DNA from: Cornus controversa
Lineage: Eukaryota > Streptophyta > Magnoliopsida > Cornales > Cornaceae
Direction of reading: 5' to 3'
Length of the DNA: 64,000 nucleotides
Assembly: GCA_026545225.1 (NCBI GenBank)
Contig: CM048848.1
Coordinates: 44,405,806 to 44,469,805, forward strand
A program made the translations under genes and the position numbers. A model generated the notes under the pieces. The model ran no database searches and was not told the origin of the DNA. It saw nothing but the letters and a program-made list of their open reading frames with translations. Below, piece after piece: positions 1 through 64,000 of the stretch (position 1 is the stretch's first letter; every line of letters starts with the position of its first letter).

Positions 1-1692
1 AATTTATGTATATGTGTGAAGGTGACACTGTGTGTTTGATAAATTTTCTTGGAAGCATGTTTAAGTGAAAAACATGATTTAATTGTCAATACATGAATTA
101 TATGAGATGTGGAAGATGTGAAATGTATGAAGTGTGAAACATGTTCAACATGTATGCATATGATATGTAAATGGGAAATCGTACAAACGTGATAATTGAA
201 TGCTTCATTCACTTGATGTTGTAAATGTACATTGGTTTGAACATGTGGGATGCATCTTCATTGGCATTGTGAGGGTGGTGAGCTCAATTAAACGATAAAG
301 TCCTCTCGACGAGTGGCGAGGTAATTCGGTACATGGGAACCCTCATGGGGCGGACCGGTAAAGGAGTCCCAGTTAGAATGGAAGAGGACACTGCCAAAAA
401 TGGAGTCATTCCATGAGGTGGACTGGTATAAGAGTCTCGGATAGGTGGAATTGGTTTGTCCAAGGGAATTGGAGACCAATGGATGTGTGTAGAGGATGAG
501 GGAGGCGTTCATATTATATTGTATTCACATATTGCTTATGATATGGTTGTGGTATATGGATATTTGCTTAACTTGATTAAATACAAATGTATGTTTATGT
601 GGTATTCATGGAACTTGCAGAATTGTGTTTTAGATATTCCTACTGAGCATGTGATTACTCATCCCATGAGGATTAATTCTTTTCAGAAAATAAAAAAAAA
701 AAGTGGTAGAGTCTCCCCAACGATAAAGTTGGTGTGGAGCTGATTTTGGGTTCATTTAAAGACTTATGTTACTTTATTTGAATGCATGTCTGGATTGTGC
801 ACTATATGCATGTGATAAACATGTAAAGATCATTTATGTTTGAGAACATGTATTATTTATGTTTTATGATCGTATATGTTTAAATACATTTTTAAGCATG
901 TGTTGTCCATGACTTATGATTTCAAACATTATAAGCATGGTATGGAGCATGGTAGAATGTTAGATGTTTTAAATGATGACTATTCATTTGTGTTCATTCC
1001 TACATATATAAATTTATGAGAATGGTTGTTATGATATGTTAATAAAATTATGAGGAGTATGTATGCTAAAAATAGAATTTGGACCAAAAATGACCAAAGT
1101 GTGAGGTTGCAGGAAATCCTGTAGAGGGCAATTTCGATCATGCAAAACCAACATTTCGTATGAGCGAAATTTTCAATTGTGTGAAATGTCTATTTCGCAC
1201 ATGTGAAAAATAAAAGGAAAGTTGATACTACTTTGATTGTGCGAGGATTTTGATCATGCAAAACCCACATTTTGCATGTGCGAAACTAGGGTTTTGATCA
1301 TGCAAAATGTTGCAGGAACTGGAAGTGGTAAATGGACTTGTATAAGCATACTTTATTAAGGGATGTCCATGGTGAACTTGAATTGATTATGTATGCATGC
1401 AAACATGATGTTGATGGTATTATGAATGTTTTTACTGATTTTGAGATCACAACCTAGATTAGTTGATCATTGTGACACATCCGATAAATGGTGAACATAT
1501 TGATAAATGTAAAGACTTCTGCTGTATGTAATGATCTTGGTGGTTCGGAGAGAAACTGTGGGTGATGTTGGTAGTAGTTCACCACAATTGTTCAGGTCAT
1601 GGGGCGATGATTGGACAATCGTAACACCTCACTACCCAGAGTTTGGGCTCGAACCGGGGGAGTTCCGGCGATCCGAATTTCGGGGCGTGATA
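1..1692 (-). repeat. LTR-retrotransposon fossil (Gypsy-type LTR, partial)
   Basis: Read on the minus strand, the sequence ending at about 1692 starts with TATCACGCCCCGAAATT, the usual opening of many plant Gypsy-type LTRs. It runs left to the window edge, so the other end is not visible. It holds a block at about 288-450 with recurring GGAC/GGTA phrases like those at 36.0-36.3 kb, and the palindrome array at 1132-1307. No coding domain was seen. Family assignment is inference from the terminal motif alone. Confidence 0.45.
1132..1307. repeat. Array of 16-bp palindromes, 22-bp period (array A)
   Basis: Seven 16-bp imperfect palindromes start at 1132, 1154, 1171, 1193, 1248, 1270 and 1292. Examples are TTTCGTATGAGCGAAA at 1154 and TTTTGATCATGCAAAA at 1248 and 1292. 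Four of the six steps are exactly 22 bp, made of 16 bp of palindrome and a 6-bp spacer. The shared form is TTTC/TTTT, an 8-bp core, then GAAA/AAAA. Two other arrays in this window have the same geometry. Confidence 0.75.
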
Positions 1693-2428
1693 GTTATCTT
1701 CCCAATTCATCCGGCCCAAGGTTCTCGTTGGCACTCCAGCTCTGATACTATTTGTAATAAGCAACTCCATCACAATACATCCCCTTGGAGGCCCAGGGTT
1801 CTCGTTGGCAATCTTTTCGCTGGACTCTAGCTCTGATACCATTTATAACGAGCCAGTCCATCACAATCCACCCCCTTAGAGGCCCAACGTCTTAGTTGGC
1901 ACACTTCCAGCTATGCTCCGGCTCTGATACTAGGTTGACAGTGGTTCTTCCACCCACCCACCTACATGCCCACAATTGTCTTCACAATTCACCCCCTTAG
2001 AGGCCCAATGTTCTTATTGGCACACTTTCAGCTGGCCTCTAACTCTGATCCCATTTGTAACGAACCACTCCACTACATGGTATAATATTGTCCACTTTAG
2101 GCCTGAGCACGCAAAGTTTTGGTTTTGGATTTTACCTTAAAAGACCTCATACCATTTGAAGATGAACCCTACATATATAACACATCCCTTTTTCACACCC
2201 AAACGATATGGGATCATGAGCCCCTTAGCTCCTAATGCAATAGTTCGACAATGATTCTTCCACTCGCCCACCTACATGCCCACAACTAAGGTCTTCACAA
2301 TATATGTTAAATTGATTATGGTGTTTGCTAGTGGATTTCAAGAAATCAACGTTCTGTTGTATATATACATATATATGCATCACCCAAAATGTATATATAA
2401 GTAATATTGCCCAAGTTGTGTGTTTGTT

Positions 2429-2493
<65 letters not shown>

Positions 2494-2860
2494 GTGTATA
2501 TACATCCTTGTATTAGTTGTATATATACATCAAATTAATGCAAACCCACCCAATTTTGATCTTTCAACAACGAAAAAACAACACGACAACTTCGACTTCT
2601 AACTAGGAACCAAAATTAACACAAATACCACCATTGTTAGGGGGGATGGGTAGGTAGGATGGTCCGACCGCAACGAGGGCATTGCGAGTTTGGGTGAGGA
2701 AGAATGTTAGAGGGTCTTGTCACATATCGGATCCGGATGGGAAAAGTGATTGGGTATAAATGGGTGAGTATGCAGCAACCTAATAGCTTAAACTTTTGGG
2801 TAGAGGACAAGCGTCCGACCCGTTACAGAAGGGCACATCATTATTGCAATAACAAATTAT
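1693..2860. repeat. LTR-derived repeat mosaic
   Basis: Stretches at about 1735-2070 repeat a phrase of the type 'ccccttagaggcccaac..cgttggcac..gctctgatac', at least three times. At 2085-2240 and 2700-2830 there are segments resembling plant TRIM or Copia LTR promoters: 'tcacatatcgg', then 'tataaatgggtga', then 'agcttaaacttttgggt'. They look like overlapping remains of short LTR elements with no coding part. Exact borders and family are not resolved. Confidence 0.4.
2437..2488. repeat. (TA)n microsatellite
   Basis: A pure TA dinucleotide run of about 52 bp preceded by a short TG run. A 60-codon open frame across it is low-complexity and not a gene. Confidence 0.9.
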
Positions 2861-3525
2861 TTTCGCTTTCAACACATTCCAGTCAAATTTTATATGAACT
2901 AAATTAAAATTTAATTTTAGCTAACTCGTACAATTTTATTTTAAAATATTCTCACATGATTTTTCCATTTGATCATCAACTGTGGTGTAGCCACATGGTC
3001 AATTGTATCAGCCAACCAAACAACACATAATTGGCATGAACCAAAACCAGACCAAGGCCAACCAATCTGAGGAACAAGAAACCTATAAAAACATAATTAT
3101 ACATAAAGGTTAAACCAAAAACCCACTGATGCAAATTTCATCGGTAAAGGCTAGTCTAGTGCACGAAGCTCCGTCACTACAAGGTCGGAGAAGAGTTAGA
3201 CGTACGCAGTCTTACCTCTGTATGCGAAAAACAATTAAACCCAACCTTAACATCATTAGCATTAAGGATCGCATGGATTTTCTCGATTCGTAAGATTGAT
3301 CTTCCTATGCTGCAATTTTTCCAAATATTGAATATGAATTCAGTAGCATGGTTTAAAGCATTCATGTCCAGTAAAAAGTGAAAAATAAAAGGACTACCAC
3401 CACTTCACAATTGGGGAAATTTTCGAATCAAACACAAGAAAGGATATGTGATCATAATATCAGAAGGGATCAAAAAATCAATTCTAGTTCTTGCCTTAAA
3501 CAACCATGAGTTTGACAGCATGCAA

Positions 3526-6500
3526 TTAAGCAAATATATCTTCAGTACTAAATGATTTATGGCTATCTATGGAAGTTTCAGATTGACATTGAAGCTGCTC
3601 GTAGTTTAGCTGTCTGGAAGCTTCATACAAAGCAATGCCAACGCTCACAGATAGATTTAGACACCTAACCCAAGTTTCAACCATAGGAATCCGAAGGGTA
3701 CCACCACCAAATGCTTTGCTGTTGCAGTCGAGCAGGGCTTCAGGTGGAAGCCCGCAAGTTTCGGAGCCAAATACGAGCCAATCACCTCTTCTGTAGGAAA
3801 AATCCTGCATGTATAGAATTCAAGTTATGGCAAATTTACTACCAAGAGGTTGTAGCCTAGCGGTGCTTCCTCACCTATTAAAGTAGAAGGTCGAGGGTTC
3901 AAGGCTCCATAGGGGGGCAAAGTGGGTGTGTGAGTCTCAACTAGGGGGAAAAAAAAAAGTGATGGCAATTCTGATCACATTATCAGTAGTGCTTAAGGAG
4001 AGAGAAGAATAAATTACTGGACTTATTTACAAACATTTATCAATCTCAAGATTGAACAGTGTTGGCATAAATTAAGGATTTCAAATTACAAAATAATATA
4101 AACAGAAGACCAGTGGCATTTTAACAGATGCTTCCTAAATCATTACACATCTCCCACCAACACTGCTAGAGTAAGACAACCACGGAGAGAACCATGCAGA
4201 AAAAAAAATTAAAAAAATCTAGAAGAGATACCCAAATGGTATAAAAGTTCCTAGTTTAATCATTTGCAGATTATTCAGTTTGGAGGCAAGAACCCTTTTT
4301 TTTTTCCTCATAATTATAAATTGCCTTGTAAACAAAAAGGCCAAAAAGGGGACAACGCAGAGGACAAAAAAGCGTCAAACTAAGCTCCTGTATAAGGCAA
4401 TTCTCCTATAAAATCAACGAAAATGTGTCAAGAGTGGGGAACCTCCCAGACATCTAAAATGAAAAAAGTTCAAACATCAATTGGTTTTAATGTATATAAG
4501 CATCTTCATATTTTTAAAGTATGTCTACTCCACTCCATGCACCACATAAGAAGAAAAAAAAAAGGACAATCTACCAAGTCTGACAAACCCAGTTCATAGT
4601 ACAACCCTGACACTACAACGAAGCAACTCCTTTACGGACCAAGCCATAACCCAATGATCACTAAAAAGAGAATAATATAGACTGTATGTCCCCGGCCACT
4701 GCACAGTATAGGAGAGGTGACTAGTGTTTTTCATCCTTTCGGACATGCAAACTAATTAAAGAGCATCTTTCACCTTCGACCCAAATTATGTACTGTCAAG
4801 ATCACTCCAAAGTAGTTATCCCCAAAAAAAAAAAACACCCCTCTAAAGCAATTTAAATGCCTTTCCAAGGGAGTAAATCCTTTTCCCACAACAAAGTACC
4901 CTATGAAATGATCTTACACCGTCTCAGCCTCTCCTATCAGGAATCCACCTCAATGCATCCTCCCTCTGTTGCTTGTTATTAGCCTATTTGTTAGTTTTAT
5001 TGCATGTGAGACTTCTTTTATATGCAAGAGCTATCAAGTTTACTGAAAAAAAATACTGGGTGGAAAAAAATGTCTTTGACCATCATTCTTACAGTTCTAA
5101 ATTAAAAAAAAAAAAAAATGAAGAAATAGAAAGAAAAGGAATGTTACTGAATGAATAGTTGTTCCTCTCTTAGTAAATGCCAGCAACCGCTTTTCCCCAT
5201 CCTGTAAAGGACATACATATGTACTAAGTTGAAGAGAGAGAAGAAATTATTTAACTTTTAAATTTTTTATATAATAGACTGACCTGTTGCTTGAAATAGT
5301 CCAAAAAACTTGCCCATGAGCCATGCACTTTAACAACTACATATCTAGTTGAGAGAGTTAATTGCTGAAACAAGTGGTTTTTTGTATTGCATTTAGAGAA
5401 TTGAGGATGCTGCAGATACAGATGATAACGTAACTATATAAGGCTAATAGAGAACTCATACTGAAGGATTATACCACATAGTAAGGAAAAGAACTCGAAT
5501 TGAGAATGAACTTCAAACATAATAAGTCAGCATGTAAAGCAGCAAATTCTACCTTAACTCACAACCACACAAAAAGGAAGGCAAGTTCAGATAATGACGC
5601 ACAAATTTGCAGATATGAACTGCAGGAGTCCATAATTCTAAATTTTAGGGTGTAAATTGTAACTGAAGTAAATGGAAAATGACTTGGGAAAAAAACAAGT
5701 AAATGGAAAATGAAAACAATGTTCGCTGTCCTAATGGGAGTTTTAATTCCCAAGACATGTTCACAGACATTAAAGAATGACAAAGAGGAGCTTACACTTG
5801 AGAAAGTTTATTGAAGAAATGTAAATCACAAAAACAATTGAATGGATACGGCCAGTAATCTAGTCCAGCACGCTTTAGTTTTGTATCATCCACCTGAAAT
5901 CCTAGCGGCTGAAAAATTGAAATTGCCAAAGATACTGATGAGTAGAGGCTAAAAAGGAAAAAAAAAAAAAGAGCATCTCATTTGTTATTCTACTTGGAGA
6001 TTTAAAACACAAATTGAACTCAGATTACATCTACCTCAACTAGGTGTAATCCAACAGCTGATGCTGCACAAGTTCTGGCAATACATCCAGTGTTTCCAGG
6101 AATCTGCCAAGGACAATAGAAATCTCAAACCCAGTCTTGAGATATTGAGGTTGTCTGCAACCCAAAAGAAATCATAAAAGTAAAACTAGAACAAGATAAT
6201 AAGGCAACAAAATAGAAACATGATGTACACTTCAATCTTAAAAGAGCCAGTGTATGAGGTTAGTTAATGTGCAAAGTTAACTCACTTCACAGTTTATTTC
6301 AATTCTTTGCAAATATCCCAACTACTCTCACTATTAATAATTGTTTTTAATAATATTATAACAAGTGGTTGTTGAATATTTTCTTCAACAAATATAAATG
6401 AGAGAGGACAGAAGAGAGAGCACTTTACACACTGTATATCCCAAATAATCATTGTATATATAATATCAAAAATCAAAACCCACAAGTCCATAAGGACCAC

Positions 6501-9500
6501 AACAGCCCTTTACACATTGCGCAGTCAACAAACAAGCTCATGTTCAATTCCTGTCCCAAAATAGAAAACATCCAGTTTTCTCTCTTCAAATTGCAAAGCG
6601 CAAACAATTGTTGAACAACAAAATTGTTCATTTCCTCATGCCTTCCGATTAGGTCAGTAGTTTCTAACTGTAGTCCGTAGCTCTACATTTTAGAATGTCT
6701 CTCAACCTCTTCTTCTTTCCACCAAAATCTAACTCCCTCTTTTTTTTTCCCAGAATCTTCTCTCAAATATTCCATCTTTTTTCTCTTTTCCTTCCTTTCA
6801 CAAAATTCCTATGTTTGTCTAACAAACTATTTTTTTTCTTTTATGTCTTTCAACAAACCCTAACTCTTCATTTATCTCACTATTTTTTCTCTTTTCTCTT
6901 TTTCCCCTTTTTGTTCTCTTTATCAAGGTTGATTAATAAACATGTCAAGTGAGACAGAGAATTATGAGAAAAGGCTGAAGTTTTTGTTTTCTGGGTATTT
7001 GTATTTGTTTTATATATTTTACCTAAATTATGTCATTCTTTATCCATAATAATTGTGATTAAACAAATAGATAGATAATTTTTCTGCTAGGTGGTTACTT
7101 CACAACTTAATCTCACATTGAAAGCATAGACATTAGGAAGTTAAGCTTTAGGTTACATCATAGTCAAGCTGCTAAAAATTATTGAGTAGGGGTGTTCATT
7201 TGATCTGCTAACCCATGAATCAAATCCGTGCGGATCGGATTGGATTTTCAATTCAGCGGTTCAGTGGCGGATTCATAAATTAGGAATCCGTAGAGATTGG
7301 ATCGGATTACGGATTAGGGTCTCAACAATCTGATCCGATCTGTTAAAAATATACCGTATACAAATATTATATATATATATATAATAATTATTACCCTAAA
7401 CCTAAACCACCCCCTTTACTCTTCACACACCAAACAGTGCCTTTGCACTCTTCAGTCCTTACCCTAAACCTAAACCACCCCCTTATATTATTATATATAA
7501 TAATAGTAACTGGCAATTTAAATTATATGAATTAGGGGTTGTTTTGAGTTCTGACTACTCATTCATTTAATTGAAATTGGTTACAATGATTCTTTTTCAT
7601 TATTATTTTTAAATATATGAACTAATGTTGATAAATTGATAATTCATCTATTGGGCCATGGTTAAAAAAAAAGGGTTGTTTAGAAAAGTCCAATTTGTAG
7701 AACCGATCCAATCCGATATTTTAGGGTTGGATCGGATCGGATTAAGTCTTCCCACGGATTGGATTAGATTCAAATTTCACCAATCCGTTGGGATCGGATT
7801 GGATTAGGTTTGATGCCTAATTCAATCCGATCCATGGTCACCCCTACTATTGATGCATTCATTAAGAGAGAAGATTTTGATAAATCGCCAACTAGTGCAC
7901 CTTCCACGACTACTCTTGATACTTCATATCCTAATGATCCATATCCTCCAAAATCTCCAAGAATCGAACTAAGGAACCTAATGCTACAATTCTGGAAAGT
8001 GAGCCAGGATTACTGTTTGTCAAATATTGGAATGTCCCATCAATCAAAGCACTGAAATTCGACGAGCATATCTCAAAAAGACACCACATCAATTTCTTCT
8101 TTTAGATTACCCGCGTTATGGACCAGGAAAGCATTCCCGTCAATTCAAATCTTCTTGCTTCATAATGTTTTCTTGGTTAGAATATTCCCCATCAAAGAAT
8201 GTTGCATTTTGTTTACCATGCTTTCATTTTGGAAAGAAGCTAAATGGGCATCCCAGATCAAATGCATTCACTTTAGATTCAAATTTGAAAAAGGATTAAT
8301 GATGGAAAGAGCTGTGCTTTTCTAAATTACGTTGGAGAAGATCCTTGTTCACCATGATCTTGTGATGATTTAATGAACAATCTCAGTATATTGATAACGT
8401 GATGGAAGCACAAACATTTGAACAGGTTTTGAATAATCGATTATAACTAAAGTCCTCAATTGACTCAGTTCGTTGGCTCACATCCGTGGAGAATAGAATG
8501 GACTTCAAGCATTTTTTATTTTTTTTTCAAATTGACTTCAAGCATTATTTTTTAATGATTGCCCTTATGCATATTACATGCATTGCTTAGCTCATTAATT
8601 GTAGCTAGCATTAGTTGCAGTGTCTATAGAAGTAATCCCTATCCAGTTTTTTTTTTTTTTCTAAGTTGGCTTTGATTATCAATATCATTAGTGCTTCTTC
8701 ATAACGTAATAGCGATTTAACAATCTGCTCATGTAGCTGAGATTGCACTTATGATAGCTCTTGATGAAATTGAGACTGTAGAGAAGCTAATCAAATTGGT
8801 ACTTTGCAATGAGCTGGAGGTACTCGACTTACATTTTTATTCTGTTTGCAACTTGATAACGATGTTTGGTGCAACATGTTTTGTTCTTGATGTTGATGCT
8901 ACTTTTGATGGTATAACATCCTTGAGTTTATATTTATGTTCCATTTAGTGAGAAATTATTGGAATAACTGATAGCCTTTAGTAAGCTTTACAACAAAAAC
9001 CCCAAGAAATTTAAAATGCTATGAATCTTGTTTCAACTTCGAAAGCACTTATACAAAAGCTAAGGGACAATGGTTGGTATACTCTACTTGAAATTGTGAA
9101 ATCATTTTGTGAAAGACATTGCATTGAAAATGTGAAATCAATTTTTGAAAGACATGCATTGATATGTCTAATATGAGTGCTCGTTACGTAACAGGTCGAG
9201 GTCTGTTCACGTCATCAACAAGATCATGTTAGTGTTAAGCATCATTATCAAATTGATTTTTAATGCTACAATATATTCTCTCAATTGCAAGAGTTAGCAG
9301 ATTTAGCAAATACAAAATTCCTTATTCTTAGCTCTGCTTTGGATCCTCGGGAGTAGGGATGCTTATAAATTATTTAAAACTGATCATGTTTGCAATCTTA
9401 AAGAGAAGTTTTATCCTAAGGATTTCTGAGAGCAAGAGAAGGTTATTCTGAAATTTCAATTGCAACATTATGAGCTTGATGTACCTCATCATCTCCTAAG

Positions 9501-10312
9501 GGCTATAGTCAGATTTTTTTTATGCTATAACATGATTTTTATCAACTATTACTTAGTCTTGTTAGAGCACATGATTCTAGATACTCAACTAAAAAGATTT
9601 TGATCTTAGATGCGTAGATAGATATGTGTGTGTATGTGGTGCGTGTATTTGTATCAGGCAAAAACAGCTTTAGCAACATAGGAACATCAAAATTACTTCA
9701 ATTAATACAAGATATACAAATTCCCCATTTTGTTAAGTTGAATCTTATATACTTCATTTTGCTACCCAATAACATAACAACCACTTACCTATGCTTAATA
9801 CAACTTTCAAATTTAGTTGGAGAGATTTACACTAATCAAAAACCCAACAGCACTAATATGATAGTAAAATTTTATTTTTCTTTTCGATTCTATAATTTTC
9901 TGGCAACAAAATGAAGCGTAAGCAAAATCACCCATCGTCTCATTGTATACTAATGTGATTAATTGATTTGTAGAAATAAAAATTGCAACTCTGAATACTA
10001 TAATGAAACAAAAGAAATAACCAAAATTTTCAAAAAGTATAATACATTTGCAGTTTCTATATTATGTGTCACTATGAGTTAATATAATACCTGCGGAGAA
10101 ACTAAGACCACTTGAAGAAGCTTGTTCTGTGAGGTGGTTTCACAGATTGCGTCACCAATGCCGTTAGGCAGAGAACTGTCCTGGCCTCTTTCAGCTGCAG
10201 AACAAAAGCAGTTCGATTACATTGCAACAATAAAATTCACTGGTTGAATAGAAAACAGAACAAATACACTCGATTGAAGCATCGAAATCACTTATCGATA
10301 TGTTTGCATAAC

Positions 10313-10350
<38 letters not shown>

Positions 10351-10513
10351 TACAGAGATTAGAGAGTGGATAGGAGCGTGAAGAGGAGAGAGAAAATTGG
10401 AATTTCTTCTTGACTTGAGCAAGGTGCAGAGGCCGAAATAGGGCAGCTCTGGAGCAGAAATGGAGAGGCGTCGTTATAACGTTTAGGGTTTTCAGACCAG
10501 TTGATGAGTCCAT
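3526..10513 (-). CDS. TrmL-like SPOUT tRNA/rRNA 2'-O-methyltransferase, 7 exons
   Basis: Coding exons, in transcription order: 10513-10354, 10194-10091, 6103-6035, 5908-5850, 5344-5284, 5201-5148, 3804-3526. They sum to 786 nt (261 aa) with consistent phases and GT-AG ends. Motif 1 reads IPGNTGCIAR, followed by LVEPLGFQVDD and LKRAGLDYWPY. Motif 2 is LVFGSETCGLPPE and motif 3 is VRCLNLSVSVGIALYEASRQL-like, together forming the SpoU/TrmH trefoil-knot core. Bacterial TrmL methylates the ribose of tRNA wobble position 34 using S-adenosylmethionine; that role here is inferred from family. Residues 1-50 are Arg/Lys/Ser-rich and acid-poor, suggesting an organellar transit peptide. The start at 10513 was chosen because upstream sequence is GA-rich leader-like; an in-frame ATG at 10624 is the alternative. 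Intron 2 is 3,987 bp and holds transposon debris. In exon 5 only the acceptor at 5345 keeps the WPYVVVKVHGSW frame; a second AG lies 8 bp further on. Confidence 0.88.
3834..3961 (+). mobile_element. tRNA-derived SINE in methyltransferase intron 6
   Basis: A box-like 'tagcctagcggtg' (about 3853) and B box-like 'ggtcgagggttcaaggc' (about 3888) are followed by an A-rich tail ending near 3959. The 7-bp string ATGGCAA occurs at 3827-3833 and 3962-3968, a probable target-site duplication. This is the usual build of a plant tRNA-derived SINE, which is transcribed by RNA polymerase III and moved by LINE machinery. Confidence 0.7.
7187..7846. mobile_element. Non-autonomous hAT (Ac-like) element
   Basis: The left end is TAGGGGTGTTCA and the right end is the inverted form TGGTCACCCCTA. 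Subterminal sequence on both sides repeats the phrase ATCGGATTGGAT, typical of hAT transposase binding regions. Flanking 8-mers TTATTGAG (7179) and CTATTGAT (7847) match at 6 of 8 positions, the expected hAT duplication length with some decay. There is no transposase inside the 660 bp. It sits directly upstream of a decayed transposase of another hAT subgroup. Confidence 0.8.
7847..9520 (+). pseudogene. Decayed hAT transposase with TTF-type zinc finger (ZMYM1-like)
   Basis: Frame at 7840-7990 reads TIDAFIKRE... and KSPRIE. A shift to another frame gives CPINQSTEIRRAYLKKTPHQF and WLEYSPSKNVAFCLPCFHF (8040-8240), the TTF zinc-finger signature of plant ZMYM1-like hAT transposases. Weaker C-terminal pieces follow: KHHYQIDF near 9237 and LILSSALDP near 9330. 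Most of the DUF4371/RNase H-like middle is missing between about 8450 and 9000, and several stops and shifts break the frames. It lies in intron 2 of the methyltransferase gene, opposite to it. No terminal repeats were found, so element borders are unknown. Confidence 0.75.
10333..10350. repeat. (GA)n microsatellite at donor of methyltransferase intron 1
   Basis: A run of AT then GA dinucleotides lies directly downstream of the intron 1 donor (GT at 10353-10352 on the minus strand). On the gene strand the intron therefore opens with a CT run. Confidence 0.7.
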
Positions 10514-10782
10514 CCAAGCTCCTCTCTCTCTCCTCCCACCCTCTAACAGCCTCTTCTGAGTTCGATCAGCGGAGAGACTCGATAGTGATAATTTCGCATT
10601 TTTGCTCAAAGGTCCCTGTGACATTTTAATTTAGAAAAAACTTTTTTTTTATTTTTTTGGTGAATAAGCGAAATTTGATTACCAAAAAAAAATGATAAAA
10701 ATATTAGACAGTTTAAAGAATATAAAAGGTTTATCAAGATTATAAATAATACTAAATTAATAAAATAAATTTGAGAAACCAA

Positions 10783-11155
10783 TTTGCACACACTTTTTTC
10801 GGTGTTTACAGTTTGCATAACACGTTTATACAAGTAGGAAATGTCCATGCATATAAGAGCCAACGGTCACTCTCCCAAGACAATGTGAGACGTTACAATC
10901 ACCCCCTCTTGAAACTAGCATCATCGTTGGAGTAACCCTCATGGGCTGGTGTCCGCTCTCCCATTCATGACTAGGGATTGGCTTTGTTACTATGTGTCAC
11001 GATTCATTCTATATCAAATAAATATGGTCTGCTTTGCACACTATTTTTTTAGTATTCACAGTTTTTAAAATTCGTCTATACAATTAAGAAAAAGTGTCCA
11101 TGTATGTAAGTGTCAACAACCACACCCCTCCCAGCAATGATACGGGAGCATTACA
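10783..11155. repeat. TRIM-like fossil: two related terminal direct repeats
   Basis: Segments 10783-10897 and 11033-11155 are diverged direct repeats. Both open with TTTGCACAC and pass through 'gtccatgcatataag' / 'gtccatgtatgtaag'; they end in GACGTTACA and GAGCATTACA. The 135 bp between them include 'atcaccccctcttgaaactagc', a phrase common near plant TRIM or Copia LTRs. A very small LTR-type element is the best reading, without coding capacity. It is old, judged by divergence between the repeats. Confidence 0.45.
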
Positions 11156-11391
11156 TCGTGTCTTTGAAAGTTAGAATTTCTAAGTTATCCCGTATAATTT
11201 TCCAATAATTGTTTGGTGGATTTGGTTGAGAGGAATTACATTTGTCATCTAATAGACTATGAGAGCCTTTTAGATAAAAAAAATAAAATAAAAATAAAAA
11301 TAAAAAAAACAACAACAACAACAACAAATATTAATCAAACCTCCTTTTTTCTTATTTTTGAAATTTAAAAACACCATAGACTCATGATAAC

Positions 11392-11930
11392 TAAGGGTAT
11401 ACAAAGAATCAGTGAAATCGAAACTGTAAGAAACCGTATCTGAATCGAACCGAATCGTTCATTACGATTTCGAAACCGAAACCGTTAGAAATATATATAT
11501 AATATAAATGAATAATAATAGTTTCTAAGTTCTAGTGTTTTATATAAATATATAATATATAAAGTATAAAATATATAATATATAAATAAATATTAATACC
11601 TTCTAAATTCTAGTATTCTATTTATATATAAAGTATAAAATATATAATATATAGATAAATACATTTAATTTCTAAGTTCTAATGTTCTATATATTTATAT
11701 AATATACGATCTATAAATAAATACTAATAATTTATAATCTATTGTTATAACTAGGGATGCAAAAGTATAAGTGTGTATCTTGCCAATGTTTTAAAAAAAA
11801 AATTGACAATGAACCATTAAAGAACCGAAACCGCAAAGAACCGGAACCGAACCGAACTCAACGGTTCCGGTTTCAAAATTAAGGAACCGTTAGAAACGGT
11901 TCCGGTTCCGATTCCGGTTCCAGTTCGACC
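11392..11930. mobile_element. hAT-like miniature element, AACCG-rich family (copy 1)
   Basis: It starts TAAGGGTATACAAAG and carries clustered GAACCG/CGGTTC motifs at both ends around an AT-rich core. The core is nearly the same as that of copy 2 at 27329. The core repeats 'ttctaagttctagtgtt..atataatatata' three times. The left end resembles TAGGGGTGCACAAAG of copy 2; the right end lacks the matching inverted terminus, so the element may be clipped. Inverted 19-bp sequences AAAAACACCATAGACTCAT (about 11370) and its complement (about 12000) flank it. Confidence 0.6.
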
Positions 11931-12484
11931 AAGAATATCATTTTTCCTATTTTTGAAATTTAAAAAAAAAACTGCACGATTATTATTTTCTGTAAGAAAA
12001 TGAGTCTATGGTGTTTTTGAAAACAAATGTAAATGCTAAAGATTATTCAAATTGATTTATACCAAGAAGGACTCCGAATTAAACATTGAGAATTTAACCA
12101 TTTTCCCTTGATATTTTTAGTTTTATGAAAACTAGTAAAAATTTATGACTCTCTCTTTTAGAAAATGTTAACTAAAATGAAAGAGAGGTTGTATTTAATT
12201 TTTAGTCTAAAAAAATATAGTTTTAGTGAAAACTTTTAGTGTTTAAAGAAAAATAAGGACAGAAGGAATTTGAAATTACACTTCTATGAATTTTATAAGA
12301 GGTGTCAAAATGAGAGTTTAACATGAATAGTGTACTTCTTGAAAAATGAGAGGGTTAAAGAAATTTAAAAGAAATGAGAAAAAATGTAAATACATTCCTA
12401 AATAAAAAAAAAATGACCATCACAAATTCACAATAAAGTGACAGTGATAATCACACAAAAAGCACCACTTGAAATTAATGATAG

Positions 12485-12591
12485 ACCACCCGCCTCTATG
12501 GCCGAGTGGTATCTCCTGGCCTTTCCATAGGAAAGGTCCAGGTTCGACTTTTCCTAGATGGGAACTTGTCAGGCTAAAAAAAAAAAAAAAA
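12485..12591 (+). mobile_element. Short tRNA-derived SINE with perfect 13-bp target duplication
   Basis: A box 'tggccgagtggt' and B box 'ggttcgactt' lie about 40 bp apart, followed by a 20-nt A tail. AAATTAATGATAG is present intact at 12472-12484 and 12592-12604, immediately flanking the element. The perfect duplication and pure A tail suggest a fairly recent insertion. An open frame that crosses it (12469-12702) is chance. Confidence 0.85.
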
Positions 12592-12953
12592 AAATTAATG
12601 ATAGTAGTTACATGTCATTTCAAATGCAATAGAATGCAAAACTGCCATAGAAGCCCACATAAACAGAGATCTAAACAGATCCCCCTGCATGTTTTAGGAT
12701 AATCTTAGTATGAAGGGTTATTATTGAAATTAAAATACTGGACTTGTTCATTTGTAACAAATATATTGCCCAACTACATAGATTTCTAGTGAGGTTGAAA
12801 CCTTATTAGGTATATATGATGCATCTTAAGTTTGTAAATCATTCAAAAATTTAAAGTGGTTAGCGGATGAGTTGATTCTTTGTAAATAAATAAATAAAAC
12901 ATATGATATCCTTCGCGCTCATATGTATATAGAATGTAATCATCAATCTATGT

Positions 12954-13065
12954 TGTTATGTTTGGAAGCACCGAATCAGCGCCTTGGATTTGGAATTGGA
13001 AGATTTGAATTGAATTTCCTCCAATTCCAAATCCATTGTGTCAATTCGGTGCTCCAAACGCAACA
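12954..13065. mobile_element. Foldback miniature transposon (about 112 bp)
   Basis: The left arm TGTTATGTTTGGAAGCACC pairs with the right arm GGTGCTCCAAACGCAACA, and the middle 'ggatttggaattgg' pairs with 'ccaattccaaatcc'. Almost the whole element can fold as one hairpin. A target duplication is not clear, so the superfamily is open. Confidence 0.65.
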
Positions 13066-13974
13066 TTAGAATAATGTTTATTCTAGAAAACTTCTTTGCA
13101 ATGGAGTTTTCATTAGAGATTATGACAATGTCTGGGATTTAGTGATAATCAACTTCTTCCAATGCATTTTTTGGTACAGAAAGCAATATACTAAGACTGA
13201 AGGACATATACCTCAACCACTTCTAAAGCAATTTTCATTTCTAATATGTTTCTCTCTTCTTAATCTTTTCACTTTTTTTCTCTACATCTTAACTCTCATT
13301 TATCACTCCATTTCCAAACACAAACACAATGAGCCTTTTTTCTTTTTTTTCCATTTTGTTAAGGAGAATGAAAACACTGAAACATTTTAGATGACTGGTG
13401 TTCACTAGTATTAACCAACAATTAATTCAGTGTTGGGGTTCTCTGTTCCATTATAAAATTTTCATGTTCCTCCAATTTTAACTTATCCATATTGCAGAAA
13501 TACAAGGGTGAATCATTCTGTACTCTTCATCTTTAAAGAAATGTCATTCCATCAATTCAACTTGAACAAGTATTTGCAGAAATTTAGTCTGCTTCACTGT
13601 TCTTGGCCGGCGTTATCAACATTTTTTCTGTCATTCAAGGTGAATTGAAGCATAGAATAAGTGGTAATGTAGCACATTAAGCATGCTCAAATCATTGTTA
13701 TTTCATGTTAATGGAATATGCAGCACGCTTCGTTTGAAAGGAATATGCCACAAACATCAAATGCACTTATGAACTAAGCAATCATTTTTAGAACCAGGAA
13801 AAAAAAAATCAAGAACAACTGAAAGATCAAAACACAAATCAGTCGAATTTGTCACATAGGTTCAACATTCTTCGACTTATTATTAGCATTTAGCAGCATC
13901 AGAGATTTATACCAACAGATCTCTGCCCATTTTTATTTGTATATCTCTCTCTCTGCAGCTTTAGGCTACAAGTC
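13066..13974. other. Intergenic, no gene recognised
   Basis: AT-rich sequence between the foldback element and the 3' end of the lipid-transfer protein gene. An open frame at 13142-13390 is Phe/Leu-rich and low-complexity, and is not accepted as a gene. The last 150 bases are presumably the 3' untranslated region of the minus-strand gene. Confidence 0.5.
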
Positions 13975-14519
13975 CTACTTTCCCAAATCACCTGCACCAG
14001 AAAAAGACTAAACAATTCAACACATTTTACTGATATCATGTGTGATTGCAGGAGTAAAGAGACAACTGAATTCCCCTATATGTTAACTTGTAAGAGGCCA
14101 AAGAGAAAAAAATTCATTAAGGGCGGCCAAAGAGATCATGCATCTCTTGGTGACTAAAAAAGAGAGACAGACAGACAGACACACGCATACACAGAGAGAG
14201 AGAGAGATTTACATGGTTCGAAGTTGGTGGTACACTTCTCAGGAAGCGTCATGGCCATGTTCCGATCAACGCCAGAGATTGGAGGGCCATTGACAAGGAC
14301 ACAAAGACAAGGCTGTCCTAGAATTCTGATGGCATTGCAGCAGGCTTCGCTTGGTGGGATGGGGCTAAACGGAGCAACTGCTGATCTACAAGGTATCAGC
14401 TGAACAAGTGCAGAGAAGAAAGTGCTACCACAAGAAAGGCCATTGCCTTGCTCCACCAAACCTGCAATGACCACCATAAACAGCAATATAGGCAGCGCCT
14501 TAGTGTGAAAAAGCTTCAT
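13975..14519 (-). CDS. Non-specific lipid-transfer protein, secreted, 8-Cys, 2 exons
   Basis: Exon 1 is 14519-14213 and exon 2 is 13991-13975 (17 nt), giving 107 aa ending NFEPCDLGK. A hydrophobic signal peptide (MKLFHTKALPILLFMVVIAG, cleavage near residue 27) precedes LSCGS. Cysteine spacing is C-x13-C-x15-CC-x9-CxC-x22-C-x6-C, the full eight-cysteine motif of the lipid-transfer/2S albumin fold; as I recall it matches the type IX pattern. The intron is phase 1 and splits the codon of the eighth cysteine. Unspliced read-through would give a Ser/Val-rich tail instead. The start at 14519 was chosen over the in-frame ATG at 14621 because a TATA box lies between them. Such proteins bind lipids in the apoplast or at the membrane; the specific ligand is unknown. 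Confidence 0.87.
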
Positions 14520-14588
14520 GTTTGAAATAGAATTCTGTCTTTCTAGGTTGCTTCGTGCTACAGGGAGTGTTTTCATAAATGGTTTACA

Positions 14589-14596
14589 TATATATA
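14589..14596 (-). promoter_or_regulatory. TATA box of lipid-transfer protein gene
   Basis: TATATATA on the minus strand, 70-77 bp upstream of the chosen ATG, leaves room for a leader of about 40 nt. It decides the start codon choice. Confidence 0.6.
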
Positions 14597-14659
14597 GAGG
14601 AGATGAAGCTGTTAATGCCAATGTGTGCTTCTATCCTAGCCCTATACCACACTTGTTCA

Positions 14660-17600
14660 TGCTATTTTTATGTTAGATCTGCCAATCAACTGATTTTTAT
14701 AATAGAAGATATTATAAGAACACTATTTGCATGCTGATGAAACAGTTTGTAAACTCAACTTTCATGACCATGCATCTCTAAAAACTAGTTTAAAATTACT
14801 CAATTCACTAAAATTACTGGATTATGAAAAGCCACCAACCAAATCCAATCAACGAATCACTTCTTTGATAAACTTGGCAAGCTCAGGGTAGGATTATCAA
14901 GTGATTGCATCATATTAGACCATAAAAACAATATTGGTAGTCTGCTTAAATTCACAAAGATGTCAACTCAACCAAGTTAAAGAATATGTGAGGATTGCAG
15001 AGATAATAACCTCCCAATGCATTTTGCTTGGCACAATTTTAAGTTGATCTTTGAGTTTTCAAACATGCACAAAGTGTAGTAGGAAAATAGGAAGGATGAA
15101 TGCTTGATGAGCTTAGTGTTGTATTTTATACTGTAGAATTTCATGAAAAATAAATGAATGGCATGGTTCTTGATATTTCATTTGAGACCAAAAGAAGAAA
15201 AAAAATCAACATTTTTGAAGTCCATCACATAGAAGGAACCCTTCTTTTGCATGCATTCATTTATATAAAACCAAAACATTTGACATTACAAGCTTGCTTT
15301 CATAAATTCAGATGGATGTTCAAGAAACATTCTAAATCAACTAGTATGATAAATAACGGCTCTCATCTAACAAGTGCCCATGATCCTGATTTCAGGAGAT
15401 GAACGATGAAACAGTATTATTTGCAACTTCTTCATGTGATAAAAGCAAGTTTGAAATGTTGTTGGCATCTCAGGACAATAAACACACGCATGCTTTCTTT
15501 GATCATGAGTTATCAAGGCTCCTTTATTTCCTTAGAGATAAAATTACAGCAATTGAGCTCTTGTTCTATAGATTCTCCTGCACAAATTGGTGGATTCTTG
15601 CTGCTCAAAACAGAAAACACTTTACTTTTTAAAATCTCAAAAAATGCGATCATTGCAATTAGCAAACCAACATAAAGCTCGAGGAAATGGTAAAATGATC
15701 AACAATGGAATTCAAGCCAGTAAATGACAAAATTAGCAGTATAGGGATAAGGCCACAAGGGGATGATAGAGAAAAATTTAGAACTCAAAACGTCGACAAC
15801 CAAAAAATATCATAATATGAAGTACATTTCATAATAATCTTTTGTTTTGTGGTAACATACACAATCTCATTTAATATGTCCCACTACTCACTCTGAAAAG
15901 AGAGCTATATGATTGTTCATTTCCTTCAACAAAGTGGTTCATTTTCACTTAAAATAATACACATTTGAAAGTCCTTAAACAAAAACTCCAATGATCATGG
16001 TTAAAAATTAAACTCATCGGATCTTCATAACAGTTGGAATCTAATGCATATTCCACCATTTCAATGGTAGAAATTACATTACCGGAAAACCCAGAATGTA
16101 TACTATCAATTATTTGGTCAACATGGAGATGAGTTGTCTTGTTTAGGAACTCCATCATTGAGTAACAACAACAAAAAAAAAAAAAAAACAGCTCATCAAT
16201 TGGTTAGCTCACATATTTAAGCACATAAACACCAGCCAGTCATTAATATACTCTTACCTGCTTTCCTGTGTGAATGAGGAGACAACCCATTGGATCTTTT
16301 CAACCTTTTTGTCCATTTCTTAGCCAAATGTTTAGACCATGGAATCCTTCAAACATCAAGGTTACTCCCTGTTGGAGTAAGCAGATGTGGTCCCTGAGTT
16401 TGAAGAGAGAGAAGTTGTTAAACATCATAAAGTTGAAAAGCAAGGAACTCTTTATGGTAATGGAAGAATGGATCATGCATCAATTATATAAATGAAAGCC
16501 AAATATCAGTTTTGCAAATAACTACCGGATCAAAAAATTCAAATTTCAGAAAATACTGAACTACTACCCATGAAACACAAAACAACAACGCATATTTTCA
16601 AATTGGATATCCTTAGACAATAGAGCCTTTTATCCCTAAAGAAATTATTAGAGTACCAAGTCAATGATAAAGATGGTAAATGCCAATTTACAGCAAAATA
16701 ACCAGTAAAGATAGTAGCAGCCTTGAATTGTAAATAATGAATGTCATTGGCCCATGTGTTACTATTGCATATCCAATCTGCAGACTGATACAATTTCTTA
16801 TCATTCCTGTTGTGTTTCTTTCCTTTGAGAAGCTTTAGGAATTACAGAAGACAAATTAGGAAGTAATAACTAGGCAAAATTACTTTTTCAGCATCCAACA
16901 AATTTAAATGGTTACATCACAAAATCCCAAATTACCAGATAGTAGAAGGGTCAAGACATCGAACTCTTTTCAATTTGGCAGATATTTTTGTTTCCTAAGG
17001 GAACAAAATGAGAAGAAAAGAAAAAGAAACATGGTTTGGCTGTCATTCACGAAGAATCACAAAATAGATGAAGCAAATTAAGCGTTAGTGGCACTGTAAT
17101 GCAACACAGCAAGGTATCAGTAAACCATTCCTAACAGAAATATCCTCTGCTCATCCCATAATGAATAAGATATCAGTTTGCATTTCATAAGAGAAATGAA
17201 TGCATTATTTGGCAAGCCAACCCTGATTGCTCTCCCTTCTAAGCCTAAGCAAATATATATATATAAAGTGCATGCGTGTGTGTGTGTGATATTTGATAGG
17301 ATATGTTACTTATCAAAAAAATATTTTATTTCTTAAGATATGCATAACCAGAAATATTTCATAAATGGCAAACCATACTCGTGATACTTCACCTCTATTT
17401 GGTGTCCCTTCCATTCGGGAAATCCCTCCAAAGTTCAGTCCCTACATGAGAGAAATGTTGAAGATGGAGTTGGGTTAGTGTACATAATATCATTTCTTCT
17501 CCTTTTTGGTGCAATATTAATGCAAAATTTAATGTCAAAAAAGAGTTATAATTGGAGAAGTAGTAAATTACTACAGTTCTGAAGTTAAGAATTGATCAGT

Positions 17601-18554
17601 TCTGTTTATAAAATGAAAAGTTTGGTCTTTCTTTTTATATTTCTTTACAACAAAAAGATTATTACTTGATCAGAAGAAATTAATCAGGAAAAAAATAGTA
17701 CTCCAAATATTCAGATACTCGCAGAAGAAACCTAGCTCAGTAATTCAGAACTTCCACAAACAAATTTCATTAAATATTCATAACAAAGGAGAATAGAGTT
17801 GATCACTCTACCAATCATAAACTTGCAAAGGAAACAAAAACAATCAGCAAAGTGAAACAAACACCGCTGTTTTTGCAGCCCAATTACTAAAAAGAAAAAA
17901 TTGATAAATTAGAAAAGAATACATAGAAAATAACATAAAAATCACATACTACATTTCAAATACACAAACTCATTCAAGATATAACAAAAGAAAGAGCAAG
18001 ATTATCATTTAGGAATCAAACCAAGATTCTTATAATCAAACACATGCAATAAACAAGTGGAATTGCAAATTTACATCAACCAAAACAAGTGGCAAACACC
18101 TGATATGCCATCAATTCACATTTCAATACTTTATCCCAAGTAGCACCCATTAATCATCAAAGAATTGGACAAACACTACCTCCAAAGCCTATCCCAAATA
18201 CAGAATGACACTAAAACACAGCACAAACTACAAAATATACCACAAGAGAAAGCAAAATAGATACATCACACAGAGAGAGCAAAATAAACGGTATATCATA
18301 AGAGAAAAAGCAAGATAATCAATTCACCATCAAACAACGATTAAATCAAAATAAACAGACAGTGAACAAAATGAAATTGCAACTTTTCATTGAACGAAAT
18401 TCAAACACTAACATTGCATTGATTCACGTTTTAACACTAACCCAAAGTAGAACCCATTAACCATAAAACCCACCACAGATATACAGCAACACTACCAATA
18501 AACCCTATCCCAAGTACAAAACACAAACTACCCATAAAACCCAAAGACCTTGAT
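14660..18554. other. Long intergenic stretch, no gene recognised
   Basis: About 3.9 kb of AT-rich sequence between two minus-strand genes. Open frames of 60-89 codons on both strands (for example 15154-15402, 15406-15675, 16539-16793) show no motif I know and no splice pattern linking them. Short A tracts and a TG microsatellite (about 17275-17289) are present. The last few hundred bases are probably the histone gene's 3' region. A long non-coding transcript cannot be excluded by eye. Confidence 0.4.
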
Positions 18555-19075
<521 letters not shown>

Positions 19076-19229
19076 TTGGTAGAGTGGTGGGAAAAGGAGA
19101 AGCGGGGGATTTTGAGTTTTTGGGGGGTTTCGAATTTCGGTGTTCGAAACTTTTGGAGGTTGATTAAGGGCCGTTTATTGGATAGTTATGGACGGTAGAG
19201 ATCAGTTAGAGGATGACAGAGTGGATGAC

Positions 19230-19274
19230 GATCCGTGTGTGGTATTTACAAACCACTGATATCTTTCCACGTCA
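19230..19274. promoter_or_regulatory. Histone-type hexamer plus octamer-like promoter motifs
   Basis: CCACGTCA at 19267-19274 is an exact plant histone hexamer (bZIP site). GATCCGTG at 19230-19237 differs by one base from the reversed octamer GATCCGCG. Together they make up the type I element of plant H3/H4 promoters, although here they are 29 bp apart instead of adjacent. They lie about 155-200 bp upstream of the TATA box and would be expected to support S-phase expression. Confidence 0.55.
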
Positions 19275-19572
19275 GCCTGGGAGTAGCTTTTCACCTGCTG
19301 TTGTTTTCCCTTCCTTGACCAAAACATTACACACGACTGTTAGTCTCAGAGCCAAAAGTAGGACAAATGGCATGGGTGGAACTCCAGTGCGTTGGAGACT
19401 CACCTCGAGTTTAACCGAGGTATGAAATCTTTTTACTCTAATTCAACCAAACTCAAACTTTAAACTCAACTAATCAACCCAGGTACAATCTATTTTGAAA
19501 TCTTTTAATTTGGATTTGAGATTGGGTTTGTACATTATATTAGGACATCAAATTTCAACATTGACTTATAGT

Positions 19573-20134
19573 CTACAAAGCACGGACACTTCAAAAAGAA
19601 TCCATGACCGTATCAGACACGTATTCAATACAGATACGACAAGATACGTGTCCGATACGACTAAGAAGTGTCCAATTTTTTTAAATTATTTTTTGAATAT
19701 CGAATACGGCTAGAATACGAGGAAGATATGGTTAGGATACATGAGAATATGCCAAGATACGTTTAAGATACGTCTGTAATACTTTTCGGAACAAATTTAT
19801 AATTTTTTGTTCTATAAAATAGGGTTGAGATTGTAATATTAAAAACTTTATAGATTAGAAAATAAATATCATTTTATAATAAAACAAAAATATTTTTAAA
19901 ACCCTCAAGTAAGTGAGTTATTGTAAAGAATATTAAAAAAGATAGTAAATTTTTAGATTTTAACTTTTTATATTTTGTATAATTACTTTAATTATATTTA
20001 TTGTATGGTTGAAGAATAAAAATTAATATTTTATGTATAATAATATATTTTTATTTATTCATATCTTATTATTTTTTGAGATTTTCTGTATCGCTGTATC
20101 CGTATCGTGTGTATCATGTGTCTGTGCTTCCTTG
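19573..20134. mobile_element. Non-autonomous hAT element with exact 8-bp duplication
   Basis: CTTATAGT stands at 19565-19572 and again at 20135-20142. The ends CTACAAAGCACGGACAC and GTGTCTGTGCTTCCTTG form inverted repeats matching at 13 of 17 positions. Subterminal sequence is full of GATACG/CGTATC motifs on both sides of an AT-rich centre. No transposase is encoded in the 562 bp. Confidence 0.85.
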
Positions 20135-20142
20135 CTTATAGT

Positions 20143-22393
20143 ATAAAAGTTAGAGACAAAATATAGAGAATAAGAGAGAAAGCGATATCATAATATCTAT
20201 ATCTATTTATATTACTATGTAATACTAAGGGGTTTTTTTTAGCTTCAATACACTATTTTAACAAAAATATATTAAAAAAATAAATTATAATATCAACAAA
20301 ACTCTTTTTTAATTTCACTACATTTTTTTTAAATAAAAAAATAGAGTTATAATCTAAACAAAACCTTAAAACCCCAAAAATCACAAGCACCAATACAAAC
20401 ACAGCTCTCATCAACCGGCTATTCTTCTTTTTGTCAACTAACAATTCTTCCTTTCAATTTTCATCAACAAGTATTCTAATTCGGTTTCCTCTCGACTTAC
20501 ATCAACTCTCATGTGAGTTTCTTTTCTTTTTCTCTCTTTTTCATAGTCTTATCTATATATATATATATAGCTAGATAAGTATAAGTTGTTTATATTATAT
20601 TTACTTTTAGTTTGGGCTTAATCAGTGGTTATTGAATTATGTTATCTTTCAGACATTCCTTCTTCTCTCTCCCTTCAATTTTTCATTCTTGTTCACACTT
20701 TAGTGGGTTGTACTAAAATAGCAATCAATAATTGGGTTTAAAATTAACACCAACTCAGGCACACTTCTCTCATTTATGACAACTTATTTATAAAAAGTTC
20801 AATTTAATAGACTGGTGTATTTATGCAATAACTTTAATTTTCATGGATGTAATTTAGGAGTTTTTAGGATGTCAAAATTGGAATTAAGGTTTTCAATTAG
20901 AGTTGTTTGATTATATATAACTAATAAAACATGTCTATTGGTTCACTTTTTAATTATGTTTTTTTTTTTTATAAATTGAACAACCGTAGACAAGATGAAT
21001 ATATTGACTCGTATGATTAGTTGACCATGAAGGCATCAAACCGTAGATTGATTAAAAAAAGGCACCTATATATAAACTAATGGAACAATAATCTGATTTG
21101 ATGTATACATGTTATGATTTGTTGCTCAGCAACTTCTTTGCAATAATTATTTTTATGAATTGAGTGAAGTTGGGATTTAGGAGACCGCTTCCTACTTTCT
21201 AATTTTTAGTTTCAATACTTCATCACAACCAATAAAATAGAAGGAAAAAAAATAGAAAAAGTTGTTCAAGTGACCATTCATCATATCTAGAAATAAATAT
21301 ATTTATTCTTTCAATGTCATAAATGATAATATCTTACATATTGAAGATCTCATTGTCAAATAATCTAATATCTCCACAATAGATTTATACTCAGTTGCAA
21401 AGAAGAATAATTTTTTTATATTTTATAACATAAGCAATAGGAAAAATAATTTGATTAGAAAACGGTAGAAATAAGTAATTCAGAAAGAATAAATTGTTAA
21501 AAAATTTACAAGCAACAAATAATTTAAATTTGTTTAAACAATATTACTTTTGTTCCAATAGTAATTTTATTTTATTATCATTGAATAATTTTTTTAATAT
21601 TTCTTTATTTTTAAGTTAACACAAACTCTATTTAACACACATACAAATAATATCAATAGTCCTAAAATCATATCTTATAATAGAGTAAGAAGAAATTTTA
21701 TTTTTTTATCTATTTTAGAGGTTCTCGTGTGCATCGTAAAAATTAAAAAGATTATTTACCTTGATGTAATTACCGAATAAAAATGAAAAATTATTAATTA
21801 AACAACCATTATTTATCATTATACCTTTCGGTTCTTTTTTTTATTATTGTGAAAGTCTAAATTCTTTTTTTTTTTTTTTTTTGCTTTTAATGTATCTTTA
21901 TCAGTTTCTTCTATTCGGTTTAGTTGACGTTGTCTTTTTGTTTCTCTCGACTTCACTAGTAAGTGTGATATATATATTGTTTTACTGTTGTTGTCATTTT
22001 TTTGTTTTTATAGTTGTACAAAAGGTTTTTTACTATCATTAATCCCTCCTTTTTAAATCTTTTATAATGCAACTTTATCTTAAGGTTTGGTACGAATTTC
22101 TCTAATTTCTTTTTATTCATCATTAATCTCTTATTTTCAAAAAAATTCGTGATACTCCTTTATGTTATTGTTATGCTTATTATTATTTTTTTCATTATTA
22201 TTATGATTATGACCGAACTGCTAAAATGGTGCATGTAATATGAATTAGGATTTTCAAATTGGAATTAGAATTTCAACCAAAGTTGATTATGGTCCAACCA
22301 AAAGAAATAATTTAAGACAAGCTAGAAGCATAAAATATAGTAACATGTTTAACCTAATTTTATTAAAAAGCTAGGTCCCACCTTATGATTTGT
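20143..22393. other. AT-rich intergenic, no gene recognised
   Basis: Very AT-rich, with T tracts and short dinucleotide runs. Two places, near 20480 and 21910, share a phrase of the type 'attcggttt..tctctcgactt', suggesting an old duplicated segment. No coding motif was seen. Confidence 0.4.
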
Positions 22394-22415
22394 ACAAAAA
22401 CTGTTACTCAAGATA

Positions 22416-23713
22416 TGACCCTAGAGGGGGGGTGAATAGGGTCTTAGGCAAATAATTAAATCAAATCCCAGAATTGATTATGATAGGCAATGAATAATGA
22501 GATAATGAAGGAATTTAAACAAGCACAATATAAAAGATTAGAGATAGAGATATTCAAACACAATCAACACAAGGATGTAGCGTGGTTCGGAAACTCCTAC
22601 TCCACGACTCAAGATCCCTTCTTGAGATTTTCCCCAATCCACTATGGTTCTTCCTTGTTGGTGGAGAGCAAACCCTTACAATGGAGAACACAAGCTCCCT
22701 CTTGCTAAGTGAACTTCTTCACTTAGTCTTCTAGGGTTCAGCAACCCTTAACAACTGATGTAGAACAGAATTTGTGATAAAAAGAATGTCTCTTTAAGAA
22801 GAAAACACAACTTCAAGCTCTCAATTCTATAGTTAAAGTTGAATCACGAGTTTGAAGCTCAAGTGTATTGAATGATGGTAGATTGCTATAAATGTTTCTC
22901 AATAAATGCTCAAGAGAAATGTTCTATATCCATAAATGCAGAGCATATCAATATATATATAGCCTTTGCAAAATATAGCTGTTGGAAGGTAGTTGTGAGC
23001 ATTAAATGCACTGAACTAGCCGTTGTATTCAAATTCAGCTACTTTCAGTCGGCTGAAAATAAAGTTTCAGTCAGCTGAAAAGATGCTCTAAAAATATCCA
23101 AGTGTTCTGTCACTTTCAGTCGCCTGAAAGTGCATTTTCAGTCGCCTGAAAGTTCATTTTCAGTCGCCTGAAAAACCACTTTCAGTCGCCTGAAAGTGCA
23201 TTTTCAGCAGGCTGAATCTGCACTTTCAGCTGGCTAAAAATTGATTTCAGTAAGCTGAAATTTAAAAGTCTTAAAAAGATTTTCAACAAAGTGAAGGAAA
23301 GACTTTTGACCTTTTAAAAAAATATCCCTAGGGCTTTAAGAGTTTCTTAGTGATCAAATGACCAGAGATAATATATATGAGAATGCATCATGGTCATGTA
23401 ATGCAAGTGAGCTTCAAACAAGTTATTCAAAAGTAACTTTGACAAATTAAGTCCTATCTCTCACCAAGCTATAACTACCCCATTTCTTCATGCTTGAAAT
23501 GTCTTGAAGCTTTGAGTTATTTCCTTCTTCTTCTCTGAATGTTTTTCTCATGTCATTGTCTCCTTTAATGATCATTCCACCATGTGAATGCCTCCTTTGT
23601 TTATGACAATTATCCTAAGCAATCACTTAATTTAGATGTTAGTGTTTAACATCATTAATGATTTGTTATCATCAAAATTACTGGATTACCCTTAGGTTAA
23701 AACCTTTGGGTCA
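22416..23713. repeat. LTR-type fossil (possible solo LTR)
   Basis: It opens TGACCCTAGAGGGGGGTGAA and closes AACCTTTGGGTCA, so the ends are TG...CA with the inverted hexamer TGACCC/GGGTCA. The interior phrase 'agcgtggttcggaaactcc' is common in plant LTR elements. The 1,298 bp carry no coding domain. ACAAAAACT occurs on both sides (22394 and 23714) but is separated from the left end by 13 bp, so it may not be a true duplication. It contains the palindrome array at 23043-23260. Confidence 0.5.
23043..23260. repeat. Array of nine 16-bp palindromes, 22-bp period (array B)
   Basis: Units start at 23043, 23065, 23114, 23136, 23158, 23180, 23202, 23224 and 23245. The commonest is TTTCAGTCGCCTGAAA, four times in a row. 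Variants change only the core (TCGG, TCAG, CAGG, CTGG, TAAG) and sometimes the last half-site. Steps are 22 bp except one of 49 and one of 21. The 6-bp spacers vary (GTGCAT, GTTCAT, AACCAC). Confidence 0.9.
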
Positions 23714-24059
23714 ACAAAAACTATAAAATAAAGTTATGAATAAATTGTTAACTAAACTTAAAAGATATATTCTTAATTCTAAATAAAATTATTTGCTTCT
23801 ATTATTTAATGGTCTCAAGTATATATCATCTATGTAAGCCGAACTTTAAAAATATTAATATAATAAATATTTTAATTTCTAAAAGGATTTTACCCATCTT
23901 TATTATTTTTGTGTGCAATTTTATTTTTTGAAAAAAACAAATTGCGTCATAGGATTATTTTTATATGAATTTTATCTTAGATAATAATTTTAAAGTTTTA
24001 GCTACTTGTGATTGACATATAGCTTTAATTTTATATTAGTATTTTATTTTTATTTTTTA

Positions 24060-24680
24060 TTATAATATATTTATTTCAATAAATACATAGAATGGAATGA
24101 CCATTCTCATTCAAATGTTTGCCTACAGATAGAGAATGGTGTAGGAATAAAATGGTACTACCTTCTAACATGCTATATTTTTCTATATAAAATAGAATTA
24201 GTTTTAAAAATGGAACATTTGGCCAATTTAATTTAATTGCCATGTGAAAAAAAATTAATTACCCATTCAGTTAAAACTTTATAAATTAAGATATAATCCG
24301 TTTTTTTCTTCTAGTCAAGATTAATATAATCTTTTATATGAACAAAAATTTAATATTTCATTAAAAGTTGAAAGTGATAAAACAAGGACCTATATACCCA
24401 TTAAATATATATATATATATATATATTCTAGAGTGAGTTGTAAAAGAGAGAGATGCATTCATGAAGAGAGAGAAAATAGTTTTAATAATAAGTGGAAATG
24501 GAATAGTCATTCCATAATTCAAGAAGTGGAATGGTTTTGTTGGGATGAGCATTCCGAGGGAATGACTTGGAATGATCATTCAATTCTAATGTAGCACAAC
24601 AAACGAGAGAAAGAGAATCAAATGTGGAATGACCATTCCATTCCATCTTCATTCCTGCGTACCAAACTAGCCTTAAGTAT
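24060..24680. repeat. Repeat rich in GGAATGACCATTCC palindromes
   Basis: The phrase 'ggaatgaccattc' occurs near 24094 and 24630, with related 'ggaatgatcatt' and 'ggaatagtcattcc' between them. The right side ends in 'gtaccaaactagcctta', which resembles the end of a Tourist/hAT-like miniature element; a matching left end was not found. Probably a non-autonomous DNA element with a lost end. Confidence 0.4.
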
Positions 24681-25600
24681 TATTTTCTAATTATATTTAT
24701 TATTTGCCTTCATCCCTAACAAAAGCTCTTCCTATTTTAGAAAAAATAAAAATAATATTATAATTCTTACTTTTATAAATTTTCTAATTATATTTATTCT
24801 GTAGTTTCAAGTCATTTAATTTAATTAGAATTCTTTTTTTTCTTTAAATGTCAATTCTTTATATTTTTTTCTTTCTATTAGTCAAACATTCCAATTTTTT
24901 TCGTTTTCCTTCTATTAGTTGTTAGAATTCCAATTTGGTTCATACTTCATTCATAACACAAAACTCTTCCTATTTCAAAAAAAATAAAAATAAAATTATA
25001 ATTCTTATTTTTATAACTTCTCTAATTCTATTTATTTTTTCTCTCACACTTTATCTCCAACACACCATCTTTCTATTTTTAAAATTCAAAAAAATAAAAA
25101 ATAAATATTATAATTCTTATATATAGATATTTTTTTCTAATTCTATTTATTCTCTCACTAATGCATTCCTAACACATACTCCTAAAATATAATATTATTT
25201 AAATAAATATTTTTTTCTAATTTTATTTCTTCACTCTCTAACTTCATCCCTAACACAAACTCCTAAAATATAATATTATTTAATTCAATAAATATATAGA
25301 AACATAACCTTTCTAATGTACTAATGAAAAACACCATTTTTTTAATTTTTATAATGCATTTTTTAAACATAAAATTTTCTTAACTCTTAAATAAATATTA
25401 TTTTCTAATTCTATTTCTTCTCTCTCTCTCTATCTTCATTCCTAACACAAACTCCAAAATTGTAATATTATTTAAACAAGTATTCCTTTTCTAATTTTAT
25501 TTCTTCTCTCTTTAACTTCATTCCTAACATAAACTCCTAAAATATAATATTAATTAATGAAAAACACTACTAATGGAAAAACTTCTAAAGAAGAAAATTG
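24681..25600. repeat. AT-rich diverged tandem repeat, unit near 110 bp
   Basis: The phrase 'cttcatccctaacacaaactcc' followed by 'taaaatataatattattta' and 'ttctaattttatttcttctc' recurs at about 24708, 24944, 25160, 25245, 25434 and 25517 with substitutions and length changes. It looks like an old minisatellite. Open frames in it are low-complexity. Confidence 0.6.
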
Positions 25601-25844
25601 AACTAAATAATATTTAATGAGCTCACTTATTTTATAATTTAGTTATTATTTATGTACTAAATTAAAATATATATTTGAGTAAATTATTTTTATTAAGAAA
25701 TTGAACTTTGAGATTCAAATGTTAATTTACAATTTTTTTTTGAAATTAGATTTTACCCACGTGTTGTTTACAAGTATATATGTGTGTGTGTGTGTGTGTG
25801 TGTTGTGAGAGAGATAGAGAGAGGGATGAAGGGGGAGATAGAAC

Positions 25845-26668
25845 TAGGGGTGCAACCTGGGTTGGGTAATCCGAACCTAACCCGAGCCCAACCAGATTTT
25901 TTACGGGCTTGGGTAACTATTTTTACAATTAGGGTTGAGCTTAGGTTGAAAAACATTAACCCGAACTTAATTAGGGTTAGGCTTGGGTTGAGGTGCCAAC
26001 AACCCAAACTTGAATTGTAATATTATTTTTATTCATATTTTTTTATTTTAAATATATTATATATAATATTCAAATTATGATAACATCTTTCTTTTCAACT
26101 TTCTTTATTTAAATGTTAATTTATTGTATGTCAACACTTCGAATAATTAATTTCCTAAAAATTGTTTGTAATTTTAGAAATTTTTATTAAGTTCTTAATT
26201 TTTTGTGTGTTTAGGAGTAATCTAATGTGAAACTTATTAAAGATCATTTTAAATTTTCAACATGGAGATTAGTGATATAGATAATTCGAATTAACCCGAC
26301 TTTCTAACCAGAAATCTCAACCCAAGTTGCAAACCCGAGCTTAAAAATTTAATGATAGATTGGGTTAGGGTTGAGTAGTTAGTGTTGGAAGTAGGGTTCT
26401 GATTGAGTTAGGGTTGAACATTTCATATAGGGTAATGCTACTCAGGCAGAATTCGTAAGCAGAATTCATAGGCAGAATATTTTATATCCATTGGATGCAT
26501 GTGGTAGACCCCACCACATACACTCACCACATACATCCAATGGATGTAAAACATTCTTCCTATGAATTCTGCCTACGAATTATGCCTGAGTAGCATTACC
26601 CTTTCATATATAAGGTTGAACTCGAATTGTACCTCTAATTATCTCAACCCGCCCGAGTTGTAACCCTA
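25845..26668. mobile_element. Non-autonomous hAT element with exact 8-bp duplication, carrying a nested element
   Basis: GATAGAAC is present at 25837-25844 and 26669-26676. The termini are TAGGGGTGCAACCTGGGTTGG and the inverted GAGTTGTAACCCTA. Subterminal repeats of AACCC/GGGTT lie on both sides. No transposase is present. The element is interrupted at 26430-26601 by a Mutator-type miniature with its own duplication, so without it this copy would be about 643 bp. Confidence 0.9.
26430..26601. mobile_element. Mutator-like miniature foldback element, nested, exact 9-bp duplication
   Basis: TTTCATATA is found at 26421-26429 and 26602-26610. The ends GGGTAATGCTACTCAGGCA and TGCCTGAGTAGCATTACCC are perfect 19-bp inverted repeats, and the two 70-bp arms pair with few mismatches around a short loop near 26510. 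A 9-bp duplication and long arms point to Mutator superfamily. It is younger than the hAT element that it interrupts. Confidence 0.92.
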
Positions 26669-26676
26669 GATAGAAC

Positions 26677-27328
26677 CTAAAGTTAGGGTTTGAGTCTTGT
26701 GGTGGCCCGCGAAGAACCAAGAAGCAATAGGCACTTTTGTCCATTTTTTAGAGTTGAGAAAGTGAGATTCTGATTAAAATTGGTGGACTTATCTTGAAAT
26801 GATAGAGTGTTTTGCAGAGCACCTATTCCCATGCATGCAACCAATTAAAAATTTCAAATATACATGTTCTCATATGATATATAATATATAATTGTAAAAA
26901 ATTGAGTTTAGTTTGTTCGGAGTTAATTAATATGACTAGGTTAACGGTAGACGTAAAAGAGGTTATGAGGCTAAAAGTGGGAGTTGTGACAGAATTTGTG
27001 AGCTTATTGTCTTTACCTTAGGTAAGCGTTTGCAAGAGTGCAAGATAGAATTTGGGGCACAACTATATGTCATTATATTATCACAGTGTTATAATATTAT
27101 TAATATTAATATATATATATATATATAATAAAAATAGTTCAGTTTGGTCTTAATGGGTTGTGAACCGAAAACTAATGGTTCCTAAAATTTAGAACTAGAA
27201 CCGAAAAATTGAATGTAATGATTCAGCTCAACTACGATTCTTTATAGTTTAGTTTGATTCAATTCGGTTTACCAGTTTTAGTTCATTGTGTACCTTTAGG
27301 ACCTGTTGTTCCAAGTAGGGATTGCAAG
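26677..27328. other. Intergenic, no gene recognised
   Basis: AT-rich with an (AT)n run near 27110-27126. The segment 27135-27290 contains GAACCGAAA/TTCGGTT-type phrases like those of the AACCG-rich elements nearby, and may be a further eroded copy. Confidence 0.35.
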
Positions 27329-27840
27329 TAGGGGTGCACAAAGAATCGATAGAACCGCAACCGTAAGGAACCATACTTGAACCGAACCGAATCGTTCACT
27401 ACAGTTCCGATTCTAGTTCCAAATCAAGGAACCGAAACTGGAACCGGAACCGTTAGAATATATATATATATATATATATATAATATAATATAATATAAAT
27501 GAATAATAATAGCTTCTAAGTTCTAGTGTTTTATATAAATATATAATATATAAAATATATAAATAAATACTAATACCTTCTAAATTCTAGTGTTCTATTT
27601 ATATAAAGTATAAAATATATAGATAAATACATTTAGCTTATAAGTTCTAATGTTCTATATATTTATATAATATAAGATATATATATAAATATTAATAGCT
27701 TCTAATCTATTATTATAACCAGGGGTGCACAAGTACCAGTGTGTATCTTGCCAATGTTTATAAAAAAAAAATTGACAAAGAACTGTTGAGGAATCGGAAC
27801 CGCAACCGCAAAGAATTGGAACCGAACCAAAGTCAACGGT
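27329..27840. mobile_element. hAT-like miniature element, AACCG-rich family (copy 2)
   Basis: It begins TAGGGGTGCACAAAG and has the same sequence order as copy 1 at 11392: clustered ACCGAACCG motifs, then AT-rich thirds each with 'ttctaagttctagtg', then 'gtgtgtatcttgccaatg', then CGGAACCG motifs. The right terminus is missing where Tourist-like fragments begin, so this copy was probably cut by later insertion or deletion. No duplication was found. Confidence 0.65.
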
Positions 27841-27900
27841 TTCTTAATTTTCAAAAGCCGAAAGCCGCTTTTAAAGCCAATCCAATGGTTTCTTAATTTT

Positions 27901-28054
27901 GGTCCTGTTCGGATTGACTTTTGAAAAGTGGTTTTCGATTTTTCAAGCTCAAAAGTCGTTTAAAGGAAGCTGGTGGGTACCAGCTTCCTCATTTAACTTC
28001 TGCTTCTCTTTTTCTTCTGTGTAAAAGTCGAAGCCAAAGCTCTACCAACAGAGC
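27901..28054 (-). mobile_element. Tourist-like miniature element, inverted partial copy
   Basis: It reads, in reverse order, the same parts as the intact copy at 28124: GGTCCTGTTCGGATTG, 'aagctcaaaag', 'aaaggaagctgg', 'cgaagccaaagctct'. A further 35-bp scrap of the same family at 27851-27885 lies just left of it, between two copies of GGTTTCTTAATTTT. So three pieces of one family sit together in opposing orientations. Confidence 0.65.
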
Positions 28055-28123
28055 ATTTATCTTTTAGTCTTGCTTTTATCACTTACCTTTTTGAAATTAT
28101 TTTTACAAATGTTGAAAAACTAA

Positions 28124-28337
28124 GGCCCTGTTTGGCAGAGCTTTTGCTTCGGCTTTTACGCAGAATAAAAAGATAAGCAGAAGCTAAATCTCAGGAAGCT
28201 GATACCCCCTAACTTCCTTTAAACGCTCTTTTTGGACTCCGAATCTCTTCTGTCTTACCAATCCAAACACTCTCTAAAATGGCTTTTGAGCTTGAAAAGC
28301 TGAAAGCCGCTTTTTAAAAACCAATCCAAGCAGGGCC
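28124..28337 (+). mobile_element. Tourist-like (PIF/Harbinger) miniature element with TAA duplication
   Basis: TAA stands at 28121-28123 and 28338-28340. The ends are GGCCCTGTTTGG and CCAAGCAGGGCC. The interior is AAAGC/GCTTT-rich and non-coding. The 3-bp TAA duplication and GGSCC terminus fit Tourist-like elements of the PIF/Harbinger superfamily. Confidence 0.8.
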
Positions 28338-28581
28338 TAAGCCAGTAATGTCAAGCACTTCCCAGCATATCAGTTTTGCCACTTCCTCAGCTGCTCTAAA
28401 GCCAGGCAGCTCGATAAACCACTCAACCATCTACATTAGAGTTGATCCATGAGGGAGATTCCATGAAAAAAAATTAGAAAACCAGCTCCAAACCTGAGCA
28501 ACAATTACACAACGAAAAAAAAATTATCTCGCATATTCTCAGCAACAAATCAATTATAAAAGACAGAAGAAGATAGATCTG

Positions 28582-29573
28582 TCACGCCGCGATTTTTGGA
28601 ACATGATTAAAATAATAAAATAAATTAAAAACCTTCAATAATTAAAAATAAAAATTAAACATTAAAAGAACCATTGCAATAATCCAACAAACATTCTTCA
28701 CTTTAATGAAACATGACTTGTGCAACAACTTTGACTTAGAAAGAACATATGATTAAAGTCATCTAATACAATATTGAAAATCAAGTAGCATTTTCTTAAA
28801 ACTTCTTTTATCCAAAAACTTTCTTAAGTGAGTTCAAAAAAACCTTCGTTACTTCTTACTTCTACTGAACCTGAAAAATATTGGGGTGAGCACAATCGCC
28901 CAATAAGAGAAAATCTCCAAATCCATAAATACCATAAACATAATACAAAAGAGCATGAAACTTTTATAAATATAAATTAAGCATAACTAAATAATAAAAA
29001 ATAACAAATATTAACATCAGTGCAATAACAAAATAACCTTCTGAAATAAATTCAAACTAAAACATGTTAAGCAAACAAATTTACCAACCCCGTCATGTAT
29101 ACTGCACATACCAGTGGATTTTCGGTCATTCTCACAGCAGACTGCTGACCCCAACTATAGTCCGAAATAGTTCTCGATTTTTCAATCGAAGGGTACCCTT
29201 CCTATTTTCAATCGATTACACATGATCAAGCACACACCATTAAATTTCATCCATATCCAAAGACAAGATACAATTCGAGTATCATTTTCTAAAACAATTA
29301 TTTTTGTATCGTTGAAATCACAAGATAAAACTTTTCTCTTCCAAATCTCTATTCATGTACTAAATTTCACTTGACCAATAATTAAATACGTAATCAAATA
29401 AATCATCCAAAAATAACAATTGACCAGTTTCTTTGTTAGTCTTACTACACAGATCAAGACACTCAAGATCTAAAACTATAATTTGACAAAAGTGAGCTTT
29501 GAGTTTCCCGGTAAGTAAAAAGACTTTTAATTTACCTTTTTCACAATTCATGAAATTGACCACATGTAATCTA
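28582..29573 (+). repeat. LTR-type fossil fragment
   Basis: It opens TGTCACGCCGCGATTTTTGG and continues 'aacatgattaaaataataaaataaa', closely similar to the minus-strand reading that starts at 35143. Further in are 'gggtgagcacaatcgccc' and 'gggtacccttcc'. Its far end is not resolved because the hAT element at 29582 follows. LTR-like sequence (about 30240-30785) also occurs inside that element. No coding domain was seen. Confidence 0.45.
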
Positions 29574-29581
29574 CATACATA

Positions 29582-31042
29582 TAGGGGCGGAGCTAGGATT
29601 CAAGTTTAGGGGGGGTGTAGTGTATTTTGGTGGAGAAAAAAAAAAGACAAATATAAATTTTTCATGTAAAAGACTAACAAAAATTGAAAAAATACAACAA
29701 AATCATTATTTTTTCAATGAGTAATATAATATTCTTAATCTATTGTGTTCAAACCATTTGACAAGTTTAACAAATTTGCACAACAAAAACGATTTGTATT
29801 GACTCTCAATTTACCCAAAAAAATAAATTTAGTCAATTTTATTTCTTTTTTAGATATAATGATTATCAACGAGGAAATGAAAACCAATATAATAGAAAAG
29901 GGCAACGTAATTTAATGTTATTGAAAGAAAATTAGAAATAGAATCCTTAGAGAGTTAAAAGTATCAAAGCTTAAAAAAAATTTAAATGTAAAGAAAGATT
30001 TACATCTAGCCATTTAGGATTTTCATATTCTATGAAAAATAAATGTATTTTACTGCAAAAGAAACGAATAATCAAGCGTTAGTGATAGAGAAACAGAATT
30101 AGAGAAGGTTGATTTGCTTTCTCTATCTCTCATTCGCAAACTCAAAGAGGAAGCTGTAGTGCAGTCATGAAGAGACCGCTGGAGTGAAATCACGAATAGA
30201 GATAATGATCTATTGTTAACCTTGAAGGTTTTTTTTTTTCAAAAATTAAAAGGTATAACTACACTTTGATACCACGTTCTCACGCTCTAAATTTTCAAAC
30301 CTGGTGTGATAAAAAGAATTAAATTAAAAGTCGAAACTCAATTGTCAATGCTCTTGAAACTTGGTCAAATTATTTTTTTTCCTTCAAATAAAAGAAATTC
30401 ATTTTTCTCAAGATTTAAATAACTAGGCTCTATGCACTTAGAATTTGTTCCATAAAATATTTTTATTGAAAGACGACTTCGAAATACTCAATTTAGGCTC
30501 AACTTTTGCCAATTAGTTATCAATCTTTTAGTTTAAAAAGAATATATAAAACAAATTTAAGAAAATAATTACACACAATACACCCCATTTTCCATTATTT
30601 CTCATCGTATAACACACAAGTGAATGTATATATATATTTTTCTTCCTTTATCTCACTTCAAGTCTCAATACTCTCACTATACATAAAATCTTTTGATAAA
30701 ACGAAATCCATTGAATAGATAATTTTGAGAACTTCCATTTGAGTACCATTTTTACCATGTTTTGACCTAGGACGGAAATGTTACGAATTATTGAAATATA
30801 AAAAAAATTCATATATACATGTTTTATTACTATATCTTTACCATTACTAATTCAAATTCAAATAACTTCTCTTGAATCTTTACCATTACTAATTTATTAG
30901 AGTAAAATAAAAATTGAGGAGGGGCATTTTTGAAATTTACAAAAAATAAGTATATAATAGTAAAAAAAAAAATTATTTCAGGGGGGGCACATGCCCCTCC
31001 CCCCCCCCCCCCCCCCCGAGGCACACACTGGCTCCGCCAGTG
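29582..31042. mobile_element. hAT-type element, CACTGGCGGAGC termini, 8-bp duplication
   Basis: CATACATA is present at 29574-29581 and 31043-31050. The ends TAGGGGCGGAGC and GCTCCGCCAGTG are inverted repeats with 10 of 12 matches. A G tract follows the left end and a 20-nt C tract (about 30999-31018) precedes the right end, both typical of this family. The termini resemble those I recall for TTF-finger hAT elements, the class of the transposase remnant at 7847. No intact transposase is present; part of the interior looks LTR-derived. Confidence 0.72.
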
Positions 31043-31050
31043 CATACATA

Positions 31051-33611
31051 CTTATATCTATATTACATTTGATCTTGGTATAACAAGGACAAAAAAAACT
31101 AATCTAACGGTCAAAAGTGGTTAAAAAACCAATCATGCGGTTCAAAATGTCTTTTGCTATTTACGGTCTAAAATTACTCTTTTTATCTACAATCTAGTGG
31201 TCACAATTCACTCCAGCCTAAATTCAAATTTAAACCTTCACCTACTCTCACACCTAAAATAACATTCACTCCCACCTAAATTCAAAATTTAAACCTCACC
31301 TACCCTTACACCATTTATTGCTATAATTCAAAAACGGCCACAGAAGACCATAACAGAAAACCCACTCACCCACTATTTTCATCGTCAGCTAAAACCACTG
31401 CCAACCACCATGCCTAGCTTCATTCATCTTCACCCACGTAGGTGGTGGTCCATCCTTCTACTTCCCTCTCACTCTCTTTCTCTTGAATTCATTGGTGGGT
31501 CTTCATTCGACTTTATGGTTAGGTAGTAACAGAGGGTGTGCATGGCTTTGGGTGGAAGAAAACTAGGTCATGGGTCTTCATTCAGCTTCATGGTTCGGTA
31601 GTAGTAGTAGAGGGTGTACATGGTGGGGAGGATATGGAAGTGGTCGGTGAAAAGCTTCTTTATGCATGGCTTCGATTGAAAGAAAACCCGGTAGTGGAGC
31701 ATGGCTGTGGTGGGCCTTGGTGGTGCGGTAATGGCTGTGCTGTCGGAGAAAATGAGGATTGAGGTCCGACCATGGTGGGTCTTCAATGAAGGTCCAATGA
31801 TTAAATGAGACAGCGGAGACAGATGCGCCATGGGAAGACGGTGGTTGATGGAGGTTGGAGTTGGGTCTTCTCGGATTCAATGGTGGTTCTACATGCTTGG
31901 AAGGTAGCAACGGTGGCCTGCGATGGCTGTAGCTTGGTCGGAGAAGATGGTGGCTTAATGATGGTTGAAGCTACGGTGGTGGGTCTGTTGTGTATTCAGT
32001 ATTTGCCCTAAGTAGGTAAGTAAAAGGTACAATTAAGGATATAATACTATCATACAATACATATGGTGCAAAAATAGTACAGTAAACCAATGGAATAGTC
32101 ATTGTTCATATGCCGCAGATATCTTCAACCTTGAATTCAATACTTGTCGATAGCATATTAAACCAACAAAATGTAATTCAGCAAATTTAAAATAAAATAT
32201 TAGTAGAGGAAATTCTCTAACAAAAGTACCTGATGATGCATTGATGATTTAAAATAAATTTAAGGGTTCCAGCTCATTTGCAACCACTCTTTGTGAAATA
32301 GAAGAGCAAGAAGAACTCAACTCACAACCACCTCTCACGCAACCGACCCATGCCGCTTTCCCCTCTCTTTCTACATCACTCAATCTCTATATCACTATCC
32401 CACTCATCTGACCACACATTCTTCCTCCTACCTCATTTTCTTTTCCTCTTTAGGTCTTCAAGGTGAAAATGCAACAACTCCCGTCCTCCACCATCCACAC
32501 CACCTTCATTCTCTCCATCTCTTTTTCTCTTTCTTTCTCACACAAACATGGTGGACACGCCATCAAGTCCATCAACGACGAGCTCCCTCCGGCAAACACC
32601 ATCTAGGGTCACCGCTGCAACTCTTGTGCCTCCGTCGCCCCTCCGACAAACACCACTTGTGGTCATCGATGTCAACACAACTCTCGTGCACCCACCATCT
32701 ATGGTCACCGCTGTAACTTTTGTGCCTTTGCTGCCCCTTCGACACACACTGCCTCTAGTCACCACTGCCAATGAAACTCCTGTGCCCCCACCCATTGTGG
32801 TTTTCCAACCAAGGTACGGCCAAAACAAATTTTATTATTTTATTTCAATCTTTTCTATTTCCTCTAATCTCTCTCCCCCACCGACATTCATTCCCTCAAC
32901 AGTAGAGGTTATGGGTTTTTGATGGTTGCTAAAGAAGAAATGGGTTGGTTGAAATGAGTTTTTGATGGTGCAATATTTGATGGTGGCTGGAGATGAAATA
33001 GGTTAATTGAAATGATGGTGTGGGATTTGTTGGTGGCTCAGCTGTAGGTGGTTGTGATGCTATCGAGGAAGTGGAGAAACTTGGTGCCAAGGTGAGGGTG
33101 TTTAAATGGTGGGTTTATGAGATAGGTGTTCTGTTATGGTTTTTGTTATTCAATTCATATTTGGAATTGTATTATGGTTTGGTTCTCTGGGTTGATTAAC
33201 AATTTTTATTTTTTACTTTATTTTGTTGAATGGTTTATGTGGCCTAACTTTGTTTCTGTGCAACTAAGAATAAGTTTACTTGATTATTATGTTTTTTTGT
33301 TTCATTTTATGATGATGCATTGATGATTTTGTAAATTGAGGTATTGATCAATATGTTAATGGTCGATTGCAGTTTCCTCTGTCTTATCTAAATCGTTAGC
33401 AGCCTTAGTTAGAGCCATTGTGTCGTTGGGTATTGATTTTAATAACTGTTTTGAAACTCTTACACTTCTCTGTTTTTCCATGATAGTGTTTAGAAGCTAG
33501 AATCCCTCCCTATCTCTTTGGGGTGCAATTTTAATTATGATATAAAGTTACAATGTTTTAGTGCTTACTAATTAGGCAAGCAGATTATTGAAACTACCAA
33601 AAATATGTAAG
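31051..33611. other. Unassigned repeats, GGTGG-rich and minisatellite sequence
   Basis: At 31490-31700 a phrase 'ggtcttcattc..cttcatggtt' is tandemly doubled inside GGT/GTG-rich DNA. The plus frame at 32548-32922 encodes a Thr/Pro/Val-rich repeat that merely follows a minisatellite. 33000-33600 is AT-rich. Nothing matches a protein family I know. A degenerate non-autonomous element or captured gene scraps are possible. Confidence 0.35.
32587..32800. repeat. Minisatellite, unit about 55-65 bp
   Basis: Units of the form 'ctccgacaaacaccat..gtcaccgctgcaactcttgtgcc' recur about four times with substitutions and small length changes. It generates an open frame on each strand. Confidence 0.6.
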
Positions 33612-34780
33612 TTTGGGGGTGTGATCGGCGTTGAATGTTACGCATTCTAGCCTCTTAATTTACATATTTTATTCTCTTAGTGATAGGTTATATGTGATTT
33701 TACTCTATTTTTGTATTTTCTGTATTTTTCAGGGCCTTAATGATTATTTCAGATAAAACCATGATTTTGGGTTTTTAAAGATGATATCCAAGAAGGTTAT
33801 ATGAAGCCTAAATTTAATGGGTCCATTCAACTCCATATTTCAACTCAGAACAACCCAATAAAGTGGTACAAGAGAAGTACAACTGCTTAAGGAGGTTACG
33901 GGCCTGAAGCCCAATTTTGCACTTAATTCAGTTTTAATCCCGTTTTGGAAATTGGACTGAAAAGCTTATTTTCGAGTGTTAATTCGACTTAATTCCCGCG
34001 TGGGTTGAACGAAATTCAATTCTGGACACTTTTGTATTTCACAAAATTTCGTGAATCGGACTTCTACTGAGTCAAAACTTGGGCCGAAAGTCAGCAGAAA
34101 AATCTACCTATTTAGGGCTACGGGAAAACCCTAATTATTTCCTAATTGGATTAGGACTTTATCTCCTAATTGGATTAGGACTTTATGTATTCTCTTGGGG
34201 TATAAAGAGGTGAATTGGAGGTTGTTTTGGGAGAAAAGAAGTGGAGGCCAAGGCAGAGAAGACAGAGACAATCTGGGTTTTATTTATTCATTATGTCTTT
34301 TATTATTTTGTTATCTTCTTCTTCTACTATGTGTAACTAAATTCCTCAACTAGGGTTGAGGAGGAAACCTTCATTAATGAAGTGAAGTTCTTTTGTTAAT
34401 TAATTGATTCACATGTGTGTGATTTAATTGCTTATGATTTTTTCTTCTTGTGATTAATTATTTTATAATTCTTTCACCATCTATATCATGTATATGTGGT
34501 AGTTAGAAAGTATTATATGGATTTAATGGTGGTGGAATCCGAAACCTTAGTTATTTTCTCTATTTGATTTTAATTGTATTATTTTATTTGCATATTAGTT
34601 TAATCTCTCTCAAATCAACCAAATTTTGTTTAAACTAGATTAGTTTTAAATTAATTTGAATTTGTATTAGTTTTTTCTCAAAGCATTCCCTTGGGTTCGA
34701 CCTCATTCTTGCCGATCTATACTTCAATAGATTCGTACACTTGCGAGTTATTTTACACTTTTAAAACAACATCAAGTTTT
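33612..34780 (+). repeat. Gypsy-type LTR fossil with promoter (possible solo LTR)
   Basis: It has the build of a long plant Gypsy LTR: 'gggggtgtgatcggcgttg' on the left, a TATA box GGTATAAAGAGG near 34200, and near the right end 'cccttgggttcgacctc' and 'agattcgtacacttgcgag', phrases I associate with Athila/Tat-like elements. Just ahead of the TATA box a 24-bp phrase (cctaattggattaggacttt) is repeated in tandem. No internal coding region follows, so a solo LTR or fragment is likely. Borders are approximate. Confidence 0.55.
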
Positions 34781-34782
34781 TT

Positions 34783-35143
34783 GCCTAACACCTTCCCCAC
34801 GTATAACAAACTCTCGAATTCAGTTTTGGAAGACTACATGGCAACTCACATTTGTCCAATGAATATCCCCTCAGTCAATCATTTGGTGAATTAGCACACC
34901 ACAACTCAATGTTAGGCGGTGACCCCATTTAATCAAGCATACGGCCCTATTCCACATCCAAACACCAACCCTCATCGCATTTTAGGTTCAAATTAAGACC
35001 TCGTAATCAAGCCACCCGCTCGCTCTTTCTATCTAACCCCGTGGTCGGGCGGTCGCATGCGGGTTTCACGAGCACAATAATTTTCGTTTCATTTTATAGT
35101 TTTTATTTTTTATTTTATCATGTCCTAAAAATCGGGGGCATCT
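34783..35143 (-). repeat. LTR-type fossil fragment
   Basis: On the minus strand it starts CCCCCGATTTTTAGGACATG and runs to 'gtggggaaggtgttaggca'. The first 50 bases align with the start of the fragment at 28582 in the other orientation. It directly abuts the Gypsy-type LTR on its left. Confidence 0.5.
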
Positions 35144-37560
35144 TATAGGGGTCTCGATTGATCGAGATAGGGGTCTCGATTGATTGAAATTCCTCCTTTC
35201 TGGACTCTAAAAATCACCATAAATCATCACCCTTTCGATCAATCGAAATGGGGGTTTCAATTGATCGAAATAGGCATCTCGATTGATCGAAATGCACTAC
35301 CCGGGGCCTCCAGCAACCCTATACATGGTTCACTTGAAGCCCAATCAACATCCTATCATCCTAGAATCCCTCAAACATGATTAAAAACATAAATGGAAGG
35401 TTCCAACACCAATCTCTCTCTCAAGATCACATTTATAATTGACTTCATACACCAAAATGAATCATTTCTTTCACAAACACAACCCATTCATAATGGAAAC
35501 ATCATCAAAATGAATTAAGTGCCACAATGGGCATTACATAAATTAAACCGTTGCCTCTCCACACCCAACAAGTTTAAAATCCAATACATACATCAAAAGT
35601 ACATATGTTCAAAGTACAACCACAACTAAAAAGTAAGTCACATGCCACAAGCCGGCATGGATAGCCACCAAAATGCACAAATCCAAAAGATAGCAAAGGG
35701 CTACTAGAATTCCACTTGGACACTCATGTCCCATCCGTCATCGGCGCTTTATCTGTAAAAGAGTTTATAATAAAGGGGTGAGCACCACTGCGGCTTAGTA
35801 AAGGTTTCCCAACCCTTCTAAGTGCCGACCCGACACGACCTACATGGAATGCATATAAATATACTACATGCCACATCCACAATCTCACAAACACATCAAC
35901 AAATGCAATTAAAGAGAATTGCACATATCACAGAGCATGTATAACATGTTCAAACATACAAGCATTAAGAAAGTAAATGCTATCTCTCTCGGTCCTCATC
36001 CGATACCCTACATGATTAGCCCGCTCCAAATATCATGTAACCTTGGACACTTCCGATAACCATCCAATGACCGGGATAACTCCGAGAGGTCATTATACCA
36101 TAGCAATATATCGGATTGCCATAGAGTGAGGGGACAACTCCGAGGCTCACAATTCATGGACATTCTCCGATAATCATCCTATGACCGGGACAACTCTGAG
36201 GGGTCATTAGTATTGGACATACTCCGATCCTAGCCATTAAGCCTTAGTATGGCGGGTCTACTTCGAGGGCCATACATAGTGGATAATTTTACCACATTTC
36301 ACCACACGGTTGGACCACTCCGAAACCCCGTGCACCTCATTTGCGTCATTTTTTTCGCAACTTCCCACATATGCAATATGAATGCATAAACACATGGCAT
36401 TTTACTTTCATGCTCAATTCATGCTCATTGATACTAAAAGAAGTAACAAGCATATTTCTCATCACCACACACCATATATATGTAAAACACATGCATATAT
36501 CATCTCATATGCATACAACTTCAAAATTAGTATATTTTACTCATGCTACATTCAATGCATAATTTTAGCACATAGAACTAAACATGCATTCAACAACCAC
36601 ATTCCCACATATAATCACATATATGACACTTGGTACACATTTTTCCACATATACATCAAATTGAGCACATAATGCCTATGTATCAATTTCTTACACTCAC
36701 ATACTTCAAATTCACATGCTACCACCAACACAATATACACAATTGTGAAAAGATAGGACTCTAGAGAAGAAGAAAACACAGCTTTTCACACCTCTCACCA
36801 TCCTAAAGCATGTAAAACACAACCTACACCTCTCTTCTTCACCCGAAACCCTAAAATCGACAATTAGAAGAGAAGAAGAACCCCTACCTCGAAAATGAAG
36901 GCCTTCCAAGCACTTCACCAATTTTTCAGTGGAGTCTACCTTACCGAATCACCACTTTGTTCGGTTCAAATGGAAGCCCTAGCCGTCCCCTACGTATCTC
37001 CCTCCTTCGGCGAGCCTTGAATCCAAGCCGAACGGGTTCAAAATGTAGAGAGAAGGGAGAGTTTTGAAGATGGAGAACTTTAGAGAGAGAAAGAGGCGTG
37101 AGATATGGCTGAATATCTCCGCCACTGATATTTAAAATATCTAGGGCTTGCAAAAAGACCAAAATACCCTCTGGCCACTTAACGTACTTTCCCGGACTCC
37201 TTTTTCGATTCCGAAAACTCCTACGGTCTCGAAATCACTTCCTCTACTCTCTAAACATTTTATCTCAGCCATTCTCAAAAATAAATATTTTTAGAAAATT
37301 TCCGGATTCCCAGACCCACTTAAGTCGCACCCCGGGCCCCGGTTTGACTAAAAAGTCAAACTTCTCCAATTCTCCCGAAAATTTTCCAAAACCTTAAAAA
37401 CACTTCTCAAACATATTTTTCACATTCAAAACATGTTAAACACCATTCAAAATGCAATTATGGCAATTATAATGCGAAAAATGCAAAATCAGCCAAAATT
37501 GGTCACGATTTCTACATACCCAACATGGATCAGGCCAACAAAAACGCTTGTTGCTAAACG
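35144..37560. repeat. LTR-retrotransposon fossil with sub-repeats
   Basis: It begins with the palindrome array at 35152, then 'ataaaggggtgagcaccactgcggc'. At 35990-36290 a unit of about 80 bp (type 'gacattctccgataatcatcc..gaccgggacaactctgaggggtcat') is repeated three to four times. Similar phrases occur at 288-450. Open frames of 60-96 codons are not coding. Right border is uncertain ('ggtcacgatttctaca'). Confidence 0.45.
35152..35293. repeat. Array of 16-bp palindromes, 22-bp period (array C)
   Basis: Five units start at 35152, 35174, 35233, 35255 and 35277, such as TCTCGATTGATCGAGA and TTTCGATCAATCGAAA. Three of four steps are exactly 22 bp; the remaining one is 59. Spacers are TAGGGG, TGGGGG and TAGGCA. 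Confidence 0.85.
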
Positions 37561-38014
37561 GACAATATGTACATAACGTGGGCGATAGACTTGTAATTTT
37601 GTTAATTTCTCAATAATAATATTGCCATCCATTTCAAAGTGAGGGATTTGAAGAAAAGAGTACCCTTATTAGTGATTATCATTCTTGTCCCTATTATTAC
37701 AAGTAATTTTTTTATTTTGTCCTACTACACTTATGTACTTGGACATTTTTTTTCCGGTTCCAATAACTATGAATGATTTATCAATATCATTTATTCTTCA
37801 TTTCTCTTTTTACTTATTCAAACACAAAAATGTAATATCACATTATTTTATCTCTTATATCTCAAGTAATCTTGAAAATTATATTTATTTTTTTATTTCT
37901 ATCTTGCTTATTCAAACACAGTATACATGAGAGAGATTTTGTCTATCTTGACTACTATTTCTATTTTTATTTTTTTTGCTATAGAAGCTCTATTTTGTTG
38001 GGTCTATAGATCAA
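37561..38014. other. Intergenic, no gene recognised
   Basis: AT-rich. Open frames here (37685-37930) are Phe/Ile-rich and low-complexity. Confidence 0.4.
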
Positions 38015-38440
38015 GGGGCCGTTTGGGGGAGGTTCTTGGGAGATTGAAACGGTCTTTCAAATTCAAAAAGTCATTCAAAAAAATGTTAGTGTTTGGTAAA
38101 ATAAGAAAAATAGAATTCTAATGAAAGTCGAAGTTCTAAAAAGTTCATTCAAAGAAAGTTAGAAAAATTTACTTTTGGAAGGAAGCCAGAATTTTTTTAA
38201 GTAATAAATTTTATTGACAATTTTGCTCGTATTTTATTTCATGAAACTTGCCTATTAGGAGTAATTATTAAGGATAAATTTGTCAAGTTAAAATTGTATT
38301 AATTGTGAAAGTAGTTTCAAAAAATGCATCCACCAAATAATTTTTTTTCTTTTAAATTCGTTTTATTTTATTGAAGACATTTTCAAAGGTCTTTTAAATG
38401 AAATGAATTTTAAAATCAAGTAACTCCCCCAAACATGGGC
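38015..38440. mobile_element. Miniature inverted-repeat element
   Basis: The left end GGGGCCGTTTGGGGGAG pairs with the right end CTCCCCCAAACATGGGC. CAA flanks both sides (38012-38014, 38441-38443), a 3-bp duplication as in Tourist-like elements although their usual target is TWA. The interior is AT-rich with diverged inverted arms and non-coding. It lies about 1.3 kb upstream of the CLU coding start. Confidence 0.65.
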
Positions 38441-38739
38441 CAAATTGGAGTTTCCATAATTATCATACACCTAACTATGAGTTCAAATTAAAGGATAAAA
38501 CAAAAAAAAAAAAAAAAAAAAAAAAAGGTGAAAATGAAGGCATGGATGACAGGATGTTTGGAAATAGGATTTAGTGATTCAAATTTAAAAAAAAAAATGT
38601 TTTTTCTTTCTTTTTATTTTCTCGAATAAGCAGGAAAGATGAGGTTGGATTGAGAATTGGCTTGGGCCTAGGGCCAAATTTGTCATTTCCTAGGTGAGTG
38701 TCAGACTGTAAACTTGGAGCCACCAATAATAGCAAACAA

Positions 38740-38900
38740 ACGAAGAAAACAAAACCTAAAGAAAGGGCGAACCCCAGCAGTTGGGATATAAATGTAATTA
38801 TAAATTTACTCTCTCTCTCAACGAAGAAAACAAACCTAACAGAGCACAGGCCCAGCAATTGGGATATTATTGTAATTATAAATTTATACTCTCTCTCAGT
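38740..38900. promoter_or_regulatory. 81-bp tandem duplication in CLU promoter
   Basis: Units at 38740-38820 and 38821-38900 share 'acgaagaaaacaaa..cctaa', 'cccagca.ttgggatat', 'tgtaattataaattta' and end in a CT run. They lie just upstream of the TATA box. Each unit includes an AACCTAA-type string, a partial match to the plant telo-box. Confidence 0.7.
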
Positions 38901-38931
38901 CTCTCTCTCTGAAAAGCAATCAAATACGGAG

Positions 38932-38938
38932 TATAAAG
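38932..38938 (+). promoter_or_regulatory. TATA box of CLU gene
   Basis: TATAAAG in front of a pyrimidine-rich leader (38950-39050). The leader appears to be spliced: a possible donor is GT at 39059 and the acceptor is AG at 39684-39685, 15 bp ahead of the ATG. The leader intron is inferred from position and splice motifs only. Confidence 0.6.
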
Positions 38939-39700
38939 GGGCAATTTCCGCCGTACCCGTCTCTCAGCCACTTCTCTGCTCTTCTCCCTCGCTTCAAAAC
39001 CTCAGCCCCTTCTCCTCTATCCCTCTCTCCACGCCTTCTCTCTAAATTAACCATCTCTGTATACATATGTTTATGTATTTTAACTATTTGCTTGTCATTT
39101 AATCATACGGTTAGAACTGCGATTGTAGCCTTTTCTTTACTGGTAATACAACTGCTGTCTTTTTCTTTGATATTTGTGTCCATCGTATGCTTGTTTACTT
39201 GTTTGTCTTTTAACATTCTGTGAGTTTTTGTGGGGTTTATGGATGGTTCATTTCTCAAAATCATTGCTTTGGGTACCAAGTTTTTTATGCTGCTTTCATT
39301 GTATCTGTTGATCTGTACTTCATATGATATTGGGTTTTTGTGTCTATGATGATTTATGGAGGGTTAAAGGGATATGTTGTTTTTATTTGATTTCTTTTGG
39401 AGTTCTTTTGCATTTTTTTTTATGGGTATTGGTTTTTCTTGCTTATGCATACTAGCTTGAGAAGATGGGTTCTTTTAACTCTGTGTAGTTCTAAACTTGT
39501 CCATGTTGGGTCATGATTTATCTTCATCAATCCGAAGGAGAGAGAAAAGGGATTCACTTTATTGATCTTTACTATCCATTTTTTGTTTCCAGAAATTTTC
39601 ATTTCTTCATGCACTAACCTTTCCTCTCCCCCCCTACTGGAAAGTCAATAGTTATTGTTTATCATTTTTTTTTATGTATTGCCAGCATTAGGGGGTAGAA

Positions 39701-39946
39701 ATGGCGGGGAAATCAAATAAAGGGAGGAATCGTAAAGCACCCCATAATACAACAAACTCTGTGGAGCAAGCAGTCTCATCTGAAGCCCCCCTGAAAGATA
39801 ACTTAAATTCTTCAGAGTCATCCAAACCTGATGCTAATGGAAATGTGGCTGTGAGTGAATCAGCTGGCACCAAGTCGGATCTAAAGGACTCTGAAAATGC
39901 AAATTCAGACAACCAGACAAAGCAAGGTGAAGTTATTTTATGGGCA

Positions 39947-39978
<32 letters not shown>

Positions 39979-42900
39979 TAAATGTGGTGGTTTTCCATTA
40001 AAAAGATAAGCAATCAGTACAATGGATAAAGAGAGGGCATACCCTCCCTATTACATCAACTAAAAGCCAATAATTGAAAATGACCACTTCCAATAGACAT
40101 GTATCATTGCAACAATTCAACATTCTATTGACATAATAACACTGCCTTTTATCTTCATATATTATTATTTATTATTGGTTTTTATTTTGAGTAGATTAAA
40201 AAATTGAAAGAGCCAAACCTAATGAATTATTATTATTTTTTGATTCCTAACACAGTCAATTGGACCAATCGTCCAATTTGGAATTCTAATTCTTATATAA
40301 AGTTCCTTGGCTTTTAGAAATTGTAGACCCACAGTTTGGTAACATGAATTAAAGTCTTTAACTTTGAAATGAGTCATTTGTAATCTAGCATTTATAAGCA
40401 GTAGTATTAGATATGTCCATTTAGACATAAATACATTTACACAAGGATATATGTGTATGCGTATATGTTTCTATACATATGATCTATTTTCCATCTTTAC
40501 TTGCGTACCTTTAGTAGTTTCAGTTAATTTGTTTGAAGTAACTTCACCGTGAATTTTTCAACCTAATCATTATTTTAAGAAACAATTGACTACTCTCATA
40601 CAATCATACTTGGTTCTATATTTAATGCTTAAGATGAACATATCTAAGTGGAGTATATAAATATGTATCAATTTAAGTGTATTTGATGAAGAGCATGCAT
40701 TTTTTCTTAACTCGGTGTATGTGTACAACAGCAGACATGTACAGACACATACATATGGATCTATATAAGTATGCGTACAATTAAAAGGGAAAGCTATAAT
40801 ATAAGAGCCATAAGGGAAGATTTGCAATAATAAATCTAGTTGTAGATATATGAAGGTGTGCCTTGCACCTCAAACAAGGTGCGTAGCGGCCTAATAATTT
40901 TATTTTAAAATGAGTGTTGTCTCACTCGAGGCAGACGATACTAAGGTGTGCCTTTGTATTCACTGCACCCTTGCTTTCCTTTAATAACACGGCGCTGGTT
41001 TACCCAGTAATCATCTATATATTTGCACTATCACTCAAATATTCTTATAGGAAATGGATTTATTTTTGACATTGTCTTTAAATGTAAGGTTCTTGCATGT
41101 AAATTCCGCTGTTTTTTTTTCTTCTATTTTTCACTGCTTGTTGAAGGGAATTCAACCATCAGGAGTCATTATGCCAACTCATTCACAATATTATATATAT
41201 TATTCAAACATGAGGAAGAGATAGGTTGATTGTGTCCCTATATGCAGTAAATTATTTATTTTCCTAGAGTATGTCAAGATAACTCTCATTTTGTTGTTTG
41301 TCAAACTTGATTTCCTTCCATAATAAATACTCATCTCACAATTTTCTGTTTAAATATTATGTTTTAGATAAAGTTAGCTCAATTCAATCTAACAAAAAGT
41401 TATTTGATTTCCTCTGGATGATTCCATATGAAGAATATTGTTCAAAATTTTGTGGAGCTGGTTTTTTAGCTTTTCAGTATATATCTAATTAGAAAAATTG
41501 CATGTTGCAGGGGACATTCATTTGTATCCTGTTTCTGTCAAAACACAAGGTGGCGAGAAGCTTGAACTACAAGTGAGCTAGCTTTATTAATGATCCTGTT
41601 TCTAATGATTCATCCTTTTATTATTGATTGCAAAACGGAAGGCTATGTCCATTTTTTCAACTATTTGGTCCCTTAATCCTTTCTCTTCCTAGTTGTAACA
41701 GTGAAACTCTTTTGAAATTTGTTTTATTAGTTAGTTAACTCATGGAGCATTTTCTTGAATCATTTAAGTATTAACATCTTATTTACCGTAATTATGTCAT
41801 ATGCTTTCAAATTCCTACGGGCACTGATATTGTTAAATTGATTTGTATTTCCAGTTGAGCCCTGGAGATTCTGTTATGGATGTGAGGCAGTTTCTTCTTG
41901 ATGCTCCGGAGACCTGTTTCTTTACGTGCTACGATTTATTACTGAACACGAAGGATGGTTTGGTTCATCATCTGGAAGATTACAATGAAATTTCTGAAGT
42001 TGCAGACATAACCAGTGGTGATTGCTCCTTGGAGATGGTTGCTGGTATGTTAATTCTACCTTACTTGGTTGCCTATGTTAGTGATACATGTGGAAATGGG
42101 AGCTGTTACACCAAACACCATCTCCCCCCCCCCTTCCTTCCCAAATTTGGTTTTTGCATCCAGAGCAGTGAATTGGGTATTACATTTTTTGAACACAATG
42201 GAATGAGGGATTGTATGTCTATGAATGCATTGACCTAGTAAAAATGATATATATATATATTTTGCCCTAATTGTGAAATCACTTTTGCAGCATTATATGA
42301 TGATAGATCTATTAGGGCCCATGTTCTTCGCACAAGAGAATTGCTCTCCCTTTCCACACTGCATGCCTCATTATCAACATCACTTGCGTTACAGCACGAG
42401 ACAGGGCAAAGTTCATCTGCAAATTCAGGAGGTTTGGGAATTTGAACCTGCAACCTGTGTCCCTTTTACCATTAAAAGAAAAAAACCTGTGTCCCTTTAG
42501 GGCTTTACTTCCTTGTTTTGGTCATTTCTTTTCTTATTTTTTATGTAACACATACATTTTGGGGCAAACTCTTGATTTTGGATTTTACTTTGGTCTAGAT
42601 ACAGTAAAAACTGAAGTCTCGGAGCTCGATAGTTTGGGTTTCATGGAGGATGTTACTGGTTCACTTACTAATTTGTTGTTGTCGCCTTCTAAAGAGATCA
42701 AATGTGTGGAAAGTATTGTGTTTTCTTCATTTAATCCTCCTCCAAGCCACAGGAGGTGAATTTTTAATCCTTTAAGCATTTCTAATCCCTTTCTGAGTGA
42801 TCTGCCCTTTTATATTTCCTTTGTTTTCTAGTAGGCATCATAAAAAAAACCCCTTGTCTTCTTAAACAAATTATGTTTTTGCAAAGGGAACTCCAAATAA

Positions 42901-45900
42901 CATAACGCGTGTTGTTTTTGGTTGCCTCCAGGCTTGTTGGGGATTTGATTTATCTGGATGTGATAACATTAGAAGGAAATAAATATTGTATTACGGGAAC
43001 CACAAAAATGTTTTATGTCAATTCAAGCACAGGGGATGTCCTTGATCCAAGACCGAGTAAAGCTGCATCTGAAGCAACAACCCTTATTGGACTCCTGCAA
43101 AAGATTAGCTCCAAGTTCAAGAAAGGTAACTAACATAGTTAGAGTAGCCGTTGTTCTTTTGTGCTCAATGTATTCTAACCATCTTATTGTCTATTTTGTC
43201 TTTCTATTTGAAGCTTTTCGTGAAACTTTGGAGAAGAGGGCCTCTGCACATCCTTTCGAGAATGCCCCATCTCTATTGCCACCAAATTCATGGCTAGGAT
43301 TGTATCCTGTTCCTGGTAATTTAGTTTTATCGCACTTCGTATTGTGATGAATTTTTTTGGCTTATCTCCTATTTCTACTATTGTGAAGACTTTTTTTGAA
43401 GTTGAATGTATATATATATGTGTTTGTGTATGTGTATTTTTTTTAGAAGAAACCAAAGAGTATTGTCAGAAGAACGAAGAAATAAACAATGAAGAAGGAT
43501 GGGGAATCCTTCAAAGGTTACTGAAAAAAGAGTATTATTTGTTTGCTACATATTTCCATGAATTAAAACTCCCTTTAAGCGGAAAAGGAGGTTACATGTC
43601 TTGGCTGGTTGTTCCATATTTTGTTGACCATATAGTTCCTAATGGCTTAAACGATTCCATTTCTAATGAATTGTATTTATGATGTTAATGTGGGCGAGGT
43701 GAGTAGACTATACATGAGTTTGAGGAAGATTTCTTTGCTTGTTGTATCAAATGAGTCAAATCTCATTTTGAACTATATATCTGCATCTGAGCAGAAAGTT
43801 TGTGTCAATTTGTCTCTTCTTAAGTCCTCGGAGCTCTAGATGGAGTGTTTTTAATTGTGTGTTTACAGATTGCCTGGGGATTACTTGTTCACTTCATGGT
43901 TTCCTTGAAAAAGAAAATCACTTGCAGAGAGAGAGAGAGAGAGAGAGAATTTGAACTATATATCTCATCTGAGCAGAAAGTTTGTGTCAATTTGTCTCTT
44001 CTCAAGTCCTCAGAGTTCGATGGTGTGCTTTTAATTGTGTGGTTACACATAACCTGAGGATTACTTTTTCACTTCTTGGTTTCTTTGAAAAAGAAAACCA
44101 CATTCATAGAGAGAGAGAGAGATTGAGATTCTTTGCATTACTTTGGCATTTTTAAGAGATTGCGCCTGTTGCCAATTTAATGTATTTGTCAAGTTCCCAT
44201 TTTACTTGGCCATAGTGCGTTCTTTTATATTTTATTTTTCCCTTCAGTATGCCATCTCCGTAACATCGTTTGGGACTTCTTTATATATTTTGCCTTATCC
44301 ACATTACACTTTCCCAATTTTAACATTTGTTTTGCAAAGAAACTGAATATGCATGTTTGAACAAACATATTTGATTCTTGTAGTGAAACAGGGACATGTT
44401 TTTGAATAGAAATATTTGCTAGCTTCTTGTTGATTTAATTATGTATATTTAAGTTTTCACTGTTGTCTTGTTATTGTATGGTGAAATATTTTTGCTTCTT
44501 GGTAATAATATAAAGATCAAAATCAAAATAATTTTGCAGGGTAGTTTATTTTAGATTCTTTTTACATTCATCTTTATGGTTTTAAATTTCAGTGGCAGAA
44601 TGATTTAACTTTATTTATTTTCTTCTTTTTACTTATTTAGTAAACGTTATTTCCTCAATATAAATATACTTAATCTCCTTATTATTCTGTCTATTGGTTC
44701 TTTCGTTTTCAGATCACAAACGTGATGCAGCTAGAGCAGAGAATGCACTGACACTTTCATTTGGCAGTGAGCTAATTGGCATGCAAAGAGATTGGAACGA
44801 AGAATTGCAGTCCTGTCGGGAGTTTCCGCATACAACTCCTCAGGAAAGGTGTAATTAGATATCTATTTATATTATCACTACATTTATGAATTTGGTTTTC
44901 CAATTTCATGTCTTATTAGATTATCTCTTTTACAGTTGTCAAGTTCATAATTTTCGATGAACTCTATTCGGTTTTTGCAGTCTCTATCTCTTATATAAAG
45001 AATTTAATTGCAGGATTTTGCGGGATAGGGCGCTTTACAAAGTGACTTCTGACTTTGTTGATGCAGCAATTAGTGGTGGTATTGGAGTCATCAGCAGATG
45101 TATACCGCCAATTAATCCAACTGATCCAGAGTGCTTTCACATGTTAGTGAACCTTATAATATCACCAACATTTTCTCAACTTGTTTTTGTTTTAAGTGCT
45201 TGGTCAAAGAATAGGATCTATTAAGTATTAAATGCCCTTTACGGTCACTCTACTGAATAACAATGATGCCATTAATTTGTACTTTGAGGTTCAATGTTGA
45301 AATCTTGATTTTTTTTCGAGCTCATTAGCTAGTCATTGTATCTGTTAGTTGTATCTTTGAATCTCTTTTAAAATTATAAATTTCAATATTTTTTAAATGC
45401 TTTCAGGATCTGATAAGTATGACACAATTTGATCTGAGGAGAGTTTGTACTCTCTCTCTCTCTCTATATTTTATATATATATAAAATCTCCCCCTCTAAA
45501 CTGGTATCAAGTTTGTCTTCTTTTGGTCAATGTCTTCTATGTTTTTTGTTCAATGTTGAGGTGAGGAATTGAATTTTTAGCATCACCGTAAAATATATAT
45601 GTTTGTTTCTGTGGCCATTTATTTCTGTATGAAACTATTTGGCATAACTAGTTAAAGAATAGTTTTTTTTTTCTTTTTCTTTTCCCCGCCCCCGATACAT
45701 GCTGATGTTTGTGGTTCTTTTACTTTGCTGCCTAATGAATAAGAGAACCTCATCAAGCTTTAGCAGGGTGAAAGTAAGCCTATTGTAAGCCGACAATGTG
45801 CAAACATTACCTTCTCATGAAGTATTGCTCTTATCATTGTTATTCACGCAGATATATGTTTTAAACTCAAAAAGTTGAGTTGGAATCAAATCAAATGAAT

Positions 45901-48900
45901 GATATATTCTTGAATGTGTGTAAGGGTCTCCTATACCTGTTGTCACTTGAACCATATACTTTTTCTCTCTTAACCTTATGAACTGAAAAATCAAGAGTAG
46001 CTTGTAATATTGGTGCTTGCAGAAACCTTATGTGATTGTTGTTGCATACATATATGGTTTATTTTATTTCTGTCTTCGATGTTTTGTTCAATGCTTATTA
46101 TGTGTAGCATAAGTTAGACTGAACATTATATTCTGTTCTTGATTCTAGGTATGTTCACAATAACATATTCTTCAGCTTTGCTGTGGATGCGGACCTTGAG
46201 CAGCTGTCGAGGAAGCTGGCTTCAAATATTAATTTAAAGAGTGAAAGTACCAGTTCATTACACAATTTATCTGATAATAGTTCCAACAAATCGATTCATG
46301 GAGCTGCCAGAATTTCCAATGGGGACAAATCTAATAGCTCAAATACAGAAAATCTTAACGGTGTCATTGATTTGGCTCCTGATGTACCTGCTGAGGCACA
46401 GTTGGCTGAGAGTGAGCAAGCCACTTATGCTTCTGCAAATAATGATTTGAAGGGGACCAAGGCATACCAGGAGGCTGATGTTCCTGGACTGTATAATCTT
46501 GCTATGGCCATTATTGATTACAGGGGCCATAGAGTAGTAGCACAGGTGTGTACTGAACATAAGATGACCTACATGATTTTCTTACTGGAAAGCTGATGTT
46601 TTTTATAATATTTCCTTGGATTTGACAAGAGGATAGAGTTGTGGAATAAATGTTGGATATCGAGTATTTTAACAAATTTGCCGCCTTTACCTTATTATCT
46701 TGCAAATAGTAGTACTATGATTATTTATTGGCAACGTCAAATTGTGAATATTTCTTGTTATTCCCAGTTGCTGCTTGGGCTCCTGATTTTATGTCCTTAT
46801 GTTAATATGTATCTATTCTTGTGTTTACTTAATGCTTATTGCATTTTCACCCCCTTGAGTATGGTTTTTTTTATTATCTAAATCTTCATCCTCCCTCTCT
46901 CTCTTGCAGAGTGTTTTACCAGGAATCCTTCAAGGTGATAAATCAGACTCTCTTCTGTATGGTTCTGTTGACAACGGCAAGAAAATTTGCTGCAATGAAG
47001 ATTTTCATTCCAAGGTGTGGAAGATTTATGGACTATGTTTATCTTTATCTTGCTGTCAATTTAGTAGAATTGTCATGCTCCCTAGTTGAGATCAAGAGCA
47101 TCTTGACCTCTCACCCATAAAAGCATGATTGGATACAACAAAAATTAACTCAATAACAATTGGCAACAACACTAGTTGGCTTACCTTTGGGAAAAAAAAA
47201 ATACTAATTGGCTTTTGATTGCCCAACACAAATAGGCTCAAAATTTCCAATACCGTTTGATGTCTGGATAGTCTTCAATTAGAAGTTTGATTTATAAAGT
47301 GTTAGTCATTTAAATATGTTTCTTTTATTAGAAAAATTACTGGTTAGTCCTATTTTCAATTGTATGGACCAATAAGAAATTTTGTTAGGACAACAAATGT
47401 CGTACTTTTTATAAATACTTTAACTAAGAGCCTGTTTGGGATTGCTTTTCAACTGCTTAAAAGCACTTTCATTTAAAAAAATTGCATTTAGATGTGTTTG
47501 GTAACTATTAAAAGCACTTTTAATAGTTACCAATTTTAGCTCAGTAGAGCTTTTGAATGAAGCTAAAATTTCTAGCTTTTAAAACTGCGTTCTGAGTAGA
47601 GGTTCAATATTTTAGGTAACTGCTTTTCTTTAGACAATTTTACACTTTTTTATTTTTTATAAAGACAATTTCACCTCTTATTTTATAAAGTTGTTATTAT
47701 CAAATATAGTAACATTCTATTGATGGACATTATTGTAAAATTAGCAATAGAAGTGCTTTAAAAAATATTGTTACCAAACAGATTAAAAAGTACTTTAATT
47801 GTGAAAAGTCCTTTATATAATGTGTCACCAAACGCCTAACATGTTTTTTACTAACACCAATGTTTTGGCAGCTCTACTGACAAAAGAGTTTTTTTCATTC
47901 TAAAAGCAACGCCAAACGGGCCCCAAGTTCAAAACTATACTAAAAATGTATTCTTCACGTATTTCCCTTTCTTATTGAAATACCTTTAATATTGATTTCT
48001 TATTTAAATAATTTCAAAGAATTCATACTTTCTTGATGCACGTTTTTTTTATATTAAATAATATTGTGTTTTCGGAATCTTCTCTTCTGTGGTCTTCTTC
48101 CTCCATTGTTCTTGCTTTCTTTCTTTCTGCACATTTTTATTAGAACATAGTCTCAAATTTACATAAAATTATCCTTAATCTTTGAAATTACTTGTTTGAA
48201 AAATTGGGAAAACAATATAAATAATTCATTTAGTGTTCATTAATAAACTGCATAAAAAATATGGAAGTTTCGCTACAAATTAGTGAAATGTAAATAATTT
48301 GAGAAGTATTTTAGAATTGCCAAGGTTGGTAGAAGTTAAAACCATGTCTTCTTTCATTGTTATTGTATATTGATACTAATTACAATATTTATAGGTAAAG
48401 GGTATAATTAGTATTTCGGTAAGAAAAGGTCATTACAGGGATTTCAATAAGAAAGGGCAATACTGGGAAAAGATTAATTGCTAATAGAATTTTGAACCTT
48501 AGTTGGAAATATTATTAAAAGTAGGAGTTTATTGTCCTAATAAAATTTCATGGGAGTTATTAGTCCTTGTATTAAATAACTTTCTCCAGGTTTTAACAAG
48601 ATACTACCTTCTTTTATCGGTCCTTCTGGAGACTGGGTTATGAAATCTATATGGTTCTAAGGATTATAAATATCCTTCTGTTTATTCTGCTACTAGTTCT
48701 TTCTATAGTGCTAAGCCTCTTGTACTTCAGGTGCTAGAGGCTGCCAAACGCCTCCATTTGAAGGAACATACAGTCCTTGATGGATCTGGAAATGTTTTCA
48801 AATTAGCCGCACCTGTGGAATGCAAGGGTATCGTTGGTAGTGATGACAGGTAGTTACCATCTCAGTTTCTTCTTACCTTCATTCACTGACGTCAATTTCT

Positions 48901-51900
48901 GTTTGTCTGTACAACCATTGATGATGCTATGGTTTGACACTTTATGCGCTCTTCATTATGTCTTCTGAAATTCAGGCATTATCTCTTGGACCTGATGAGA
49001 GTCACTCCTCGTGATGCAAATTATACTGGACCAGGCTCCAGATTTTGTATTTTGAGGCCTGAATTAATCACTGCCTTTTGCCAGGTGAACTGGGCTAAAA
49101 GCTTTTATTTACATTATTTTGAACTGGTTTTTTATATTTTACTTCTAATTTTGGATTGGCTTGTTGTGAAAAGGCTGAAGCAGCAGAGAGATTGAAATCT
49201 AGGTCTAAACCAGAGGGACAGATTCCTGAAAGCATTGATTCTCTAAAAGTTGATAGTGCTGAAGAACAAGTAAGAACCGAGGCAAATACAGCACTAGCAG
49301 CATCTGACAAGCAGGTAAAGGGTGTCGTACTAGTCGGTGATGCGGTAGGTTAAGCATAGCATAAAAGCATTCTGCAGTAAAGGTTGCAAGTATAAACTGA
49401 TTATGTTTAATACTTTATGTTCCAAGAGCATCTGCTGATACTGCTTTAAGGATGGCAACGGGACGGGGTCTCCTAGACTCTATCTGCCCCGTGTATCGTT
49501 ACAGCATCCCATACTCGTCAAACCCAGGACGGGTTTCAACTCACGATCCTATCCCCAGTTATAACTAGAACACCCAGCCTGTTCCTGCCCCGTCCTGACC
49601 TGTGTAAATCCAAGCAGATCTTTATAAAATGTAATGACCAAAACTGAAAAAGATCAACATCAATGACAGCTCTTAAAAGTTATATAAAACAAAATCCCAA
49701 CACATTCGGACTACCACAACATAGTCAATGAACGCCACATTCGAAGGGACTATGAGAGAAAGGAGCTATTTTAAAAAAATTACAAAACATACCAGGTTGA
49801 TCAGTGAAGAGAAGCTAAACTTTTCTCTATATTTACTAGGGCATGATGTCAAATAATAAAAGAAATTGAAGCATAAATTGTTCTAACAGAGACAGAGATG
49901 CTGAAGAGTGAGCCCCAGAGTTGTAGAGATGGAGAAGAGGTAGGGGATGGAGAAGGCGATGTAGAGCTTTGGTCTTTGATTGCATTGTTGTGGAGGAGGA
50001 GAGAACATTGTTGTGTTGGTGGGAGTAAAGGAGACTCAGAAACCCTAAAAAATTGACTTATATATATATATATATAAGTGAGGCAAGTTTGGAATATTCT
50101 TATATTAGGGGGTATTTTAGTATGTTAACTAACAATCGGAGCGGGGTGGTGCAGATAACTAGCAAACCCGAGTCCAATCGGAACCCAAATTGGGTTTAAT
50201 CCATTTACTTGAACCCGTCCCAATCATATTTCATACCTCACTGTACCCGACTTCCCGTTCCATTAGGCGCATGGCGGGACAAATTGCCACCCCGGTTATG
50301 TTTCTTTGACCACCTATAGTAGAGATGAAAGTTGCTATCTGTGTTTTTAATGGAAAAATTTTCTATGCTTAGTTTCATTTCTGCAATCTATATAAGCTCA
50401 TAGTAATAACTATGCCATCTTTCTAACACATAATACTCTCTATCTATCCTGGAATACCATTTATAATCTTTATTGTATTATTTTTTATTTTGCCATTGCT
50501 TTAGAATTGGAATTCCAACTTAAGTTGGCCGTGTATGACTTGTCAAAATGATTGGTCCTGATCATTTTGATTTTCCTTCATGCATCATAGAAATTGAATA
50601 TACCTCTTCAATAAAATTTTAATGATTAATGTTGAGTTTCAATAGTGTGATTGAACATGCTTATTTCAATTCTTAAAATTTTGCATTGTTTATGGAATTC
50701 AATCAATCTGAAGTCTGGAACCAAACATAATCATGTTAAGCTGAGTTTTGAACGGTTTATATGGAATTTGATCAATCTGAACCAAACATAAGAATGTTAA
50801 GCTGGGTTTTGAACAAGTGATATGTAAGGTGATCTTCATGTTTTCCTTTGGGTGCCATTTAGTAGTCTCCTAGTCTCTATGCTTGAAATATATGTCATGA
50901 GAGGTTGTGGTTTAGTATTTCCATCTGTTCTTCCAGTATTGGGAATCAAAATAACAAAAAATTGACTCAATTTATTTTTTGGTAGTAAGCTACATGCACA
51001 GACACCATAGTGCATAAGGAGACTTGAACCCTCAACCTTTCATTTGGAAGGAGGAGGAGATACGACTTGAGCTAAAGGGTCAGTGGTAGACCCTCTAACT
51101 TTTATTCTTGTTCTAATTCTCAAAATGGGTTACAGCCATGTGGCCGTCAATAGATTTTAAAGAAACATGGGGGAACTTTGAAATTTGTTGCAGCATTTGC
51201 TTAGTTTTTCAGGAAATATTAGGGAAGCATGACTAAACTAGTACATTTCTTTTGTAGTTAATGAACATGCAAGTTTCTCATTAAAGAGGAAAACAAAGGT
51301 TTCCATTGGGTGTGTTTGCATTTTCTTGCTTTCATCTTATTAAAAACAGAGAGCAATAACATGTTAATCTTTTTAGTCCCAGAACTTAAAATATATATTT
51401 TGAATATACATTTGTGCTTTGTTGTGCCCCCAACCTCTTTAGGTTATGTATTTCCTAGTATTGTATTTCCCAGGATTTGACAACAACAATAACAAAAACA
51501 ACAACCAAGCTTTTTCCCAACTACTAGGGTCAGCTACATGAATCTTATGTTTTCATTCTACTCTATTTAAGGTTATAGCCTCAGTCAATCCATATGCTAT
51601 CATACCCTTCCTTGCTAAATCTACCCACTTTAACTTTGGTGTTGCTCTCCCCCTAGTATTACTCTCAATGTGGACTATGTCACTTTTCCTAATTGGCGCA
51701 CTTAAAGGGCTTCTTTGCACATGTCCAAACCATCTTAATCGATTTTTTCTCATTTTATCTCCAATTTTTGCTACTCCAACCATCTCTCGAATGTGATTAT
51801 TTCTAATTTTATCCTTTCTAGTCTTACTTCACGTCCATCTCATCATTACATTTCCGCCATACTTTATGCAAATGTTGTTTCCTAGTTGCCTAACATTTTG

Positions 51901-54900
51901 TGCCATAAAGTACAACTGTTTGATAGAACTTCCCTTTCAATCATAAGGGGATACACACATCACCCAATAGACTGGACGCACTCCATTTAACCCATCCTGC
52001 CATGATTCTATGATTAACGTCATCTCCAATTTCTCCTTCATTATGAATAATTGAACCTAAATAATGAAAATGTTTACTTTTTTGTACTTCTTGTTTCTCA
52101 ATCCTCACTACATCCTCATTTGTATTTCTAGATTTACTAAAGTTACATTCCATATATTTAGTTTATTTCTACTTATCTGATACTCTTTTATTTCTAAACG
52201 CTCTCTCCAAATCTTCAATTTGGCATTAACTCCTTCTCTAGTCTTGTCAACTAAAACAATATCATCGGCAATTTCACAGGATATGACAGAAGATGGTAAA
52301 AATGAGGCTATTCAAGAATGTGGTTCTGCACCTGCTAGCAATGGAGAATCATGCGAGGAAATATTTTTTAATCCTAATGTCTTTACAGAGTTTAAGTTAG
52401 CTGGGAGTCCAGAGGTAATTTCTGTAACTGTGTGATTCATTGTTCTTCTGTTTCTGTCATATTAAATGCGGATCCAATTTTTACATTATATTCTTTCCCT
52501 CACAAAATGACCAGGAGATAGCTGCGGATGAAGAAAATGTGAGGAAAGCAAGTTTTTATCTTAGAGATGTTGTGCTTACAAAATTTGTACAAGACCTTTG
52601 CACGCTTGAAGTTTCACCCATGGATGGCCAGACGTTAACTGAAGCACTCCATGCTCATGGAATCAATGTTCGCTATATTGGAAAAGTAAGAATGTGCTAA
52701 ATTAGGTTCCATTCAGTTCTTGTATAATAGTCTCTGTAAATTTTGGCCAATAGATTGGGTAATTAGGCATTTTCTAAAGCTTGAATTGAAAGCCAAAATG
52801 GGTGCAGCGTGAGTTGTGAGCCTGAATCTAGTTTTATCTTTCTATGAATATTCCGCTTTTTTTACTTCTGAATTCCTTGTTCAGGTGGCTGATGGAACCA
52901 AGCACTTACCTCATTTATGGGATCTTTGTTCCAACGAGATAGCTGTCAGGTCTGCAAAGCACATTCTAAAGGTGATCAGCATTTGTTTAGTTGCTTGAGC
53001 ATCTCTTGTCCTTGCAAGTTAGTTTTGGAAGTTCTTGTTATGCATGATTACCGAGGAAACATAGGATTATAGATCCAAACTTGGAATCTCATAATAGGTC
53101 GAGTAACCTTCTCTTCTTATCAGTTAGTGATGCTGGCTGACTCACTTGGCTTGTCTATCTCCATCTTGCAGAAAAATATTTTTCCCTTCCCCCTTCTGAT
53201 TGGGAGTGGTGAAGGCTACTAGTTATACGTATAGATGCTAGATATGATCTTATGATAGTTGTTGGTAGCTCTTGGGGTTGGAGTGGCAGTTGTAAGATTA
53301 CAATTTATGACTTCCAGTTTCTTTCTTTTGGCTTGTTGGCAATATAATTTTTTTGAAATGCCTTGCTGCTGTCAATTATGACATTGTTGTCGTGTTGCGG
53401 AAGAGGAATTATGACGCCTCAATTTGGGTACCTGTTATTAATCTGCACTTTAATGTAAAGTTGGTATGGACGTATATGACTTAATATTCTATTCAAATTT
53501 GTATTTTTTTATTGGAGATGAACTGTCAGTAGTTCAAAATTTTTTCTAGAGTTTGTAGTAATTCTGCAAGCCACTTAAGAATTCCTCAACGTATATATAA
53601 AGTTGCTACCATTTTTGATATTTGGTGGTGCCAAAATCTGATCTGTGATCATGAACCCACCTGCAATAAATGAGCTTGGGTTCATTAGTTAAGTGGCTGA
53701 CTTCTAGTAACCTGTATGTTGTGATAATCTGGTTTTGGTTCAATTCATTGATCCATTTGAGATGCTGCGTTTTCTCTTTCCTTGTTAAGTAAAACCATTC
53801 AACGTGCTTGACTTGATTCTCAGTCGAGCAAGTGTTTGGGTATATCTGCTTACTTTAATGTTTTTAGAAGGCATATCAAACCCATAGGAAAGAGAATACA
53901 TTTTCCATGCATTCATTGTCCGCCATTCTTATGTTCTCTATCTATCTTTGTCTAATTGATGTGGCTTTGAGTTGGAATTATCATCTGTGCATGACATCTT
54001 CTTCACCTATTTAAGCTACTCTTTTTTTTATTTTATTAATTTGTATGGCGAAACTCTTGATCAACTATGCTATCTTCCTGGATCTGGTAATTGTAATATA
54101 AATTATAATGACTATTTTTTTTTGAAAGGTTAAATTATAATGACTATTCCATCTAATTAAACCAATGGTTTTGCCTGAGCGATGCATTAGCATATGCTGG
54201 TGGTGGATTGACAGCTAGAGGTCATAAACAATTGTTATATGTTATAATTTTATGGTAGAGTTAGTAAGTGGCTGATGTTAACCGTCAATTCCTCTGTTCA
54301 TGCAGGATGTTTTGAGAGACTCAGAGGATCATGATCTTGGACCTGCAATTTCACATTTCTTCAACTGTTTTTTCGGAAACTGTCAAGCTGTTTCTGTAAA
54401 AGGCACTGCTAATAGTACACACTCCAGAACCCATAAGAAGGTAAAAATTATAGAGCAATGTTCTCATAAGTTCTTCCTGGTTAATTTTTGCCAGTTCATA
54501 ATATTCAGATCGCATCTGCAAGTCCTTAGGCTGCATGGCCCCTTAGCTTCATTCACATGCTCAGCATTTCTAGAAAAAGGATCCTTTCTGTGCATGTGCT
54601 AGACCCACACATACAGATATAAGAGATCCATCAAGTTCAGATTTGAGGGTTTTTAGATAAAAAGGACCCTAAAAATTGAAAATAATAGTAGATCTACTAA
54701 AAGAACTGAATATAATAGTACATCTACTAAAAAAATTGAATATAATAGTACATCAAGTTCAGATACTTCCGAACTAAAATAATAATAACAGTAGATCTAC
54801 TACGATTATGAAGAGACGGATCAAATTGCAAATGTTTTCCCGACTGGCAAGCAATCTCGAGGATTAACACCTATGTGCAAATTCTACAGGATCAAGCTGG

Positions 54901-57900
54901 TCATCATGCTTCAAGCAAGTCTTCTAGGGGGCAGGCAAGGTGGAAAAATGGAGGAATTGCAAGAAAGAAACATTCATCATATATGAGTTTTACCTCTGAT
55001 AGTTTGTGGTCTGACATTTTAGAATTTGCAAAACTTAAATACCAGGTATCATAAAACTTCAAGTGAATCATTGGAGTCACCCCAACATCAAACCTTTGAT
55101 AATTTTATGCATTAGTTTATGCTTGAGCACATTTTCTCTTCTGCAGTTTGAGTTGCCAGAGGATGCAAGATCTCGAGTAAAGAAATTTTCGGTTATACGC
55201 AACCTTTGCCAAAAGGTAATTTACACTTATTATTTCTTTGAATAGGTTTAGTTCTCATTTTGCCATCGTGTAGAATTTGCATTTCTGCCTGGACATAGTT
55301 TGCATCATTTATATTATTATTATTTATTTTATTTGTGTGCGTGTCTGTGTGTTTTCATTTTGTCTAACATATCATGTTCTTTCAGTGCCTGGTTCAAACT
55401 ATTATTTGTTAGCCAGTCATAAATGTCTTAAAATAATGCTTCCTACAGCTTTTGGTATATAATAATGTATTCTCGCACCGTTATCTGCTTGATGTAGAAT
55501 GGCTTACCTTATAACATTTGGTGGTTGAGCACATGCTAGAAAGCTGCAAAATTGTTCGGGTAAATCAGATTGCTTGTAAATGCTGAATTTGGAAAGGAAT
55601 GTGAAGGCACAAATTGCACACAGTAACTTACATCTGCATGATTTTTTAAAGGGCTTTTATTAACCTTTGAAACAGGATTTGCACAGCATCCTTTTTGGGC
55701 ATTTGAAGTAATCGACATATCTTAATAAAAATTTAATGCATACCTGCTTTCACCCACTTATTTTTCAGCCTTTTCTCAAATGAAGTTACAATGGCATAGC
55801 CTGCAGGCATGCTGGATGTGCGTTACTGCAATCACTTGTGTGACAAATTTCATAGCATTGAGGTGTGCTGTTATCTTAAAGAAAATCTGAGCTAATTGTT
55901 AAAGTACTCGGCTTGAAACAATTTGCTTCTGCTTCTATTATGTGAATCTGAGTACATCCCCCCATTTTCCTGCATTTTGTTTTGCATGACAAACGCACTA
56001 TTATTATCATACATTTTAGATTTGGAATTTCTTCTGTTGTTGGATTATTGACATATGTTTAAGCTTCTGTTCAGAATCCTTGAGTATTATTGCTTGTACA
56101 TCTATCAATTACAGTGGAGAGTGAAGAAACTCTAAGGGGGCAAGCATTGAGCAGGCGAAGGCAATGAGTGAAGCCTGTTTTGGGGTGCTTTATGGCAACT
56201 GGCATTTGCCTATTTGTCGTCATTTTGGAATAAAGGAAAAATTAGCTAAGACACAAGAATCTTATTAGTAGCCATGTAAAACCTCTAAGTTTAAGCTTCT
56301 AGATGGATGTGGGGTAAATTATGTCTTACTATAATACAGGGTGTTCACCTGTAGCTTTCAGTTATATTTCACGAGGGGTTGTTAGATAACTTATCTTTTG
56401 GTCTCCAATAAAATAAACAATGCTTGAATTTGGTGCTCAACAGGTAGGCATAACCATTGCAGCTTGCAAATATGATCTTGATGCTGCGGCACCTTTCCAA
56501 ATATCAGATATTTTGAATGTCCAACCTATCGTGAAGCATTCTATTCCAGTATGTTCGGAGGCTAAGGATCTCGTGGAAACGGGAAAGGTCCAGTTGGCTG
56601 AGGTATGCACTGTTGTTTTATGTTTTTGTGAACTGATTATAAACCATACATTGTAGCCACCATAGGGCCAAATATCAGGATTCGAGAAGAAATCAAAGGC
56701 AACAATATTTACTGTTTTTCTGAACAAGTGGAAACTCTAACTCAAGGTTGAATTAATGTGGAGGCGAAGCAACGGTTGCTCGAAAATGGAGATATCATAT
56801 ATCTAGAACTAGTTAAAATAATAAAGAACTCGTTGCATTGCCTGTGATATGCAGTAACATAGTTTGAATGGAAAGAGTTAACATATGATTTAAATTCTAG
56901 GGTAAATATCACGGACACCCCCTGAGGTTTGAAGTATTATCACATGGCTACACTTTTGCTAAATTTCGTCACAAACACTCCCTGTCAGCTTTTCCAACCA
57001 AACGGTGTCATAATGGCGTTAGATTAGGCATGAAATGTCACATTTGCCCTTCATTTTATAATGATTTTATAAACAAAAAGAAATTGTATATGAAAGGACC
57101 ATATTGCCCCCATAATAAAAAGAAAATATATTTTTCTCTTTGGGCCCCACCCCTCCATCTATCCCACTCTCCACTGTCCACAACCAACCCTTATATATGT
57201 ATTCTGTCTATATATATATATATGTAGGAGTGAGGGTGTATGAGGGCTGTAAACCCTCGTGGATTGGTTTAGAGAGAGAGAGATAGAGAGGGGTTTGGCC
57301 ATATATGAAAGGACCATATTGCCCCCATAATAAAAAGAAAATTTATTTTTCTCTTTGGGCCCCACCCCTCCATCTATCCCACTCTCCACTGTCCACAACC
57401 AACCCTTATATATGTATTCTGTCTATATATATATATATGTATGTATGTATATGCTCCGATCACTGGCCACCACCATCGAACACCATGGCCAAACCCCTCT
57501 CTATCTCTCTCTCTCTAAACCAATCCACGAGGGTTTACAACCCTCATACACCCTCACTCCTACAAACTCCCACAAACCCAATCCTCCTCTCATTCTTCTC
57601 TCCTAAAACCAGTAGCATCATATACCATGAAGACCCACAGTGAAATAAGTAACACCACCACCACCACCACCGTCAACCCAGGCCAAACAAACCCAAATCA
57701 CCACTACCATGTGAACCTCCATGAACACCATCACCAAACCCACAACAATAGCTAGCTCACCACCAAGTCGGTTAGCAACCCTCAAGAAACCCTCTTTGCT
57801 CCCTCAAACCCATCTCTCTTCTTCCTCTAAACCATTAACACCATGAAAACCCATCTCTGCTCTCTCACTATACCACCATGAAAATATGTCAAAATACCCA

Positions 57901-60900
57901 CAAACTAATTGCCATAGCCAATTCATCAAGCCACCGTAACCTCCACACCCAAAAAAAAAACCATGACCAACCCATGCATCTAGCTACCATTACCTTCACC
58001 AACGTCTCAATCAAACCACAAACCCACCTTCCAGTGCCTTCAAACTCAACACCACATTCACAAAACCAACACCCCAACAACATACACATCCACCACCATA
58101 TTCTATCCAAACAAACCTACCACAATGAAACTTAATTACCAACCCTCTTCACAAAAATCGATCAAAACACACAAACCAAACCCAGCAGAACTGTTAACAA
58201 ACCCACTGCCATGCAAACAACCAATAAAACCAAGCTTGAAGACCCACGAACACCACCTTTCCATCCAACCAAACCTACAACACACTGTGAAATCACAACC
58301 AACTAACCTAAGCCAACCCATCAACGACCCACCAACAAACCTCAAGCTACAAACTGTCACTACTGCCACTACCTGACATTCCAGCAACACCCACCGTGAC
58401 CATTGTAGACCAACATACCCATCACAATTGGTGAAGATGATGAAAAGTGGTTTGTGGGTCTGTTCGTTGATAGAGCTTTGACGACGGTGGAGCTTGGTTC
58501 TACGTGGATGGTGGCTATGAAGCATCGGTTTCTTTTCAGTGAAGATGGTGGTGTTCGACCACGGAGTGGAGAAAGAAGGTGCTCTGATGTGAATGGTTTT
58601 CTTGGGTCAGCAGCGCTTTGACGAGGTTGGAGAAGGAGCTCCACAGTGGAACTTCAATGGAGACCCAGCTGAAATGGGTCTTTGATTATGTTGCTTGATG
58701 GGAAAAATAATGGTGATGGAGATGGAGACTCTCTGGTAGAGTTTTGTGGTGGCCATGGGGCTTTTCGATGATGCTGGTGTGGCCGGAGATGCCATTGCTT
58801 CCGGCAGTGCCTTGGACGGTGCTTCTGTGTGTGTGAATATATATATAATATATACAGAATATATATATATATGCTCACACTCACCAATTTGCAATCTAAC
58901 AGAGAAATATATAAAATATTAGTTATATTATAACTAATATAAAGAAGGGTATTTTGGTTGATTAAAAGTTTGTGTTTGGGTAAATTGGTAATTTAATAGG
59001 TCAAATATGTCTTTTCACAAGTCAAAGAGGGCACGAAGGTCATTTTACAAGGTGTCAAAGTCCTGAGAGGTTGTCTAGTAGACGGTTGGGGTGTCTATGT
59101 CAAACGGAGCAAACCTCGGGGGGTATTTGTGACAATTTCACGAAGTTGTAGTTGTGTGACAATACATCAAACCTTAGGGGGTGTCAGTGATATTTACCCT
59201 AAATTCTATTTGAAGTATTAAGGTATATTCTTTTTTCCATAGTTATGGCTGCACCAAATTTGCAGTTGAATACTCTAGCTGGAATGTTGTATTAACTCTT
59301 GTCACTTGTCTCAGGGAATGCTTAGTGAAGCCTACACATTGTTTTTTGAAGCATTTACAATACTTCAGCAGGTATATTTTTCCGTTCCTTTTGAATTTTC
59401 TTTGTTACTTGATTTCGTTGTTATGAAATTCCAATGATTGGTTTGTGGTGGATCACAGGTGACTGGTCCAATGCATCGGGAGGTTGCTAACTGCTGTCGG
59501 TAATCATCCTTAGCTCCAATATGCTTAACATTTCAATATGATAAAATAAGCATACTGATGCTTCAGCTTATTGCTATAGTTGACTATATTTCTTGTACTT
59601 TGTTTCTAATCTTTTGTGGAATGAAACACTACTCACAATATGAACAAATGCATTTCTTTTCTTTTCACAATATGAACAAATGACTATATATGATAATAAA
59701 TAAAAAGCTATTGAAGGACATTTTTGAGAGGCAGTCTGATTGTAGTATGTTATAGGGAACAATATGTTGCTGAAATGAGGTAAAAAATTATATTCATTAG
59801 TTGGTGCAAGGACGTTGGTTTGACTTCTAAGCCATATTACTTGGAAAAATGAATTTTGGAAATTGATTTTTGATGTTTTTAAATTTGTGTTTATTTCTTC
59901 GGCTGGAATTAATGGTTCTTAAATTAATAGCACCATTTTTCTTATTTGCTTGTGAACAAGTTTTTAACTTCAAATGCTCATTCAAACTGATTGTTTTTTT
60001 TTTCTTTTCAGTTACCTTGCCATGGTTCTGTATCATGCTGGAGACATGGCTGGAGCCATAATGCAACAACACAAGGAGCTCATCATTAATGAACGCTGCC
60101 TTGGTCTTGATCACCCTGATACTGCTCACAGGTCTTAATGCTTTGACTCTGTATTGACACCAAAATTGAATAGAAAGTAATGAGGTTATCCATTTCTTAT
60201 TTTTTACTGTCTTCAAACTGGAACCGGTCTTCAAACTGTGGTCATTACAAGAATGAGAACTTAAAATTACATAAACTGAAAAGATGGAGTCAAGTTTCCA
60301 AAAAAAGACAGAAAGAACTTGAAACATTGCTGTTACTCTCTCAAAAGCTTGTTTTAAATGCCATGTTGAACAAAATAGAAATCCATGCCCTGCATCCCTT
60401 ATATTTTTTAATAGTAAATGTACATATGTATATGTATACACCTCTATACTCATGGATATCTTTTGTTCACTTCATTTGTCACTGCAGCTATGGCAATATG
60501 GCTCTTTTCTACCATGGGCTTAACCAAACAGAACTTGCGCTGAGGCACATGTCCCGTGCGTTGCTCCTACTGAGTTTATCATCTGGCCCAGATCACCCTG
60601 ATGTAGCGGCAACTTTTATAAATGTTGCAATGATGTACCAAGATATTGGAAAGATGAACACAGCCCTGCGATATTTACAAGAAGCCTTGAAAAAGAACGA
60701 GAGGCTTCTAGGCGAGGAGCATATTCAGACTGCTGTGTGCTATCATGCTCTTGCCATTGCATTCAACTGTATGGGCGCCTTCAAGCTGTCTCATCAGGCA
60801 TGTATCTCAGCAGGAATTATATGCTCCCTTTAAATCACCAGTCACTCTAAATTATGCACTTTCTTTATATTAACCAACTAAAGATTTGGTGTGACAGCAT

Positions 60901-62189
60901 GAAAAAAAAACATATGATATACTCGTCAAACAACTCGGGGAGGAGGATTCTAGGACACGCGACTCCCAGAACTGGATGAAGACATTTAAGATGCGTGAGT
61001 TGCAGGTAAATGCATGCCATTGCGAGACAACTAATGAACTTATGGAGATTGGCATGCTGACTAAAAATTGTCCTATTATTTTGGTCTTTCCCATATTTTC
61101 GTTAATTTTCTTAATTATAAGTTCTCTGTGTCAGATGAATGCACAAAAACAGAAAGGTCAAGCTTTAAATGCAGCTTCCACTCAAAAGGCTATTGATATC
61201 TTGAAGGTGATTCTGGATCCTATCTATCTCCCTCCCTCCTGTGCAACCTTTACTTGCCCTTCATGATATTTCAAAATTATGAATCTAATAATAGCGTCAC
61301 TTATATTTGAGGGCTTGGTCACACAAGTGCAGTATGCTGAGGTATATGGAATCTGATATTAAGCTGTGCACTAGAATGTCCTACCATGAAAAACTAGTAA
61401 AAATATATTCCTACTTTGATATATATAGCATTTTTTCTTTCTTCTACAATCCATGCGTCTTTGAAGTGGGAAAGCCTGCCAGAAGACCAAAGCCTGGTGT
61501 TGCTATTTTTCACCACCCCTGTTGTTGCGAGACAATCTTCTGATGCACACCTTTCTGGGTCATCACAAGTAACTGCTAAAAATTCGATATATTTTTGGAA
61601 AGTTATTGTCATATAGTATATTTTATGAATTTCTCATGGGTTTATTTATTTGTTTTTCTTCAACCTCTTGTTTCTTAGCTGAAAATAAGAATTCCCATTG
61701 AAATTCACTTGTGCTCGACAGGCCCATCCTGACCTAATACATGCATTTCAAGCTGCTGCCTCAGCCGGAGGGTCCGGTAGTTCTGGTGCATCTGCCAACA
61801 AATCCCTTAATGCAGCATTAATTAACGAGCCACTTCCCCGAGGCAGAGGGGTTGATGAGAGAGCAGCCCGTGCAGCAGCAGAGGCGAGGAAGAAAGCTGC
61901 CGCAAGAGGCCTCTTAATACGCCCGCACGGTGTTCCTGTCCAAGCTATGCCACCTCTTACCCAGCTCCTCAACATAATCAACTCAGGGATGACGCCAGAC
62001 ACTGTGAACAACGAGGAATCTGACGGAGTGAGTAAAGAAGCTGACAATGATCCTTCAAACGGACCTAGAGATGCCCAAGAAGACCAATCAAAAACAGGGC
62101 AACAGGATGAGGCTCCAGTTGGACTGGGCACAGGCTTAGCTGCACTGGATCCCAAGAAGCAGAAAACAAAGCAAAATGTCCCAGCTTGA
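39701..62189 (+). CDS. FMT: Clustered mitochondria protein (CLU / FRIENDLY), 28 coding exons
   Basis: Exons: 39701-39926, 41511-41572, 41855-42044, 42291-42431, 42599-42755, 42932-43125, 43214-43315, 44713-44848, 45014-45142, 46149-46545, 46910-47014, 48731-48849, 48976-49084, 49174-49314, 52280-52414, 52515-52685, 52885-52971, 54306-54440, 54890-55045, 55147-55215, 56444-56602, 59315-59371, 59459-59499, 60012-60131, 60488-60797, 60898-61005, 61135-61206, 61722-62189. They total 4,296 nt, 1,431 aa, with every phase consistent; the length is close to Arabidopsis FRIENDLY. Domain order: acidic/Ser-rich N terminus (1-75), CLU-N ubiquitin-like region (77-160, [19 protein letters not shown]), GSKIP-like segment (255-320, [20 protein letters not shown]), CLU core (about 345-690), eIF3-p135-like region (about 780-965, [20 protein letters not shown]), TPR repeats (about 1030-1240) and a Lys-rich tail. 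CLU is a cytosolic, RNA-binding protein needed for even distribution of mitochondria. All introns are GT-AG except intron 25 (GC-AG). ATG context GTAGAAATGG is strong. Introns carry several transposons. No stop or shift was found in any exon. Confidence 0.96.
43767..44130. repeat. Tandem duplication, 183-bp period, in CLU intron 7
   Basis: Two copies of a segment that runs 'aactatatatct..gagcagaaagtttgtg', 'caatttgtctcttct', 'ttaattgtgtg', 'tttctttgaaaaagaaaa', each ending in a (GA)n run (43929-43948 and 44110-44122). The copies have several differences, so the event is not recent. Confidence 0.8.
47428..47924. mobile_element. Miniature inverted-repeat element in CLU intron 11
   Basis: Left end GAGCCTGTTTGGGATTGCTT, right end AAGCAACGCCAAACGGGCCC; the arms are rich in AAAAGC/GCTTTT. 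Flanks CTAAG and CCAAG could be a decayed duplication. It resembles Tourist/hAT-like miniatures; the superfamily is undecided. Confidence 0.6.
49449..50294. mobile_element. hAT-like non-autonomous element in CLU intron 14
   Basis: The ends AGGATGGCAACGGGACGGGG and CGGGACAAATTGCCACCCC are inverted and match the GGGGTGGCAA terminus of Ac-like hAT elements. Subterminal CCCGTCC/GGGACGG motifs lie on both sides. No clear 8-bp duplication was found. An (AT)n run sits at 50060-50076. Confidence 0.6.
50976..51093 (-). mobile_element. tRNA-derived SINE, minus orientation, in CLU intron 14
   Basis: On the minus strand an A box-like 'tagctcaagtcgta' (51078-51065) is followed by a B box 'ggttgagggttcaagtctcc' (51037-51018) and an A-rich tail near 50976. 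It has the same plan as the two other SINEs in the window but different spacing and sequence. Confidence 0.6.
51483..52270 (-). mobile_element. 5'-truncated LINE, RTE-like, abutting CLU exon 15
   Basis: Minus-strand frames carry the end of a LINE reverse transcriptase: [18 protein letters not shown] starting at 52269 (the (F)ADD catalytic motif), [20 protein letters not shown] near 52070, and [12 protein letters not shown] near 51740. The 3' end is a TTG-type simple repeat (51480-51510), as in plant RTE-like LINEs. Frames are interrupted, so it is inactive. It is flanked by an 18-bp duplication (51465-51482 and 52271-52288) matching at 16 of 18 positions. The right copy spans the splice acceptor of CLU exon 15. 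Confidence 0.88.
54671..54755. repeat. Three tandem 30-bp units in CLU intron 18
   Basis: The unit 'aaaattgaatataatagtacatctact' is repeated three times with a few substitutions. Confidence 0.7.
55216..56443. other. CLU intron 20, no further element recognised
   Basis: A 1.2-kb intron between GTAATT and CAACAG. It has no coding motif and no inverted or direct termini that I could see. Confidence 0.5.
56900..59199. mobile_element. 2.3-kb non-autonomous Mutator-like element in CLU intron 21
   Basis: TAAATTCTA stands at 56891-56899 and 59200-59208, an exact 9-bp duplication. The termini GGGTAAATATCACGGACACC and its inverted counterpart (GGGTAAATATCACTGACACC read from the right) begin inverted repeats of 85 bp or more. 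The interior is CCA/ACC-rich with several open frames of 70-129 codons that match no family I know. No MURA-like transposase was seen. Inside, 57087-57225 and 57302-57440 are copies of each other, and 57226-57302 is the inverted copy of 57485-57563. Confidence 0.88.
60798..60897 (+). other. GC-AG intron (CLU intron 25)
   Basis: Donor context CAG|GCATGT, acceptor GACAG|CAT. The reading [11 protein letters not shown] is the conserved family sequence and requires exactly this phase-0 junction. The only nearby GT (4 bp further on) would shift the frame. Confidence 0.85.
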
Positions 62190-64000
62190 AATTTTGGATA
62201 GCTTTGGTTCTCAATCGAAATGCTTTCTGCGTTTTTGAGTGAAGGTACCTTTTCCGATTGATCTGAATGAATTTACGAGTTACTGCCTGCACTTTGAAAT
62301 TTTGTGAATTGGAACGTGCTCACAAGTCCTCGTGTATTTCATTCTTTCAATAATTATGCTCCATTTGGACCACAGAGAGCATCTTGTCAAAATTTTTGAT
62401 GGAAGAGAAATATATTTATCAAGGTATAAGCAGCTGAATAATGTGAGTCAGCAGATGTAATTCTTTTGCTGCTGTTTTTCTAGTCCTTGTCATTTTATAA
62501 TATATGTAAGCACAAATTTGCTCCTCTTTCCCAATTGAGCTGAGCTGAGTCACATATTTATACCTGAGTCTTTGTTTACTCGCATGATGTCTAATAAGTT
62601 CTGTGAATAAACAACTTGTGCCCGGATTTTTCTACAACTGTGGATTCTTTTAGGTAGATTTGTGTATCTGAAGTTAAGAATTGCAGATTAGACCATTTTC
62701 TTCCTTCCTTCTGTAGTGATTTAGCATATGTCCCTCAAACCATAGAAAGAGGAGATGAGGTTTAGGTTTAGGTTTGTTGCCCAAACCACCAATTGGATAA
62801 CACACTGAAAACACTATTACTGTTAATAATGTTTGATGGAGGTTTATCCTCAACACTTCTCTTTTCTTCTTTTACTGTTTATGTGAGGAAATGGTGGATT
62901 TGAAGAGGTATTTTTCCAGGTTCAACCTTGCCATTTGTAGTTGAGATTCACCCAAGCCCTTTCGGCTTTTTACTATTTTTGTAATGACCCTAGAAATTTT
63001 CATATTCATACTAGCACCCTTAGATATTGCCATAAAATTAATATAACAACTCATATGTCTATACTGCTGTTAAAAGTGTACGTTTTTTTATACACATTTT
63101 ATGCATTTTTTTATATACAGACAATTCCACTCTTAACTCAAATGGGCTAATAAATATTTTATTTTTCCAACAATTACACTTCTTGTGATTGCTCACTCAA
63201 TATAATATTGAATTTAAAAAAAGGAAAATCAATCTTCTAGAAGAAACAAACCCTCAGTGCAGGCAATATCTATATCTATGCTTCTGTATTACTAATTTTA
63301 ATTGTTTATTTTTTATGTATATTTTTAAGGGAGCTGATATTGGCACTCCACCAATATCCTCTAGCACTCCACTTCCACCTTTTTGTAAAATACAATTACA
63401 AATGTGTCCCTCTACTATACAATATTTGATTCTTTTATTTTTAATACCCTAATTGTCCTTATTTGATAATGTTAGAATTCTTAACTCCAAATTGCAAATT
63501 CTCTCTCACGTTCTTTTTTTTTTGTGAAAATACTTCTTCGTTGATTTTAAAAATATTATTTTTTCATGTTGAATCAATTTCTCAATATTTATTTTAGAAG
63601 TAAAAGAGTTTATGATTTAATATAATAATTTAGAGAGTATCAATCAAATGTATGTGATTCGGATAATAAAAGTTACATCATTAGATAAGTTGGGAAGAAG
63701 TTGTTAATAATAGATTACCTAGAGAAATATTAAAAATGTATTTGAGTTGAAAACAAGCATTATATCAATGAATAAAACTTATTTGAAAAAAAATTAATTA
63801 TATTTAAAATCAAAAGAAAGTTTTATTTCACTTGAATAAAAATTATGATATATAGTTCTTTAAAAAAATTAAAGAAATCTTTTTTATTTTAATAGAGAAC
63901 TTTTAGAAATTAAAAGATGAAAAAAGAAAAACATGACTCTATGAAATATTTTTTCAATTGTAGTTGTCTTAATTTAACTAAGGAGCATTTGCACCAAAAT
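62190..64000. other. CLU 3' untranslated region and flank
   Basis: The transcript end is not fixed. AATAAA at 62606-62611 is a possible distal poly(A) signal; weaker AATAAT lies near 62350. At about 63330 'gggagctgatattggcactccacc' resembles the end of a Mutator-type non-autonomous element whose other end may be beyond the window. The remainder is AT-rich with no gene recognised. Confidence 0.4.

Follow-up and report, generated by a model that had tools for sequence, protein, structure and literature searches.

Concerted core changes in arrays of a 16-bp palindrome shared by three lineages of LTR retrotransposons in Cornus controversa

LTR retrotransposons of three lineages in Cornus controversa, i.e., Tekay-like gypsy, Athila-type gypsy and SIRE-like copia elements, carry a common 16-bp palindromic unit, TTTC-N8-GAAA, which is mostly repeated at 22-bp steps in sub-arrays with linkers between them. 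We regard it as fairly probable that these arrays are cis-regulatory modules of the retrotransposon promoters, bound by a dimeric protein, and that the specificity of the sites switches in concert along the whole array.

In the 64-kb window (the whole stretch of DNA that was analysed), three such arrays had been reported by a first-pass annotation, and all of them were confirmed from the window sequence and its site positions. Array 1 (1132..1307, plus strand; partly CpG-decayed) comprises seven palindromic sites with cores of the GATCATGC/GATTGTGC type (D2), starting at 1132, 1154, 1171, 1193, 1248, 1270 and 1292 in steps of 22, 17, 22, 55, 22 and 22 bp. Array 2 (23043..23260, minus strand) holds nine sites with cores of the AGTCGCCT/AGCAGGCT type (D4), which start at 23043, 23065, 23114, 23136, 23158, 23180, 23202, 23224 and 23245 in steps of 22, 49, five times 22 and finally 21 bp, and is divided into sub-arrays of seven and two sites by a 33-nt linker (23081-23113). 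Array 3 (35152..35292, minus strand) consists of five sites with the core GATTGATC (D1), starting at 35152, 35174, 35233, 35255 and 35277 in steps of 22, 59, 22 and 22 bp. The 22-bp step of the original description thus stands as the commonest pitch, next to others (17 and 55, 49 and 21, and 59 bp in arrays 1, 2 and 3, respectively), and the outer half-sites TTTC and GAAA are common to the arrays in general, except that three of the five array 3 sites start with TCTC instead of TTTC. Exact TTTC-N8-GAAA occurs 16 times in the window versus 1-5 times in five Markov-simulated sequences, and with at most one mismatch 99 times versus 67-89 times in five other simulated sequences. Six pairs of exact sites lie 22 bp and two pairs 44 bp apart, with at most one pair at every other distance from 14 to 59 bp. 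Apart from the arrays, the window contains related direct copies at 11389-11866 and 27326-27841 (15.9 kb apart, about 76-88% alike, composed of AT-rich tandem units) and two 140-bp direct copies at 57087-57441, which are 99% identical and start 215 bp apart.

A scan of the 772-Mb assembly, covering this one plant genome, had been suggested along with the first description and revealed a strong excess of TTTC-N8-GAAA-N6-TTTC, with 5797 matches on the plus and 5815 on the minus strand against 161 and 164 for the reversed-pattern control; these are counts of matches, several per array and often on both strands of one place, and not of arrays. When the core was allowed to vary from 2 to 14 nt, 8 nt was found in 72 of 100 listed places and no other length in more than seven (plus-strand totals 11207 vs. 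3570 for the control), while among 100 places listed for spacers of any length from 0 to 12 nt, 37 had 6 nt, 14 had 5, 11 had 1 and 8 had 0, each other length accounting for at most seven (12885 vs. 2963); both tallies represent a regional sample, as the listed places come from the initial 5.6 and 3.7 Mb of contig C1, respectively, and neighbouring entries overlap. Hence, the pitch is not strictly 22 bp: spacers of 0, 1 and 5 nt are common, and Athila arrays range from 16 to 22 bp. Because the geometry is enriched genome-wide with a dominant 8-nt core and 6-nt spacer, its presence in all arrays is no coincidence, and the window simulations together with the genome-wide controls rule out chance or base composition as its source. 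Equally common other periods, or half-sites without enrichment, had been named in advance as signs of chance; 22 bp proved to be the commonest period and the motif is enriched. A common constraint on half-sites and spacing, combined with a core able to change, is upheld.

The host elements were surveyed in 20 stretches of C1 that take in 17 array regions and were picked by pattern match, so that the resulting statistics do not describe an unbiased sample. A chain of at least three sites is present in 15 of the 17 regions (the others being L039 and L046), no array was found around the pattern match in L016 and L018, and the classification of hosts leaves out C1_1248000, L039 and L056. All three arrays of the window do lie in LTRs as originally described, but the statement that these LTRs otherwise do not look alike was wrong, since arrays 1 and 3 reside in related Ty3/gypsy LTRs, which we take to be of the Tekay type. 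Array 1 is held by the 3' part of such an LTR (1..1693, plus strand, end approximate), assigned by its BLAST matches to L047 (73.6% identity over 2.6 kb) and L042 (77% over 2.0 kb) and beginning 866 bp before the window (L051:1135). The LTR fragment with array 3 (35152..37516, minus strand) starts at 37516, and its homology stops at the array. BLAST ties array 3 and, via L042 and L047, also array 1 to a tandem LTR-internal-LTR-internal-LTR copy at about C1:6308836-6326468 (L033-L035), whose LTRs of about 2.68 kb are 98-99.5% alike and carry an array about 1.9 kb from their start. These LTRs begin with TGTAGAGACCG and end with GGGGCATGACA, behind which a binding site of the Met-tRNA type, TGGTATCAGAGC, is found. 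The gag frame of the tandem copy matches Retrotrans_gag and Ty3_capsid (PF03732/PF19259); in L042, a related locus, one frame corresponds to a Tf2-1-like SH3 domain (PF24626). A VANDAL MULE, considered at first as host, was dropped on the basis of gag, primer-binding site and LTR copies. In three aligned Tekay-like LTRs, a conserved CATTTATAT about 250 bp downstream of the array is a candidate TATA box only, and no such candidate was found in the four D2 LTRs aligned with them. As separate observations, the tandem copy contains gag frames and, in its first internal region, no other frame of at least 150 aa, i.e., a gag-only element type in tandem, and a tandem repeat at window positions 1725-2049, with units of about 91 bp, contains in its consensus unit GCTCTGATACCA, which is complementary to a primer-binding site of the Met-tRNA type.

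Array 2, in turn, lies in a Ty1/copia SIRE-like solo LTR (22402..23716, sense strand minus) with TG...CA ends, flanked by the target-site duplication AAAAC at 22397..22401 and 23717..23721. This LTR has at least 40 other long matches of 87-99% identity (40 of 2396 candidates scored), and 13 LTR pairs 7.9-8.6 kb apart are found among the listed family copies. A family copy encodes integrase (rve) followed by RVT_2, which is the Ty1/copia order, and because these frames run opposite to the array as written, the minus strand is the sense strand of array 2. In addition, four GGGGGAG polypurine copies precede the LTR. Multiple polypurine tracts are described as a Sirevirus mark by Bousios et al. 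(2010; PMC2829016), and together with the rve-RVT_2 order they suggest that the host of array 2 is a Ty1/copia Sirevirus. The array spans about positions 457-674 of the 1315-bp LTR in sense direction, mostly in its upper half, and ends 81 bp upstream of a TATA box, CTATATATATA (22950..22961, minus strand); a TATA-like stretch is kept in related copies, including L053, which is only 67% alike. In this family, conservation is highest for the outer half-sites with 122 mismatches in 2552 positions, followed in the count by flank (838/9687), core (314/2552), linker (345/2178) and spacer (165/770), although gain and loss of whole array units, as seen among the copies, may disturb the underlying alignment.

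The third host was called an Athila-type gypsy element from a long pol frame (read from its translation), the TGGCGCCGTTGCC sites of related loci and a PF20167 gene. Here, arrays occur in the LTR as well as between pol and the PF20167 gene, with the 16-bp unit at steps of 16, 17, 21 and 22 bp; in four of seven aligned LTR copies, TCTC/GAGA variants prevail. About 30 bp downstream of the internal array there is a TATA box, TCTATTTAAACC, and behind it come a leader rich in pyrimidines, a putative splice donor and the PF20167 frame. The PF20167 genes of the Athila-type (L036:2911-4200) and a SIRE-like element (L069:89-1342) have one layout, consisting of the domain, an acidic stretch and a coiled-coil-like tail.

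Five core dialects can be distinguished: GATTGATC, GATTGTGC, GATGCATC, AGYCGGCT and AGRCATCT. Array 3 aligns site by site with arrays in C1_6308000, L038, L042, L054 and L057, which gives six homologous Tekay-like arrays with five sites each, three of them D1 (GATTGATC; C1_6308000, L038 and array 3) and three D2 (GATTGTGC; L042, L054 and L057). In D1, both halves carry AT at the diagnostic positions in all 15 sites, while 13 of the 15 D2 sites combine an AT half with a CA half, the change affecting the right half at sites 1, 3 and 5 but the left half at sites 2 and 4; the two misfits are L054 site 2, which has GA, and L042 site 5, which fits neither pattern. Inner-core mismatches amount to 93/180 (0.52) between dialects and 6/120 (0.05) within them, compared with 27/162 (0.17) and 17/108 (0.16) in the spacers, 75/297 (0.25) and 51/198 (0.26) in the linkers, 224/807 (0.28) and 118/529 (0.22) in the flanks, 51/360 and 25/240 in the outer half-sites, 35/90 and 16/60 at the core edge, and 29/90 and 14/60 at the core centre; this contrast arises partly by construction, because dialects were assigned from the cores, and Fisher values are descriptive only, since mismatch cells are not independent. 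When states were permuted among loci, ignoring descent, 2 of 20000 permutations reached the observed concordance among sites. A single ancestral switch may underlie all three D2 arrays. As the same change recurs from site to site while the spacers, which differ between sites, remain alike, wholesale re-amplification of one unit fails as an explanation, and either substitutions in parallel or conversion over very short tracts must be assumed. Consequently, the earlier view of a core free to change has to be modified, as the cores do differ, but homologous sites of D1 and D2 arrays change together rather than drifting freely. The C at position 4 of the half-site often precedes G or AG, which is a CG/CHG methylation context (with exceptions such as TTTCAAG), and given this context, binding might depend on methylation.

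How could such arrays function? Each site would be composed of two inverted half-sites, TTTC plus a specificity part of 3-4 nt, and a dimeric sequence-specific protein would bind rows of these sites and activate transcription from the LTR promoter. At the 22-bp pitch, half-site centres would alternate at 12 and 10 bp, i.e., roughly one helical turn, which could permit cooperative binding on one face of the DNA. From the positions above, the arrays would act ahead of the TATA box in the U3 of the SIRE-like element, ahead of the internal promoter in the Athila-type element and about 250 bp upstream of the candidate TATA in Tekay-like LTRs, and the specificity part would change across the whole array following a switch of the trans-acting factor. 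Among possible reasons for the constraint on half-sites and spacing, dimer binding appears to fit best. Points against this promoter model are the Tekay TATA box, a mere candidate 250 bp away, the 2 of 15 D2 sites that do not fit, and the departures from a 22-bp pitch. Moreover, slippage and conversion of short tracts might propagate altered cores even if no factor were involved, and copia copies do gain and lose whole units. The binding factor would more likely belong to a host transcription-factor family, or possibly be an element-encoded protein; the former is the plainer guess, because no PF20167 frame turned up within a Tekay-like element in the stretches searched. To our knowledge, MADS-type CArG, HSE, E2F or other plant motifs do not seem to fit all dialects.

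Alternatively, a transactivator or anti-silencing protein encoded by the elements could act on the arrays, in the way that VANC acts on VANDAL transposons, with the PF20167 accessory protein as candidate and Tekay-like elements borrowing the sites, an explanation we consider doubtful. The SIRE-like locus L069 encodes, downstream of pol, a 418-aa PF20167 protein with a basic N-terminus (E 4.5e-24, above the cut-off), and the Athila-type L036 a 430-aa frame, likewise downstream of pol, which scores below the curated cut-off of 45 (E 8.4e-9, 36 bits). Both proteins possess an acidic stretch followed by a C-terminal tail that can be read as coiled coil, and the Athila gene has its own upstream TATA box plus the same sites as the LTR. 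Moreover, a protein of sunflower Athila that is similar to PF20167 was predicted to be nuclear (PMC11728184), and VANC targets display concerted change of their motifs (PMC5735166). On the other hand, tblastn with both proteins gave matches in 4 of 21 sequences (20 stretches plus the window), namely L035, L036, L043 and L050, and none inside a Tekay-like element, many of the 21 sequences holding partial elements. The two proteins are not alike by BLASTP, and a PDB search with the L069 protein returned no match. We know of no DNA binding by PF20167. In foamy viruses, U3 and an internal promoter respond to Tas, so that two promoters share one class of site. A similar circuit, in which PF20167 proteins would be dimeric nuclear transactivators or anti-silencers that read the arrays and drive a second promoter, with evolving recognition causing the concerted dialect switches and Tekay-like elements acting as parasites, seems unlikely to us. 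Furthermore, transcription of env-like genes from the LTR promoter, as described in PMC7264820, runs against an internal promoter. Exchange of the accessory PF20167 gene between the copia and gypsy superfamilies is possible.

The palindromes might also be hairpin or small-RNA sources or targets, in which case the arrays would evolve under host siRNA pressure, which we regard as quite improbable. As RNA, all four arrays tested fold better than shuffled sequences (z = -7.96, -5.77, -8.98 and -3.67), yet this is no independent evidence because good folding is expected of every palindrome array. Oppositely oriented D2 units can still pair with one another, whereas in nearly all D2 sites the change relative to D1 removes two inner base pairs from the hairpin within the site. 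According to PMC5311732 (citing Bousios 2016), LTR palindromes of maize Sireviruses are small-RNA hotspots. However, array 2 is located upstream of the TATA box in sense direction and hence outside the main transcript, which makes a hairpin in the element's own RNA, as once suggested, unlikely for this array. Finally, neutral minisatellites, in which slippage and conversion multiply a chance palindrome without function, are highly improbable: copia family copies do differ by whole units, but one core length and half-site set recurs in three lineages, promoter-proximal in two, and it is the cores and not the spacers that follow the dialect.

Returning to the promoter modules, dialects are also shared across lineages. 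D4 (AGYCGGCT) is found in copia LTRs (array 2, L043 and L044) and in the gypsy LTRs L048 and L049, two nested and broken loci whose lineage was assigned from partial LTR homology; D5 (AGRCATCT) occurs in the copia LTR L053 and beside a gypsy LTR segment in L055, and D1 in both Tekay-like and Athila-type hosts. The second linker of the Athila internal region resembles that of Tekay-like LTRs with p ≤ 0.0214 in nine of nine and p ≤ 0.0016 in seven of nine comparisons, although these nine linkers of Tekay-like LTRs are mutually related. Between copia and gypsy, 7 of 21 linker pairs (seven gypsy by three copia) reach p < 0.05 without correction (best 0.002) and 14 do not, and the linker between sub-arrays was therefore dropped as proof of copia-gypsy homology. 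The ends of the linkers had been picked by eye with the alignments in view. A 27-nt stretch, GAAACTTTATTTTCAGCCGACTGAAAG, is common to L049 and array 2. Exchange of linker between copia and gypsy elements is suggested by these likenesses.

Repeated enhancer boxes are a feature of the U3 of Tnt1 and Tto1, with sequences other than those of the present arrays. The first-pass annotation knew of no named system with such motifs, which has to be corrected: palindromic RM boxes upstream of the TATA box were described in 13 Sireviruses, and in nine of them, which have an ENV gene, also upstream of ENV, where an internal promoter was favoured but not conclusively found (Bousios et al. 2010; PMC2829016). 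In the Athila-type element, further boxes lie upstream of the PF20167 gene. The distance from array to TATA box is alike, as averages of 45 and 37 bp yield a derived value of about 80 bp for RM boxes compared with 81 bp for array 2, and at least eight palindromic boxes per element are expected, array 2 having nine. In contrast, a Ty1/copia Sirevirus host applies to array 2 only, with arrays 1 and 3 in gypsy elements, and RM boxes were called Sirevirus-specific against classic Ty1/copia, whereas the present arrays are found in two gypsy lineages as well. RM boxes begin 200-400 bp into the LTR and lie in its upper half; array 2 falls mostly in the upper half but starts later. CpG islands are a further feature of RM boxes. 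Their CGG-CCG core (all but Tnd-1) is absent as a dyad here, array 2 cores being AGTCGCCT, AGCAGGCT and alike, and 8 of the 13 consensus boxes are shorter than the 16-bp unit. Outer TTTTC/GAAAA is shared only by the RM box of Osr9, in which TTTC and GAAA are 10 nt instead of 8 nt apart. A switch that distinguishes homologous arrays site by site is not among the features that the available text of PMC2829016 reports for RM boxes. Array 2 would thus seem to work like RM boxes, yet without the CGG-CCG core.

VANC targets are likewise short tandem non-coding motifs which change together between related families (PMC5735166, PMC10398659). They belong, however, to VANDAL DNA transposons that encode VANC, while the hosts here are LTR retrotransposons with gag, integrase or RT; the word palindrome is absent from the main text of both papers, and VANC motifs change with repeat gain and loss, whereas spacers and linkers are kept here while cores differ. 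A precedent for sharing of LTR segments between gypsy and copia elements is the motif of einkorn RLG_Quinta and RLC_Gisela, which is a 162-bp, nucleosome-placing sequence and not a palindrome array (PMC11302176). LTRs of eudicot Del elements are described as being without CpG island (PMC4029996). A literature search with six 16-mers of the array type gave no match, and in the literature found on gypsy elements and palindromes, with most subscription papers outside the search, arrays of this kind were not reported for Tekay or Athila. Compared with this literature, the 16-bp unit in three lineages and the site-by-site switch between homologous arrays are new, and so are the linker likeness between the Athila internal promoter and Tekay-like LTRs and the PF20167 gene in both copia and Athila-type hosts.

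The palindromic LTR boxes of Sireviruses were described in 2010 without a binding factor. With D1 and D2 arrays, natural variants are at hand that differ consistently in the diagnostic core bases, which makes the question of the factor directly testable. If PF20167 proteins do read the arrays, a function would be found for an accessory gene that is at present labelled envelope-like or transposase. If the arrays are indeed promoter modules, retrotransposons of separate lineages would have one regulatory module in common.
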